From Lachnospiraceae bacterium (GTDB taxonomy: Bacteria > Bacillota > Clostridia > Lachnospirales > Lachnospiraceae), in contig JAGHER010000211.1 in NCBI GenBank assembly GCA_017889125.1, positions 1 to 44,896 of the forward strand: a stretch of DNA of 44,896 nucleotides, given 5' to 3'. This document shows positions 1 to 44,896 of this stretch, one piece after another (the first letter of the stretch is position 1; each line of letters begins with the position of its first letter). The notes below the pieces were generated by a model. It searched no databases, had not been told where the DNA came from, and saw only the letters and a list, made by a program, of their open reading frames with translations. The position numbers were made by a program, and so were the translations under genes.

Positions 1-674
1 CAGGGGATGGCAAAGAGGATTTTGGAATTTTCCAGGGCCACCTTTCCGTTGGCGGGAATGTTGCGGGCCATATTGTCCATGCCGTCGCTGTGGACGCTCT
101 CGGCGCCCTTCTGCTTGCCAAGGCCTACCACCAGCATCTTTAAGACGCCGCTCTCGTACTTGCCCCGGAAGGCATTGTGGGGCTTGATCCGGCAGGAAAG
201 GATAATGCCGTCGGCCTCATGGGCGTTCTTATCCTGGTACACCGGCTTTCCAAACTCGGAATAGCCTAAAAGCACCGTCTCCATAGAAGAGCGGATGGGG
301 CAGCCCATGGTCTCCTCGGTGATATTGAATCCGGCCAGAAGCTCCTTCTGTCCCTCTGCCGTGGCGCCGCCGTGGCTTCCCATAGCCGGAACGATAAAGG
401 GCTTTGCTCCCTTCTCTTTACAGAAATCCACGATAGCCTTGGTGATGATATCCACATTAGCCACGCCCCGGCTTCCGGCGGTGATGGCAATCTCCATGCC
501 CGGCTTCACCTTCTCACTGATCTCCGGGCGGGAGAGCTGCTCATGCACCACAGCCGGAATCTGGGCGGGCTCCAGCCGATCCTTCTTAAACTCCTGCACA
601 GCGTGAAACATTTTGGGGATCTTCACATCCTTTAACAGCTGTGAAATCTCTTCGCTTCTTACATACTTCATCAT
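1..674 (-). CDS. LarA-like (DUF2088) protein, 3' end outside window
   Basis: About 224 N-terminal residues are visible, and the frame runs open off the window's left edge, so the ORF track omits it. The sequence has the lactate-racemase N-terminal (LarA/DUF2088) look, with GSRGV near residue 55, VPAMGSHGGAT near residue 80 and SCRIKPHNAFRGKYESGVLK near residue 150. Family members include the nickel-pincer lactate racemase and many uncharacterised racemase-like proteins, so the substrate is unknown. The start is ATGATG at 674/671, preceded by GGAGAGG. A TTTACT-17-TATAAT promoter lies upstream. It is probably monocistronic or the first gene of a unit extending left. The family assignment rests on motifs; the cofactor-binding C-terminal half is not in view. 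Confidence 0.75.
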   Translation of the reverse strand, partial: MMKYVRSEEISQLLKDVKIPKMFHAVQEFKKDRLEPAQIPAVVHEQLSRPEISEKVKPGMEIAITAGSRGVANVDIITKAIVDFCKEKGAKPFIVPAMGSHGGATAEGQKELLAGFNITEETMGCPIRSSMETVLLGYSEFGKPVYQDKNAHEADGIILSCRIKPHNAFRGKYESGVLKMLVVGLGKQKGAESVHSDGMDNMARNIPANGKVALENSKILFAIP

Positions 675-760
675 TACTGGCCTCTCCTTCTATAATAATC
701 TTTAACTTCGCGTGTCCGCCCGCATCCATCTGCCTGGCAGCCTCACACCTCTCTGCATTC

Positions 761-789
761 ATTATAGATTCCAGAGACCAGTAAGTAAA
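761..789 (-). promoter_or_regulatory. Promoter of the LarA-like gene
   Basis: On the minus strand, TTTACT (784-789) and TATAAT (761-766) are separated by 17 bp and sit about 90 bp before the start codon. No clear hairpin terminator follows amt in the 157-bp gap, so some read-through from amt is possible. Confidence 0.55.
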
Positions 790-831
790 ATTAATAATAT
801 TTAGCCTTTTATTAGAAAAACTTTGAACACA

Positions 832-2538
832 CTACTCCACATCCCGCAGCGCCGCCAGATCCTCCTCGCCGGTGCGCACCTTTACCACCTTGCGCACATC
901 GTAAACAAAGATCTTTCCATCGCCGATATGGCCGGTGTAGAGAGCCTTCTTGGCGGTCTCGATCACCTTTTCTACGGGGATATTTCCAACGATTACCTCC
1001 ACCTTCATCTTGGGAAGCACGGTTACATCCATCTCCACGCCGCGGTAGCGCTCGCCCACGCCCTTCTGGATACCGCAGCCCATAACCTGGGTCACCGTCA
1101 TTCCTGTGACGCCCAGCTCATTTAAGGCATTCTTCAGGGTCTCATACTTGGAATGCTTGGCGATAATGGATACCTTGTACATGCCGGTCTCCTCGCCGGT
1201 AAACTCTGTCCGCACCACGGGGACGGCCATACTCTTCTGCTTTTCGGTGGCCTGGCTGTACTCGCCTTCGCCCAGGTCTGTATTGGCATTGACCTCCATA
1301 CCGGTGGACACGTCGGTGATAGTGAAGCCTGCGTATGCGCTGACCAGGCCATGCTCATGGTAATCCAGACCGTCGATCTCCACGTCTGCAGGAACCCGCA
1401 GGCCGATGGTCTTGTCAATGATGGTAAAGATAATGGTCATGGTCACTACAACCCAGGCAGCCACGGACAGAACGCCTAAAACCTGCACGCCCAGGAAATG
1501 GAAGCCTCCGCCATAAAGCACGCCGCCGTCCAGGGCAAAGAATCCGGTAAGGATGGTTCCTGCCGCGCCGCAGGCCCCGTGAACGGAGATGGCGCCTACC
1601 GGGTCATCAATCTTTGCCTTGTTGTCAAAGAATTCTACTGAGAATACCAGAATGATTCCGGCAATCAGTCCGATAAAGAAGGCGCCTGTGGTGGAAACCA
1701 TGTCGCATCCGGCGGTAACTGCCACCAGACCGGCCAGAGAACCGTTTAAGGACATGGACACATCAGGCTTCTTGTAACGGATCCAGGTGAGGATCATCAC
1801 TGTACAAGTGGCCACTGCTGCCGACATATTGGTGTTCATGAAAATCTGGCTGGCGCTCATCATATCCTCATCGGTGCTCATAGCCACGGTGCTGGCGCCG
1901 TTGAAGCCGAACCAGCAGAACCAGAGGATGAAGACGCCCAGAGCTGCCGCCGTCAGGTTGTGTCCGGGAATCGCCCGGGCCTTGCCGTTCTTATCGTACT
2001 TGCCGATTCTGGGGCCCAGCATCTTTGCACCGATGCAGGCAGTGATGCCGCCCACCATGTGCACTGCCGTGCTTCCGGCAAAATCATGGAAGCCCAGCTG
2101 AGAAAGCCAGCCGCCGCCCCAGATCCAGTGTCCGGAAATGGGATAGACAATCAGAGAAATCATAGCGCTGTAAACACAGTAGGCCTTGAAATTGGTCCGC
2201 TCTGCCATGGAGCCGGATACGATGGTGGCTGCCGTGGCACAAAAGACCGTCTGAAAGATCACATAGCACATTAACGGAAGGGTTCCAAAATCATAGCTGC
2301 CCCGGATAAAGGGGTCAAAGCCGCCGATGAGGGCGCCGGAGCCTCCGAACATAATGCCGAAGCCCACAAACCAGTACACCGGCGTGCCGATACAGAAGTC
2401 CATCAGGTTCTTCATTAATATATTTCCGGTATTCTTCGCCCGGGTCATACCTGCCTCACAGAGAGCAAAGCCCGCCTGCATCAAAAATACCAGTGCTGCC
2501 CCAAAAAGGGTCCAGATTACGTCAACGGATGAATACAT
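832..2538 (-). CDS. amt: Ammonium transporter Amt fused to C-terminal PII domain
   Basis: A 568-residue fusion. Residues 1 to about 420 are an Amt/Mep/Rh channel with the usual eleven or so membrane helices, the AGMTRAKNT signature and the two pore histidines (STAVHMVGG and ISVHGACGAAG contexts). Residues from about 445 are a GlnB/GlnK-type PII domain with the family motifs GMTVTQV, QKG near YRG, and GDGKIFVYD...RTGEED. The transporter passes ammonium across the membrane; the PII domain presumably gates it in response to ATP/ADP/2-oxoglutarate, as free GlnK does. The T-loop keeps the YRG tyrosine but has Met where E. coli PII has the uridylylated Tyr51, so that modification is unlikely. The ORF-track start (2595) is rejected: ATG at 2538 has GGAGGAAAAT just upstream and gives the normal Amt N-terminus. 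Confidence 0.95.
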   Translation of the reverse strand: MYSSVDVIWTLFGAALVFLMQAGFALCEAGMTRAKNTGNILMKNLMDFCIGTPVYWFVGFGIMFGGSGALIGGFDPFIRGSYDFGTLPLMCYVIFQTVFCATAATIVSGSMAERTNFKAYCVYSAMISLIVYPISGHWIWGGGWLSQLGFHDFAGSTAVHMVGGITACIGAKMLGPRIGKYDKNGKARAIPGHNLTAAALGVFILWFCWFGFNGASTVAMSTDEDMMSASQIFMNTNMSAAVATCTVMILTWIRYKKPDVSMSLNGSLAGLVAVTAGCDMVSTTGAFFIGLIAGIILVFSVEFFDNKAKIDDPVGAISVHGACGAAGTILTGFFALDGGVLYGGGFHFLGVQVLGVLSVAAWVVVTMTIIFTIIDKTIGLRVPADVEIDGLDYHEHGLVSAYAGFTITDVSTGMEVNANTDLGEGEYSQATEKQKSMAVPVVRTEFTGEETGMYKVSIIAKHSKYETLKNALNELGVTGMTVTQVMGCGIQKGVGERYRGVEMDVTVLPKMKVEVIVGNIPVEKVIETAKKALYTGHIGDGKIFVYDVRKVVKVRTGEEDLAALRDVE

Positions 2539-2648
2539 AGATTTTCCTCCTCTTTCCCCATACGCCTGCCTGAATGCCAGGAGACGTATCTTCATTTATA
2601 CCAGCACATTCCCGGCCGGCCGGGCTTTTTCATACCGGCAGAACGTGA

Positions 2649-2666
2649 AGGAGAATATTTTCTCCT
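2649..2666 (-). promoter_or_regulatory. Second hairpin in amt leader
   Basis: AGGAGAA/TTCTCCT arms (7 bp) with a 4-nt AT loop lie between the terminator-like hairpin and the amt start. It may form part of a two-hairpin leader control element. No U-tract follows, so it is not itself a terminator. Confidence 0.35.
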
Positions 2667-2692
2667 CCCTGGTCTGCTGCAGAGGAAACGGG

Positions 2693-2720
2693 AAAAGGGC
2701 GCTGATCAAATTCAGCGCCC
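2693..2720 (-). terminator. Leader hairpin with U-tract (attenuator candidate)
   Basis: GGGCGCTGA and TCAGCGCCC form a perfect 9-bp stem with a 6-nt loop. On the minus strand it is followed by TTTT, so it looks like an intrinsic terminator. It begins only about 8 nt after the predicted amt transcription start, so it would terminate amt mRNA after about 35 nt unless prevented. It could instead stop read-through from the kinase operon, but the amt promoter lies between that operon and the hairpin. Confidence 0.6.
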
Positions 2721-2734
2721 TTGCTTTGCCCTGC

Positions 2735-2764
2735 ATTATAAGGCGGGAAATCCTGTCCTGTCAA
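2735..2764 (-). promoter_or_regulatory. Consensus promoter of amt-PII
   Basis: On the minus strand TTGACA (2759-2764) and TATAAT (2735-2740), both perfect consensus, are separated by 18 bp. Transcription would begin near 2728, giving a leader of about 190 nt before the amt start. Such a strong core promoter implies control after initiation or by a repressor. Confidence 0.8.
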
Positions 2765-2774
2765 TGCTTTTTTG

Positions 2775-2801
2775 CCAATTCCTGATTTTCAAAGGAATTG
2801 G
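2775..2801. promoter_or_regulatory. Dyad upstream of amt -35 (possible operator)
   Basis: CCAATTCC and GGAATTGG are perfect 8-bp inverted repeats around an 11-bp centre, ending about 10 bp upstream of the amt -35 box. The position and symmetry suit a dimeric activator or repressor. The rest of the 364-bp gap between amt and the kinase holds the promoter, the two leader hairpins and AT-rich sequence. A weak stem (ATCCGC/GCGGAT, about 2870-2888) just after the kinase stop has no clear U-tract. Confidence 0.4.
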
Positions 2802-2902
2802 TGAGGATTTTTCCCTAAAAATCTGTTCATTCCTTTATTAACGAAATTTTTATGCTTATTTATTTAAGTATCCGCAGATTGAAGCGGATTTCCGTCAGGC
2901 CC

Positions 2903-5479
2903 TCACACAAGCCGTCCCAGCGTCTGGCACAGATGGCCAAAATCAATGGGCTTCGAAATGTGTGCATTCATCCCTGCCGCCGTGGTGGCAGACACATCCT
3001 CCGCGAAGGCATTGGCCGTCACAGCGATAATGGGGATGGCGGCCGCGTCGGGCCGGCTCATGGCGCGGATCTTCCTGGCAGCCTGGCAGCCATCCATCTC
3101 AGGCATCTGCATGTCCATGAGTATGGCATTGAAATAATAAGGCTCCGATTTCTCAAACGCTTCCACCGCCTCCAGACCATTCCAGGCCTGCGTCACCTGG
3201 ACGCCGTTCATGGCAAGAAGCTCCGTGGTGATTTCCATATTGACCTCATTGTCCTCTGCCAGAAGGACACGCAAGCCCTCAAGGCTCACCGGACCTTCAC
3301 CAGAAGTCTGAGAATCAGAAGCCGGAGAACCAGAAACCGGAGAATCAACAGACTGCGCCTCATACTCCTCCTGTACCACCGTCAGAAGGGGCAGGATGAT
3401 GGTGAATACCGTCCCCTCTCCCGGCCTGCTGGCTACATGGATCTCCCCGTTCATCTGCGTAACCAGATTCTTGGTGATGGGCATCCCAAGGCCTGTGCCC
3501 TGGGCCTGCCTGGTGCCGAATCGCTGTTCTCTGGAATAGGGTTCGAAAAGATGAGGCAGATAATCCGCAGACATGCCGATGCCCGTATCCTGCACCTCGA
3601 TCTTATACTTAGCCACATCGCCTGCGTCGGCCTCCCCTTCATCCAGCTGGTCGATGGATACCCGGATCTGGTCGCCCTCCCGGGTGAATTTCATGGCATT
3701 GGAAACCAGGTTATTTAAAATCTGCCCGATACGGAAGGGATCGCCCAGCACCTGGGTCTCCTTCATATTCAGCCTTGCCTCCAGGATCTTCTTCTCTGCC
3801 TCCGCCTGGAAGCGGAAGGTATCCACACATTCCTGGGCGCACTGGGCCAGATTAAATTCCTGATTGTTTAAAATGATCTTTCCCTGCTCCATCCGGGACA
3901 TATCCAGGATATCATTGATCAGCCCCAGAAGCTGGCGGCTGGAATAATTAATCTTCCCCAGATAGGCTGCAGCCTTGTCCGGGTCATCACAGTGCTGGGA
4001 AGCCAGCTCCGAGAGGCCGATGATGGCATTTAAAGGCGTCCGCATATCGTGGGACATGCTGCTGAAGAAGGTCTGCTTGGCCTTCTCATTCTGCTTGGCC
4101 ACATCCAGTGCATCCTCCAAAAGCCTCCGCTCCCTGAGCTGCTGCTGCTTTTCCTCCTCCACCTCGCGGAAGCACAGAACCGCCTCCTCCGGCGCTAAGG
4201 ACTCATCGAAAAGGACGCGGACGCTGACCCACCGGTACCCGTCTCCAAACCGCCGCAGGAAATCGCCGCCATAGTCCCGCACCCGGTGAGACACCAGACT
4301 GCGGATATTCTCTGTGGAAAAGCTCCGGGAAAACTCCTCGCAGGCCGCAGGCTCTATGACCTCCTTCATGGCCTTGAGAAGCACCTCATACTGGCCTGCC
4401 TCCGGCACCCGGGCCCGCACATAGTCGGAGCCCTTGATCATCTCGTAGGCGTTTTTCTTTAAGTCAATGCGGTACAGCGCGTAGTAGGAATTGCCTAAAA
4501 CCCGCACAGTCTCATTGGTCCGCTCCATCCGCGCGCTGAAGACCATGTTCCTCCAGGCCATCATCACCGTAATCAGCAGGAAGACCGCAATCATCAGGCC
4601 GAAAACCAGCATAAAATGACTGAGCTCTCCCAGAATATTCCCATAAGGCACGGTGACAATGGAATACCAGCCATTGTCCATCTGCGCGTAATAAATGCAC
4701 CGCTGATTTCCGTCCAGATCAATAATGTAGGAGGAATAGTCCTCCAGCTCTCCCGCCTCAAGCTTTTCCAGAATCCCCGCCAGATATTGCTGGATTTCTT
4801 CATCGCTCTTTGTCAGATCCGTCTGCTTATAAATCAGGTTCCCGGTGCTGTCGCAGAGGAAGAAGGAATCCCCCGTATCCAAATCCAGGGGATTAAACTT
4901 AAACCGGAAGTATTCCGGAAATATATCAAAGGCCAGAAGATCGTCATTGTCTCCGCAGCGCATGGCTATGGTCACCACCGGCCGGCCGGTCACTGCATCC
5001 GTATACACATCGGTAAAAATGGCGCTGCCCTCAGCCTCCAGGGCCTGCTTATACCAGTCCCGCTGCCTGACATCAAAATCCGGATCATCCACCCACGGGT
5101 TTACATTATAGACCTTGCCGTCCATAATCATGTAGGGCGTCACCACGCCCTCTCCCAGCACAGCCTTCAGCCGGGAAAAGTAGCGCTCCAGCCAACGCAT
5201 CAGCACATCATCCGAGCCGTGATTATCAATCTGCTCCGTCACCATCACCGCGCCGAAGGAGATCAGCGTCTCGTATACCGAGAGATTCGCCCGCTCCTCC
5301 GCCGCGTAATCCCTGGCCAGGGCCATGCCGCTCTTCCAGGAATTTTTCAGCATAGCTGTCCGCAGGACGCTGGTTCCCACCACAGACAGGATGATCAGAA
5401 GGGCCAGGGCAATCAGATTCAGACGGATCTCATAAAATACGCCGCCCCACCTGTGTCTGATTTGTTTTATCCGCTTCAT
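2903..5479 (-). CDS. Cache-domain hybrid sensor histidine kinase
   Basis: An 858-residue membrane kinase. A helix near residues 16-38 and another near 293-313 flank a large extracytoplasmic dCache-type sensor (VRQRDWYKQA and VYTDAVTGRPVVTIAM stretches). A linker/PAS-like region follows, then HisKA with SSMSHDMRTPLNAIIGLSEL, HATPase (N-box LVSNAMKF, G-boxes DTGIGM and GTGLGM) and a C-terminal receiver (LLAEDNEVN, AILMDMQMPEMDG). After autophosphorylation it would pass phosphate to its own receiver, then to the HPt protein encoded 2 bp upstream. The Cache fold suggests an external small-molecule ligand, not identifiable here. Its start (RBS AGAGGAG) nearly touches the HPt stop, so the genes are probably translationally coupled. 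Confidence 0.93.
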   Translation of the reverse strand: MKRIKQIRHRWGGVFYEIRLNLIALALLIILSVVGTSVLRTAMLKNSWKSGMALARDYAAEERANLSVYETLISFGAVMVTEQIDNHGSDDVLMRWLERYFSRLKAVLGEGVVTPYMIMDGKVYNVNPWVDDPDFDVRQRDWYKQALEAEGSAIFTDVYTDAVTGRPVVTIAMRCGDNDDLLAFDIFPEYFRFKFNPLDLDTGDSFFLCDSTGNLIYKQTDLTKSDEEIQQYLAGILEKLEAGELEDYSSYIIDLDGNQRCIYYAQMDNGWYSIVTVPYGNILGELSHFMLVFGLMIAVFLLITVMMAWRNMVFSARMERTNETVRVLGNSYYALYRIDLKKNAYEMIKGSDYVRARVPEAGQYEVLLKAMKEVIEPAACEEFSRSFSTENIRSLVSHRVRDYGGDFLRRFGDGYRWVSVRVLFDESLAPEEAVLCFREVEEEKQQQLRERRLLEDALDVAKQNEKAKQTFFSSMSHDMRTPLNAIIGLSELASQHCDDPDKAAAYLGKINYSSRQLLGLINDILDMSRMEQGKIILNNQEFNLAQCAQECVDTFRFQAEAEKKILEARLNMKETQVLGDPFRIGQILNNLVSNAMKFTREGDQIRVSIDQLDEGEADAGDVAKYKIEVQDTGIGMSADYLPHLFEPYSREQRFGTRQAQGTGLGMPITKNLVTQMNGEIHVASRPGEGTVFTIILPLLTVVQEEYEAQSVDSPVSGSPASDSQTSGEGPVSLEGLRVLLAEDNEVNMEITTELLAMNGVQVTQAWNGLEAVEAFEKSEPYYFNAILMDMQMPEMDGCQAARKIRAMSRPDAAAIPIIAVTANAFAEDVSATTAAGMNAHISKPIDFGHLCQTLGRLV

Positions 5480-5481
5480 GC

Positions 5482-5838
5482 TCAGGCACTCCTCTGAATG
5501 GCAGCTACAACTGCATCATAAGCCTGGCTGATCTCCGGCATCAGGGCACTGGCCGCCTCCCAGTCGCCTGCTCTCAGCGCCGCCACCTGGCTGGTCAGAA
5601 GCTCATGAAGCCTCGTCATGGAGAGGTTCCCGGACACGCCCTTCAAGGTGTGGGAAGCCGCAATCGCCCCCTCCGTATCCTTCGCCTCCATGGCCTGGGA
5701 AAGCTTCCCGTAATTTGTATCATCCAAAAACTTTTTTAAGAAGCGGTTCAGGAGCATCTCATTTCCCATAAAGCGCCCCAAAGCATCCTCCACATTAATC
5801 CCCGCCGCTGCAAGCTCTTCCTTTTTCCATGCATCCAT
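5482..5838 (-). CDS. HPt phosphotransfer protein
   Basis: A 118-residue stand-alone histidine phosphotransfer domain with the phospho-acceptor motif ASHTLKGVSGNL. It is a helical protein that relays phosphate between receivers. It lies between the HD-GYP regulator and the hybrid kinase, so the likely path is kinase His, kinase receiver Asp, HPt His, receiver of the HD-GYP protein. The start is taken at 5838 (MDAWKKEEL), because GGAGG sits 8 nt upstream; the ORF-track ATG at 5853 would overlap that ribosome binding site. Confidence 0.9.
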   Translation of the reverse strand: MDAWKKEELAAAGINVEDALGRFMGNEMLLNRFLKKFLDDTNYGKLSQAMEAKDTEGAIAASHTLKGVSGNLSMTRLHELLTSQVAALRAGDWEAASALMPEISQAYDAVVAAIQRSA

Positions 5839-5861
5839 GTTCCTTACCTCCATCCTTGCTT

Positions 5862-6956
5862 TTACGCTTCCTTCTCATACATTACCGCCAGATCCTTCTC
5901 CACAGTGAAGAAGCATTCCAGCAGCCGCGGATTAAACACACCGCACTCTCCGTTCTTAATCATCGCCACTACACGCTCTCTGGTAAAGGCATCCTTGTAT
6001 ACTCTCTTGCTGCTGAGGGCATCGTACACATCCGCCAGGGAAACTACCTGCGCCCAGATGGTGATCTCATCCCCCTTTAAGCCGTCTGGATACCCTCTTC
6101 CATCCCAGCGCTCATGGTGATGGCGGGCGATATCATAGGCATAATGATAGGCCCCATTCTCCCGCAGCTGGGGGATCCGCTCCAGAAGGTGCGCCCCCTC
6201 AATGGTGTGGGTCTTCATGATCTCAAACTCCTCCGGCGTAAGGCGGCCGGGTTTATTTAAAATGGCGTCAGGAATGGCAATCTTTCCCACATCGTGCATG
6301 ATGGAGGCCAGCGCAATCTGCTCGATCTCCTCCTCGTCAAAGCCCTCCCCCAGAGGCGTGTGAAGCAGCAGATAGCTGGTAATATCGTGAATACGCCTTA
6401 CATGCTCTCCTGACTCCACATCACGGAACTCGATTGCTGCAGATAAGGTCTCCAGCATCCCCTGATTCAGCTCATTAATCTTCTGTGCCTGAAGCAGAAG
6501 CTCCGACTGCTGCCTTTCTACCACATTGCCCAGACGCTTTCTGGCGCGGAAAAGCTCCACCACGGAGTTTACCCGCCGCTGCACCACAAAGGGCACCACC
6601 GGCTTGCTGATTACGTCCATTACGCCCATCTGGTAGGCCTCCCGCATGGTGTCCACGCTGGCCTCCGCAGTAATCAGAAATACCGGTATCTTATCCAGAA
6701 GCTGCCGCTCCTTCAGATGACGAAGCACCTCCATGCCGTCCATAACCGGCATCATCACATCCAGGAGCACCGCGCTGTAATCCTCCGTCCTGGCAAGAAG
6801 CTTTTCCAGGCCGATCTTTCCATTTTCTGCTTCCTCTATGGTATAAAAGGGAGAGAAAATATTGTCCAGGATCCCCCGGTTAATCTCATCATCGTCGATA
6901 ATCAGCATGCATTCTGGTATTCCATGCTCTGTTTTTCTGACAGGTGTCTCTTCCAT
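5862..6956 (-). CDS. Response regulator with HD-GYP phosphodiesterase domain
   Basis: A 364-residue cytoplasmic protein. Residues about 15-140 are a receiver (IIDDDEIN, VLLDVMMPVMDG, VFLITAEAS, SKPV). After a linker helix, residues about 165-345 are an HD-GYP domain with SIMHDVGKIAIPDAIL, the GRLT segment and RHHHERWDGRGYPDGL. HD-GYP domains hydrolyse cyclic di-GMP, so this is the probable output of the phosphorelay, affecting motility, adhesion or biofilm. The start is at 6956 with AAGGAG 8 nt upstream, not the track start at 7013. First gene of the three-gene operon, about 23 bp before the HPt start. Confidence 0.93.
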   Translation of the reverse strand: MEETPVRKTEHGIPECMLIIDDDEINRGILDNIFSPFYTIEEAENGKIGLEKLLARTEDYSAVLLDVMMPVMDGMEVLRHLKERQLLDKIPVFLITAEASVDTMREAYQMGVMDVISKPVVPFVVQRRVNSVVELFRARKRLGNVVERQQSELLLQAQKINELNQGMLETLSAAIEFRDVESGEHVRRIHDITSYLLLHTPLGEGFDEEEIEQIALASIMHDVGKIAIPDAILNKPGRLTPEEFEIMKTHTIEGAHLLERIPQLRENGAYHYAYDIARHHHERWDGRGYPDGLKGDEITIWAQVVSLADVYDALSSKRVYKDAFTRERVVAMIKNGECGVFNPRLLECFFTVEKDLAVMYEKEA

Positions 6957-7001
6957 CGCATTCTCTCCTTCTTTGTTTTTTCCGTTCAGTTTCACCCTCT
7001 C

Positions 7002-7030
7002 ATTATAAAACAAAATGTTCTGGTTCGCAA
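7002..7030 (-). promoter_or_regulatory. Promoter of the HD-GYP/HPt/kinase operon
   Basis: TTGCGA (7025-7030) and TATAAT (7002-7007) on the minus strand, spacer 17 bp, about 45 bp upstream of the HD-GYP start codon. Confidence 0.65.
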
Positions 7031-7088
7031 TGACAGAGCGAAAAAGTAACAGAAGAAATCCTTACGGCGCAGGCAGCCGGCATACCGC

Positions 7089-7121
7089 AAAAAACGGCAC
7101 AGCCAAAGACGCCATGCCGTT
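7089..7121 (-). terminator. Terminator after the opp operon
   Basis: ACGGCA and TGCCGT arms with an extra inner GC/GC pair are followed on the minus strand by a run of T residues (7089-7093). It lies 40 bp past the last opp gene. The plus strand also has T-rich sequence after the stem, but no plus-strand gene uses it. Confidence 0.75.
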
Positions 7122-7160
7122 TCTTTTTCGATGTTCTCTTTATCGCTTAATCTCTCTGCC

Positions 7161-8138
7161 TTATTTTTTCCAGCAGGCCACAAAGTGCCCGGGCTCCCGC
7201 TCCTCAAAGGGCGGCTCCTCCTGGCTGCACTGGGGTGTGGCGTAGGGACAGCGGGTGTGGAAGCGGCATCCGGAGGGGATGTTTAAGGGGCTGGGGATAT
7301 CGCCCTCGATTCCCGCCTTCTCCAGGGACAGGGCCCGCTTGGGGTCCGCAATGGGGATGGAATCCAGAAGGGCTTCCGTGTAGGGATGAAGGGGATGATC
7401 GTAAACCTCGTCGCTCTCCCCGCACTCCACGATCTTTCCCAGATACATCACGCCGATGCGGTCGGAAATATGGCGCACCATGGAAAGGTCATGGGCCACA
7501 AACAGGTAGGTAAGGCCCATTTCCTTCTGCAGATCCTCCAGCACGTTCACCACCTGGGCCTGGATGGATACGTCCAGGGCGGAGATAGGCTCATCGCACA
7601 TAAGGAATTCCGGATTCACCGATAATGCTCTGGCAATTCCAATACGCTGCCGCTGTCCGCCGGAAAATTCGTAGGCGTATTTTTCCATATCGTCCGCCTT
7701 CATTCCTACCTTTTCTAACAGATAGACGATCTTTTCGTCCATCTGGGATGGGGACAGCTTCTCAAAGACGGCGATGGGCTCCGCCATGATCTCCCGCACA
7801 TTCTGGTGGGGATCCAGAGCCGAGTAGGGGTCCTGGAAGATGATCTGCATCCGCTTGTGGCAGTCGATCAGCTCCCGTCCCTTAATATTCGTAATGTCCT
7901 GTCCGTCAAAAATAATGCTTCCCGAGGTGGGCTCATACATGCGGATCAGGGTACGCCCCAGGGTGGACTTGCCGCAGCCGGACTCGCCCACCAGACCGAA
8001 GGTCTCTCCCCGGCGGATAGCGAAGGTTACCTGATCCACCGCCTTCACCGCGTGGGTGGTCTTTCCGAAGAAATTCTTGATGGGGAAGTATTTGGAGAGG
8101 TTTTTTGCTTCCAGCAGAACCTGTTCCTTCTTATCCAT
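7161..8138 (-). CDS. oppF: Opp/Dpp-type peptide ABC transporter ATPase (OppF-like)
   Basis: A 325-residue ATPase with Walker [10 protein letters not shown], signature [15 protein letters not shown], Walker B EFLMCDEP and the C-terminal oligopeptide/dipeptide extension that ends in a Cys-containing segment ([17 protein letters not shown]), typical of OppD/OppF. It powers peptide import with the OppD-like partner. The start is at 8138 ([20 protein letters not shown] 10 nt upstream), which overlaps the oppD stop by 8 bp. Last gene of the operon. The symbol denotes family position only; the substrate could be oligopeptide, dipeptide or another solute. Confidence 0.9.
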
Positions 8139-9207
8139 TGCATCCACACTCCTTTCCTTCCATCGCTTTCCTGTCTTCCGGCCCATTCACGCCGTCCATC
8201 GCTTTCCCGCCTTCCTTCCGGTCAAGCTCCTCTGCAGTGAAAATACAGCGCGCCGACTGGGTATCCGAATAGCTGCGCATTTCCGGAATCGCCTCGCTGC
8301 AGGCCTCGCAGGCAAAGCGGCACCTGGTCACAAAGGGACAGCCCGGCGGCGGCGACGCCAGGGAAGGCGCAGATCCGGGGATGGGCTCTAACCGCTCTCT
8401 GCAGCCGCTCTCGCATTTGGGGATGGCGTGAAGCAGCGCCCTGGTGTAGGGATGGGTGGGATGATAAAAGATCTCCTCTGTGGTTCCCTCCTCCATAATC
8501 AGTCCGCCGTACATCACGGCAATCCGCTTTGCCAGGGAAGCCACCACCCCCAGGTCATGGGTGATCAGGATGATATTCATGTCATCCTCATCGCTGAGCC
8601 GCTTTAAGAGCTTAAGGATCTGGGCCTGGATGGTCACGTCCAGGGCCGTGGTGGGCTCGTCGGCAATCAGAAGCTTTGGCTGGCAGCAAAGGGCCATGGC
8701 AATCATTACCCTCTGGCGCATACCGCCGGAAAACTCGTGGGGATACTGCTCCATCCGGCTTTCCGGAGAGGGGATTCCCACACGGGAAAGCATTTCCACC
8801 GCTACCTTATAGGCCTCCTTCTTAGAAAGCCCTCTGTGGCGACGCAGCACCTCAATCAGATGCTGGCCGATCTTTTTTAGGGGATTTAAGGCCGTCATGG
8901 GATCCTGGAAAATCATCGCCATATCCCGGCCCCGCATGGCCCGCTTTTCCTTGTCAGAAAGGGCCAGCATATCCTGGTCAAGGACAGTCAGGGTGTCGGC
9001 GGATACCTGGGCATTTTCCCCCAGGATTCCCATAACGGACTTCATGGTTACGCTCTTTCCGCTTCCCGACTCGCCTACGATGGCCAGGATATCTCCCTGC
9101 TCCATATGGAGGGTCACGCCCCGGACCGCCGTAATCCTGCGCTTATGAATCTGAAATTCCGTCTTCAGATTGTTAATCTCAAGTATGGTTGTTCTCTCTC
9201 TTTCCAT
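8131..9207 (-). CDS. oppD: Opp/Dpp-type peptide ABC transporter ATPase (OppD-like)
   Basis: A 358-residue ATPase with Walker [10 protein letters not shown], signature [15 protein letters not shown], Walker [14 protein letters not shown] and the OppD-type Cys-rich C-terminal segment ([17 protein letters not shown]). It forms a heterodimer with the OppF-like subunit on the cytoplasmic face. AGGAGG lies 7 nt before the ATG. It starts 11 bp after the oppC stop and overlaps oppF, consistent with one transcript. Confidence 0.9.
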
Positions 9208-9218
9208 CTGGCAGCCTC

Positions 9219-10085
9219 CTATTTCGTTCCGTCCATAACCCGGGGATCCACGTAAATCCGCAGAAGATTTCCCAGCTTATTAAAGGCAAATATGGTAAAC
9301 ATAATCAGAAGGCCGGGAATCAGCGCCATGTAAATGGCATTCTGCAGATTGCTCTGGGCGCTCTGCAGAAGCTTTCCCCAGGAGGACATGGGCTCCTGGA
9401 TACCGATTCCCAGAAAGCTTAAGGAGGACTCCGTCATGATGGCGCTGGAAATACTGGTGGTAGCCGCAATGATAATGGTCGGCAGCACCGACGGAATCAG
9501 ATGGCGGAAAATCATCCGTGCCGTGGGAATCCCGGTAAACCGGGCATACAGCACGTATTCCCTCTCCTTCACCGAAAGCACCTCCGCCCGCACCAGACGG
9601 GCAATCTCCATCCAGGTAAAGAAACCGATCACAATGATAATGGAGCTTAATCCCTGTTTAAAGAAGATGCTGACCACCGTCACCAGCACCAGCCAGGGAA
9701 TGGACTGCATCACATCCACAATCCGCATCAGCACGGCGTCCACGATACCGCCAAAATAGCCGGATACCGTGCCTACAGTCACGCCGATGGTTACGCTCAT
9801 CATCATGGCAAGGACGCCAACCAGAAGAGAAATCCTTCCTCCGTAAATTACCCGCGCCAGGTAATCCCGGCCGATCTCATCGGTGCCGAAGGGATGCTCC
9901 AGAGACGGCGCCTCCAGCATGTGGGCCACATTTGTCTTATTGGGCTCTAAGGGCAGCAGGGGCGCCGCAAGAGACAGCACGATAACAATAAGCAGAAAAA
10001 TAAGGGCGGCGATGGCTACCTTATCATTTTTCAGGGCAGCGATAACATTTTCCATCCGCCTTTTCTTTGAATCATTTCCAGCCAT
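9219..10085 (-). CDS. oppC: Peptide ABC transporter permease (OppC-like)
   Basis: A 288-residue membrane protein with an N-terminal anchoring helix (AALIFLLIVIVLSLAAPL), the OppC motif EHPFGTDEIGRDYLARVIYG, and a BPD-type permease core with the EAA-like loop around EYVLYARFTGIPTARMIFRH. It makes the translocation pore with the OppB-like subunit. It starts 4 bp after oppB stops. Confidence 0.92.
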   Translation of the reverse strand: MAGNDSKKRRMENVIAALKNDKVAIAALIFLLIVIVLSLAAPLLPLEPNKTNVAHMLEAPSLEHPFGTDEIGRDYLARVIYGGRISLLVGVLAMMMSVTIGVTVGTVSGYFGGIVDAVLMRIVDVMQSIPWLVLVTVVSIFFKQGLSSIIIVIGFFTWMEIARLVRAEVLSVKEREYVLYARFTGIPTARMIFRHLIPSVLPTIIIAATTSISSAIMTESSLSFLGIGIQEPMSSWGKLLQSAQSNLQNAIYMALIPGLLIMFTIFAFNKLGNLLRIYVDPRVMDGTK

Positions 10086-10089
10086 ACAC

Positions 10090-11040
10090 TCACCTCATCT
10101 TTCGTATTCTCGGGTCGGTAATGCAGTATAAAATATCCGAAAGGAGATTTCCCAGTACCACCAGGGTGGAGGAAAGCACCAGGATCACCATAATGATCGG
10201 ATAGTCCATTCCCTGGATCGCCTTGATGAAATAAGGCCCGATCCCCGGCCAGTTAAACACCGTCTCGGTGATTACCGCACCCGTTACCAGCGTAGGCAGC
10301 GCCATGCCCAGCTTGGTGATAACCGGAAGGAGCACATTTTTACAGACATGCTTAAACATAATCTCTGCCTTCGACGCGCCGAAAGCCCTCTGCACCATCA
10401 CGTAATCCTCAGAATACTGGGTGATGGTGGAGGAACGCACATAGCGGAGCGTGTCCGGAATAAATGCGATGGTCAAAACCAGATAAGGCATAATAAAATG
10501 CCGCATGAGATCACTGAATGTATTGACACCCACCGTGCGCATGCCGAAGGTTGGCAGAAGCTTCAGCTTATGCCCCAGGAGATACATGAACAGCATGGCC
10601 ACCCAGAAGGTAGGCATGGCAATTCCCAGAGAAGCACAGCCATCAATGATCTTATCCAGCGTCTTATTCTTGTGGGATCCAGCCAGAAGGCCCAGCACAA
10701 TGGCCAGCACGTAGGCCGTCAGATATGCCGGCAGCACCAGGCAGATGGTATTGGGAATCCGCGTTGCCAGCTCATTGAAAATATTGGTCTTAGTCGCAAT
10801 AGAATAACCGAAATTCCCGCTTAAAAGCCCGCCTAACCACCGGATGTACTGCTCATAAACCGGCTTGTCATAGCCGTACTTTTCCCGGATCATCTGCACC
10901 AGCTCCGGGGACATCTTCGGCGTGGTCATGGAATCGATGGCATCGTATGGGGCCAGGTTAATCAGCGCAAAGCAGATCATGGTGATCACCAGGATCAGCG
11001 GGATCGCGCTTAAAATACGTTTGATAATGTACTTTGCCAT
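10090..11040 (-). CDS. oppB: Peptide ABC transporter permease (OppB-like)
   Basis: A 316-residue membrane protein beginning with the family-typical KYIIKRILSAIPLILVITMI helix, a periplasm-facing REKYGYDKPVYEQYIRW segment and a six-helix permease core with the cytoplasmic coupling loop near VMVQRAFGASKAEI. Pairs with the OppC-like subunit. It is the first gene downstream of the binding-protein gene, separated by 92 bp that hold a strong hairpin. Confidence 0.92.
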   Translation of the reverse strand: MAKYIIKRILSAIPLILVITMICFALINLAPYDAIDSMTTPKMSPELVQMIREKYGYDKPVYEQYIRWLGGLLSGNFGYSIATKTNIFNELATRIPNTICLVLPAYLTAYVLAIVLGLLAGSHKNKTLDKIIDGCASLGIAMPTFWVAMLFMYLLGHKLKLLPTFGMRTVGVNTFSDLMRHFIMPYLVLTIAFIPDTLRYVRSSTITQYSEDYVMVQRAFGASKAEIMFKHVCKNVLLPVITKLGMALPTLVTGAVITETVFNWPGIGPYFIKAIQGMDYPIIMVILVLSSTLVVLGNLLSDILYCITDPRIRKMR

Positions 11041-11061
11041 AATTTATCACTCCTGGTTTTT

Positions 11062-11107
11062 GAAAATGGCAGGATGTTCCCTGTCTTTTCCGGGAAAATC
11101 CTGCCAT
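11062..11107 (-). terminator. Hairpin between oppA and oppB (partial terminator)
   Basis: ATGGCAGGAT and ATCCTGCCAT are perfect 10-bp arms that extend inward through TTCCC/GGGAA pairs after one mismatch. On the minus strand the stem is followed by TTTTC. This placement is common between a binding-protein gene and its membrane subunits, where partial termination or 3' stabilisation raises oppA mRNA over oppBCDF. Confidence 0.7.
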
Positions 11108-11132
11108 CCTCCATTCATCATCGTAAAGCTTC

Positions 11133-12773
11133 TTACTCTGCTACAGACAGATAATACGTATCCTCAAAGGTGTATACCGGCACCAGTCCGGCTTCCTCAA
11201 CACCCTGGATGCGGTTGCTGATCAGAAGGATCTTGTTGTTGGAGCAGATGGGGTAAAATGCGCCGGTGTCCTGAATAGCTGCCTGCAGCTGGGCGTAAAT
11301 TTCCTTTCTCTTCTCCATATCCTGCTCTGCCCGTCCCTGAGCAAACAGGTCATTGATCTCGCTGTACTCGGTGTAGTACATATAGTTGTATCCGGCGCCG
11401 GACTCAAAGAGAGAGGCGAAGGTATCCGGATCAATACCCATGATGTAGCCGCCCAGGTACATATCGTAATCGTTGTCCGGATTCTGCATCTGGGTGGAAA
11501 GAGCTGTTGCATCGCTGGATACCAGCTCTACCGTGATGCCTGCCTCCTGAAGCTGCTCCTGGATCAGCAGGGCCTGGGTGGACTGAATCGTATCAGAAGC
11601 ACTGTAGCCCAGACGCAGAGTCAGATCGGACACACCAGCCTCCGCTAAAAGCTGTGCGGTCTTATCCAGATCCCGCTCATACTTCTCCACATCCTCGCTG
11701 TAGAACTGGCTGTTTAAGGGCAGGAAGGTGTATGGGGTCAGGTAATATTCATCAGACAGGAAGGCAGCGTCATTCATGGTCTGCTTATCCAGTGCATACA
11801 GAATGGCCTTTCTCACTTTCTCGTCAGTTACCCGGTTGCAGTTGATCATCATGTAGCCCACGCGGCCCTCGGTGTAGGAGTAGCTGGACAGGTTGCAGGC
11901 CTCAAGATCGATTCTCTGCGCCTCGGTAGGCGTTACCTGGTAGGCATCAATCTCGCCGTTCTGCAGAGCCATAACTGCGGTATCTGCATTTTCGATGATC
12001 TGGAACACGATGGTTCCGATGCCGGGCTGGCCCTTAAAGTAGGAGTCATTTGCCTCAAACCGCAGATAGGTACCGGGCTGGTACTCCACCAGCTTATATG
12101 GGCCGGTGCCTACAGAATTCATATTGTAATCGTTGTGCTCGTAATCCTCCACATCCTTGTAAATATGCTCAGGCATAATGAAGATCTGGCTCAGCATCTC
12201 GATGGCGGTAGGGGTGGCAAAGGGGAAGGTAAAGGATACGGTGTAATCGTCCACCTTCTCGATGGCTACGGTTCCCTCATTGTAAACCAGCTGGCTGTAA
12301 GCCCAGCCCAGGTTCTCCTCCTGCTCCATCTCGGTGTAGGTAAATACTACGTCATCTGCCGTAAAGGGCTCTCCATCGGACCACACCACATCGTCGCGAA
12401 GGGTAAAGGTGTAGGTCATGCCGTCCTCCGATACGGAGTAATCGGTGGCCAGGAACCAGTTGATGCCGTCTGCATTGTTCATATACAGCGGAGAGTAGAT
12501 CATCTTCACTGTAGTCAGGCCCCAGCGGTCTGAGGTGGTAATTACATTCACACTCTCGGTGGGATCGCCGCCGATGGCGTAAGTAAAGGTGCCGGATGAA
12601 GCGGAAGTGCTCTCCCCGCTATCCCCGCCGGTGCTCTCTCCCGTACTGGCAGCCGAAGACGCTGCCGTGGTGGTGTCCTCTACCACCGGATCCTTGCCGC
12701 AGCCTGCCAGGCTGGATGCCGCAAGGGCAGCCGCCGCAAAAAGGGCAAATGCTTTTGAAAACGATTTTTTCAT
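11133..12773 (-). CDS. oppA: Peptide-binding lipoprotein (OppA-like)
   Basis: A 546-residue family 5 extracellular solute-binding protein. The N-terminus is a lipoprotein signal peptide: KK, hydrophobic stretch, lipobox LAGC at about residues 20-23. A Ser/Thr/Glu-rich linker follows, then the mature SBP_bac_5 domain (ITTSDRWGLTTVKMIYSPLY, FTLRDDVVWSDGEPFTADDV). Anchored outside the membrane, it delivers ligand to the permease. The start is at 12773 with AAAGGAGG 6 nt upstream, not the track start at 12800. First gene of the operon, with a long leader carrying a terminator-like hairpin. Confidence 0.93.
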   Translation of the reverse strand: MKKSFSKAFALFAAAALAASSLAGCGKDPVVEDTTTAASSAASTGESTGGDSGESTSASSGTFTYAIGGDPTESVNVITTSDRWGLTTVKMIYSPLYMNNADGINWFLATDYSVSEDGMTYTFTLRDDVVWSDGEPFTADDVVFTYTEMEQEENLGWAYSQLVYNEGTVAIEKVDDYTVSFTFPFATPTAIEMLSQIFIMPEHIYKDVEDYEHNDYNMNSVGTGPYKLVEYQPGTYLRFEANDSYFKGQPGIGTIVFQIIENADTAVMALQNGEIDAYQVTPTEAQRIDLEACNLSSYSYTEGRVGYMMINCNRVTDEKVRKAILYALDKQTMNDAAFLSDEYYLTPYTFLPLNSQFYSEDVEKYERDLDKTAQLLAEAGVSDLTLRLGYSASDTIQSTQALLIQEQLQEAGITVELVSSDATALSTQMQNPDNDYDMYLGGYIMGIDPDTFASLFESGAGYNYMYYTEYSEINDLFAQGRAEQDMEKRKEIYAQLQAAIQDTGAFYPICSNNKILLISNRIQGVEEAGLVPVYTFEDTYYLSVAE

Positions 12774-12833
12774 GCTTTTCCTCCTTTGAAACATTAACAT
12801 TTAAATCATTTGGCTGAAGCCGCCTGTATAAAC

Positions 12834-12863
12834 AAAAGGCAGTTACTCTATATCATAACTGCC
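12834..12863 (-). terminator. Hairpin with U-tract before oppA
   Basis: GGCAGTTA and TAACTGCC form a perfect 8-bp stem with a 10-nt AT-rich loop, followed on the minus strand by TTTTGTTT. It lies about 100 bp after the MATE stop, so it could end MATE transcripts. It is also about 70 nt inside the transcript predicted from the promoter at 12938-12966, so it may attenuate oppA. Confidence 0.65.
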
Positions 12864-12937
12864 TTAGTTATCCTGCGCAATATCATATTTTGTCCAATTT
12901 CCCGAAAACCGGTGAATATTTATTAAATATATTAGTA

Positions 12938-12966
12938 ATATTATCACAGATATATCAGCTTGTCAA
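12938..12966 (-). promoter_or_regulatory. Promoter of the opp operon, overlapping the MATE stop
   Basis: TTGACA (12961-12966, consensus) and TAATAT (12938-12943) on the minus strand are 17 bp apart. The -35 box includes the TGA stop codon of the MATE gene. The predicted leader to the oppA start is about 160 nt. Confidence 0.7.
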
Positions 12967-14324
12967 TCGGCAATACTTTCTTTCCGGAACATCCGGTACA
13001 AAATAATCACCGCCGCTGTCGCCAGCACCAGCTCCGCCGTAAACTGGGCATAGGCCAGTCCATATAGGGGGAAGAGGAAATTCAAAATGCAGAGTGCCGG
13101 GATTTCCAGGATAATTTTCCGCAGGATGGCAAATGCCAGGGCATGCTTTCCCATACCTACCGACTGGAATACGCCTACAGCCAGAAAGTCAATATTTAAG
13201 AAGGGCATGGCCAGGCAGAAGCCCCGCAGGAACCTGGTTCCGTGGTCGATAATCGCCTGATTCTGCATAAATAAACGGACAATGTTTCCGGCAAACAGGT
13301 AGTAGCAGGCCATGATGCACAGCATAAAGGTCACGGTAATCTTCCCTGTCATCACCACGCACTCCTTCATCCGCTTCCGATTTCCCGAAGCAAAATTGTA
13401 GCCCACCAGAGGCATGATTCCCTGAGAAAAGCCCTGGGCAATGTACATGGGCACCATATTTACCTTCTGGGTAATGCCCATAGCGGCAATCGCATTCGCA
13501 CCGTAGGTAGCGGTGAAATTGTTCAGCACCGTCATGCCGGTCACATTCAGCAGATTCTGAATGGAGGCCGGCAGTCCCACCGCCAGGATGCCCAGCACCA
13601 CCGCCCTGCGGAAGCCAAAATGCTTTGGACTTAAGCTGATCCAGGTCTTCTTCCTCCGCACAAAAAGCAGGATAAAGAAATAAAGACAGGCCACGCAGTT
13701 GGAAATCATGGTGGCAAGGCCCGCCCCTGCCGCGCCCATGCCAAGGCCCCATGGGAGGATAAAAATGGGATCCAGCACAATATTTAACAGACAGCCGCTC
13801 ATGGTTCCGATACTGGCGTGAAGGGCATTTCCCTCCGACCGCACCATATAGGCCAGAACCACATTAAGGATCGAGGGCACCGCGCCGAAAAGCACCGTCC
13901 ACTTCACATATCCAGCCGTAGCCTCCAGGGTTTCCTCCGAGGCTCCCAGCAGGGCCAGAAGCGGCGTCTTAAAGACCAGGCAAAGTAAAGACAGCAGAAC
14001 TCCGCCGGTAAGTGCGCAGTAAAAGCCAAAGGCCGAGCTCTGGCGCACCGTATCAAAATCCTTCCGGCCCATGGCCCGGCTCATCATACTGGAGCTGCCC
14101 ACGCCGAACAAATTGTTCACGGCGTTAAAGGCCAGCAGCAGCGGGGCCGCCAGGGCTACCGCCGCATTTTCAATGGGGTTGTTCAGCATCCCTACAAAGT
14201 AGGTATCCGCCAGATTATATAAAACCATCACCAGGGAACTGATAATCGTCGGCACCGCCAGGGTGGCAATGGCTTTTGGCATGGGGGTGCTTTCAAATAA
14301 TTCTGTTTTTGACAGACTGCTCAC
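12963..14324 (-). CDS. MATE family multidrug/cation antiporter
   Basis: A 453-residue protein with about twelve membrane helices in two MatE repeats. The N-terminal repeat begins PKAIATLAVPTIISSLVM with a NLADTYFVG segment; the second begins near GILAVGLPASIQNLLNVTGM. MATE proteins export drugs or metabolites using Na+ or H+; the substrate cannot be read here. The start is GTG at 14324 preceded by CGAGGAA. It follows the alcohol dehydrogenase by 80 bp on the same strand with no evident terminator between them, so co-transcription is possible. Confidence 0.92.
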   Translation of the reverse strand: MSSLSKTELFESTPMPKAIATLAVPTIISSLVMVLYNLADTYFVGMLNNPIENAAVALAAPLLLAFNAVNNLFGVGSSSMMSRAMGRKDFDTVRQSSAFGFYCALTGGVLLSLLCLVFKTPLLALLGASEETLEATAGYVKWTVLFGAVPSILNVVLAYMVRSEGNALHASIGTMSGCLLNIVLDPIFILPWGLGMGAAGAGLATMISNCVACLYFFILLFVRRKKTWISLSPKHFGFRRAVVLGILAVGLPASIQNLLNVTGMTVLNNFTATYGANAIAAMGITQKVNMVPMYIAQGFSQGIMPLVGYNFASGNRKRMKECVVMTGKITVTFMLCIMACYYLFAGNIVRLFMQNQAIIDHGTRFLRGFCLAMPFLNIDFLAVGVFQSVGMGKHALAFAILRKIILEIPALCILNFLFPLYGLAYAQFTAELVLATAAVIILYRMFRKESIAD

Positions 14325-14367
14325 GTTGTATTCCTCGCTTTCTGCGTTTTTCTATTGTTTTTCTATT

Positions 14368-14412
14368 CATGGCATCCTTATGGCCTTCCTGCGGCATGGC
14401 ATCCTTACGGCC
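14368..14412. repeat. 27-bp-period direct repeat between ADH and MATE genes
   Basis: CATGGCATCCTTATGGCC (14368-14385) recurs as CATGGCATCCTTACGGCC (14395-14412), 17 of 18 identical. The second copy includes the last bases of the dehydrogenase gene. This looks like a small local duplication; no function is evident. Confidence 0.6.
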
Positions 14413-15445
14413 GAATGGCAATCTTGACCACATTATCCTTCCGCTCCTCAAACAATGCGTAGGCCTCTGCAATCTGATTCAGGGGAAACGTATGCGTAAT
14501 CAGGCCTGTGGTGTCAATCCGCCCCTGCCGGATCAGCTCCAGGATCTCATCCATATCGCAGCCATCTACGCCGCCGGTCTTAAAGGTCAGGTTCTTTCCA
14601 TACATATCGGGAAGAGGGAGCACCTGCGGCCGGTCATAAAGGGCCACAATCACCACTGTGCCGTTTGGCCTTGCCGCCTTCCAGGCTGTCTGAAAGCTCT
14701 CCTCCGTGCCAGCCACTTCAAACACCACATCTGCGCCGCCGTGGCTTCCCGCCCTGAAAGCCGCCTCTGCCGCGTCCTGGCTCCTGGGATCAATGACCTC
14801 TGCCTCTGGATAATGGGCCTTAATATAGTCCCGGCGGAAATCATCCGGCTCCGCCACCAGCACCTTCCCCGGCTCCCTCAGAAGCACACAGTCCAGGGTG
14901 CACACCCCCGTAGGCCCGGCGCCGATAATCAGCACCGTGTCCCCCTTCTCAATTTCCCCAATCCTTGCCGCCCAGTAACCAGTGGCCAGGATGTCTCCCG
15001 CAAACAGCGCCTGCTCATCGGTGACGGAATCAGGGATCCGGGCAAGGCCCTGATTGGCATAGGGAACCCGCACGTACTCCGCCTGTCCGCCGTCAATCCG
15101 GCAGCCCAGGGCCCAGCCTCCGTCCGGATCCTGGCAGTTATTCACATACCCATGGCGGCAGAAGTAACAGTTTCCACAAAAGGTTTCCACATTCACCGCC
15201 ACCCGGTCGCCGGGACGCACCTTCGTCACCTGGCTTCCAATCTCTTCCACCACGCCCACCATCTCATGGCCCACCGTAATCCCCGGCACCGCCCTGGGCA
15301 CAGAGCCGTGCTTAATATGAAGATCGCTGGTACAGATGCTGGCCAGCGTTACCCGGACAATGGCATCCCCAGGCTCCTTAAGCACCGGCCTGGCTTTTTC
15401 TTTTAAAACAAAATTTCCTTTAGATTCGTAAGTATAAGCAAGCAT
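14405..15445 (-). CDS. Zinc-dependent alcohol dehydrogenase (MDR family)
   Basis: A 346-residue medium-chain dehydrogenase/reductase. The GroES-like domain (residues about 1-150) has the catalytic zinc region CTSDLH and GHEMVGVVEEIG, and a structural-zinc lobe with four cysteines in CGNCYFCRHGYVNNC. The Rossmann domain carries IIGAGPTG and binds NAD(P)H. Close relatives oxidise sugars, polyols or secondary alcohols, so the substrate is open. RBS GGGGGAAGG precedes ATG at 15445. It may be co-transcribed with the MATE gene downstream. Confidence 0.9.
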   Translation of the reverse strand: MLAYTYESKGNFVLKEKARPVLKEPGDAIVRVTLASICTSDLHIKHGSVPRAVPGITVGHEMVGVVEEIGSQVTKVRPGDRVAVNVETFCGNCYFCRHGYVNNCQDPDGGWALGCRIDGGQAEYVRVPYANQGLARIPDSVTDEQALFAGDILATGYWAARIGEIEKGDTVLIIGAGPTGVCTLDCVLLREPGKVLVAEPDDFRRDYIKAHYPEAEVIDPRSQDAAEAAFRAGSHGGADVVFEVAGTEESFQTAWKAARPNGTVVIVALYDRPQVLPLPDMYGKNLTFKTGGVDGCDMDEILELIRQGRIDTTGLITHTFPLNQIAEAYALFEERKDNVVKIAIRP

Positions 15446-15498
15446 ATCCTTCCCCCAGTTTCATTATCCGCTTTGTTTTCTTTTCCCGCATTAAAACA

Positions 15499-15527
15499 AT
15501 TATACTATAGAAGAAATAGGCACACAA
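15499..15527 (-). promoter_or_regulatory. Promoter of the alcohol dehydrogenase gene
   Basis: TTGTGT (15522-15527) and TATAAT (15499-15504) on the minus strand with a 17-bp spacer, about 55 bp before the start codon. No equally clear promoter was found for the divergent mscL gene in the same 246-bp gap. Confidence 0.65.
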
Positions 15528-15691
15528 GATACGGATTTTCTGTATTCCCCTTCATCCATTCCGAAACTTTTCACCTGAAACGGATACTTTTCGCCCATTC
15601 TTTGCCTGACGACTGTACTATTTTTTTAAATTATGCTAGACTGACTTTATGAAAATTTCAAAATCCAAAACAGAAGAAAAGGAGCGTACAA

Positions 15692-16144
15692 ATGAGAAAA
15701 TTTATTGAAGAATTCAAAGCCTTTGCCCTGCGGGGCAACATGATGGACATGGCAGTCGGTGTTATCATCGGCGGCGCATTCTCCGGTCTGGTCACCTCTC
15801 TCACTGACAACTTTATCAATCCCATCTTAAACGCAGTTACGGGAGCCGCCTCCTACGGCCTGCAGGATGTGGCCGGATTTGCCTCCAGCTTTGTCTCCGC
15901 CCTGGTGAATTTCGTCATCATGGCCTTCGTGCTCTTCTGCCTGCTGAAGGCCGTCAACAAGCTGGCCTCCCTGGGACACAAGAAGGAAGAGGAAGCGCCT
16001 GCCGCTCCCACCACCAAGAAGTGCCCCTACTGCTTCAGCGAGATTCCCCTGGAAGCAACCAGATGTCCTCACTGTACTTCCGTGCTGGCTGAGGATCCGG
16101 CCATTGCGGAAGCTGCTGCTGCGAGCCAGCCTGCTGCAGAATAG
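15692..16144 (+). CDS. mscL: Large-conductance mechanosensitive channel with C-terminal zinc ribbon
   Basis: A 150-residue protein. The N-terminus matches MscL: FIEEFKAFALRGNMMDMAVGVIIGGAFSGLV, with the pore-lining TM1, a short loop and TM2 near residues 66-90 (LVNFVIMAFVLFCLLKAVN). The channel opens under membrane tension to release solutes after osmotic downshock. Unlike E. coli MscL, the cytoplasmic tail ends in a zinc-ribbon pattern CPYC-x11-CPHC (residues about 110-128), followed by an Ala/Glu-rich end. RBS AAAAGGAG lies 8 nt upstream of ATG. No obvious terminator separates it from the NUDIX gene 143 bp downstream. Confidence 0.95.
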   Translation: MRKFIEEFKAFALRGNMMDMAVGVIIGGAFSGLVTSLTDNFINPILNAVTGAASYGLQDVAGFASSFVSALVNFVIMAFVLFCLLKAVNKLASLGHKKEEEAPAAPTTKKCPYCFSEIPLEATRCPHCTSVLAEDPAIAEAAAASQPAAE

Positions 16145-16216
16145 TTTTCCGGGGTGCGATTGTTCTGGAAACAGACCTTTGAAAAGCAGATTTTTGCGAA
16201 ATGATTTTCCGCGGAA

Positions 16217-16248
16217 CATAAACACATAAACGCATAAAATCATAAAAC
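16217..16248. repeat. Four 8-bp CATAAA-type tandem repeats
   Basis: CATAAACA, CATAAACG, CATAAAAT and CATAAAAC follow each other at an exact 8-bp period just upstream of the NUDIX gene. A short degenerate microsatellite; a regulatory role is not demonstrated. Confidence 0.6.
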
Positions 16249-16287
16249 CAGCAGATGACAGATACACCAAAAGAGGGAGAGATCGCG

Positions 16288-16902
16288 ATGAATGAAAAAT
16301 GGCTGCAATGGGCAGTGGAATTACAGAGCCTTGCCCAGGCCGGTCTGACATACGGAAAAGATATTTATGACAAAGAACGTTACGAGCGGATACGGGAAAT
16401 TTCCGCAGAGATGCTGGCGGATAAAACCGATATCCCCGTAGAAAAGGTAAAAACCCTTTTCTGCAATGAGACCGGCTATCAGACTCCGAAGCTGGATACC
16501 CGGGCCGCCATCTTTAAAGACAATCAGATTCTCCTGGTGCGGGAACGTAACGGCAAATGGTCCCTTCCCGGCGGCTGGGTTGACGTAAATGTATCCGTCA
16601 AGGAAAACACCATCAAGGAAGTGAAAGAAGAGGCCGGTCTGGATGTGACCGCAGACAGAATCATCGCCGTCCAGGACCGGGCAAAGCACAATCTCCCCGT
16701 CTACGCCTACGGCGTGTGCAAGATCTTTGTACTCTGCACAGTCACCGGCGGGGAGTTTGCGGAAAATATTGAGACAACGGGATTCGCTTATTTTTCTGAA
16801 AATGACCTTCCGGAGCTTTCGGAAGAAAAGAATAATGAGGAGCAGATTCGAATGTGCTTTGCGGCGTATCGGGATGATAATTGGGTGACGATGTTTGATT
16901 AG
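16288..16902 (+). CDS. NUDIX hydrolase with N-terminal helical domain
   Basis: A 204-residue protein with an N-terminal helical NUDIX-accessory domain (residues about 1-60, KWLQWAVELQSLAQAGL) and a NUDIX fold. The box reads GGWVDVNVS...KEVKEEAGL: the metal-binding EE pair is kept, but the upstream glutamate of the classical GX5EX7REUXEEXGU pattern is Val and the Arg is Lys. Relatives with this accessory domain are annotated as ADP-ribose pyrophosphatases; the substrate is an inference. The start is at 16288 (RBS GGGAGAG), not 16255. A very strong bidirectional terminator follows. Confidence 0.85.
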   Translation: MNEKWLQWAVELQSLAQAGLTYGKDIYDKERYERIREISAEMLADKTDIPVEKVKTLFCNETGYQTPKLDTRAAIFKDNQILLVRERNGKWSLPGGWVDVNVSVKENTIKEVKEEAGLDVTADRIIAVQDRAKHNLPVYAYGVCKIFVLCTVTGGEFAENIETTGFAYFSENDLPELSEEKNNEEQIRMCFAAYRDDNWVTMFD

Positions 16903-16950
16903 TATCTGATTTTTCATATCTAAATCGTTTACAAAAGCCATAGAAAAGCC

Positions 16951-16999
16951 AAAAATTATGCAAATCTAAAGTCGTATTTTAGATTTGCATAATTTTTTT
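16951..16999. terminator. Bidirectional terminator, 20-bp perfect stem
   Basis: Arms of 20 bp (16951-16970 and 16978-16997, with AAATTATGCAAATC at the base) pair perfectly around a 7-nt loop. T runs flank it on the plus strand and A runs on the other side, so it works in both directions. It separates the convergent NUDIX and flavoprotein genes. Confidence 0.9.
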
Positions 17000-17033
17000 G
17001 ACGATATTACGATTTTCATATCTTCACAGCCAA

Positions 17034-17969
17034 TCACTTCGCCGCACAAATCCCCGCCACCGCACCTTCTGCCACCGCCGTAGCCGCCTGCCGCACCTGC
17101 TTTGCGCAGATATCTCCTGCAGCATAAACGCCGGGAATTTCCGTTTCCATGCTGGCATTTACCGGAATATAGCCGTTTTCCAGCTTAAGCTCCCCGTACA
17201 TCTCCGTATTGGGCACCGATCCAGCGTAGATGAAGACACCGCAGCCTTCATCGGAAATCCGGGTAATTTCCCCTGTTTTTTCATCTTTAAGCTCCAGGCT
17301 ACCAATCTGTTCTTTCCCGTAAATGCCGGCCAGCCGCGTCCCTGTCCGCACTTCAATATTCGGCGCAGCTTCCACCTTTTTTAAAAATTCCGGAATACAG
17401 CCCAGCTTTTCCTCAAAATGAATGATGGTCAGCTTCCGGGCAAACTGTGCCAGATATAAAGCCTCCTTCACGGCACCGTCAGCACCGCCTACCACGTAGA
17501 TATTCTTTCCGGCAAAATTCTTCCCGTCTCTGGCCGCATTCTTCCCTACACCGCGGCCGGAAAGCTCCTCTTCGCCGGGGATACCCAGCTTTCTGGGAGT
17601 AGTTCCATTTGCCAGAATCAATCGGCTGGCCTCGTAAATCCCTTTTTCTGTGACAACCTTTTTCATATTCCCCTGCAGGCTTACCGAGCAGACCGTCTCA
17701 TAAATCACCTGCACACCGGCACTTTCCGCCTGCTTTTCCATCCGTGCGGCAAATGTGCTTCCCGTCTCATTTTCTACAATGCCGGTGTAATGGGTTACCG
17801 TGGAAACCCGGCCGATCAGGCCGCCGATCTTCTCCTTCTCTATTACCAGCACCTTCTTCCCCCGGCTTACTGCGTAGATGCCCGCGCTGATTCCGGCAGG
17901 GCCTCCGCCGATGATGATAATATCGTACCGCTTCACTTCTCTTTCCATCTGCTTTGCTTCTTTTTCCAT
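17034..17969 (-). CDS. Thioredoxin-reductase-like flavoprotein lacking the CxxC
   Basis: A 311-residue protein with the thioredoxin reductase fold: FAD site IIIIGGGPAGISAGIYA near the start, NAD(P) site YVVGGADGAVKEALYLA mid-protein, and the C-terminal FAD motif GVYAAGDICAKQVRQAATA. At the place where thioredoxin reductases have CATCDG, it reads NAARDG, so the redox-active disulphide is missing and it cannot reduce thioredoxin in the usual way. TrxR-like ferredoxin-NADP reductases and other low-Mr flavin oxidoreductases also lack it. The start is taken at 17969 (GGAAGG upstream); the track's extra 46 residues are low-complexity and unlike the family. An internal ATG at MEREVKRYD is an alternative. 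Confidence 0.85.
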   Translation of the reverse strand: MEKEAKQMEREVKRYDIIIIGGGPAGISAGIYAVSRGKKVLVIEKEKIGGLIGRVSTVTHYTGIVENETGSTFAARMEKQAESAGVQVIYETVCSVSLQGNMKKVVTEKGIYEASRLILANGTTPRKLGIPGEEELSGRGVGKNAARDGKNFAGKNIYVVGGADGAVKEALYLAQFARKLTIIHFEEKLGCIPEFLKKVEAAPNIEVRTGTRLAGIYGKEQIGSLELKDEKTGEITRISDEGCGVFIYAGSVPNTEMYGELKLENGYIPVNASMETEIPGVYAAGDICAKQVRQAATAVAEGAVAGICAAK

Positions 17970-18305
17970 GATTTTTCTTCCTTCCTGCGAGCCATCTCTA
18001 TTCGCTTTTCCTTTGTTCCGTGTTTGTTTCACATTGCCTTGTGCCTGGCTCCGCTCTTTCTGCTTCTCGCTGCTTAGGTTTCCTGTTTCCGATGTACCGC
18101 AATACACAAATTGCGTTCCTCTTTAACCTTATTTTTCCCGTACCGCCGCATGATTTTCCGTTTCCGGCTTGTATTATAATGGAAATTCATGATAAAATAA
18201 AATTATCTTTTAGAATTAATTGATTCTGTTTTTTTATCACTTAATTTTTGTTTCCCGTTTCCTATTTTTCATTCCAATACACACAAATCCTGGAGGTGCC
18301 CGACT
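17970..18305. other. Divergent intergenic region, 336 bp
   Basis: It lies between the minus-strand flavoprotein and the plus-strand phosphatase. TATAAT occurs on both strands near 18173-18180, but neither has a convincing -35 partner, so I do not call a promoter. The plus-strand part is T-rich. Longer ORFs listed here run into coding genes as shadows or lack ribosome binding sites. Confidence 0.4.
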
Positions 18306-18830
18306 ATGTTCTACTTCATCCGTCACGGAAAAACCGATTATTCCCGCCAGAACACGAAATTTTACACCGGCTACGGCATCCATCTCTCGCCCCTGTCCCA
18401 GACCGGCATCTGCCAGATTCAGGAGGCAGCCAGGGATCCTCGGCTGGAGGGCACAAGCCTTATCCTCTGCTCCCCCTACACCAGGGCCCTGCAGACTGCG
18501 GTTATTCTCTCCAAGGCCCTGGGCGCAGACATTGCGGTGGAGACCGACCTCCACGAATGGCTGGCAAATAAGGATTACCTCTACGAGGAGGATGAGACTG
18601 CAGAAAAATACTATCAGGAATATATCATAAACCAGGGCCGGTACCTGGACGGAACAGAACGCCCCTGGGAGACTGCCGAGATGATTCGCACCCGTGTCCT
18701 TTCCGTCCTGGAAAAATACCGCCATTACCCCAAGGTAATCATCGCAGGCCACGGCATGATGATCCAGGCTGTCACTGGATCGCCTCATCCTCACAACGGA
18801 GAAATTATTCCTTTTGAACTGGGCCAATAA
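18306..18830 (+). CDS. Histidine phosphatase family protein
   Basis: A 174-residue protein of the phosphoglycerate mutase/phosphatase superfamily: catalytic RHG (FYFIRHGKTDYS) at residues 4-10, SPYTRALQTAVILSKALG with the second conserved Arg, and a C-terminal AGHGMMIQA histidine motif. It acts through a phosphohistidine intermediate; the substrate is not predictable. RBS GGAGGT lies 10 nt before ATG. It runs directly into the LysR gene (31 bp gap), so they are probably one transcript. Confidence 0.88.
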   Translation: MFYFIRHGKTDYSRQNTKFYTGYGIHLSPLSQTGICQIQEAARDPRLEGTSLILCSPYTRALQTAVILSKALGADIAVETDLHEWLANKDYLYEEDETAEKYYQEYIINQGRYLDGTERPWETAEMIRTRVLSVLEKYRHYPKVIIAGHGMMIQAVTGSPHPHNGEIIPFELGQ

Positions 18831-18861
18831 TATAAAAATCGCAAAGGAGGCCAACTCCCCC

Positions 18862-19722
18862 ATGGACCCCAAACTGAACACCTTTCTCACTGTCTGCGAA
18901 ACCATGAACTACCACACTGCCGCCAGGCTCCTCCATCTGACCCAGCCAGCCGTGACCAAGCAGATCCAAGCCCTGGAGACCCAGTACGGAAAGCCCCTCT
19001 TTTCCTATGACGGCAGACAGCTTCACAAGACAGAAGCCGGCCGGATCTTAGAGGACTATGCCCGCTCCATCCGCTGCAATGTCCAGGAGATGGAACGGGC
19101 CATGGCCGGTCAGAGGCGGCGCTGCCTCCGCATAGGGGCAACCAAGACCATCGGCGATTACGTTCTCCGGGATGCGGTGAGCCGCTACACCGCCGATCCC
19201 ACTCATGAGCTGATCCTAATCGTGGACAATACGGAACACCTGTTAACCCTGCTGGATGACAACAAGCTGGATTTTCTTGCTGTTGAGGGAATTTTTGACA
19301 AAAGCCGCTATGGATGGCAGCTTCTTAAGCGGGAGCCCTTCACCGGCATCTGCGCGCCGGATCATCCCTTTGCCGGGAAAATGATTCCGCCGGAGGATTT
19401 ACTGACCGAAAGCCTTATTGTCCGCGAATCCGGCTCCGGCACCCGGGACATTTTCGAGCGGCAGCTGGCGCTGTGCGGCTACCATCTGGACGCCTTCCGC
19501 CGTCTGCTGACCATCAGCAGCTTTCCCGTCATCTGCCAGCTGGTCAAGGAAGGCCGCGGCATCAGCTTCCTCTACCAGTCCGTAGTCGGCGATGACCCGG
19601 CCTTCGGCCATTTTCAGGCAGAGCCCCTCACGGGAATCCATGAATTTCATCTGGTCTATCTGAAACGCACCCGGGCAAAGGAATATGCTGAAGCCTTTTT
19701 TCAGGATTTGTTTCCTTTCTGA
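18862..19722 (+). CDS. LysR family transcriptional regulator
   Basis: A 286-residue regulator. An N-terminal winged helix (LNTFLTVCETMNYHTAARLL, then TQPAVTKQIQALE) is followed by a periplasmic-binding-like effector domain (from about residue 90). The track start at 18814 would overlap the phosphatase; AAAGGAGG upstream of ATG at 18862 gives the normal MDPKLNTFL N-terminus. LysR proteins usually control neighbouring or divergent genes; here the neighbour upstream is the histidine phosphatase. The effector is unknown. Confidence 0.9.
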   Translation: MDPKLNTFLTVCETMNYHTAARLLHLTQPAVTKQIQALETQYGKPLFSYDGRQLHKTEAGRILEDYARSIRCNVQEMERAMAGQRRRCLRIGATKTIGDYVLRDAVSRYTADPTHELILIVDNTEHLLTLLDDNKLDFLAVEGIFDKSRYGWQLLKREPFTGICAPDHPFAGKMIPPEDLLTESLIVRESGSGTRDIFERQLALCGYHLDAFRRLLTISSFPVICQLVKEGRGISFLYQSVVGDDPAFGHFQAEPLTGIHEFHLVYLKRTRAKEYAEAFFQDLFPF

Positions 19723-19813
19723 TTTTCCAGGTATTGCTGCTCTTCGAAAACAGCATACCAGGCAAACTCTATATCCACATTAGACTTTTAAGAAGAAGTT
19801 TGGAGATATTCAC

Positions 19814-20665
19814 ATGAAAAATGATCTGCTATCCATTGGAAAAATGGCCGCAATGAACCGGGTGTCCATCACCACCCTGCGGCTGTATGACGAGAAGGGC
19901 CTGTTAAAGCCCCGATATACGGACCCGGAAACCGGCTATCGGTATTATGACATTGACCAGAACGCCCGCCTGGATATGATTGCCTACATGAAGGAGCTGG
20001 GCATGAGCCTTTCCCAGATCCGGGAGGCACTGGAGAAGGAGGATATTTCCCTGATTGAGGAGCTGCTCAGCCAGAAAAATGAACAGATCCACCAGCAGAT
20101 GCGGGAATTGAAGGCTCAGCATGACGCAGTGGAGCGGGCCATTCTCTCCATCGAGCGCTGCCGTAAATCCCCCGCCACCGGGACACTATCCTTAGAGTAC
20201 ATCGACCGGAGGTACATCTGGGGCATCCCCTGCTCTGCCAACTTTTACAGCGATGATGTGCACAGCTACGAGCATCAGCTGCGGGAGCTGCGCCTTAAGC
20301 TGGAGGAGACCGGCTTCTCTCAGATTCACTCCTACAATATCGGGACTTCCATTGCCCAGGAGGACTTTGAACAGGACCATTTTGTTGCCAAGGAGATTTT
20401 TATTTTTGCCAACCGGCGGGATCAGGAAGGCACGCACACTTCTCAGGTAGTGGAAAGCGGCATGTATGCCTGTGTTTATCTGGACAATTATGACGATGAG
20501 ATACACTACGCCCGTCTGCTGCGGGAATACTGCCTGCGAAATGGCTACCGCATTGCCGGAGACTACCTCTGCGAGGTCATGACCGGCTTCAATGTATTCG
20601 ACAGCGATCCCCGAAGTATGTTTCTAAGGCTGCAGGTGCCGGTGACCTTTCAAAAAAATGGGTGA
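19814..20665 (+). CDS. MerR family regulator with GyrI-like effector domain
   Basis: A 283-residue protein. Residues about 5-75 are a MerR DNA-binding domain (IGKMAAMNRVSITTLRLYDE, GLLKPRYTDPETGYRYYDI), then a dimerisation coiled coil with a Gln/Glu-rich helix, then a GyrI-like small-molecule-binding domain (residues about 120-280). MerR activators untwist promoters with 19-20 bp spacers. Exactly such a promoter precedes the next gene, so the dehydrogenase-like gene is the probable target. The last seven codons (VTFQKNG) form the first unit of the downstream 20-21 bp repeat array, so the array may have grown from or into the gene's 3' end. Confidence 0.92.
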   Translation: MKNDLLSIGKMAAMNRVSITTLRLYDEKGLLKPRYTDPETGYRYYDIDQNARLDMIAYMKELGMSLSQIREALEKEDISLIEELLSQKNEQIHQQMRELKAQHDAVERAILSIERCRKSPATGTLSLEYIDRRYIWGIPCSANFYSDDVHSYEHQLRELRLKLEETGFSQIHSYNIGTSIAQEDFEQDHFVAKEIFIFANRRDQEGTHTSQVVESGMYACVYLDNYDDEIHYARLLREYCLRNGYRIAGDYLCEVMTGFNVFDSDPRSMFLRLQVPVTFQKNG

Positions 20666-20860
20666 CCCTTCAAAAAAGCTGGTGACTTTTCGAAAATGCC
20701 GCTGGCTTTTCAGAAAACCAATTGGCCTTTCGGAAGAGCCAATTGACTTGTCCGGATAGCCAGTTGACTTGTCCGGATAGCCAGTTGTCTTTTCAGAATT
20801 ACCAGTTAGCCTTGCAGAAAGATTGATTAGGTGTTCCGAAAAGCCAGTGGCATTTTGCCA
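20641..20860. repeat. Array of about 11 palindromic 20-21 bp tandem repeats
   Basis: The central C of each TTTC-GAAA-like core falls at 20651, 20671, 20691, 20711, 20731, 20752, 20773, 20794, 20815, 20836 and about 20858, so the period is exactly 20 then exactly 21 bp. Units look like GGCTTTTCAGAAAACCAATT. Units six and seven (GACTTGTCCGGATAGCCAGTT) are identical. Each core is a short dyad (TTTTCGAAAA, TTTCAGAAA, TGTCCGGATA). The array occupies most of the 312-bp gap between the MerR gene and the next promoter. Confidence 0.85.
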
Positions 20861-20878
20861 AAATTTTCACAATATCCC

Positions 20879-20909
20879 TTGACTCTCCTCCCGCATGAGG
20901 GTTTACACT
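20879..20909 (+). promoter_or_regulatory. MerR-type promoter (19-bp spacer) of the dehydrogenase gene
   Basis: TTGACT (20879-20884) and TACACT (20904-20909) are 19 bp apart, the long spacing characteristic of MerR-activated promoters. A CCTC...GAGG dyad lies inside the spacer. The promoter is about 70 bp before the start of the dehydrogenase-like gene and 215 bp after the MerR gene. Confidence 0.65.
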
Positions 20910-20977
20910 AAAGAAGAAGACAAAGGGAAGACCTTTCCCGTTTATTTTATGTAACCTAAAGCAAAGGAGGATTTCAC

Positions 20978-22003
20978 ATGGAGAAAATTAAAGTTGTTCA
21001 GTATGGCTGCGGCAAAATGGCTAAGTATACCCTGCGGTATCTTTACGAGCACGGAGCACAGATTGTAGGCGCCATTGATGTTAACCCGGAGATTGTGGGC
21101 ATGGATGTGGGCGACTATGCTGGACTGGGACTGAAGACTGGCGTAATCATTTCCGACGATGCCGACAAGGTACTGGACGAGTGCCAAGCCGATGTGGCGA
21201 TTGTCACCTTATTCAGCTTTATCAATGATATTTACGATCATGTAGAAAAATGCGTTTCCCGGGGCATCAACGTGATTACCACCTGTGAGGAAGCCATTTA
21301 TCCATGGACCACCTCTGCCGCACAGATCAATAAGCTGGACGCTCTGGCCAGAGAAACCGGCTGCACCATCACCGGCTCCGGCATGCAGGATATTTTCTGG
21401 ATCAACATGGTGGCTATGGTAGCCAGCGGCTGCAACCGGATCGAGAAAATCAAGGGCGCCTACAGCTACAATGTAGAGGACTACGGTCTGGCTCTGGCCG
21501 AGGCTCATGGCTGTAATCTCACACCCCAGGAATTTGAAGAGCAGATCGCCCATCCGGCAGAATTTGAGCCTTCCTACGCCTGGAATGCCAGCGAGGCCAT
21601 CTGCAGCAAGCTGGGCCTGACCATCAAATCCATCACCCAGAAGCATGTGCCTTACATCGTCGATCATGATGTATACAGCTCCACACTGGGGAAGACCATC
21701 CCCGCAGGCAACTGCATCGGCATGTCGGCGGTGGTTACCATTGAAACCATGCAGGGAATCACCATCGAGGAGGAGACCATCGGCAAGGTCTACGGGCCTG
21801 ATGACGGCGACCAGTGCGACTGGTGGATCACCGGCGAGCCGGATACCGAATTCCATGTGGTGAAACCGGCCACCGTGGAGCACACCTGCGCCACCATCGT
21901 AAACCGGATTCCCAGTCTGCTCACCGCACCGGCTGGTTTCGTTACCTGCGATCAGCTGGAGCCCCACTGCTATCTGACTTATCCCATGGAGTATCACGTA
22001 TAA
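20978..22003 (+). CDS. 2,4-diaminopentanoate dehydrogenase-like oxidoreductase
   Basis: A 341-residue protein with an N-terminal Rossmann domain of the dihydrodipicolinate-reductase type ([30 protein letters not shown]) and a C-terminal catalytic domain, matching in length and look the 2,4-diaminopentanoate dehydrogenase family of clostridial ornithine fermentation. That enzyme oxidatively deaminates 2,4-diaminopentanoate to 2-amino-4-oxopentanoate with NAD(P)+. None of the other ornithine-pathway genes (ornithine aminomutase, racemase, thiolase-like subunits) is in view, so the real substrate may be a different amino acid or imine. RBS AAAGGAGG lies 8 nt upstream. A strong terminator follows, so it is a single-gene unit. 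Confidence 0.75.
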
Positions 22004-22016
22004 ATTTATGTCCTCC

Positions 22017-22048
22017 CAAAAGCCCGGGTATTTACTGCCCGGGTTTTT
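22017..22048 (+). terminator. Terminator after the dehydrogenase-like gene
   Basis: CCCGGG (22023-22028) and CCCGGG (22038-22043) pair around a 9-nt loop and are followed by TTTTT. It lies 20 bp after the stop codon. Confidence 0.85.
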
Positions 22049-22237
22049 AATTGCATCCATTACTTTCTGATTCCGCCTGTCAGCTCTTTCCCTCTGCCCC
22101 GACCTTCCTCTGCCCCACTTCGTCCTCCCAACCTCCTCTGCCCCCTCTACTACCTCATCACCCGCCGCAAAAATCCCTGTCCATTTCCCCCGACCCATGC
22201 TACAATAAAGCTGCAGCAATACGATGGGAGGAAAGCC

Positions 22238-22597
22238 ATGATTATTGAAAACAATCCAAAAGAACTGGAAGCCATGAGGGAATTTCACAAGGGAAACCGG
22301 GTGGAGGGCCTTCGCCTGCAGGAGGAATTTGCAGCGGAATTCCGCAAAGAATACGCAGATAAGGATCACTGTCCCTGCCAGAAGGCCTGCCGCTACCACG
22401 GAAACTGCAAGGAGTGTGTGGCCATACACCGCGCCCATCAGGAGCATGTGCCAAACTGCATGCGGCCGGTATTAAATAAAAGGTTCCGGATTCTGTCGGA
22501 GCTGACGGAACACACCTTAGCCAACGAAATCCAGCCGCCGAAAGAGATTCTGCGGCACAGTCCCAAAGAGGAGGAAAACCATGTATCAGATTTCTAA
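22238..22597 (+). CDS. Small Cys-rich protein (DUF6485-like)
   Basis: A 119-residue protein with a helical, charged N-terminus and a compact cysteine cluster, CPCQKACRYHGNCKECVAIH, then a further Cys at about residue 75. The CPC...C...HGxCxECxxxHR pattern resembles small clostridial DUF6485 proteins that probably bind a metal; function unknown. The ATG has GGGAGG 7 nt upstream. An extended -10 (TGCTACAAT) stands about 35 bp before the start. Its 3' end overlaps the AIM24 gene by 17 bp, so the two are translationally coupled. Confidence 0.7.
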   Translation: MIIENNPKELEAMREFHKGNRVEGLRLQEEFAAEFRKEYADKDHCPCQKACRYHGNCKECVAIHRAHQEHVPNCMRPVLNKRFRILSELTEHTLANEIQPPKEILRHSPKEEENHVSDF

Positions 22598-23345
22598 TTT
22601 ACTGGACAATGATGACATTCTTGTTACCGCATCCCAGGGAGCCTTTACGGTAATCGAATATAAGAGAGACTTAAGCGTATCTCCCCAGTCTGCCATGAAC
22701 GCCTATTTCTGCGATGCCATGAATGTGCGCAAGCGCCAGGTTCTCTGCGACCTGAGCAAAGCCCCGGTGACGGTTCAGGCCGGCGCCATGCAGTGGATGG
22801 TAGGAAATGTTAACGCCACCACCGGCATCAAGGGGGTAGGCGACCTGCTGGGAAAGGCCGTACGGGGCAAAGCCAGCGGCGAGTCAACCATCAAGCCGGA
22901 ATACACAGGAAACGGCCTTCTGGTGCTGGAGCCCACTTACAAATATCTGCTTCTTTTAAATGTCAGCGACTGGGGCGGCTCCATCGTTTTGGAGGACGGC
23001 TTTTTCCTGGCCTGCGAATCAAACCTGCGCCACAAGACAGTGATGCGCTCGAATCTGTCCTCTGCTGTAGCCGGAGGCGAAGGCCTCTTTAACCTGTCCC
23101 TGTCCGGAAACGGAGTGGTCTGTCTGGAATCCAGTTCCCCTAAAGAAGAATTGATTGAGATTACCCTGGACAATGATGTGCTGAAAATTGACGGAAACAT
23201 GGCCGTAGCCTGGAGCGGAAGCCTGGATTTTACCGTAGAACGCTCCGGAAAAACTCTGCTGGGCTCCGCCGTATCTGGTGAAGGCCTGGTAAATGTATTC
23301 CGCGGCACCGGGAAGGTGCTGATGGCACCGGTAGATAAGGTCTGA
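22581..23345 (+). CDS. AIM24 family protein
   Basis: A 254-residue all-beta protein of the AIM24 (TIM-barrel-unrelated, double-psi-like) family. Markers are FTVIEYKRDLSVSPQSAM, the glycine-rich AGAMQWMVGNV, and repeated beta-strand patterns through GEGLVNVFRGTGKVLMAP at the end. In yeast AIM24 is mitochondrial; bacterial members have no settled function. RBS GAGGAGG lies 6 nt before ATG, inside the upstream gene. Confidence 0.85.
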   Translation: MYQISNLLDNDDILVTASQGAFTVIEYKRDLSVSPQSAMNAYFCDAMNVRKRQVLCDLSKAPVTVQAGAMQWMVGNVNATTGIKGVGDLLGKAVRGKASGESTIKPEYTGNGLLVLEPTYKYLLLLNVSDWGGSIVLEDGFFLACESNLRHKTVMRSNLSSAVAGGEGLFNLSLSGNGVVCLESSSPKEELIEITLDNDVLKIDGNMAVAWSGSLDFTVERSGKTLLGSAVSGEGLVNVFRGTGKVLMAPVDKV

Positions 23346-23401
23346 TTGCACAGCATTACATTTTTCGTCATTCTGCCGTGCCGCTATAATGGAGGTGCAA
23401 A

Positions 23402-24232
23402 ATGTTTGCCGATTATCACGTACATACAGAATTCAGCGATGATTCCGTCTACCCCATGGAGCAGGTGATTGCCGACGCCATCGCCATGCATATGGATGAG
23501 ATCTGCATTACCGATCATGTGGATTACGGAATTAAAGAAGACTGGGACTGCGGAAAAGAAATCCAGTACCGAAATGGAGATCCCCTTGCCAATGTGGACT
23601 ATCCCCGGTACATGAAAAAAATCCGCGATCTCCAGTCCCAATACCAGGGGAAAATCACCATCCGCACCGGCCTGGAATTCGGTGTCCAGACCCACACCAT
23701 CCCCCAGTACGAGGCGCTGTACAGCCGGTATGATTTTGACTTTATTATCCTGTCCATTCATCAGGTGGAGGATAAAGAATTCTGGACCCAGGATTTTCAG
23801 CGGGGAAAAAGCCAGCGGGAATACAATGAACGGTATTATGAAGAAATGCTTTCCGTGATTAAGCGCTTTCACCACTACAGCGTCCTTGGCCATATGGATC
23901 TTCTGAAACGGTACGATCTGGCCGGAATCTGGCCCTTTGAGGAGGCCAGGCCTTTTATCGAGGAAATCCTAAAGCAGGTGATTGCCGATGGGAAGGGTAT
24001 CGAGATCAATACCTCCGCCCGCCGCTACGGCCTTACGGACACCTGCCCCTCCCGCCAGATCCTCTCCCTTTACCGTGACCTTGGCGGCACCATCCTGACC
24101 ATCGGAAGCGACAGCCATAAGCCGGAGCATCTGGGAGCGGATATTGAGGAAACCAAGGCTTACCTAAAGGAGCTGGGGTTCACCCATTTCTGCACTTATG
24201 AGAAGATGAGGCCGATTTTCCATGAGCTGTAG
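23402..24232 (+). CDS. hisJ: Histidinol-phosphatase, PHP family (HisJ-like)
   Basis: A 276-residue PHP-domain phosphoesterase. Metal-ligand motifs are visible: DYHVHTEFSDDS at the N-terminus, CITDHVDYG, FDFIILSIHQV, LGHMDLLKR, and the C-terminal IGSDSHKPEHLG. HisJ/HisK enzymes remove phosphate from L-histidinol phosphate in histidine synthesis using a trinuclear metal site. No other his genes are nearby, so a related PHP phosphatase function is possible. RBS GGAGGTG. It converges with the HAD gene with only 4 bp between stops and no terminator there. Confidence 0.85.
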   Translation: MFADYHVHTEFSDDSVYPMEQVIADAIAMHMDEICITDHVDYGIKEDWDCGKEIQYRNGDPLANVDYPRYMKKIRDLQSQYQGKITIRTGLEFGVQTHTIPQYEALYSRYDFDFIILSIHQVEDKEFWTQDFQRGKSQREYNERYYEEMLSVIKRFHHYSVLGHMDLLKRYDLAGIWPFEEARPFIEEILKQVIADGKGIEINTSARRYGLTDTCPSRQILSLYRDLGGTILTIGSDSHKPEHLGADIEETKAYLKELGFTHFCTYEKMRPIFHEL

Positions 24233-24236
24233 TTTT

Positions 24237-24905
24237 TTATGAGAAGCAGTTTTCCTTTATCAACATCAGCAAATCTTTGGGCTGGTCAAATTCCCAGTCT
24301 GGCGCAAGGATGCCCTCGGAAGAAACACTCCCCCATCTGGCATACCCAAAATCCACTCCCGCATTTTCCGCCGCCGCGTAATCGGAATACGTATCCCCGA
24401 TATACAGAGCTTCCTCAGGAGAAATCTCCAGCCGCTCCAGGCATTTAAGCAGGGGCTCCGGGTCCGGCTTATGTTTTTGTGTGTCCTCTGCCAGAACCGC
24501 CGCAGACATGTACTGATGCAGCCCCTTTGAAACCATGTCGATAGCATACTGCTCCCTGGTTTTGGCAGACACCACCGCCTGAAGGATTCCAGCCTGGCAA
24601 AACGCCTCAAACACCTGGTCAAAGCCCTCGTAAAGCACGGCTCCCTCGGGATATTCATTTACATATCTGACCCATCTGGCATATACCGTTTCCTTGTCCT
24701 TTATCCCCAGCTCCTCCATGACCGCCATACCCGTGTAAGGGACAAATTTTAACACTTCTTCAAAGGTCCACTCCTCCCCTGTCTCCTCCCGGATAATCTG
24801 GATGAGGGGGTACATGTTCATGTTTAGTGTATTTAGTATAGTTCCATCAATATCGTAAATGATTGCTTTATATCGGTTCCTTTCATTTATCCTCTGCGTT
24901 TTCAT
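24237..24905 (-). CDS. HAD superfamily hydrolase (phosphoglycolate phosphatase/beta-PGM-like)
   Basis: A 222-residue HAD protein: nucleophile motif YDIDGTILNT, a helical cap (residues about 25-90), VVSAKT as motif II, a Lys region KHKPDPEPL (motif III) and GDTYSDYAAAENAG (motif IV). It probably dephosphorylates a small metabolite or acts as a phosphomutase. It has a weak ribosome site (GAGAAG). It follows the broken hydrolase gene on the same strand. Confidence 0.87.
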   Translation of the reverse strand: MKTQRINERNRYKAIIYDIDGTILNTLNMNMYPLIQIIREETGEEWTFEEVLKFVPYTGMAVMEELGIKDKETVYARWVRYVNEYPEGAVLYEGFDQVFEAFCQAGILQAVVSAKTREQYAIDMVSKGLHQYMSAAVLAEDTQKHKPDPEPLLKCLERLEISPEEALYIGDTYSDYAAAENAGVDFGYARWGSVSSEGILAPDWEFDQPKDLLMLIKENCFS

Positions 24906-24946
24906 TGGTCTTCTCTCTCAGTTTTTTCCATTTCACATTTTGTCTT

Positions 24947-25112
24947 TCATTTGACTGCTCTTTCCGTTTCCCCTCTGACCTTCTCATTCGGTTTCTCCGC
25001 AAAAATTCTCACCGTAGGACCTCCCGGGCAGCTCTCCAGCACCGCCGCAAGGGGCACTTTGTTCAGCCAGCTTAAGGCCCTGCTGTCCGTGCGCACCGCA
25101 GGCTCCCGCCGC
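24947..25112 (-). pseudogene. 3' remnant of an unidentified gene
   Basis: On the minus strand, in a frame different from the hydrolase fragment, about 50 codons read like genuine protein (ALSWLNKVPLAAVLESCPGG, then PTVRIFAEKPNE) and end at TGA (24947-24949). There is no start codon or RBS for it. It appears to be the C-terminus of a separate gene whose body was lost. The parent family was not recognised. Confidence 0.45.
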
Positions 25113-25320
25113 CGCAGAATCCAAAGCAGAAGGCGGCATAGCCCATGGCCGCAAGTCCTCTGCAGTAGGGAATCATCTGCCCGTAATTTCCCGTAAAGCC
25201 ATGACTGAAAATAATGGCCGGGTACCTGCGTCCCTCCTGAAAATCCTCCGGCAGAAATTCCACTCCCTTAATCTGCAGTCCATCCCGATCACAGGTAAAT
25301 CGGTTTTCTTTGCTGTGCAT
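25072..25320 (-). pseudogene. Truncated alpha/beta hydrolase (N-terminal fragment)
   Basis: The first 70 or so residues match the start of a clostridial alpha/beta hydrolase (dienelactone-hydrolase/peptidase S9-like): GLQIKGVEFLPEDF, YPAIIFSHGFTGNYGQM, YAAFCFGFCGGGS. Downstream of CGGGS the family pattern stops and a few unrelated residues lead to a stop. The nucleophile-elbow serine and the Asp/His of the catalytic triad would lie in the missing part, so it cannot be active. The start is ATG at 25320 with AAAGGAG 8 nt upstream. The break is near 25100-25112. Confidence 0.75.
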
Positions 25321-25530
25321 GAAATCAACTCCTTTTCTTTTATTCTCTTTAGATAATCGATTCCTCCAAATAAACTCTGGCACGCCCTTTTACGGCTTGA
25401 TACCATCATACCATAAAAACATAAGCGCGGAAGCTTTTCTTCCTTTTTCATTTCCCCTTTCCAGTCTCCTCTCCACAGGAAATTCATAATTCCATGCTAT
25501 ACTCCAACCTATACTTCAAAAAGGTGATGA

Positions 25531-26265
25531 ATGATGAAACAGATTTTAATTGTAGAAGACGAACCGGACATCCAGGAGCTTTTAGAAGCCTACCTTCAGG
25601 ATGCCGGATACTCCACCGTGACTGCCGGGGATGGAGTGGAGGCGCTGGCCCTCTTTCCCTCACGGCCCTTTGACCTTGTTCTCCTGGATATCCTGCTGCC
25701 GAAAATTGATGGATTCGGCGTATGCGAGGTGATCCGCAGCCAGTCCCAGGTCCCCATTCTGATGCTCACGGCCCTGGACGGAGAAAAGGAACAGCTGCGG
25801 GGCTTTGGCCTGGATATCGATGACTATGTGACAAAGCCCTTTTCCATGCCCGTTCTCCTGGAAAAAATCCGGGTAATCCTCCGGCGGAGAGCCGGTACAT
25901 CCGACAGGCTGCTGACATCAGAAAAATTTTGCCGACCAGGAAAAATCGATAACGAGGAGAAACTGCAGGAAGACTGCCTTCACTACCGCGACCTTACTCT
26001 CCGGCTGGATGCCCGGGAAGCCCTGCTTGAAGGACGCCTTCTGGAGCTGACCGCCCGGGAATTTGACCTGCTGCACACCTTCCTCTCTGCTCCGGGACGG
26101 GTATTTACCAGAGAAATGCTTCTGGCCCGGCTCTGGGGCTTCGATTTTTACGGCGATGAGCGGGTGGTTGACAGCCACATTAAAAATCTCCGGCACAAGC
26201 TGGAGAGGGATTATATCGAGACCGTAAGGGGGGTGGGCTACCGTGCTGCCAGGGAAACCAGGTGA
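25531..26265 (+). CDS. OmpR/PhoB-family response regulator
   Basis: A 244-residue regulator with a receiver (ILIVEDEPDIQELLEAYL, LVLLDILLPKIDGFGV, MLTA, TKPFS) and a C-terminal winged helix (ELTAREFDLLHTFLS, RVVDSHIKNLRHKLE). A longer than usual linker (residues about 120-150) joins them. RBS AAGGTGATG is adjacent to ATGATG. Its end overlaps the kinase start by 23 bp. It likely controls the downstream ABC/M1-peptidase operon. Confidence 0.93.
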   Translation: MMKQILIVEDEPDIQELLEAYLQDAGYSTVTAGDGVEALALFPSRPFDLVLLDILLPKIDGFGVCEVIRSQSQVPILMLTALDGEKEQLRGFGLDIDDYVTKPFSMPVLLEKIRVILRRRAGTSDRLLTSEKFCRPGKIDNEEKLQEDCLHYRDLTLRLDAREALLEGRLLELTAREFDLLHTFLSAPGRVFTREMLLARLWGFDFYGDERVVDSHIKNLRHKLERDYIETVRGVGYRAARETR

Positions 26266-27832
26266 AAGCCTGACCGTCCGCATTTTTCTGATTACCGTTC
26301 TGATTCTTTTCGGCGCAGGGACCGCCACCTTCGGCCTTATCGCCTGGGCCACGCCTACCGCCTACACAGCCGTTGTTAATGACCAGCTGATGGAGCAGAT
26401 TGATGTCCTGACGGCACAGCTGAAAGAAAAAACACCGGCAGACTGCGGGCCGCTGATTGATGAATTTATCCGCACCTCCGGGGCAGATGCGATGGTCACT
26501 GATGCCGAAGGACAGGTTGTCGATACAGGATCGCAGCTTTCTGCAGGAGTGGTGTATCCGGCGGAGGAATATTCTGAAATGGAAGCGCAATATGAAACAT
26601 ACTCTGACGGGAAACCTCCTGGCGGAGAATCACCAGCAGTAATGGCCGGAGATACGATCACACAGCCATCCGCCTTTTTCTCCTGGGAAATGAACGATAA
26701 AGACAATAAAAATGTGATAACCGTTACCACCGAAAACCAGAATATCCTCGTAACCGACCTCCAGTTTTCCAGCCAGGAGGAAGTCTTTTACCTATACGTA
26801 ACCCCCCGCATCCAGGCCGAAAATCTGGCTGTGCGGGCGCTGATTCAGATGGCGCCATGGCTTTTGCTGGTGCTGCTGGCCTTTTCCCTTCTCTGCGCCC
26901 TGATCTACTCCCGCTGCATTACCCGCCCGATCCTGCGGCTCAATGCCATCGCCGGGAAGATGGCCAGCCTGGATTTTGGCTGGGAATGTGCAGAAAAACG
27001 CCGTGATGAGATCGGCGCCCTGGGCCGAAGTCTTGATGAAATGGCCCGGCGGCTTTCTGCCGCCTTATTGGAGCTGGAGACAGCCAATGCCGCCCTCAGA
27101 GAAGAGGCCGAACGAGAGCGGGAGATGGACCGCCAGCGCATGGCCTTCTTCTCCGCCGCCTCCCATGAACTGAAAACACCGGTCACCATCCTGAAAGGCC
27201 AGCTTTCCGGAATGCTGGATGGCGTGGGCATATATAAGGATCGGGAAAAATACCTTTTCCGTTCCCTGCAGGTTACCGGCCGCATGGAAAAACTGATTCA
27301 GGAAATGCTGGCCATCACCCGCCTGGAGGTATGGACGAATCCGGCTGCCCCCCTTGAACTAACTTCCCTCATCAAAGAACAGCTGGCTCAGTTTGCTCCG
27401 CTTCCCGAACAAAGGGAACAAACGCTCATTCCTCACCTGATATCCGGCATCATCATTTACGGCGATGCCACGCTCCTGGGCAGGGCCATGGAAAACCTTC
27501 TTTCCAATGCCTCCCTTTACTCCCCCCGGGGCGCCGAAATCCGGATATGGTGCGGCAGGCTTGACGGCTGCCCTGCTTTGACCGTGGAAAATACCGGAGC
27601 CCATATCCGTGAGGAAGCCCTCCCGCACATTTTCGAGGCCTTTTACCGCGAAGAAAATTCCCGGAACCGCAGTACCGGCGGCAGCGGCCTGGGCCTTTAC
27701 CTGGCACAGATGATTTTTTCCCGCCATGGCGCCTCCTGTACTCTGGAAAATACGTCTGGCGGCGTCCGGGCCACCGTCATTTTCCCCCAGGACGGAGAGA
27801 AATTCCCGGCTCTTCACACAAAACACATCTAA
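26243..27832 (+). CDS. VanS-like sensor histidine kinase
   Basis: A 529-residue membrane kinase: TM1 near residues 12-36, an extracytoplasmic domain of about 150 residues, TM2 near 196-216, HAMP, then HisKA with FSAASHELKTPVTILKGQ and HATPase with NLLSNASLYS, VENTGAHI and GGSGLGLYLAQ. The architecture and H-box resemble VanS-type sensors of cell-envelope stress. The start is GTG inside the response regulator gene. Its signal is unknown; the following ABC operon 73 bp on is the likely regulated target. Confidence 0.92.
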   Translation: MLPGKPGESLTVRIFLITVLILFGAGTATFGLIAWATPTAYTAVVNDQLMEQIDVLTAQLKEKTPADCGPLIDEFIRTSGADAMVTDAEGQVVDTGSQLSAGVVYPAEEYSEMEAQYETYSDGKPPGGESPAVMAGDTITQPSAFFSWEMNDKDNKNVITVTTENQNILVTDLQFSSQEEVFYLYVTPRIQAENLAVRALIQMAPWLLLVLLAFSLLCALIYSRCITRPILRLNAIAGKMASLDFGWECAEKRRDEIGALGRSLDEMARRLSAALLELETANAALREEAEREREMDRQRMAFFSAASHELKTPVTILKGQLSGMLDGVGIYKDREKYLFRSLQVTGRMEKLIQEMLAITRLEVWTNPAAPLELTSLIKEQLAQFAPLPEQREQTLIPHLISGIIIYGDATLLGRAMENLLSNASLYSPRGAEIRIWCGRLDGCPALTVENTGAHIREEALPHIFEAFYREENSRNRSTGGSGLGLYLAQMIFSRHGASCTLENTSGGVRATVIFPQDGEKFPALHTKHI

Positions 27833-27905
27833 ATTTCAACGCCATTCCATATGCGGCTGCTATCCTTTATCCATTAAATTGGCAAAAGAAAGGAGCCGCA
27901 CAATT

Positions 27906-28916
27906 ATGGAAATCAACATTAAAAATGTCAGCATGACCTATCCAAACGGGAAGCAGGCGCTGAAAAATCTTTCTCTTTGGCTGCGCTCTCCCAGTCTGGT
28001 GGGCCTCTTAGGCCCTAATGGGGCAGGAAAATCCACACTCATGAAGCTTTTGTCCGCAGCCCTTCTACCCACCTCCGGCGTCATTGAAATCAATGGCCAG
28101 CCCCTCCCCCAGGCAGAGAAATCATTAAAGGCCCGGCTTGGCTATCTGCCTCAGGATTTTGGTCTCTTTGATGAGCTTACGGTGGAGCAGTTTCTGGAGT
28201 ATATGGCCACGCTGAAAGGGATTTCTTCCCGCGGCAGCACCTCTTCCCCCAGCAGTGCTGCTTCTCACAACACCTTCGCGTCCCGCCACTCCACCATGTC
28301 CCACCACACCACCACCGTAAAAGACGCCATCCGCGCCGTCAACCTGGAGAAAAACGCCAAATCCCGGATCCGCACCCTGTCGGGCGGCCAGCGGCAGCGC
28401 ACAGGCATTGCCCAGGCCCTTCTCGGCAGTCCGGATTTCCTCATCCTGGATGAGCCCACCGTAGGACTTGATCCCGAGGAACGCATCCGTTTCCGCAATC
28501 TCTTTTCCCGCGCGGCACAGGACAGGCTGGTGCTGCTCTCCACCCATATCATCGAAGATGTGCAGTCCGTCTGCAATCAGCTTATCGTCATGAATCATGG
28601 AAAGATTCTTTTTTCCGGGACGCCCGAAGAGCTGATCCAGTCCGCTTCCGGCCATGTCGGCGTCTTCTGGGAGAAAGAGGCTCAGAATAATCACACCGCC
28701 CCTCGGCCGCTTTGTATAACTGAGCAGCCGCTTCATGTCACCAACCAGCCTCTTCATGTCACCAACCAAACACTTCATATCACCGCCCGGATTAATACGG
28801 CAAATGGTGTGCGCTGCCGGGCCGTAGCGGATACGCTTCCGCCCTTCGCCCAGCCGGAGGAGCCTTCTCTGGAAGATGCTTACCTCTACCTTATTTCCAG
28901 GGAGGTGACGCAATGA
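27906..28916 (+). CDS. ABC transporter ATP-binding protein with in-frame expansions
   Basis: A 336-residue ATPase: Walker A GLLGPNGAGKSTLMK, Q-loop near GYLPQDFGLFDE, signature TLSGGQRQRTGIAQALLG, Walker B FLILDEPTVGLDP, and the H-loop STHI. Two stretches are foreign to the family. One is a Ser/Thr/His-rich insert of about 30 residues (residues about 107-138, SSPSSAASHNTFASRHSTM) before the signature. The other is a run of four 7-residue units near residues 268-295 (PLCITEQ, PLHVTNQ, PLHVTNQ, TLHITAR). The start is at 27906 (RBS AAAGGAG), not 27726 inside the kinase gene. Its stop overlaps the permease start as ATGA. Confidence 0.9.
   Translation: MEINIKNVSMTYPNGKQALKNLSLWLRSPSLVGLLGPNGAGKSTLMKLLSAALLPTSGVIEINGQPLPQAEKSLKARLGYLPQDFGLFDELTVEQFLEYMATLKGISSRGSTSSPSSAASHNTFASRHSTMSHHTTTVKDAIRAVNLEKNAKSRIRTLSGGQRQRTGIAQALLGSPDFLILDEPTVGLDPEERIRFRNLFSRAAQDRLVLLSTHIIEDVQSVCNQLIVMNHGKILFSGTPEELIQSASGHVGVFWEKEAQNNHTAPRPLCITEQPLHVTNQPLHVTNQTLHITARINTANGVRCRAVADTLPPFAQPEEPSLEDAYLYLISREVTQ
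28707..28790. repeat. Four in-frame 21-bp tandem repeats in the ATPase gene
   Basis: Units at 28707, 28728, 28749 and 28770 each span 21 bp (e.g. CTTCATGTCACCAACCAG). The middle two differ at only two bases; the outer two are more diverged. They encode heptapeptides of the PLHVTNQ type. Confidence 0.8.
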
Positions 28917-31402
28917 AATCCGTTCGCCTCCTTACTCTGAAAATCCTGCCGCCGAATAGGCGGCATGTATTCAGGGATGCCCCATGCGCCCGCCAGACTT
29001 TCGCGGATTGGTGGTACACCCGCCCGCCGGGCGCATGTAGGTTTACTCTAAAAGTCCCGCCGCCGAATAGGCGGCATGCATTCAGGGATGCCCCATGCGC
29101 CCGCCAAACTTTTATGGGACGGTGGAACGCCTGCCCGCCGGGCGCATGTAGGTTTACTCTGGAGCTAAGACGGCTTCTGCAAAGCCCTTTGACCTGGCTC
29201 ACTATTTTCCTTACCCTGCTGTCTCCTCTGGCGGGACTCTATATTTACCAGCCAGCCAGCGCCAGCACCATGCATACCATGTACCTTGCCAATCCTGCCC
29301 TTGCCGGCGGCGCGGCGGGAGGTATTCTCTTTGCCCTTCTTACGGTCTACGAGCTTGACCGTGCTGGCCGAAGCCGGATGGATGTGCTGGTGGATGCGGC
29401 AGTCTCTCCCCTGACCATGGCTCTGGTTCGCCTGCTGGCCCTGGCCGGGGCAGCTATTCTCACCCTGGGGGCGGTGATGGCTCTCTGGCTGCCCATTACC
29501 GCAAAGCTCATCGGATCGGTCTTTCATATGGAAGATTATCTTTTGGCGTACGTTATCTTTATGGGGCTTGCCCTCCCATTATCCATCCTGGCAGCCGCCT
29601 CTGCCTTTCAGTTTACCCGGCGGGCCGACCTTTCTCTGGCTATTTTTGCCGCCTTTGCCGGACTAAGCCTTACCGTCTGGTCTGACCGATGGCAGCTTTG
29701 CTGGCTGAATCCCTGCGTGTGGGCATTGTCCGATGACTTTTCCAATCTGCGCATTTTCCGCTCCGCTGCCTGGATGCGCATGACCTGGCTGGGTGCTCTG
29801 ACTGGCATATGGATTCTTTCCTGGCTTTCCATCCGGCAGTACGGAAAGGGCCTTCTGGGCTCCCTGAGCCAGTCTCTGGCCCGAAATGCCCGACTCCTTT
29901 ATCGCCCGGCCGCTGCCTTTCTTCTGCTGGTCTGCTCCGGCACCGCCTTTGCCGCTCAGCCCTTTGTCGATCAGAGCAACCCGGATCAAACCGTGATGAC
30001 CTTTCTGGAAATCCCGTTTCTGGAAGGGGTATCCTTCCTTCACCGCAGCGTTTTTGTCTGCCCCGACACCGCCGCAGGCACAGTGGCCGGAAAAGCCATT
30101 TTTCAGCTTCAAAATCACTCCGGCCAAACCCAGACTCTTGCCTTCGGCATTAATCCCGGATACAAAATCTCCTCGGTTCAGGCCAATGGAAGGGATGCAT
30201 CCTTTTCCGTAAGCGATGATCAGGAATACAATGAATCTCTCCTGCAGGTCACCATTCCCCCAGCGGAAGATATCGAGCTTTCCATTGAATACGGCGGCTT
30301 TCCCCAGGAGGACAGCTCCATGTCCGCTATGCAGGGCAGGCTGGAAATCAGTGATGAATACCTCTGCTTAGAGAACAGCGTCCTGTCTCCCCGGCTGATG
30401 AATGTGCCGCCGGTGAATGTACCCCTAAAAAATGTATCTGCGAAAGATGTGCCGGAAGCAGAATACGTCCCATACCCAACCACCATAGAAATCACCCTGC
30501 CTGCCCACATGACGGTGATTCCCTTTTCCCCCAGCCAGCCGGAAAAACTTGCGGAAAATACTGATGGAACCATCACCTGGCGCTATGAGGACAGCGGCAC
30601 CGGCGGCATCCTTTATGCAGGCGATTACCTCCGGCAGGACATTGAAGCTGGCGGCCTCACGATCCAGCTCTACTACGGGCGCAGGCATCAGGCCGTCATG
30701 GAAGCCGCCGGGGCTGCCCAGGCGGTAAAAGCAGTGGTAGATTACTGTACGGAGCATTACGGCCCTCTCTCCTTTGGCGCAGACGGCACCCTGAAGCTGA
30801 TTCAAAGCCGGGTCTCCGGCGGCGGATATGCCAGAAACGGCGCCAGCCTTCTGGATGAGGTGGATTTTACTGCGGCCAATCTGGACGATGCGGGAAAAGG
30901 AACCGTACCCGGAGAAGTGATGATTCATGAATTGGTCCATCAGTGGTGGGGCCTGGCCAATATGTTTGACCCTGCCAGTGCAAATGATGCCTGGTCTGCG
31001 GAAGGCCTGACGGTCTACACCACTTACCGGATTGTTAAAGAACTTTATGGAGAAGATTCCTCCTCCAGCTATGCCCGGGAAAACTACGTAAAAAAATGGC
31101 TGCAGGCCGTAGATGACTACCAGAAAAACTTCTATGTCCGCAATCCCCGATATCTTGCCGCCCTTCCGCAAAAGGAACAGCTGAACATTTCCAACAGCCT
31201 GTCCTACGTGCGCAGATACAACGAAATGCCCCTGAAAATCCTGAAAGCAGAGCAGCTGGTGGGCGGCGAGGAAGCCATGGATGCCATTCTTTGTGACCTG
31301 TTTAACCGGGAGCTGGATTACACTTACCCGTATCTTACTTATTCGGATTTCTTAGATGCCTGCGGGCTGACAGAAGAGGAATTAAACCTGAAGAAGAATT
31401 AA
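28913..31402 (+). CDS. ABC-2-type permease fused to M1-like metallopeptidase domain
   Basis: An 829-residue protein. Residues 10-83 are two 37-residue repeats (KILPPNRRHVFRDAPCARQT type) encoded by a 222-bp in-frame insertion. About six membrane helices follow (residues about 95-345: LTWLTIFLTLLSPLAGLYIY onward). The rest is extracytoplasmic and M1-aminopeptidase-like: a beta domain, a GGYARNGASLLDE segment at the place of GAMEN, and the zinc motif MIHELVHQWWG with the third ligand in SAEGL 18 residues on. It probably works with the ATPase encoded upstream and the small membrane protein downstream, exporting or sensing peptides at the envelope. Confidence 0.85.
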   Translation: MKSVRLLTLKILPPNRRHVFRDAPCARQTFADWWYTRPPGACRFTLKVPPPNRRHAFRDAPCARQTFMGRWNACPPGACRFTLELRRLLQSPLTWLTIFLTLLSPLAGLYIYQPASASTMHTMYLANPALAGGAAGGILFALLTVYELDRAGRSRMDVLVDAAVSPLTMALVRLLALAGAAILTLGAVMALWLPITAKLIGSVFHMEDYLLAYVIFMGLALPLSILAAASAFQFTRRADLSLAIFAAFAGLSLTVWSDRWQLCWLNPCVWALSDDFSNLRIFRSAAWMRMTWLGALTGIWILSWLSIRQYGKGLLGSLSQSLARNARLLYRPAAAFLLLVCSGTAFAAQPFVDQSNPDQTVMTFLEIPFLEGVSFLHRSVFVCPDTAAGTVAGKAIFQLQNHSGQTQTLAFGINPGYKISSVQANGRDASFSVSDDQEYNESLLQVTIPPAEDIELSIEYGGFPQEDSSMSAMQGRLEISDEYLCLENSVLSPRLMNVPPVNVPLKNVSAKDVPEAEYVPYPTTIEITLPAHMTVIPFSPSQPEKLAENTDGTITWRYEDSGTGGILYAGDYLRQDIEAGGLTIQLYYGRRHQAVMEAAGAAQAVKAVVDYCTEHYGPLSFGADGTLKLIQSRVSGGGYARNGASLLDEVDFTAANLDDAGKGTVPGEVMIHELVHQWWGLANMFDPASANDAWSAEGLTVYTTYRIVKELYGEDSSSSYARENYVKKWLQAVDDYQKNFYVRNPRYLAALPQKEQLNISNSLSYVRRYNEMPLKILKAEQLVGGEEAMDAILCDLFNRELDYTYPYLTYSDFLDACGLTEEELNLKKN
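28939..29160. repeat. Two tandem 111-bp palindromic units inserted in frame
   Basis: 28939-29049 and 29050-29160 are each 111 bp, with about 14 differences. Each holds a GCCGCC-GAATA-GGCGGC hairpin (28948-28964; 29059-29075) and a 10-bp inverted repeat CATGCGCCCG/CGGGCGCATG (28983-28992 with 29028-29037; 29094-29103 with 29139-29148). TTACTCT stands before unit one and ends each unit, with spacings of exactly 111 bp. The reading frame is kept (37 codons per unit); one other strand frame is also open. Confidence 0.9.
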
Positions 31403-31423
31403 ACCTTGAGGAGGACTTACACC

Positions 31424-32134
31424 TTGAATAAGATATTTCGATATGAATGCCAGAGACTTTTGTGGAACAAATTTTTCTTCGGATTTCTGGGCGTACTGCT
31501 GCTTTACGGCTGGCAGGTGCTGGAGGGCGTGACCCTTTCCGGGATCTCCCACACCGCCCCCTTCTCCCCCTGGAGCTTTGGGGATTACTTAAGCCGGATG
31601 ATGCCCCTTTTGTGGACGGGAGCGCTGTTTTTTCTCACCTTTTTTACTTCCTCGGCAGCCCGGCGCGCAGCGGTGCTCACCGATGCCGCTCCATTTTCCC
31701 CCAGAGGGTACGCCCTGACCCGCTGCGCAGCTGCGCTGACAGGAACCTGCCTGATAACCTTTGCCTGCCTGGCGGAGACCGCCGTATTTTACCGCTGGTA
31801 TTTTGGATGGCAGGATTGGGGAACCCTTATTCTCCCTGTGCTGACAGTACTTGTGCCTGCTCTGGTATTTTCCCTGGGAAGCGGCTGGCTTCTGGGAAGG
31901 ATCCGGCCGTGGCTTTTGTATGCCTGGATGCTTTTTCCCTTCCTGTGCAGAACACTTCCTCTGCCCCAGACAGCATGCATCTGGAATGGAAGCTTTTTTG
32001 CCCGGTATCCCCTGACTCTGGATGTACTGGATCCGCCGTTTTCCCTGCCCTTTAGTACAGCTGCTGTGCAGACAGTGGTGCTGGGGATCGGGGTGATGCT
32101 GTGGGGAATAGGGATGTGCTGGGAACGGAAATGA
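31424..32134 (+). CDS. Membrane subunit of the ABC/M1 module
   Basis: A 236-residue integral membrane protein with about six hydrophobic helices (FFFGFLGVLLLYGWQVLEG, LLWTGALFFLTFFTSSAARR, and others). It resembles an ABC-2 permease half but has no clear family motif. The start is taken as TTG at 31424, with GAGGAGG 9 nt upstream; the track start at 31406 would lie on the ribosome site. It begins 21 bp after the permease-peptidase gene, so it is the last gene of the operon. Confidence 0.75.
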   Translation: MNKIFRYECQRLLWNKFFFGFLGVLLLYGWQVLEGVTLSGISHTAPFSPWSFGDYLSRMMPLLWTGALFFLTFFTSSAARRAAVLTDAAPFSPRGYALTRCAAALTGTCLITFACLAETAVFYRWYFGWQDWGTLILPVLTVLVPALVFSLGSGWLLGRIRPWLLYAWMLFPFLCRTLPLPQTACIWNGSFFARYPLTLDVLDPPFSLPFSTAAVQTVVLGIGVMLWGIGMCWERK

Positions 32135-32169
32135 TGATTGCTGGATAAAAATAAAGTGACTATTTCTCA

Positions 32170-32211
32170 TTCATACAGCGCCTTTGCCTGGTTATCAAGG
32201 CGCTGTATGAA
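32170..32211. terminator. 15-bp hairpin between convergent genes
   Basis: TTCATACAGCGCCTT and AAGGCGCTGTATGAA pair perfectly around a 12-nt loop. There is no strong U-tract on either strand. It lies between the ABC membrane gene and the convergent rloB, so it is probably a bidirectional terminator. Confidence 0.65.
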
Positions 32212-32218
32212 ATAAAAT

Positions 32219-32869
32219 CTACCAATCTATAACATCAAAAAATTCTTCCAGGTTACTGCCTCTATTGATTAACGCTCCCATATCAAGAATCGTTTCTTTA
32301 ATTTCAATATCAAAAGATTTTTTTCTAATAACATATATATTTTTTACAAGCTTTAAACTGCCTCGAATTTTTTCAAGCATGACCGGATATCCATTATTTC
32401 CACTGTTCAGGAAAGAATATATATCCTCTTTTGCCTTAAACTGCTCTATACTTTTAAATCCCAGCTGTCTGGTGATAAATGCATTGGTATTCTGCCCTTT
32501 ATACTCTGCAATGTGAAGGCATGAAACGTACTCAAAATCCGGATTATTTACAATTAAAAAATGAGGTACAGCTCTTTTTTGGTTCTGTAAGCGGCAATAA
32601 TCCAGCAACGAACGAAAAGCTTTTTCTTCTCCAGAATTACTACTTATTCGATCTGCATCGACAATTACAAATTTGGCAATGCAATTCGTCTGTGCTTTTG
32701 TACGGATTTCATTTAAAAAATTCGTATATCCGCCGCCCTTCATATTAATCGGCTGCAATGAAATCTCAACCCCCTGCCATTTCCGCATATGGTCAATATA
32801 ATGAAATTCCGTGTCCCCTTCACAAAATACTACAAACTTCTTTTTTAATTCCCGTTTTAATCTACTCAT
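32219..32869 (-). CDS. rloB: RloB family protein (probable AbiL/RloAB defence nuclease subunit)
   Basis: A 216-residue protein starting KKKFVVFCEGDTEFHYIDHM, the RloB motif, with the acidic strand KFVIVDADRISSN and a conserved FLIVNNPDFEYVSCLHI core. RloB is a TOPRIM-like domain protein found beside AAA ATPases in restriction and abortive-infection loci (RloAB, AbiL). It is probably the effector nuclease, though its activity here is inferred. The start is at 32869 (GGAGG 8 nt upstream), overlapping the ATPase stop by 8 bp, so the two genes are coupled. Codon use and base composition are clearly more AT-rich than in the flanking genes. Confidence 0.85.
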   Translation of the reverse strand: MSRLKRELKKKFVVFCEGDTEFHYIDHMRKWQGVEISLQPINMKGGGYTNFLNEIRTKAQTNCIAKFVIVDADRISSNSGEEKAFRSLLDYCRLQNQKRAVPHFLIVNNPDFEYVSCLHIAEYKGQNTNAFITRQLGFKSIEQFKAKEDIYSFLNSGNNGYPVMLEKIRGSLKLVKNIYVIRKKSFDIEIKETILDMGALINRGSNLEEFFDVIDW

Positions 32870-34037
32870 CAGCCGTACCTCCAAGGATTCCTTTCATATA
32901 GAACTCATAGATTTTTGTTGTTTCGTACCGAACCTCAGGGAAATCCGAAAGTGCATAAAGCTCAGAAATCAATGACTGTCGGCTCTTGCTAATGAAATAA
33001 ATCTGTTCCTTCATAAACGTAATTAAATTCAGGTGCAGAACATTATGTGTGGAAAAAACAAACTGTCCATGATGCTGCTTGCCATTAATATAGGCAATTA
33101 CCCGATCCGATAATATCGGATTTAAAACACGGTCCATCTCATCTGCGAAAATCACCTTATTCTCGTATACCACTCTGAAAATTTGAACTGCCCACGCAAA
33201 AAACTCACGCACGCCGGAAGAATCCAGGGACAGCTCTCTCTTCAGGATAACTCCCTCCCTGTTTTTTCGAAGAATAATTGTTTTGCTGTATGGTTTTTCT
33301 TCATCTAATTCAATACCACAGATGCTGTAATCGACCATTCGAAAAATATCCAGATATCTGGCATCTTTCAGAATTTCCAAATCACTTTGCAGCTTTTTTA
33401 TCCCACCATCGCCATCCGCATGGAAAGATTCCGTATACAGGCAATCATTCATCCATTTCGTCACCACCAGCGCATGCTCATTTCCCAAAATAGCCAGCTT
33501 AGTAATAAACAGACCAATTCCAGGATTGCTTTTTTCCAAAATACTGCTGATCAAAGATGCTGTTGTTCCAGAAACTGTATATCTATTCTCATGATTTTTT
33601 TTGATAGAAAAGCAGAGGCACTCTTTACTCTTTTTTGTTTTCCGATATCCCAGCTGCTCCTCCTGAATTCCCCCACGATTAATAACCAAATAGTATCGAT
33701 AAATTATTCCCGATTCATCCAATATTTCCAATTCAAATTTCTGATCTGGATCAATATTTTTCTCTAAACTGGCTAAATTTACGTACGCCGGAAAGGATCT
33801 TACCTCTCCATTATCCGCAAAAAATGACTTTAAATAGTTGAGGCTATTAATGAAATTTGATTTTCCTCCTGCATTTTCACCAACAATAACTGCCGATTTT
33901 AGAAGACTGCATCCATTATCCCATTCCACAAAATTATCTGGAAATCTTCGCCTGACCTTGCCAACCGCCGTTTCCATAGAAAATTCATTGTCTCCCCAAA
34001 AAGAACAGTAATTATTAAAATAATAACGAATTAACAT
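32862..34037 (-). CDS. AAA family ATPase, AbiLi/RloA-like
   Basis: A 391-residue OLD/SMC-like ATPase. Walker A reads VGENAGGKSNFINSL, preceded by the family-typical NYCSFWGDNEFSM strand. A signature-like segment (SLDSSGVREFFAW), Walker B VIFADEMDRVLNP and a switch-like FSTHNVLHLN follow. Such ATPases sense infection and license their partner in AbiL/RloAB-type phage defence. The start is taken as ATG at 34037 (GGGGG 7 nt upstream) rather than GTG 6 bp earlier. First gene of a two-gene, AT-rich island between an ABC operon and an AraC gene, consistent with horizontal acquisition. Confidence 0.82.
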   Translation of the reverse strand: MLIRYYFNNYCSFWGDNEFSMETAVGKVRRRFPDNFVEWDNGCSLLKSAVIVGENAGGKSNFINSLNYLKSFFADNGEVRSFPAYVNLASLEKNIDPDQKFELEILDESGIIYRYYLVINRGGIQEEQLGYRKTKKSKECLCFSIKKNHENRYTVSGTTASLISSILEKSNPGIGLFITKLAILGNEHALVVTKWMNDCLYTESFHADGDGGIKKLQSDLEILKDARYLDIFRMVDYSICGIELDEEKPYSKTIILRKNREGVILKRELSLDSSGVREFFAWAVQIFRVVYENKVIFADEMDRVLNPILSDRVIAYINGKQHHGQFVFSTHNVLHLNLITFMKEQIYFISKSRQSLISELYALSDFPEVRYETTKIYEFYMKGILGGTADE

Positions 34038-34043
34038 ATGCAC

Positions 34044-34395
34044 ACCCCCTGATCAATATCATATTTCAAGTGTATCATATTCTCCAATGTAAAGTAAATC
34101 GTTTTTTTGTTTTAGATATCGTTTTTATATTGGATTTTATATTAAAATTATCCATATAAATCATTTTTCCGCAATACCTTAGATTTCCATGTCCCACTCC
34201 ATACCATCAAGCATGCTGCAAAGGATCTTCCTGCCAGACAATCCGCATACCTATCCAATAAAATGCGCAGTTTAAAACAAACAGCAAACAGCTCATTTTT
34301 GAAGATATTTTACAAACCATCCTTCCCCCTAATATGCTATAATAGGAACACTTGGTGGCCAGAAACCACGAAAAGGAGGCGTAAGGAAGCACCAT
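34044..34395. other. AT-rich divergent intergenic region, 352 bp
   Basis: It holds the candidate promoter of the defence genes and, for the AraC gene, an extended -10 TGCTATAAT (TATAAT at 34338-34343) with no good -35. The middle part (34080-34260) is very AT-rich with no recognisable coding or RNA gene. Confidence 0.5.
34069..34098 (-). promoter_or_regulatory. Candidate promoter of the AbiL/RloAB-like pair
   Basis: TTTACT (34093-34098) and TACACT (34069-34074) on the minus strand, 18 bp apart, about 32 bp before the ATPase start. A TATGAT overlaps the same area, so the exact -10 is uncertain. Confidence 0.45.
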
Positions 34396-35256
34396 ATGGA
34401 AGAAAACACCATGCAAAAAGAAATCCGCACAGCTCTCCGAGATGAAGGCCTGTCTATAGAAGCCTACCACTTTGAAGGCATCGCCCAGCCTTTCCCCAGC
34501 CATTTCCACGATTATTACGTCATCGGCCTGGTGGAAAAAGGAGAACGCTGCCTTTCCTGCCGGAGTCAAGAATATCTTATCCGGCCAGGAGACATTCTCC
34601 TGTTTAATCCCGGCGACAGCCATTCCTGTGTTCAAACCGGTACAGAAGCCTTTCACTACCGGGCTGTAAATATAGAAAAAGAAGTGATGCTTGACCTGGC
34701 AGAGGAGATTACCGGAAGCCGCACTCTTCCCGGCTTTTCCCAGACAGTCATCCATGATCAGGAAACCGCCTGCTGCCTTGGCACTCTCCACCAGATGATC
34801 ATGAACGGCTCTGAGGAACTGGGAAAGGAAGAAAATCTGCTGCTCCTTTTGTCCCTGCTCATCCGGCGCTATGGCCAGCCCTTTGAAGCCTGCATCCCTG
34901 AATGCCGTGAAGAGATCGAAAAGGCCTGCGCCTACATGGAGCAGCACTGCGCCCAGCGGATTTCCTTAGACCAGATCTGCCGCCACACCGGCCTGAGCAA
35001 ATCCACACTGCTGCGGGCCTTCGCCAAATCCAAGGGCGTCACCCCTTACCGATACCTTGAAGCCATTCGCATCAGTCAGGCGAAAAAGCTTTTGGAGCGG
35101 GGCGTTTCCCCCATAGAAGCCGCCTGGCGCACCGGCTTCTATGACCAGAGCCATTTTACTAATTATTTCAGCCGCTTTATCGGACTTGCCCCGGGCCTGT
35201 ACCGGGACATCTTTATGAAGAAAAAGTCGGCAGAAGGAGAACATCATGGAACATAA
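34396..35256 (+). CDS. AraC family regulator with cupin sensor
   Basis: A 286-residue regulator. The N-terminal cupin domain has PFPSHFHDYYVIGLVEKGE and a RPGDILLFNPGDSHSC jelly-roll motif. The C-terminal AraC HTH pair starts near residue 180 (ISLDQICRHTGLSKSTLLRA, then SPIEAAWRTGFYDQSHFTNY). The ATG at 34396 is preceded by AAGGA; an in-frame ATG five codons later is possible. Its end overlaps the EamA gene by 11 bp, so it probably controls the transporter in response to a ligand bound in the cupin. Confidence 0.9.
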   Translation: MEENTMQKEIRTALRDEGLSIEAYHFEGIAQPFPSHFHDYYVIGLVEKGERCLSCRSQEYLIRPGDILLFNPGDSHSCVQTGTEAFHYRAVNIEKEVMLDLAEEITGSRTLPGFSQTVIHDQETACCLGTLHQMIMNGSEELGKEENLLLLLSLLIRRYGQPFEACIPECREEIEKACAYMEQHCAQRISLDQICRHTGLSKSTLLRAFAKSKGVTPYRYLEAIRISQAKKLLERGVSPIEAAWRTGFYDQSHFTNYFSRFIGLAPGLYRDIFMKKKSAEGEHHGT

Positions 35257-36160
35257 AACTACTGCTACTGTCGGCCACCTGGCCGCCCTCCTGACCATCA
35301 TCATCTGGGGAACCACATTTATCTCCACAAAGGTACTTTTGACCGCTTTCCAGCCGGTGGAAATCCTCTTTTTCCGCTTTATCCTGGGATTTCTGGCCCT
35401 TCTCCTGGCCTGCCCCCGGCGGCTTAAGGGGATGAAGGCCCGCCAGGAGCTTACCTTTGCTGCCGCCGGACTCTGCGGCATCTGCCTGTACTATCTGCTG
35501 GAAAACATAGCCCTCACCTATACCATGGCCTCCAATGTAGGCGTCATCATTTCCGTAGCGCCCTTTTTCACCGTGCTTATGTCCCACCTGTTTTTAAAGC
35601 AGGAAGAAGGGCTGCGGGCCAGCTTCTTTCTGGGCTTTGCGGTAGCCATGGCCGGAATCGGGCTCATCAGCTTCAACGGCTCTGCCCTGCAGCTTAATCC
35701 TCTGGGCGACCTGCTGGCCCTTCTGGCCGCCTTTGTGTGGGCCTGCTACTCCATTCTGACGAAGAAAATCAGCGAGTACGGCTGCAATATCATCCTCACC
35801 ACCAGACGGATATTCTTTTACGGCATCCTCTTTATGATTCCGGCCCTCTTCCTTTTTGACTTCCAGCCGGACATCTCCCAGTTTAAAAATCCGGCCTGCC
35901 TGCTGAATATCCTCTTTTTGGGCCTGGGCGCTTCGGCTCTCTGCTTCGTCACCTGGAATCTGGCGGTGAAAATCCTGGGCGCAGTGAAAACCAGCATTTA
36001 CATCTACATGGTTCCTGTCATCACGGTGGTCACCTCTGTGCTGATTCTCCATGAGCCCTTTACCTGGATGACCGGCACCGGAACTCTGCTCACCCTGGCA
36101 GGACTGCTTTTGTCTGAAAGAAAGCCTGGCCATCTGCGGCCCCAAAAAGAAGGTAAATAA
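35246..36160 (+). CDS. EamA (DMT) family transporter
   Basis: A 304-residue membrane protein with ten predicted helices in two EamA repeats (ALLTIIIWGTTFISTKVLLT; then LGDLLALLAAFVWACYSILT). Members export amino acids, purines or other metabolites, or take up nucleotide sugars. RBS GAAGGAG lies 6 nt before ATG inside the AraC gene. A hairpin terminator follows the stop. Confidence 0.9.
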   Translation: MEHKTTATVGHLAALLTIIIWGTTFISTKVLLTAFQPVEILFFRFILGFLALLLACPRRLKGMKARQELTFAAAGLCGICLYYLLENIALTYTMASNVGVIISVAPFFTVLMSHLFLKQEEGLRASFFLGFAVAMAGIGLISFNGSALQLNPLGDLLALLAAFVWACYSILTKKISEYGCNIILTTRRIFFYGILFMIPALFLFDFQPDISQFKNPACLLNILFLGLGASALCFVTWNLAVKILGAVKTSIYIYMVPVITVVTSVLILHEPFTWMTGTGTLLTLAGLLLSERKPGHLRPQKEGK

Positions 36161-36168
36161 GCTTACAG

Positions 36169-36203
36169 GAAGCATGGCACTTCTCCGGTAAGTGCCGCTT
36201 TCC
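36169..36203. terminator. Hairpin between convergent EamA and AraC genes
   Basis: GGCACTT and AAGTGCC arms pair around a 7-nt loop and are extended outward by GGAAGC/GCTTTCC. It lies just after the EamA stop and just before the AraC stop, so it can serve both. Confidence 0.65.
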
Positions 36204-36205
36204 TC

Positions 36206-37069
36206 TCACGCCTCCCCACCCCGCATCTCCGCCGCCCTCCTCGCCTGGGAGGGCGTGCATCCATAAATGGATTTAAAGGTGCGGTTAAATAATTTCTGAT
36301 TGGTGAATCCATGCCCCGACGCAATCTCCGCGATGGGCAGATCCGTCTGTACCAAATCCGAATAAATATGCGATACGCGAATCTCATTAACATATTGAAG
36401 GAAAGTCATTCCCATATTCTTCTTAAACAATCGGCAGAAATACTCCTCCCCCACATTCAAAAGCTCCGCTCCGTCCTCCGGAGAAAGAGGCTCCTGATAA
36501 TGCTCCTCCACAAAAGAAATCACCTGCTTAAGCCTCTCCCTTGTGCGGCCGCCCGACAATGCCGCCTCCTCCGGCAGAATCGGCACCGAAAAGTGCTCCA
36601 CCAGCCTGGCAAAAATCTGCAGAATCATCCCCTCCGCCTCCAGAGAAAAGGTCATTCCCCCCTTCACATAAAGCCGCGTCAAATCCTCCAGCATCCCGCA
36701 GATATACAGATATGGCTCAAACTGTTCATCCGGAATGGCATCCGGCAGACAGCGGATCTCGCGGGTATCTAACTCCGGCAGATACGCCGCCAGCTTTTCC
36801 CTGGAAAGGTGAATGCGCAGGAACATGGAGCGGGTATCATAGGTGTAGGTACTGTGCAGCCGCCGTGCCTCAATGACCAGCAGATGCTTCTTCATCAGCA
36901 CATGCTTTTCCCCGTCAATGACAATATCGGTATTCCCGTTTAAGGGGAACATAAGCTCCACCTCATTGTGCCAGTGCAGGGGCCGGTACCCTCCAGGCAC
37001 CGTACGCCAGGCATAGGATATGCCCAAAGGGCTTGTATTTAAAAGAGTTTCGTAAAATGCCTCCGCCAT
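36206..37069 (-). CDS. AraC family regulator with cupin sensor (second)
   Basis: A 287-residue regulator with an N-terminal cupin (YRPLHWHNEVELMFPLNG, VLMKKHLLVIEARR) and a C-terminal double HTH (LSPEDGAELLNVGEEYFCRL, then IAEIASGHGFTNQKLFNRTF). The start is taken at 37069 with GAGG upstream rather than 37090. It is divergent from a 47-codon gene whose promoter has direct repeats of the kind AraC proteins bind, so that gene is its likely target. The ligand is unknown. Confidence 0.9.
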   Translation of the reverse strand: MAEAFYETLLNTSPLGISYAWRTVPGGYRPLHWHNEVELMFPLNGNTDIVIDGEKHVLMKKHLLVIEARRLHSTYTYDTRSMFLRIHLSREKLAAYLPELDTREIRCLPDAIPDEQFEPYLYICGMLEDLTRLYVKGGMTFSLEAEGMILQIFARLVEHFSVPILPEEAALSGGRTRERLKQVISFVEEHYQEPLSPEDGAELLNVGEEYFCRLFKKNMGMTFLQYVNEIRVSHIYSDLVQTDLPIAEIASGHGFTNQKLFNRTFKSIYGCTPSQARRAAEMRGGEA

Positions 37070-37150
37070 AAAATCCTCGTCTCCTCTCATTCCATTTCGA
37101 TTTCAAATCTGGAAACTTTTAGAATGATCATAGAAAAAAATCGCGAAAAT

Positions 37151-37214
37151 GTCAATATCGACGTAAAAGAAGTCAATATTGTATCTGGAATCCTCCTGAA
37201 AAAACCGTTATGAT
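37151..37214 (+). promoter_or_regulatory. AraC-like direct repeats and promoter of the 47-codon gene
   Basis: GTCAATATCG (from 37151) and GTCAATATTG (from 37172) are direct repeats exactly 21 bp apart, two helical turns. The second ends about 5 bp before a weak -35 (TGGAAT, 37186-37191), which is 17 bp from TATGAT (37209-37214). A weak -35 next to a tandem site fits an activator-dependent AraC-type promoter. Confidence 0.6.
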
Positions 37215-37280
37215 AAGAGCGTATCAAGGAAACAGGGATACATCCTGAACATGAAGCATGTTAAGAAAGGAGAACACACC

Positions 37281-37424
37281 ATGAGCAAGATCGTTTTAAA
37301 GATAAAGAATTACTTTTCTGAGAATAAGGAGGCCTTCATCCTGGGTATGTTGGGCCTGAATGAGAACATTTCTCCCGAGAGCATCCGGGCAGAGGTTGAA
37401 AACGTAAACGTATTTTCCAAGTAA
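37281..37424 (+). CDS. 47-residue small protein of unknown function
   Basis: Not in the ORF track because of its length. ATG at 37281 has AAGAAAGGAG 8 nt upstream, and TAA is at 37422-37424. The product begins with a basic amphipathic stretch (MSKIVLKIKNYF), continues with FILGMLGLNENIS and ends in an acidic tail (RAEVENVNVFSK). It has no Cys, signal peptide or known motif. It is flanked by its own AraC-like promoter and a perfect 10-bp terminator, so it is a self-contained transcription unit and very probably real. It could be a small regulatory or secreted peptide; I do not recognise a family. Confidence 0.65.
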   Translation: MSKIVLKIKNYFSENKEAFILGMLGLNENISPESIRAEVENVNVFSK

Positions 37425-37446
37425 TCACAAACGATAGTGAGCATAG

Positions 37447-37477
37447 GAGCATAGCCGGTTTTGGCTATGCTCTTTTT
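37447..37477 (+). terminator. Terminator after the 47-codon gene
   Basis: GAGCATAGCC (37447-37456) and GGCTATGCTC (37463-37472) form a perfect 10-bp stem with a 6-nt loop, followed by TTTTT. It sits just before the convergent kinase gene's stop. Confidence 0.92.
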
Positions 37478-37490
37478 GCTGTCTGCCGCT

Positions 37491-38864
37491 TTATTTTTTT
37501 CCGTGCTGAAAAAGAGCAATGCGCACCTTAAGACCATGAGGAGTCATTTCCTCAAATATCAATCTCCCTCCATGGGCCTGCACAATCTGCCTCACAATTT
37601 TCAAGCCCAATCCATGCTCCGGCTTCCCCAATCCGCCCTTCGGCGCAACATCCTGCCTTCCGCCATTCAGCCTGGCTAAAAAGGCAGCATCTATTCCTTT
37701 TCCATCATCCCATACTTCAAAGATACATTGGCTATTCTCCGCCTTCACCTTTATCCCGATATGACAGCCCTCAGGATTGTGAACCACACTGTTGATCAGC
37801 AGGTTGTCAATCATCCGCCTAAGAAGTGCCGGGTCACCCTCCAGCCATACTGCCTTCCCAGGCGGCTCCTGGGAAAATTCAAACACATATCTTTCTGGCA
37901 GGCCCTGATTAAGAAGCTCGCTCACAGCCTTTCGCCCAAGTTCCGCACCATCCACCTGCTCCCGGCAGACTGGCTGGAGAGCATATTCCAGTTTAGTGGT
38001 CAGATTCAGGCTTTCCACCAGGCCCTTTAACCGCTCTCCCTGGCGGCGGATGACCACCGCCTGTTTTCGTGCATCCGGCGGCAGGGCGGAATTCTCTTCC
38101 AGCTCACTGGCATAGCCCAGCACCATAGACAGCGGTGTGCGGATATCGTGGGACACTCCCCGGATCCACTCCGCCCGGGTATTGTCCTTTTTGGCCAGGT
38201 ATTCTCCTGCCTGATTAAGCCCGTGGCTGATTTCCGCCAGCTCCCCCCGCTCCTTTAAGGGACGCGGCCTGCCTGCGGCCAGATCCTGAATTCCCTGAAG
38301 GATCGGCGACATAGCCTTTTCCACCCTTCGGGCATTTCGGAGGGTCAGAAAAATCAAAAGCCCGATGTTCGCCAGAAATATCAGGCATCCCCCCAGCAAA
38401 ACAAGGAAAAAATAATCCCTGTCCACAGAAAAATAATATTTTACCCAGGTTTCAGGTGGAAATCCCACCACGGCAAGGAATCCATCCTCCCGCGCCCAGA
38501 CTTTCACCGGATAATCTTCAAGATACCAGCGGCTGAAGGAGGCCACATCCGCCGCCGAGTACCAGCGCGGCAGCTCCTCCGGCAGCTCCTGTTCCCAGAC
38601 TACCTGCCCGCCTTCATCAAGAACCATTGCCCAGGCATCCGTTTCCTGCAGCATGGTCAAAGCCTCTTCATCTCCAATCCACGCATCCCCCTCCCGGACG
38701 ATATGCGCTGAAAATGCGCGAATGGAAAAAGCAGCATACCGATCATATCCATAACCAGCAGTAAAGACACCGAGAATCAGCAGCACATTGACCGTCAAAA
38801 ATAAGATCACACTTCCCGTCACAGAAACAATATAGCGGCGAAAAAAGCGCCGCACCGGCTTCAT
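37491..38864 (-). CDS. Lantibiotic/antimicrobial-peptide-type sensor histidine kinase
   Basis: A 457-residue kinase. TM1 lies near residues 14-38 and TM2 near 153-175; between them is a roughly 110-residue external domain (LPRWYSAADVASFSRWYLED) like those of CprK/NisK-type lantibiotic sensors. HAMP follows, then HisKA with RGVSHDIRTPLSMVLGYASE and HATPase with DNLLINSVVHNP, DDGKGID and HGLGLKIVRQ. Its start overlaps the response regulator stop as ATGA. With the divergent ABC genes it makes a complete sensing-resistance module. Confidence 0.9.
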   Translation of the reverse strand: MKPVRRFFRRYIVSVTGSVILFLTVNVLLILGVFTAGYGYDRYAAFSIRAFSAHIVREGDAWIGDEEALTMLQETDAWAMVLDEGGQVVWEQELPEELPRWYSAADVASFSRWYLEDYPVKVWAREDGFLAVVGFPPETWVKYYFSVDRDYFFLVLLGGCLIFLANIGLLIFLTLRNARRVEKAMSPILQGIQDLAAGRPRPLKERGELAEISHGLNQAGEYLAKKDNTRAEWIRGVSHDIRTPLSMVLGYASELEENSALPPDARKQAVVIRRQGERLKGLVESLNLTTKLEYALQPVCREQVDGAELGRKAVSELLNQGLPERYVFEFSQEPPGKAVWLEGDPALLRRMIDNLLINSVVHNPEGCHIGIKVKAENSQCIFEVWDDGKGIDAAFLARLNGGRQDVAPKGGLGKPEHGLGLKIVRQIVQAHGGRLIFEEMTPHGLKVRIALFQHGKK

Positions 38865-39556
38865 CGCTCTGCCCCCTTTAAAATCAACCGATACCCCAGC
38901 CCCTTTGCCGTGATCAGCGAAATCGGCCGTGACGGGTTTTCCTCAATCTTTTCCCGCAGATGCCGGATATGAGTAGACAAGGTGCTCTCATATCCCTGCC
39001 AGAATTCCCCGCAGACAGTCTCACACAAAATGCCGGTGGTGACAATTCTCCCGGCATTTTCATAAAGCTTTTCAAAAAGCTGCAGTTCCCTGGCCGTCAG
39101 CGGGATCTGCTGTCCATTTTTCTGCACCTGGGCTTTTTCCAGATCCACCGTGGATGCCGCAAGCTCCACCCTTCCCCCTTTCCCCGGACAGGTTCGCTGA
39201 AGGATAGCCCTCACACGCAAAAGCAGCTCCCGGGGAAGAAATGGCTTTCCCAGGTAATCATCTGCACCAAGCTCCAGCCCGGCTATCCGATCCTCTCCTT
39301 CTCCCCGGGCAGTAAGCATCAGCACAGGAACACGGCTTTCTTTGCGTATCTCTTTAAGCACCGCAAAGCCATCCATTCCCGGCATCATCACATCCAGGAC
39401 AATCAGGTCCGGCGCCTGCTCCTTCCAGATTTGCAGCACCTCTTCGCCCGAGGCGGCCATCAGGATGCGCCCATATCCTCCTCGCCGGAATATCACGCAA
39501 AGCATCTCCAAAAGCTCCGGATCATCATCTGCCAGCAAAATCAATTCATTATACAA
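38861..39556 (-). CDS. OmpR-family response regulator of the lantibiotic module
   Basis: A 231-residue regulator with a receiver (LILLADDDPELLEML, LIVLDVMMPGMDGFAV, MLTARGEGEDR, GKPFLPRELL) and a winged helix (LTARELQLFEKLYE, YESTLSTHIRHLREKIEEN). It starts at TTG 39556 with GGAGG 8 nt upstream. It probably binds the four 11-bp direct repeats in the divergent promoter region. Confidence 0.92.
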   Translation of the reverse strand: MYNELILLADDDPELLEMLCVIFRRGGYGRILMAASGEEVLQIWKEQAPDLIVLDVMMPGMDGFAVLKEIRKESRVPVLMLTARGEGEDRIAGLELGADDYLGKPFLPRELLLRVRAILQRTCPGKGGRVELAASTVDLEKAQVQKNGQQIPLTARELQLFEKLYENAGRIVTTGILCETVCGEFWQGYESTLSTHIRHLREKIEENPSRPISLITAKGLGYRLILKGAER

Positions 39557-39588
39557 GGCATTTTCCTCCTTAATCTCCGCTGCTCACC

Positions 39589-39617
39589 ATTATACTGCGG
39601 AAAAAGGCGCCTGCCTA
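39589..39617 (-). promoter_or_regulatory. Promoter of the kinase/regulator operon
   Basis: TAGGCA (39612-39617) and TATAAT (39589-39594) on the minus strand are 17 bp apart, about 30 bp before the TTG start of the regulator gene. It is back to back with the ABC promoter. Confidence 0.5.
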
Positions 39618-39630
39618 TTCCCTCCGGCAA

Positions 39631-39687
39631 ATCTCAGCGTTAAATCAAGGTCAGCTCAGAGTTATCTCAAAGTACAGGTGGTATCCT
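39631..39687 (+). promoter_or_regulatory. Four 11-bp direct repeats and promoter of the lantibiotic ABC genes
   Basis: ATCTCAGCGTT, AAATCAAGGTC, AGCTCAGAGTT and ATCTCAAAGTA follow one another without gaps (39631-39674), consensus A-CTCA--GTT. The last two overlap the -35 position of a weak promoter whose -10 is TATCCT (39682-39687). Tandem 11-bp repeats over -35 are the classic layout for OmpR-family activation. Confidence 0.65.
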
Positions 39688-39718
39688 CCTGTCATCAACA
39701 AAAGGAGGTATCCCACTT

Positions 39719-40642
39719 ATGAGCAGCTATATCATCGAAACCCATGGTCTGACCCGCCGGTACGGCGATCAGGTCAGTGTCTCCAATCTGAATCTCCACG
39801 TACAGAAGGGCCGCATATACGGCCTTCTTGGCCGAAACGGCGCAGGAAAAACCACTACCATGCGAATGCTCCTGGGTCTGACCGCCCCCACATCCGGTAC
39901 GATTCAGCTCTTTGGCCATCCCTTCAAAGGCCCGCAGAAAGAAAGCCTCTCCCGCATCGGCAGTCTGATCGAATCGCCGGGCTTTTATCCCAATCTGACC
40001 GGCATCGAAAATCTGAACATCTTTGCCCGCCTGCGCGGACTCAAAGACTCCCGCTGGATTAAGCAGGCACTGGAACTGGTAAATCTTCCATACAGCGACA
40101 AAAAGCTTTATGCTCACTACTCTCTGGGCATGAAGCAGCGCCTGGCCATTGCCCTGGCTATCATGCATGACCCGGAGCTTCTGATTCTGGATGAACCCGT
40201 CAATGGCCTTGATCCCATCGGCATCGCCCAGGTTCGGACTTTCATCCGCACACTGTGCCATGAAAAAAGGAAGACCATTTTAATTTCCAGCCACATTCTT
40301 TCCGAAATTTCCCTGCTTGCAGACGATATCGGCATCATCGATCATGGTATTTTGCTGGAAGAAGAAAGTCTGGCAAATCTGGAAAAGAAAAATACCCGTT
40401 ACCTTCGCATTACCGTATCCAATGCCCCGGCCGCCGCCCTTCTCCTTGAGGATAAGCTGAATGCTCAGGCGCTGTCCATAATCGATGGCCACACATTGAC
40501 CACAGAGGATCCCCGGCTGGATACCGGCGAAGCGGTACGCCTTATGGTGGAGGCAGGACTGACAGTGCAGGATGTGCATCTCTATGAAGACACACTGGAG
40601 GATTATTTCAAAAAAATCACAGGAGGTGAGGGCATTGCTTAA
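39719..40642 (+). CDS. Lantibiotic-protection ABC ATPase (BcrA/LanF type)
   Basis: A 307-residue ATPase: Walker A GLLGRNGAGKTTTMRM, signature YSLGMKQRLAIALAIM, Walker B LLILDEPVNGLDPIG and H-loop SSHILSEIS. The C-terminal accessory domain (residues about 215-305) is as in BcrA/NisF/CprA proteins. With the two permeases it would expel or displace antimicrobial peptides such as lantibiotics from the membrane. RBS AAAGGAGG. Divergent from the two-component operon; its stop overlaps the first permease by 8 bp. Confidence 0.92.
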   Translation: MSSYIIETHGLTRRYGDQVSVSNLNLHVQKGRIYGLLGRNGAGKTTTMRMLLGLTAPTSGTIQLFGHPFKGPQKESLSRIGSLIESPGFYPNLTGIENLNIFARLRGLKDSRWIKQALELVNLPYSDKKLYAHYSLGMKQRLAIALAIMHDPELLILDEPVNGLDPIGIAQVRTFIRTLCHEKRKTILISSHILSEISLLADDIGIIDHGILLEEESLANLEKKNTRYLRITVSNAPAAALLLEDKLNAQALSIIDGHTLTTEDPRLDTGEAVRLMVEAGLTVQDVHLYEDTLEDYFKKITGGEGIA

Positions 40643-41432
40643 GCTTCTTTGCTGTGAACTGGCCAAGCTGCGGCGCAGGCCTCTCTTCTTTGCCGCAGCG
40701 GCATCCTCTGGGCTGATTCCCCTGGGCTGCGCACTGTTTCTGCCAGAATTTCATACATTTTCCAGCGGTGCAGAGGCAGTGGACAGCATGATGTCTGCTC
40801 TCTTTCAGATGAGCGCCTGCCTGCTCTTGATGCCAGCCCTTGTGGTGCTGGCCTCCAGCCTCTTTTTTACCGAACATGATCAGGACACACTGAAAAATAT
40901 TCTGACCATACCGGTATCAAAGCCAGCCCTTGCTATGGCAAAGCTTATTCTTCTGCTGCTGTTTGCCATTGCCTTCATGGCCGCCGGAGGTCTGATTAAT
41001 CTGGGAATCCTCCTGGCATCCGGATGGACGCCGGATGGCTTTGGACGGCTGTTTCTGGTTGGTCTTGGCCTGGGTATCCTGATATGGGCCGGAGCGCTGC
41101 CCTGCATCCTGCTGGCGGCAGCCCTCAGCCGCAGCTACATTATCTCGGTGATTACCGCCTTTTTCTATACCGCGGTCAACTATATCCTAAGCATGAATGA
41201 CCATTTCCTCACCCAGCCCTTCGGGCTGAATGCAGGAACGCTTTTCCCTGGCCCTATGGCTTTCCGCTGGTATTATCAATATCTGGATCTTACCAGTCCT
41301 CAGCTGACCGGGCTTCTGGAACGAATCGGCCCCTATTTTCTAAACACTGCCCAGACCTTCCTGGCCGCCGGAGCAGAGGCTGCTGTCTTTTTGCTCCTGA
41401 TTGCCCTGGTCTTTCAGAATCAAGATACCTAA
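40635..41432 (+). CDS. Lantibiotic ABC permease (LanE type)
   Basis: A 265-residue membrane protein with about six helices of the ABC-2 class (FFAAAASSGLIPLGCALFLP; ILTIPVSKPALAMAKLILLL). The start is taken as TTG at 40635, with AGGAGGT 7 nt upstream inside the ATPase gene; the track start at 40572 is in the ATPase coding region. It pairs with the next gene. Confidence 0.87.
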   Translation: MLKLLCCELAKLRRRPLFFAAAASSGLIPLGCALFLPEFHTFSSGAEAVDSMMSALFQMSACLLLMPALVVLASSLFFTEHDQDTLKNILTIPVSKPALAMAKLILLLLFAIAFMAAGGLINLGILLASGWTPDGFGRLFLVGLGLGILIWAGALPCILLAAALSRSYIISVITAFFYTAVNYILSMNDHFLTQPFGLNAGTLFPGPMAFRWYYQYLDLTSPQLTGLLERIGPYFLNTAQTFLAAGAEAAVFLLLIALVFQNQDT

Positions 41433-41445
41433 GGAGTGAAGAATC

Positions 41446-42216
41446 ATGTGGAATATACTAAGATGCGAATGGCTGAAGCTGCACCGCTGCCAGATTCTGC
41501 TTGTGGGAATTACCGCCATGATCCTCTGCCCGGTAACCCAGTACGGCACCCAGCTGGTAATAAACCCGGAAATGCGGGATTCCAGCTATGACCTTGCCCA
41601 ACTCTTTGCCAATGTCATCTGGGGCAATACCCAGATCTTTCTGCCCATTTCTCTGGTCATGACCGGCGGATGGCTTATTGACCGGGAAAATACCAATGAC
41701 ACCATGAAAAATAACCTTGCCATCCCTGTGCCCTACCGCCGTCTTCTTACCGGCAAGCTGATCATGACTATCCTGCTGGCACTGATCTTTGGTCTGTGCA
41801 GCGGGATGATAACCCTGCTCACCGGAATAGCTGCCGGCCTTTCCTTTCCATCACCGCCAGTTGCAGCCCTTCTCTGGGCACAGACCACAGCAGCCGCGAT
41901 GACCACCTGCCTGGTGTGCATGCCCATGATCCTGTTTTTCGGCCAGCTGCGGGGCGCCTACCTAAGCGGTTCCCTGCTGGCCTTTTTTCTGGGCTACTGC
42001 ATCCTGTTTTTTAAGAGCGGCCCTCTGCTCTCCGCCTATCCCTTTTCAGCCGCACTGATCCTTGCAGGTTTTGATATGGAAGAATTTAACGGGGCAGCCC
42101 AGCCCCCCAGCATCCCTCTGGCCCTGGCCGGAATGACGGCAGTGCTGGCTTTAACCGCCCTTATTCTCCTTTTATCCTGCCCCGTGGAACGAAATCCCAG
42201 AAAACAAACTTTCTAG
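41446..42216 (+). CDS. Lantibiotic ABC permease (LanG type)
   Basis: A 256-residue membrane protein with six helices and the pattern shared with the previous permease (LRCEWLKLHRCQILLVGITA; MKNNLAIPVPYRRLLTGKLI). Two distinct permeases with one ATPase is the FEG arrangement. RBS AAGGAG, 7 nt before ATG. It ends the operon; no clear terminator follows. Confidence 0.87.
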   Translation: MWNILRCEWLKLHRCQILLVGITAMILCPVTQYGTQLVINPEMRDSSYDLAQLFANVIWGNTQIFLPISLVMTGGWLIDRENTNDTMKNNLAIPVPYRRLLTGKLIMTILLALIFGLCSGMITLLTGIAAGLSFPSPPVAALLWAQTTAAAMTTCLVCMPMILFFGQLRGAYLSGSLLAFFLGYCILFFKSGPLLSAYPFSAALILAGFDMEEFNGAAQPPSIPLALAGMTAVLALTALILLLSCPVERNPRKQTF

Positions 42217-42278
42217 AAACATCCACCTGCTTTAAATCATTTTCTCCTTATTCCTAATTTCAGCATCAATCAAGCATT

Positions 42279-42339
42279 ATTACCATTATGGAAATAAAAT
42301 CCGACAATTATTGACCTTTTATTCCCATAATGGTAATAT
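42279..42339 (+). promoter_or_regulatory. Promoter with twin dyad operators before the HTH gene
   Basis: Two 21-bp arms (42279-42299 and 42317-42337) are inverted repeats matching at 20 of 21 positions. Each arm contains its own dyad, TTACCATTATGG or CCATAATGGTAA. The promoter TTGACC (42311-42316), 17 bp, TAATAT (42334-42339) has the right arm in its spacer, so a bound repressor would block RNA polymerase. Probably autoregulatory. Confidence 0.7.
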
Positions 42340-42369
42340 TTTGTCAGGAAGATTTAAGGAGGCAGGTTC

Positions 42370-42930
42370 ATGAATGAGTTAAATCAAAAAATCACCAGCA
42401 CCATTGCAAATCCCGTCAGATGCCGTTTGCTGATCTAGATCATGAAGAATCAGAAAGCAACTGCAAAATCCCTTGCCGCCCAGTGTCCGGATATTCCCCA
42501 GACCACCATGTACCGCAGCCTGAAACGGATGACGGAGGACGGCATACTGAAAATCACCAGCCAGACCCCCATCCGCGGAACGGTAGAAAAAACCTACGCT
42601 CTGGCCTTTAACCCCTCCGACCTGCAGGCGATGGCAGGAGAAACAGAAGGGACACTCTATATGCAGATGTTCTTTCAGAATTTTCTTACCTTTGCGGAGC
42701 TTTTTCAGTCCGCCTGCAATCAGCCTGAATTTACCCTTACCAAAAAACAGTCCGATTTAAGCCTGTTTCAGGCTTATCTCACCGACAAGGAATTAAAAAA
42801 GACAGCAAAAGCAATCGCCAAAATCCTCAAACCGCTCCAGGAGAACAAGCCAACACGGGGACGGAAGCTCCGCACGCTGGGACTTATTATTGCACCGGAG
42901 AATACGGACGGAGAATCAGCGTTTCCCTAA
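42370..42930 (+). pseudogene. Winged-helix (ArsR-like) regulator split by an amber codon
   Basis: ATG at 42370 has AAGGAGG 7 nt upstream and begins a 186-codon reading frame (NQKITSTIANPVRCRLLI...IMKNQKATAKSLAAQ). Codon 23 is TAG (42436-42438). The residue there fits Gln (CAG to TAG is one change). Downstream, the frame is intact: a helix-turn-helix continuation (TTMYRSLKRMTEDGILKI) and a C-terminal helical domain. The track ORF at 42442 is the part after the stop; its ATG has no good ribosome site. Either the gene is inactivated, expressed from restart, or the TAG is read through. Its own operators are still intact. Confidence 0.75.
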
Positions 42931-42952
42931 TCAAGATAAGTAATTATATTTT

Positions 42953-43003
42953 AGTCAATACTACTCCAGTAGTGTTGACTTTTTCTTATTAAAAGTCTAT
43001 TAT
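42953..43003 (+). promoter_or_regulatory. BlaI-type operator and promoter of blaI-blaR1
   Basis: A dyad at 42953-42980 pairs AGTCAATACTACT with AGTAGTGTTGACT with one mismatch, like the TACTAC-n4-GTAGTA Bla/Mec boxes. Its right arm contains the -35 TTGACT (42975-42980); 17 bp on is TATTAT (42998-43003). A second, partial ACTACTGCAGT site follows at about 43019-43029. The layout fits repression by the BlaI-like product. Confidence 0.75.
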
Positions 43004-43051
43004 ACAATTAGGTACAAACTACTGCAGTCTTATAGAAAAGGAGGGATGCAA

Positions 43052-43411
43052 ATGGAGATTAAACTTTTTGATTCCGAATTGAAGGTGATGAATGTACTCT
43101 GGCGGGAGGGCGATACTACGGCAAAGCGCATATCCGATGTGCTGAAAGCAGAAACCGGCTGGAACATGAACACCACATACACCCTGATAAAACGATGCAT
43201 CAAAAAAGGAGCGATTGAACGTTCTGAGCCAAACTTTATGTGCCATGCTTTGATTCCAAAAGAAGATGTTCAGGAAGCGGAAACAAACGAACTGATTAAT
43301 AAAATTTTTGACGGCTCTGCGGATAAGCTGTTCGCTGCCCTCTTAGGAAGGAAGAGGCTTACTGCTGAACAGATCGAACAGCTAAAGCAGATCGTCGGTG
43401 ATTTAGAATGA
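43052..43411 (+). CDS. BlaI/MecI/CopY-family repressor
   Basis: A 119-residue penicillinase-repressor-family protein: a winged helix (LKVMNVLWREGDTTAKRISD, then NTTYTLIKRCIKKGAIER) and a C-terminal helix for dimerisation. BlaI repressors are cleaved after activation of a BlaR1-type protease and then release their operators. The start is at 43052, with AAGGAGG 7 nt upstream; the in-frame ATG at 43046 lies too close to that site. It is 10 bp upstream of the blaR1-like gene. Confidence 0.9.
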   Translation: MEIKLFDSELKVMNVLWREGDTTAKRISDVLKAETGWNMNTTYTLIKRCIKKGAIERSEPNFMCHALIPKEDVQEAETNELINKIFDGSADKLFAALLGRKRLTAEQIEQLKQIVGDLE

Positions 43412-43421
43412 GGTGGTGTGA

Positions 43422-44896
43422 ATGAGTTTACTGCAAATGAGCCTTTCCGGCGCCGCTCTGATTTTATCAATTATTCTTATTCGGGCGGCAGCAATCAACA
43501 GATTGCCAAAAAAGACCTTTTTCATTCTGTGGTGGATTTCCATTTTACGATTGCTTATCCCCATTTCCATTCCGTCCGTATTCAGTGTATACTCCTTAAT
43601 CAGACAAAATCATACAGCCCATACTCCCGCAGAAACCCCCGTAAGCAATTTTGCAGCCGTTATGCAAGGAGAATTCTTTGAATTAACCGGAGAACAATCA
43701 GCTATACCCGTACCAGTAATCCATGCTTCTGTATGGTTGATTATCTGGATTGCCGGAATGGTGTTTTGTGCAGCATTTTTTACGTTCTCCTATCTGCGCT
43801 GCCGTCTTGAATTTTCAATGTCACTGCCTGTCCAAAATGCTTTTGCGGAAAAATGGCTGAAAGAACATCAGCTGATGCGCCCCATATCCATAAGACAAAG
43901 CGACAGGATTTCGGCACCGCTGACCTACGGATTTTTCAAACCGGTCATCCTGATGCCCCGGACCACAGACTGGAAAAACACCCGGCAGCTGCAATATATA
44001 TTCCTGCATGAATATGTACATATCCGCCGTTTTGATCCAGGAGCAAAATTGATTTCCACCCTTGCACTCTGCGTCCACTGGTTTAATCCGCTGGTGTGGA
44101 TTATGTATATTCTTTTTAACCGGGATATCGAGCTTGCCTGCGATGAGCGCGTTGTGCAGCTGTCAGGAGAATCATCAAAAAAAGAATATGCATTAATGCT
44201 GATTAACATGGAGGCAAGGAAAAGCGGCTTCATGCCATTTTGCAATGAATTCAGCAAAAATGCAATTGAAGAACGAATTACGGCAATAATGAAAACCAAA
44301 CGGACAACGATGACTGCAATGATCACCACCTGTCTGGTTGTATTTGCTGCAATCAATATATTTGCCACCTCAGCACCTCCAATCCCTTCACCAGAATCCA
44401 AGGGAAATGCTATGACCATTATCCATGAACGTGTAGAACTCCTGCATTACGAAAATGGTTGGCCTTATCTTCATGACGTACTCACAAATCATACCGACAA
44501 AACCATAACTGAAACGGAATATTGTATGCTCGCATACGATGAAAATGGCACACCCTTAAAACTACACTGGAATATTTTTGATGCCAGCCAGAAAAAACGC
44601 TATGACTATCTAGTGCGGACTGACGGATTAAATATCAAGCCCAATCAAACGGAAAATTATCACGGCGGATGGTCATTGTATGATGGAGAAGTAATGGATC
44701 AATGGCCGGTTATCGGAGATGGCGAAGCCAATCCGGTTGTCTATTCATTATTTTGCCTAAAGCAAGTAGTTTTTGACGATGGCACCATATGGAACAATTC
44801 AAATTATCACAGCTGGTTTGAAGCATATGCAGGAAAGGAAATAAAAGCAGAAGATTTACAGAATTACTATCCGTATACGTATGAGATAAGCTTTCC
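43422..44896 (+). CDS. BlaR1-like M56 sensor metallopeptidase with DUF5780-like tail, 3' end outside window
   Basis: About 491 residues are visible and open to the window's right edge; the ORF track shows only shadow frames here. Hydrophobic helices near the N-terminus (SGAALILSIILIRAAAINRL; TFFILWWISILRLLIPISIP) and near 100-125 flank an M56 zinc-protease domain with FLHEYVHIRRFD (about residues 193-204) and ELACDERV. After a last TM helix (about 305-320) the external part is not a beta-lactam-binding domain but a DUF5780-like region (HYENGWPYLHDVLTNHTDKT, GGWSLYDGE). So it is a BlaR1-family sensor for some extracellular cue other than a typical penicillin sensor. RBS GAGGTGG. Confidence 0.88.
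   Translation, partial: MSLLQMSLSGAALILSIILIRAAAINRLPKKTFFILWWISILRLLIPISIPSVFSVYSLIRQNHTAHTPAETPVSNFAAVMQGEFFELTGEQSAIPVPVIHASVWLIIWIAGMVFCAAFFTFSYLRCRLEFSMSLPVQNAFAEKWLKEHQLMRPISIRQSDRISAPLTYGFFKPVILMPRTTDWKNTRQLQYIFLHEYVHIRRFDPGAKLISTLALCVHWFNPLVWIMYILFNRDIELACDERVVQLSGESSKKEYALMLINMEARKSGFMPFCNEFSKNAIEERITAIMKTKRTTMTAMITTCLVVFAAINIFATSAPPIPSPESKGNAMTIIHERVELLHYENGWPYLHDVLTNHTDKTITETEYCMLAYDENGTPLKLHWNIFDASQKKRYDYLVRTDGLNIKPNQTENYHGGWSLYDGEVMDQWPVIGDGEANPVVYSLFCLKQVVFDDGTIWNNSNYHSWFEAYAGKEIKAEDLQNYYPYTYEISF

What the first reader, a model, noticed from the sequence alone, without database searches (positions are those of the whole stretch)
37151..37477. Unlisted 47-codon gene under AraC-like control
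A small gene too short for the ORF track has two 10-bp direct repeats 21 bp apart, a weak-35 promoter, a good RBS and a perfect terminator. The divergent AraC gene is the obvious regulator. The peptide has a basic amphipathic head and acidic tail and no known family. Next to a lantibiotic-type sensor-transporter module, a peptide of this type could be a signal, toxin or regulator, although the link is only proximity.
Basis: partly seen in the sequence, partly recalled or inferred. Interest (0 to 1): 0.62.

Follow-up and report, generated by a model that had tools for sequence, protein, structure and literature searches.

The report
AraC-controlled orphan small-protein gene module
The overlooked 47-codon gene is very probably real: it belongs to an undescribed family of very small proteins in gut Lachnospiraceae, each apparently switched by its own AraC-type regulator through the same conserved DNA site, so it defines a two-gene regulatory module whose target is still unknown.

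Summary
The 47-aa ORF (37281-37424) has an operator of two GTCAATATYG half-sites 21 bp apart, a good RBS and a strong terminator. Direct searches find no homologue of the peptide. Orthologues of the divergent araC in other Lachnospiraceae genera (roughly 36-53% identity) do have a small ORF (28-67 aa) beside them, behind the same operator in the same register (half-sites 21-22 bp apart; -10 box 58-59 bp from the first half-site in 29 of 34 promoters). The small proteins are alignable but highly divergent, under purifying selection within subfamilies, sometimes in tandem (up to four), and match no Pfam, NCBIfam or PHROG family. Peptide and araC co-occur (13/20 versus 3/377 genomes). The operator lies mostly in front of such genes, including copies unlinked to araC. 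Best reading: a dedicated AraC-type activator, perhaps responding to a glycoside or sugar, switches on a small helical cytosolic protein that acts on another protein. ANR-like feedback on AraC is the main rival. The lantibiotic-transporter link and a secreted signal or toxin are not supported. All of this is computational; no expression or binding data were available.

The parts
37281..37424 (+). small gene, 47 aa, member of an undescribed small-protein family
   Evidence: relatives; shuffle test
37151..37160 (+). distal operator half-site GTCAATATCG; its complement is the -35 box of araC
37172..37181 (+). proximal operator half-site GTCAATATTG
37209..37214 (+). -10 box TATGAT, 58 bp from start of the distal half-site, as in relatives
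37266..37272 (+). ribosome-binding site AAAGGAG
37445..37477 (+). intrinsic terminator of the small gene
36206..37090 (-). AraC-family regulator (cupin-like N-terminus with HWHxxxE, C-terminal HTH); likely true start at 37069 (MAEAFYE, as MAEAYYE in relatives)
37127..37155 (-). araC promoter TTGACA-17-TATGAT; its -35 box lies in the distal half-site

Best explanation
This is a two-gene regulatory module. An AraC-family protein binds two direct half-sites (GTCAATATYGaCyTAAAAnaaGTCAAaAT) just upstream of the -35 region of a divergent small gene and activates it; in the window arrangement it would also cover its own -35 box (autorepression). The product is a 47-aa helical, probably cytosolic protein of an undescribed family. 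Because the operator is found mostly in front of such small genes, the small protein is the main visible output of the regulator. It most likely works as an effector that binds and adjusts another protein, the way SgrT-type small proteins do. The inducer may be a sugar or glycoside, because more distant AraC cousins with similar promoters drive GH3 beta-glucosidases. Shown computationally: gene, conserved operator and register, linkage, purifying selection in subfamilies. Inferred: activation, autorepression, inducer class, cytosolic location, mode of action. My split: real module about 0.95; AraC activates the gene about 0.85; effector on a third protein about 0.45. The confidence below is for the whole statement, with the effector step as its weakest part.
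For: Same operator and register in about 30 relatives; small ORF beside orthologous araC genes; unbiased operator search: 15 of 21 sites in 397 genomes precede an intact small ORF and one a decayed one; araC/operator 12 of 20 vs 5 of 377, p 2.6e-14; araC/peptide profile 13 of 20 vs 3 of 377, p 5e-17; peptide genes unlinked to araC keep the operator in G136, G192, G355; both genes damaged in G028; low dN/dS in subfamilies; one full operator in the own genome, other architecture matches at the rate of the reversed control; helical models, pLDDT 80-81; no TM-length stretch; GH3-linked AraC cousins with similar half-sites.
Against: No expression, binding or phenotype data. The target protein is unknown. 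AraC could have other targets with sites too degenerate for these searches. The promoter table was built with a loose requirement for a -10-like box and a preference for a second half-site, so the spacing is partly selected. 7 of the 20 araC genomes lack a profile hit; some of these carry the 48-aa or other divergent small ORFs. Inducer class is a guess from distant cousins.
Confidence: 0.5

Rival explanations
1. ANR-like feedback: AraC activates the small gene, and the small helical protein binds AraC and switches it off, limiting the response. It would work like Aar/Rnr of enteric bacteria without being related by sequence.
For: Same layout: 39-80 aa, three predicted helices, divergent beside AraC activators and activated by them (PMC4038620). 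Peptide distances correlate with AraC-HTH distances (partial r 0.45), but shared phylogeny alone could give this.
Against: No match to the ANR model NF033650. No other AraC targets visible, so feedback alone would serve no purpose. Tandem copies and unlinked copies are not expected of a simple brake.
Confidence: 0.27
2. Secreted peptide: the C-terminal part is released as a signal, or the peptide is a bacteriocin-like product, under AraC control.
For: Fast divergence, tandem copies, G-G/A/S/N pairs after the core in many members, and one peptide gene upstream of a peptidase-C39 exporter gene in G357.
Against: No evident signal peptide or TM-length stretch; near-neutral charge in the window member. 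The window member and several others lack a double-glycine site. In G357 the exporter has its own double-glycine type ORF downstream, and none of the other fetched loci has a C39 exporter.
Confidence: 0.15
3. The transcript acts mainly as a small RNA and the ORF is secondary.
For: Short transcript predicted, with its own terminator.
Against: Frames and residues are kept under purifying selection, with differences concentrated at third positions; the leader shows no significant structure (z -1.5); no Rfam match (this excludes known families only).
Confidence: 0.04

Closest known systems
ANR family (AraC negative regulators: Aar, Rnr; PMC4038620, PMC10148876)
   Same: Tiny helical proteins encoded beside AraC-family activators, often divergent, and under their control.
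   Different: No sequence match to the ANR model; Lachnospiraceae rather than Gram-negative hosts; tandem copies; no wider regulon visible; binding to AraC untested.
SgrR / SgrS-SgrT of enteric bacteria (from general knowledge; not tested here)
   Same: Regulator divergent from a small gene that is its dedicated target and whose small protein adjusts another protein.
   Different: Regulator family, peptide sequence and hosts differ; no base-pairing RNA shown here; target unknown.
Rgg-SHP and PlcR-PapR type regulator-peptide pairs (reviewed in PMC13361665, found, not read in detail)
   Same: Variable small gene beside its own regulator gene.
   Different: The regulator here is AraC-family; no export signal or exporter; feedback by a mature peptide not shown.
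AraC-family regulators of GH3 beta-glucosidases in Lachnospiraceae (L097, L099, L101, L104, L075)
   Same: Related regulator and GTCAATAT-type half-sites; -10 distance 57-58 bp in L101 and L104.
   Different: The target is an enzyme, not a small protein; regulators are only about 31-34% identical to the window's.

Membership tests
AraC/XylS regulators (the divergent gene) | C-terminal double-HTH AraC DNA-binding domain | tested here: met
   HTH_18 E 1.2e-21 and HTH_AraC E 1.2e-16
AraC/XylS regulators (the divergent gene) | Binds direct-repeat half-sites near the target -35 and activates | not testable with these tools
   Site and spacing are conserved; binding is an experiment
The small-protein family defined here | Shared core of the form YFxxNxxxIxxGxxxxNG, more similar than shuffles | tested here: met
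   Window against L088, L096, L079, L077: p 3e-4; profile E 5.6e-10 in the own genome, though the window sequence is itself in that profile
The small-protein family defined here | Operator with half-sites 21-22 bp apart upstream | tested here: met
ANR family | Sequence match to the ANR model NF033650 | tested here: not met
   No match in 28 small proteins at E<=1 nor in the own genome at E<=1
ANR family | 39-80 aa, three predicted helices, gene beside an AraC activator | tested here: met
   47 aa; helices 3-14, 16-26, 32-45; divergent araC
ANR family | Binds and inhibits its AraC partner | not testable with these tools
   experiment needed
Double-glycine peptides exported by C39 transporters | GG/GA/GS cleavage site after a leader, exporter nearby | tested here: not met
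   Window member has LNEN at that place; C39 exporter near one locus only
Any described protein family | Match to Pfam, NCBIfam or PHROG, or to a solved structure | tested here: not met
   None for the window member; only single-member or marginal hits in the family; nothing significant in PDB by sequence or fold

The most novel reading that the evidence does not exclude
A new class of dedicated AraC-small-protein switches spread across gut Lachnospiraceae, in which a regulator line that also drives glycosidases has been re-wired to drive only a fast-evolving small effector protein that retunes a cellular machine, for example a sugar transporter, in response to a dietary glycoside.
Probability: 0.3. 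Interest if true: 0.75.

Novelty: new variant of a known kind. Interest (0 to 1): 0.56.

Why it matters
An ORF below normal annotation size and without any direct sequence hit turns out to belong to a family that only synteny and a shared operator reveal. The module gives a concrete handle (inducer screen, araC deletion, tagged peptide) on small-protein regulation in gut Lachnospiraceae, and the operator sequence is a practical probe for finding more members that annotation misses.

Tried and rejected
(1) Direct homologue searches with the peptide in genus, family, order, genome contigs, viral contigs, phages and plasmids: nothing credible (the weak hits L003 and L004 were unrelated frames). 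(2) A shared 22-mer in the 5' leader lies in what reads as an ABC-transporter coding region in G300: chance. (3) Known RNA in the window: none in Rfam. (4) A weak PDB hit to 'NSPr peptide': NSPr is the scaffold peptide of the peptidisc; taken as chance helix likeness, and it weakened with the larger profile. (5) Link to the lantibiotic-type transporter: not conserved. (6) C39 export: one locus only. (7) A second operator-like site in the own genome (C253:8045, L234) has a different core and lies before an esterase-like and a GH1-like ORF; such sites occur at the rate of the reversed control. (8) Mirror-tree of peptide against AraC domains: inconclusive.

Full report
Observation. The ORF at 37281-37424 encodes MSKIVLKIKNYFSENKEAFILGMLGLNENISPESIRAEVENVNVFSK. 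The repeats GTCAATATCG and GTCAATATTG begin 21 bp apart and are the only two matches in the window, with 0.09 expected. A -10 box TATGAT lies 58 bp from the first repeat, with no convincing -35. The RBS is AAAGGAG and the terminator folds at -24.3 kcal/mol, z -6.0. The opposite strand carries an 11/12 sigma-70-type promoter for araC whose -35 box TTGACA overlaps the complement of the distal repeat.

First results looked negative. The peptide has no hit at E<=0.01 in 298 other family genomes, no credible hit in 10 further genomes of its genus or in the order sample, and none confirmed in viral or genome contigs, phages or plasmids. It matches no Pfam or NCBIfam model. Its araC has no close orthologue in the genus (best 34-38% identity), so the module is patchily distributed.

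The araC gene gave the way in. Orthologues at 46-53% identity occur in other genera of the family. Their upstream regions hold small ORFs with RBSs, mostly divergent from araC, behind the same GTCAATAT operator. A scan of genome contigs with an araC alignment added named carriers: Petralouisia muris, Parablautia muri, Blautia hansenii, Fusicatenibacter and Roseburia MAGs. Locus L062 (G273) shares its sequence with L082 (Bacterium C-53); with the names this indicates that the family is Lachnospiraceae (inference).

The small proteins are 28-67 aa and very divergent, but share a core of the form YFxxNxxxIxxGxxxxNG. The window peptide aligns best with L088 (MLNAIKNYFSENIDAICAGFAILNGEDFLPYNK), L079, L096 and L077, each with shuffle p 3e-4; similarity to the 48-aa subfamily (L085) is not significant on its own (p 0.09). 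Within the 42-, 40- and 48-aa subfamilies synonymous change exceeds non-synonymous change several-fold, and differences concentrate at third positions. This was not measurable for the window peptide itself, which has no close relative. Tandem copies: four in L085, three in L063, two in L087; G264 has three operator sites, each in front of a small gene.

Promoters. Anchored on the first half-site, 34 promoters show near-invariant TCAATAT, C at +11, a TTAAAA-like stretch, a second half-site at +21/22, CT at +34/35, and a -10 at +58/59 in 29 of 34. Caveat: the script kept loci with a -10-like hexamer between +48 and +70 and preferred a second half-site near +21, so the spacing is partly selected; the base conservation is much less so.

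Independent tests. The operator pattern was searched in 397 family genomes without reference to araC: 21 sites in 17 genomes, against 3 sites for the reversed pattern. Fifteen precede an intact small ORF (the 70-aa ORF of G198 and the 28-aa ORF of G265 fit the family least well) and one precedes a decayed one (G028). The other five lie in what reads as coding sequence (three), upstream of an unrelated protein (one), or before no ORF but next to another AraC-like gene (G136:C59). Genomes with the araC orthologue (E<=1e-45) have the operator in 12 of 20, others in 5 of 377, p 2.6e-14. A profile of the small protein hits 13 of 20 against 3 of 377, p 5e-17; some sequences in that profile come from these genomes, so this is partly circular, whereas the operator test is less so. 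In G136, G192 and G355 the small gene is not beside the araC orthologue yet keeps the operator. In G028 the start region of the small gene is missing and its araC frame is cut to 113 aa, while same-genus G380 has both intact. In the own genome the full operator occurs once; a looser half-site search found only one other site with a different core, at the rate of the reversed control.

Nature of the protein. AlphaFold2 with the family alignment gives three helices for the window member (mean pLDDT 80) and, for L079, a long helix 19-40 with pLDDT above 90 plus shorter ones. pTM is only 0.46-0.47, so helix packing is uncertain. No fold match is significant. There is no TM-length hydrophobic stretch, and amphipathicity is not above shuffles for the window member. 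This favours a cytosolic protein (inference).

Mechanism. Two half-sites just upstream of a poor -35, with a fixed distance to the -10, is a usual layout for AraC-family activators (established knowledge). The distal half-site also supplies the araC -35 box in the window; 9 of 27 loci have a -10 with at least 5 of 6 matches at suitable spacing, against 9% of shuffles. There the regulator should repress itself when bound. More distant AraC cousins (about 31-34%) with the same half-sites precede GH3 beta-glucosidase-like genes; in L101 and L104 the -10 distance is also 57-58. That makes a glycoside or sugar a reasonable guess for the inducer, no more. Since no other target is visible, the small protein is probably the output itself. 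ANR-like feedback (PMC4038620, PMC10148876) is the closest described analogue in layout, but the sequence test fails and feedback alone would leave the regulator without a purpose. A secreted signal is not excluded but lacks an export signal and a conserved exporter.

Context. Comparing ORFs of at least 100 aa across 32 loci, an araC gene is shared by 31, largely by construction; the next clusters are a MATE-type transporter (6 loci, three of them Fusicatenibacter) and two clusters of 5 loci. The sensor kinase, response regulator and LanFEG-like transporter beside the window gene are therefore most likely a chance neighbour. Literature searches found no description of such a module in the held library; most subscription papers are not covered, and general small-protein catalogues (for example PMC11364881) may hold the sequences without this interpretation.

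Noticed in passing
window 37491-42216: Sensor kinase and response regulator on the minus strand facing an ABC ATPase (TIGR03740 lantibiotic protection, 237 bits, below its 310 cut-off) and two ABC2-type permeases with weak MutE/MutG likeness: a LanFEG-like module. Not conserved beside the small gene elsewhere.
   Followed up: partly
window 32219-34043 (minus strand): Two overlapping genes that read like an AAA ATPase plus a RloB-like partner, resembling RloA/RloB-type candidate defence pairs; judged by eye from the translation, no family search was run.
   Followed up: no
L170 (G231:C49): A second module copy with an intact 57-aa small gene and its operator, but the araC-like frame behind it is broken after about 43 codons.
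   Followed up: partly
L212 (G357:C161): A small-gene family member lies about 430 bp upstream of a peptidase-C39 ABC exporter gene, which is followed by an ORF with a double-glycine type motif.
   Followed up: partly
L207 (G354) and L208 (G126): Family members found by profile without the operator, and without a recognised araC orthologue in the genome at E<=1e-45; their regulation is unexplained.
   Followed up: no
L105, region upstream of the AraC-like gene: Three similar 28-30 aa ORFs (MKNELTTKECLMNALRYYSNTLNYRDLI type) near a GTCAATATT site beside a distant AraC cousin; perhaps another small-protein set.
   Followed up: no
L184 (G136:C59:17030): Operator, -10 box and a terminator-like hairpin without an ORF, divergent from a different AraC-like gene; looks like a decayed module or a non-coding transcript.
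   Followed up: no
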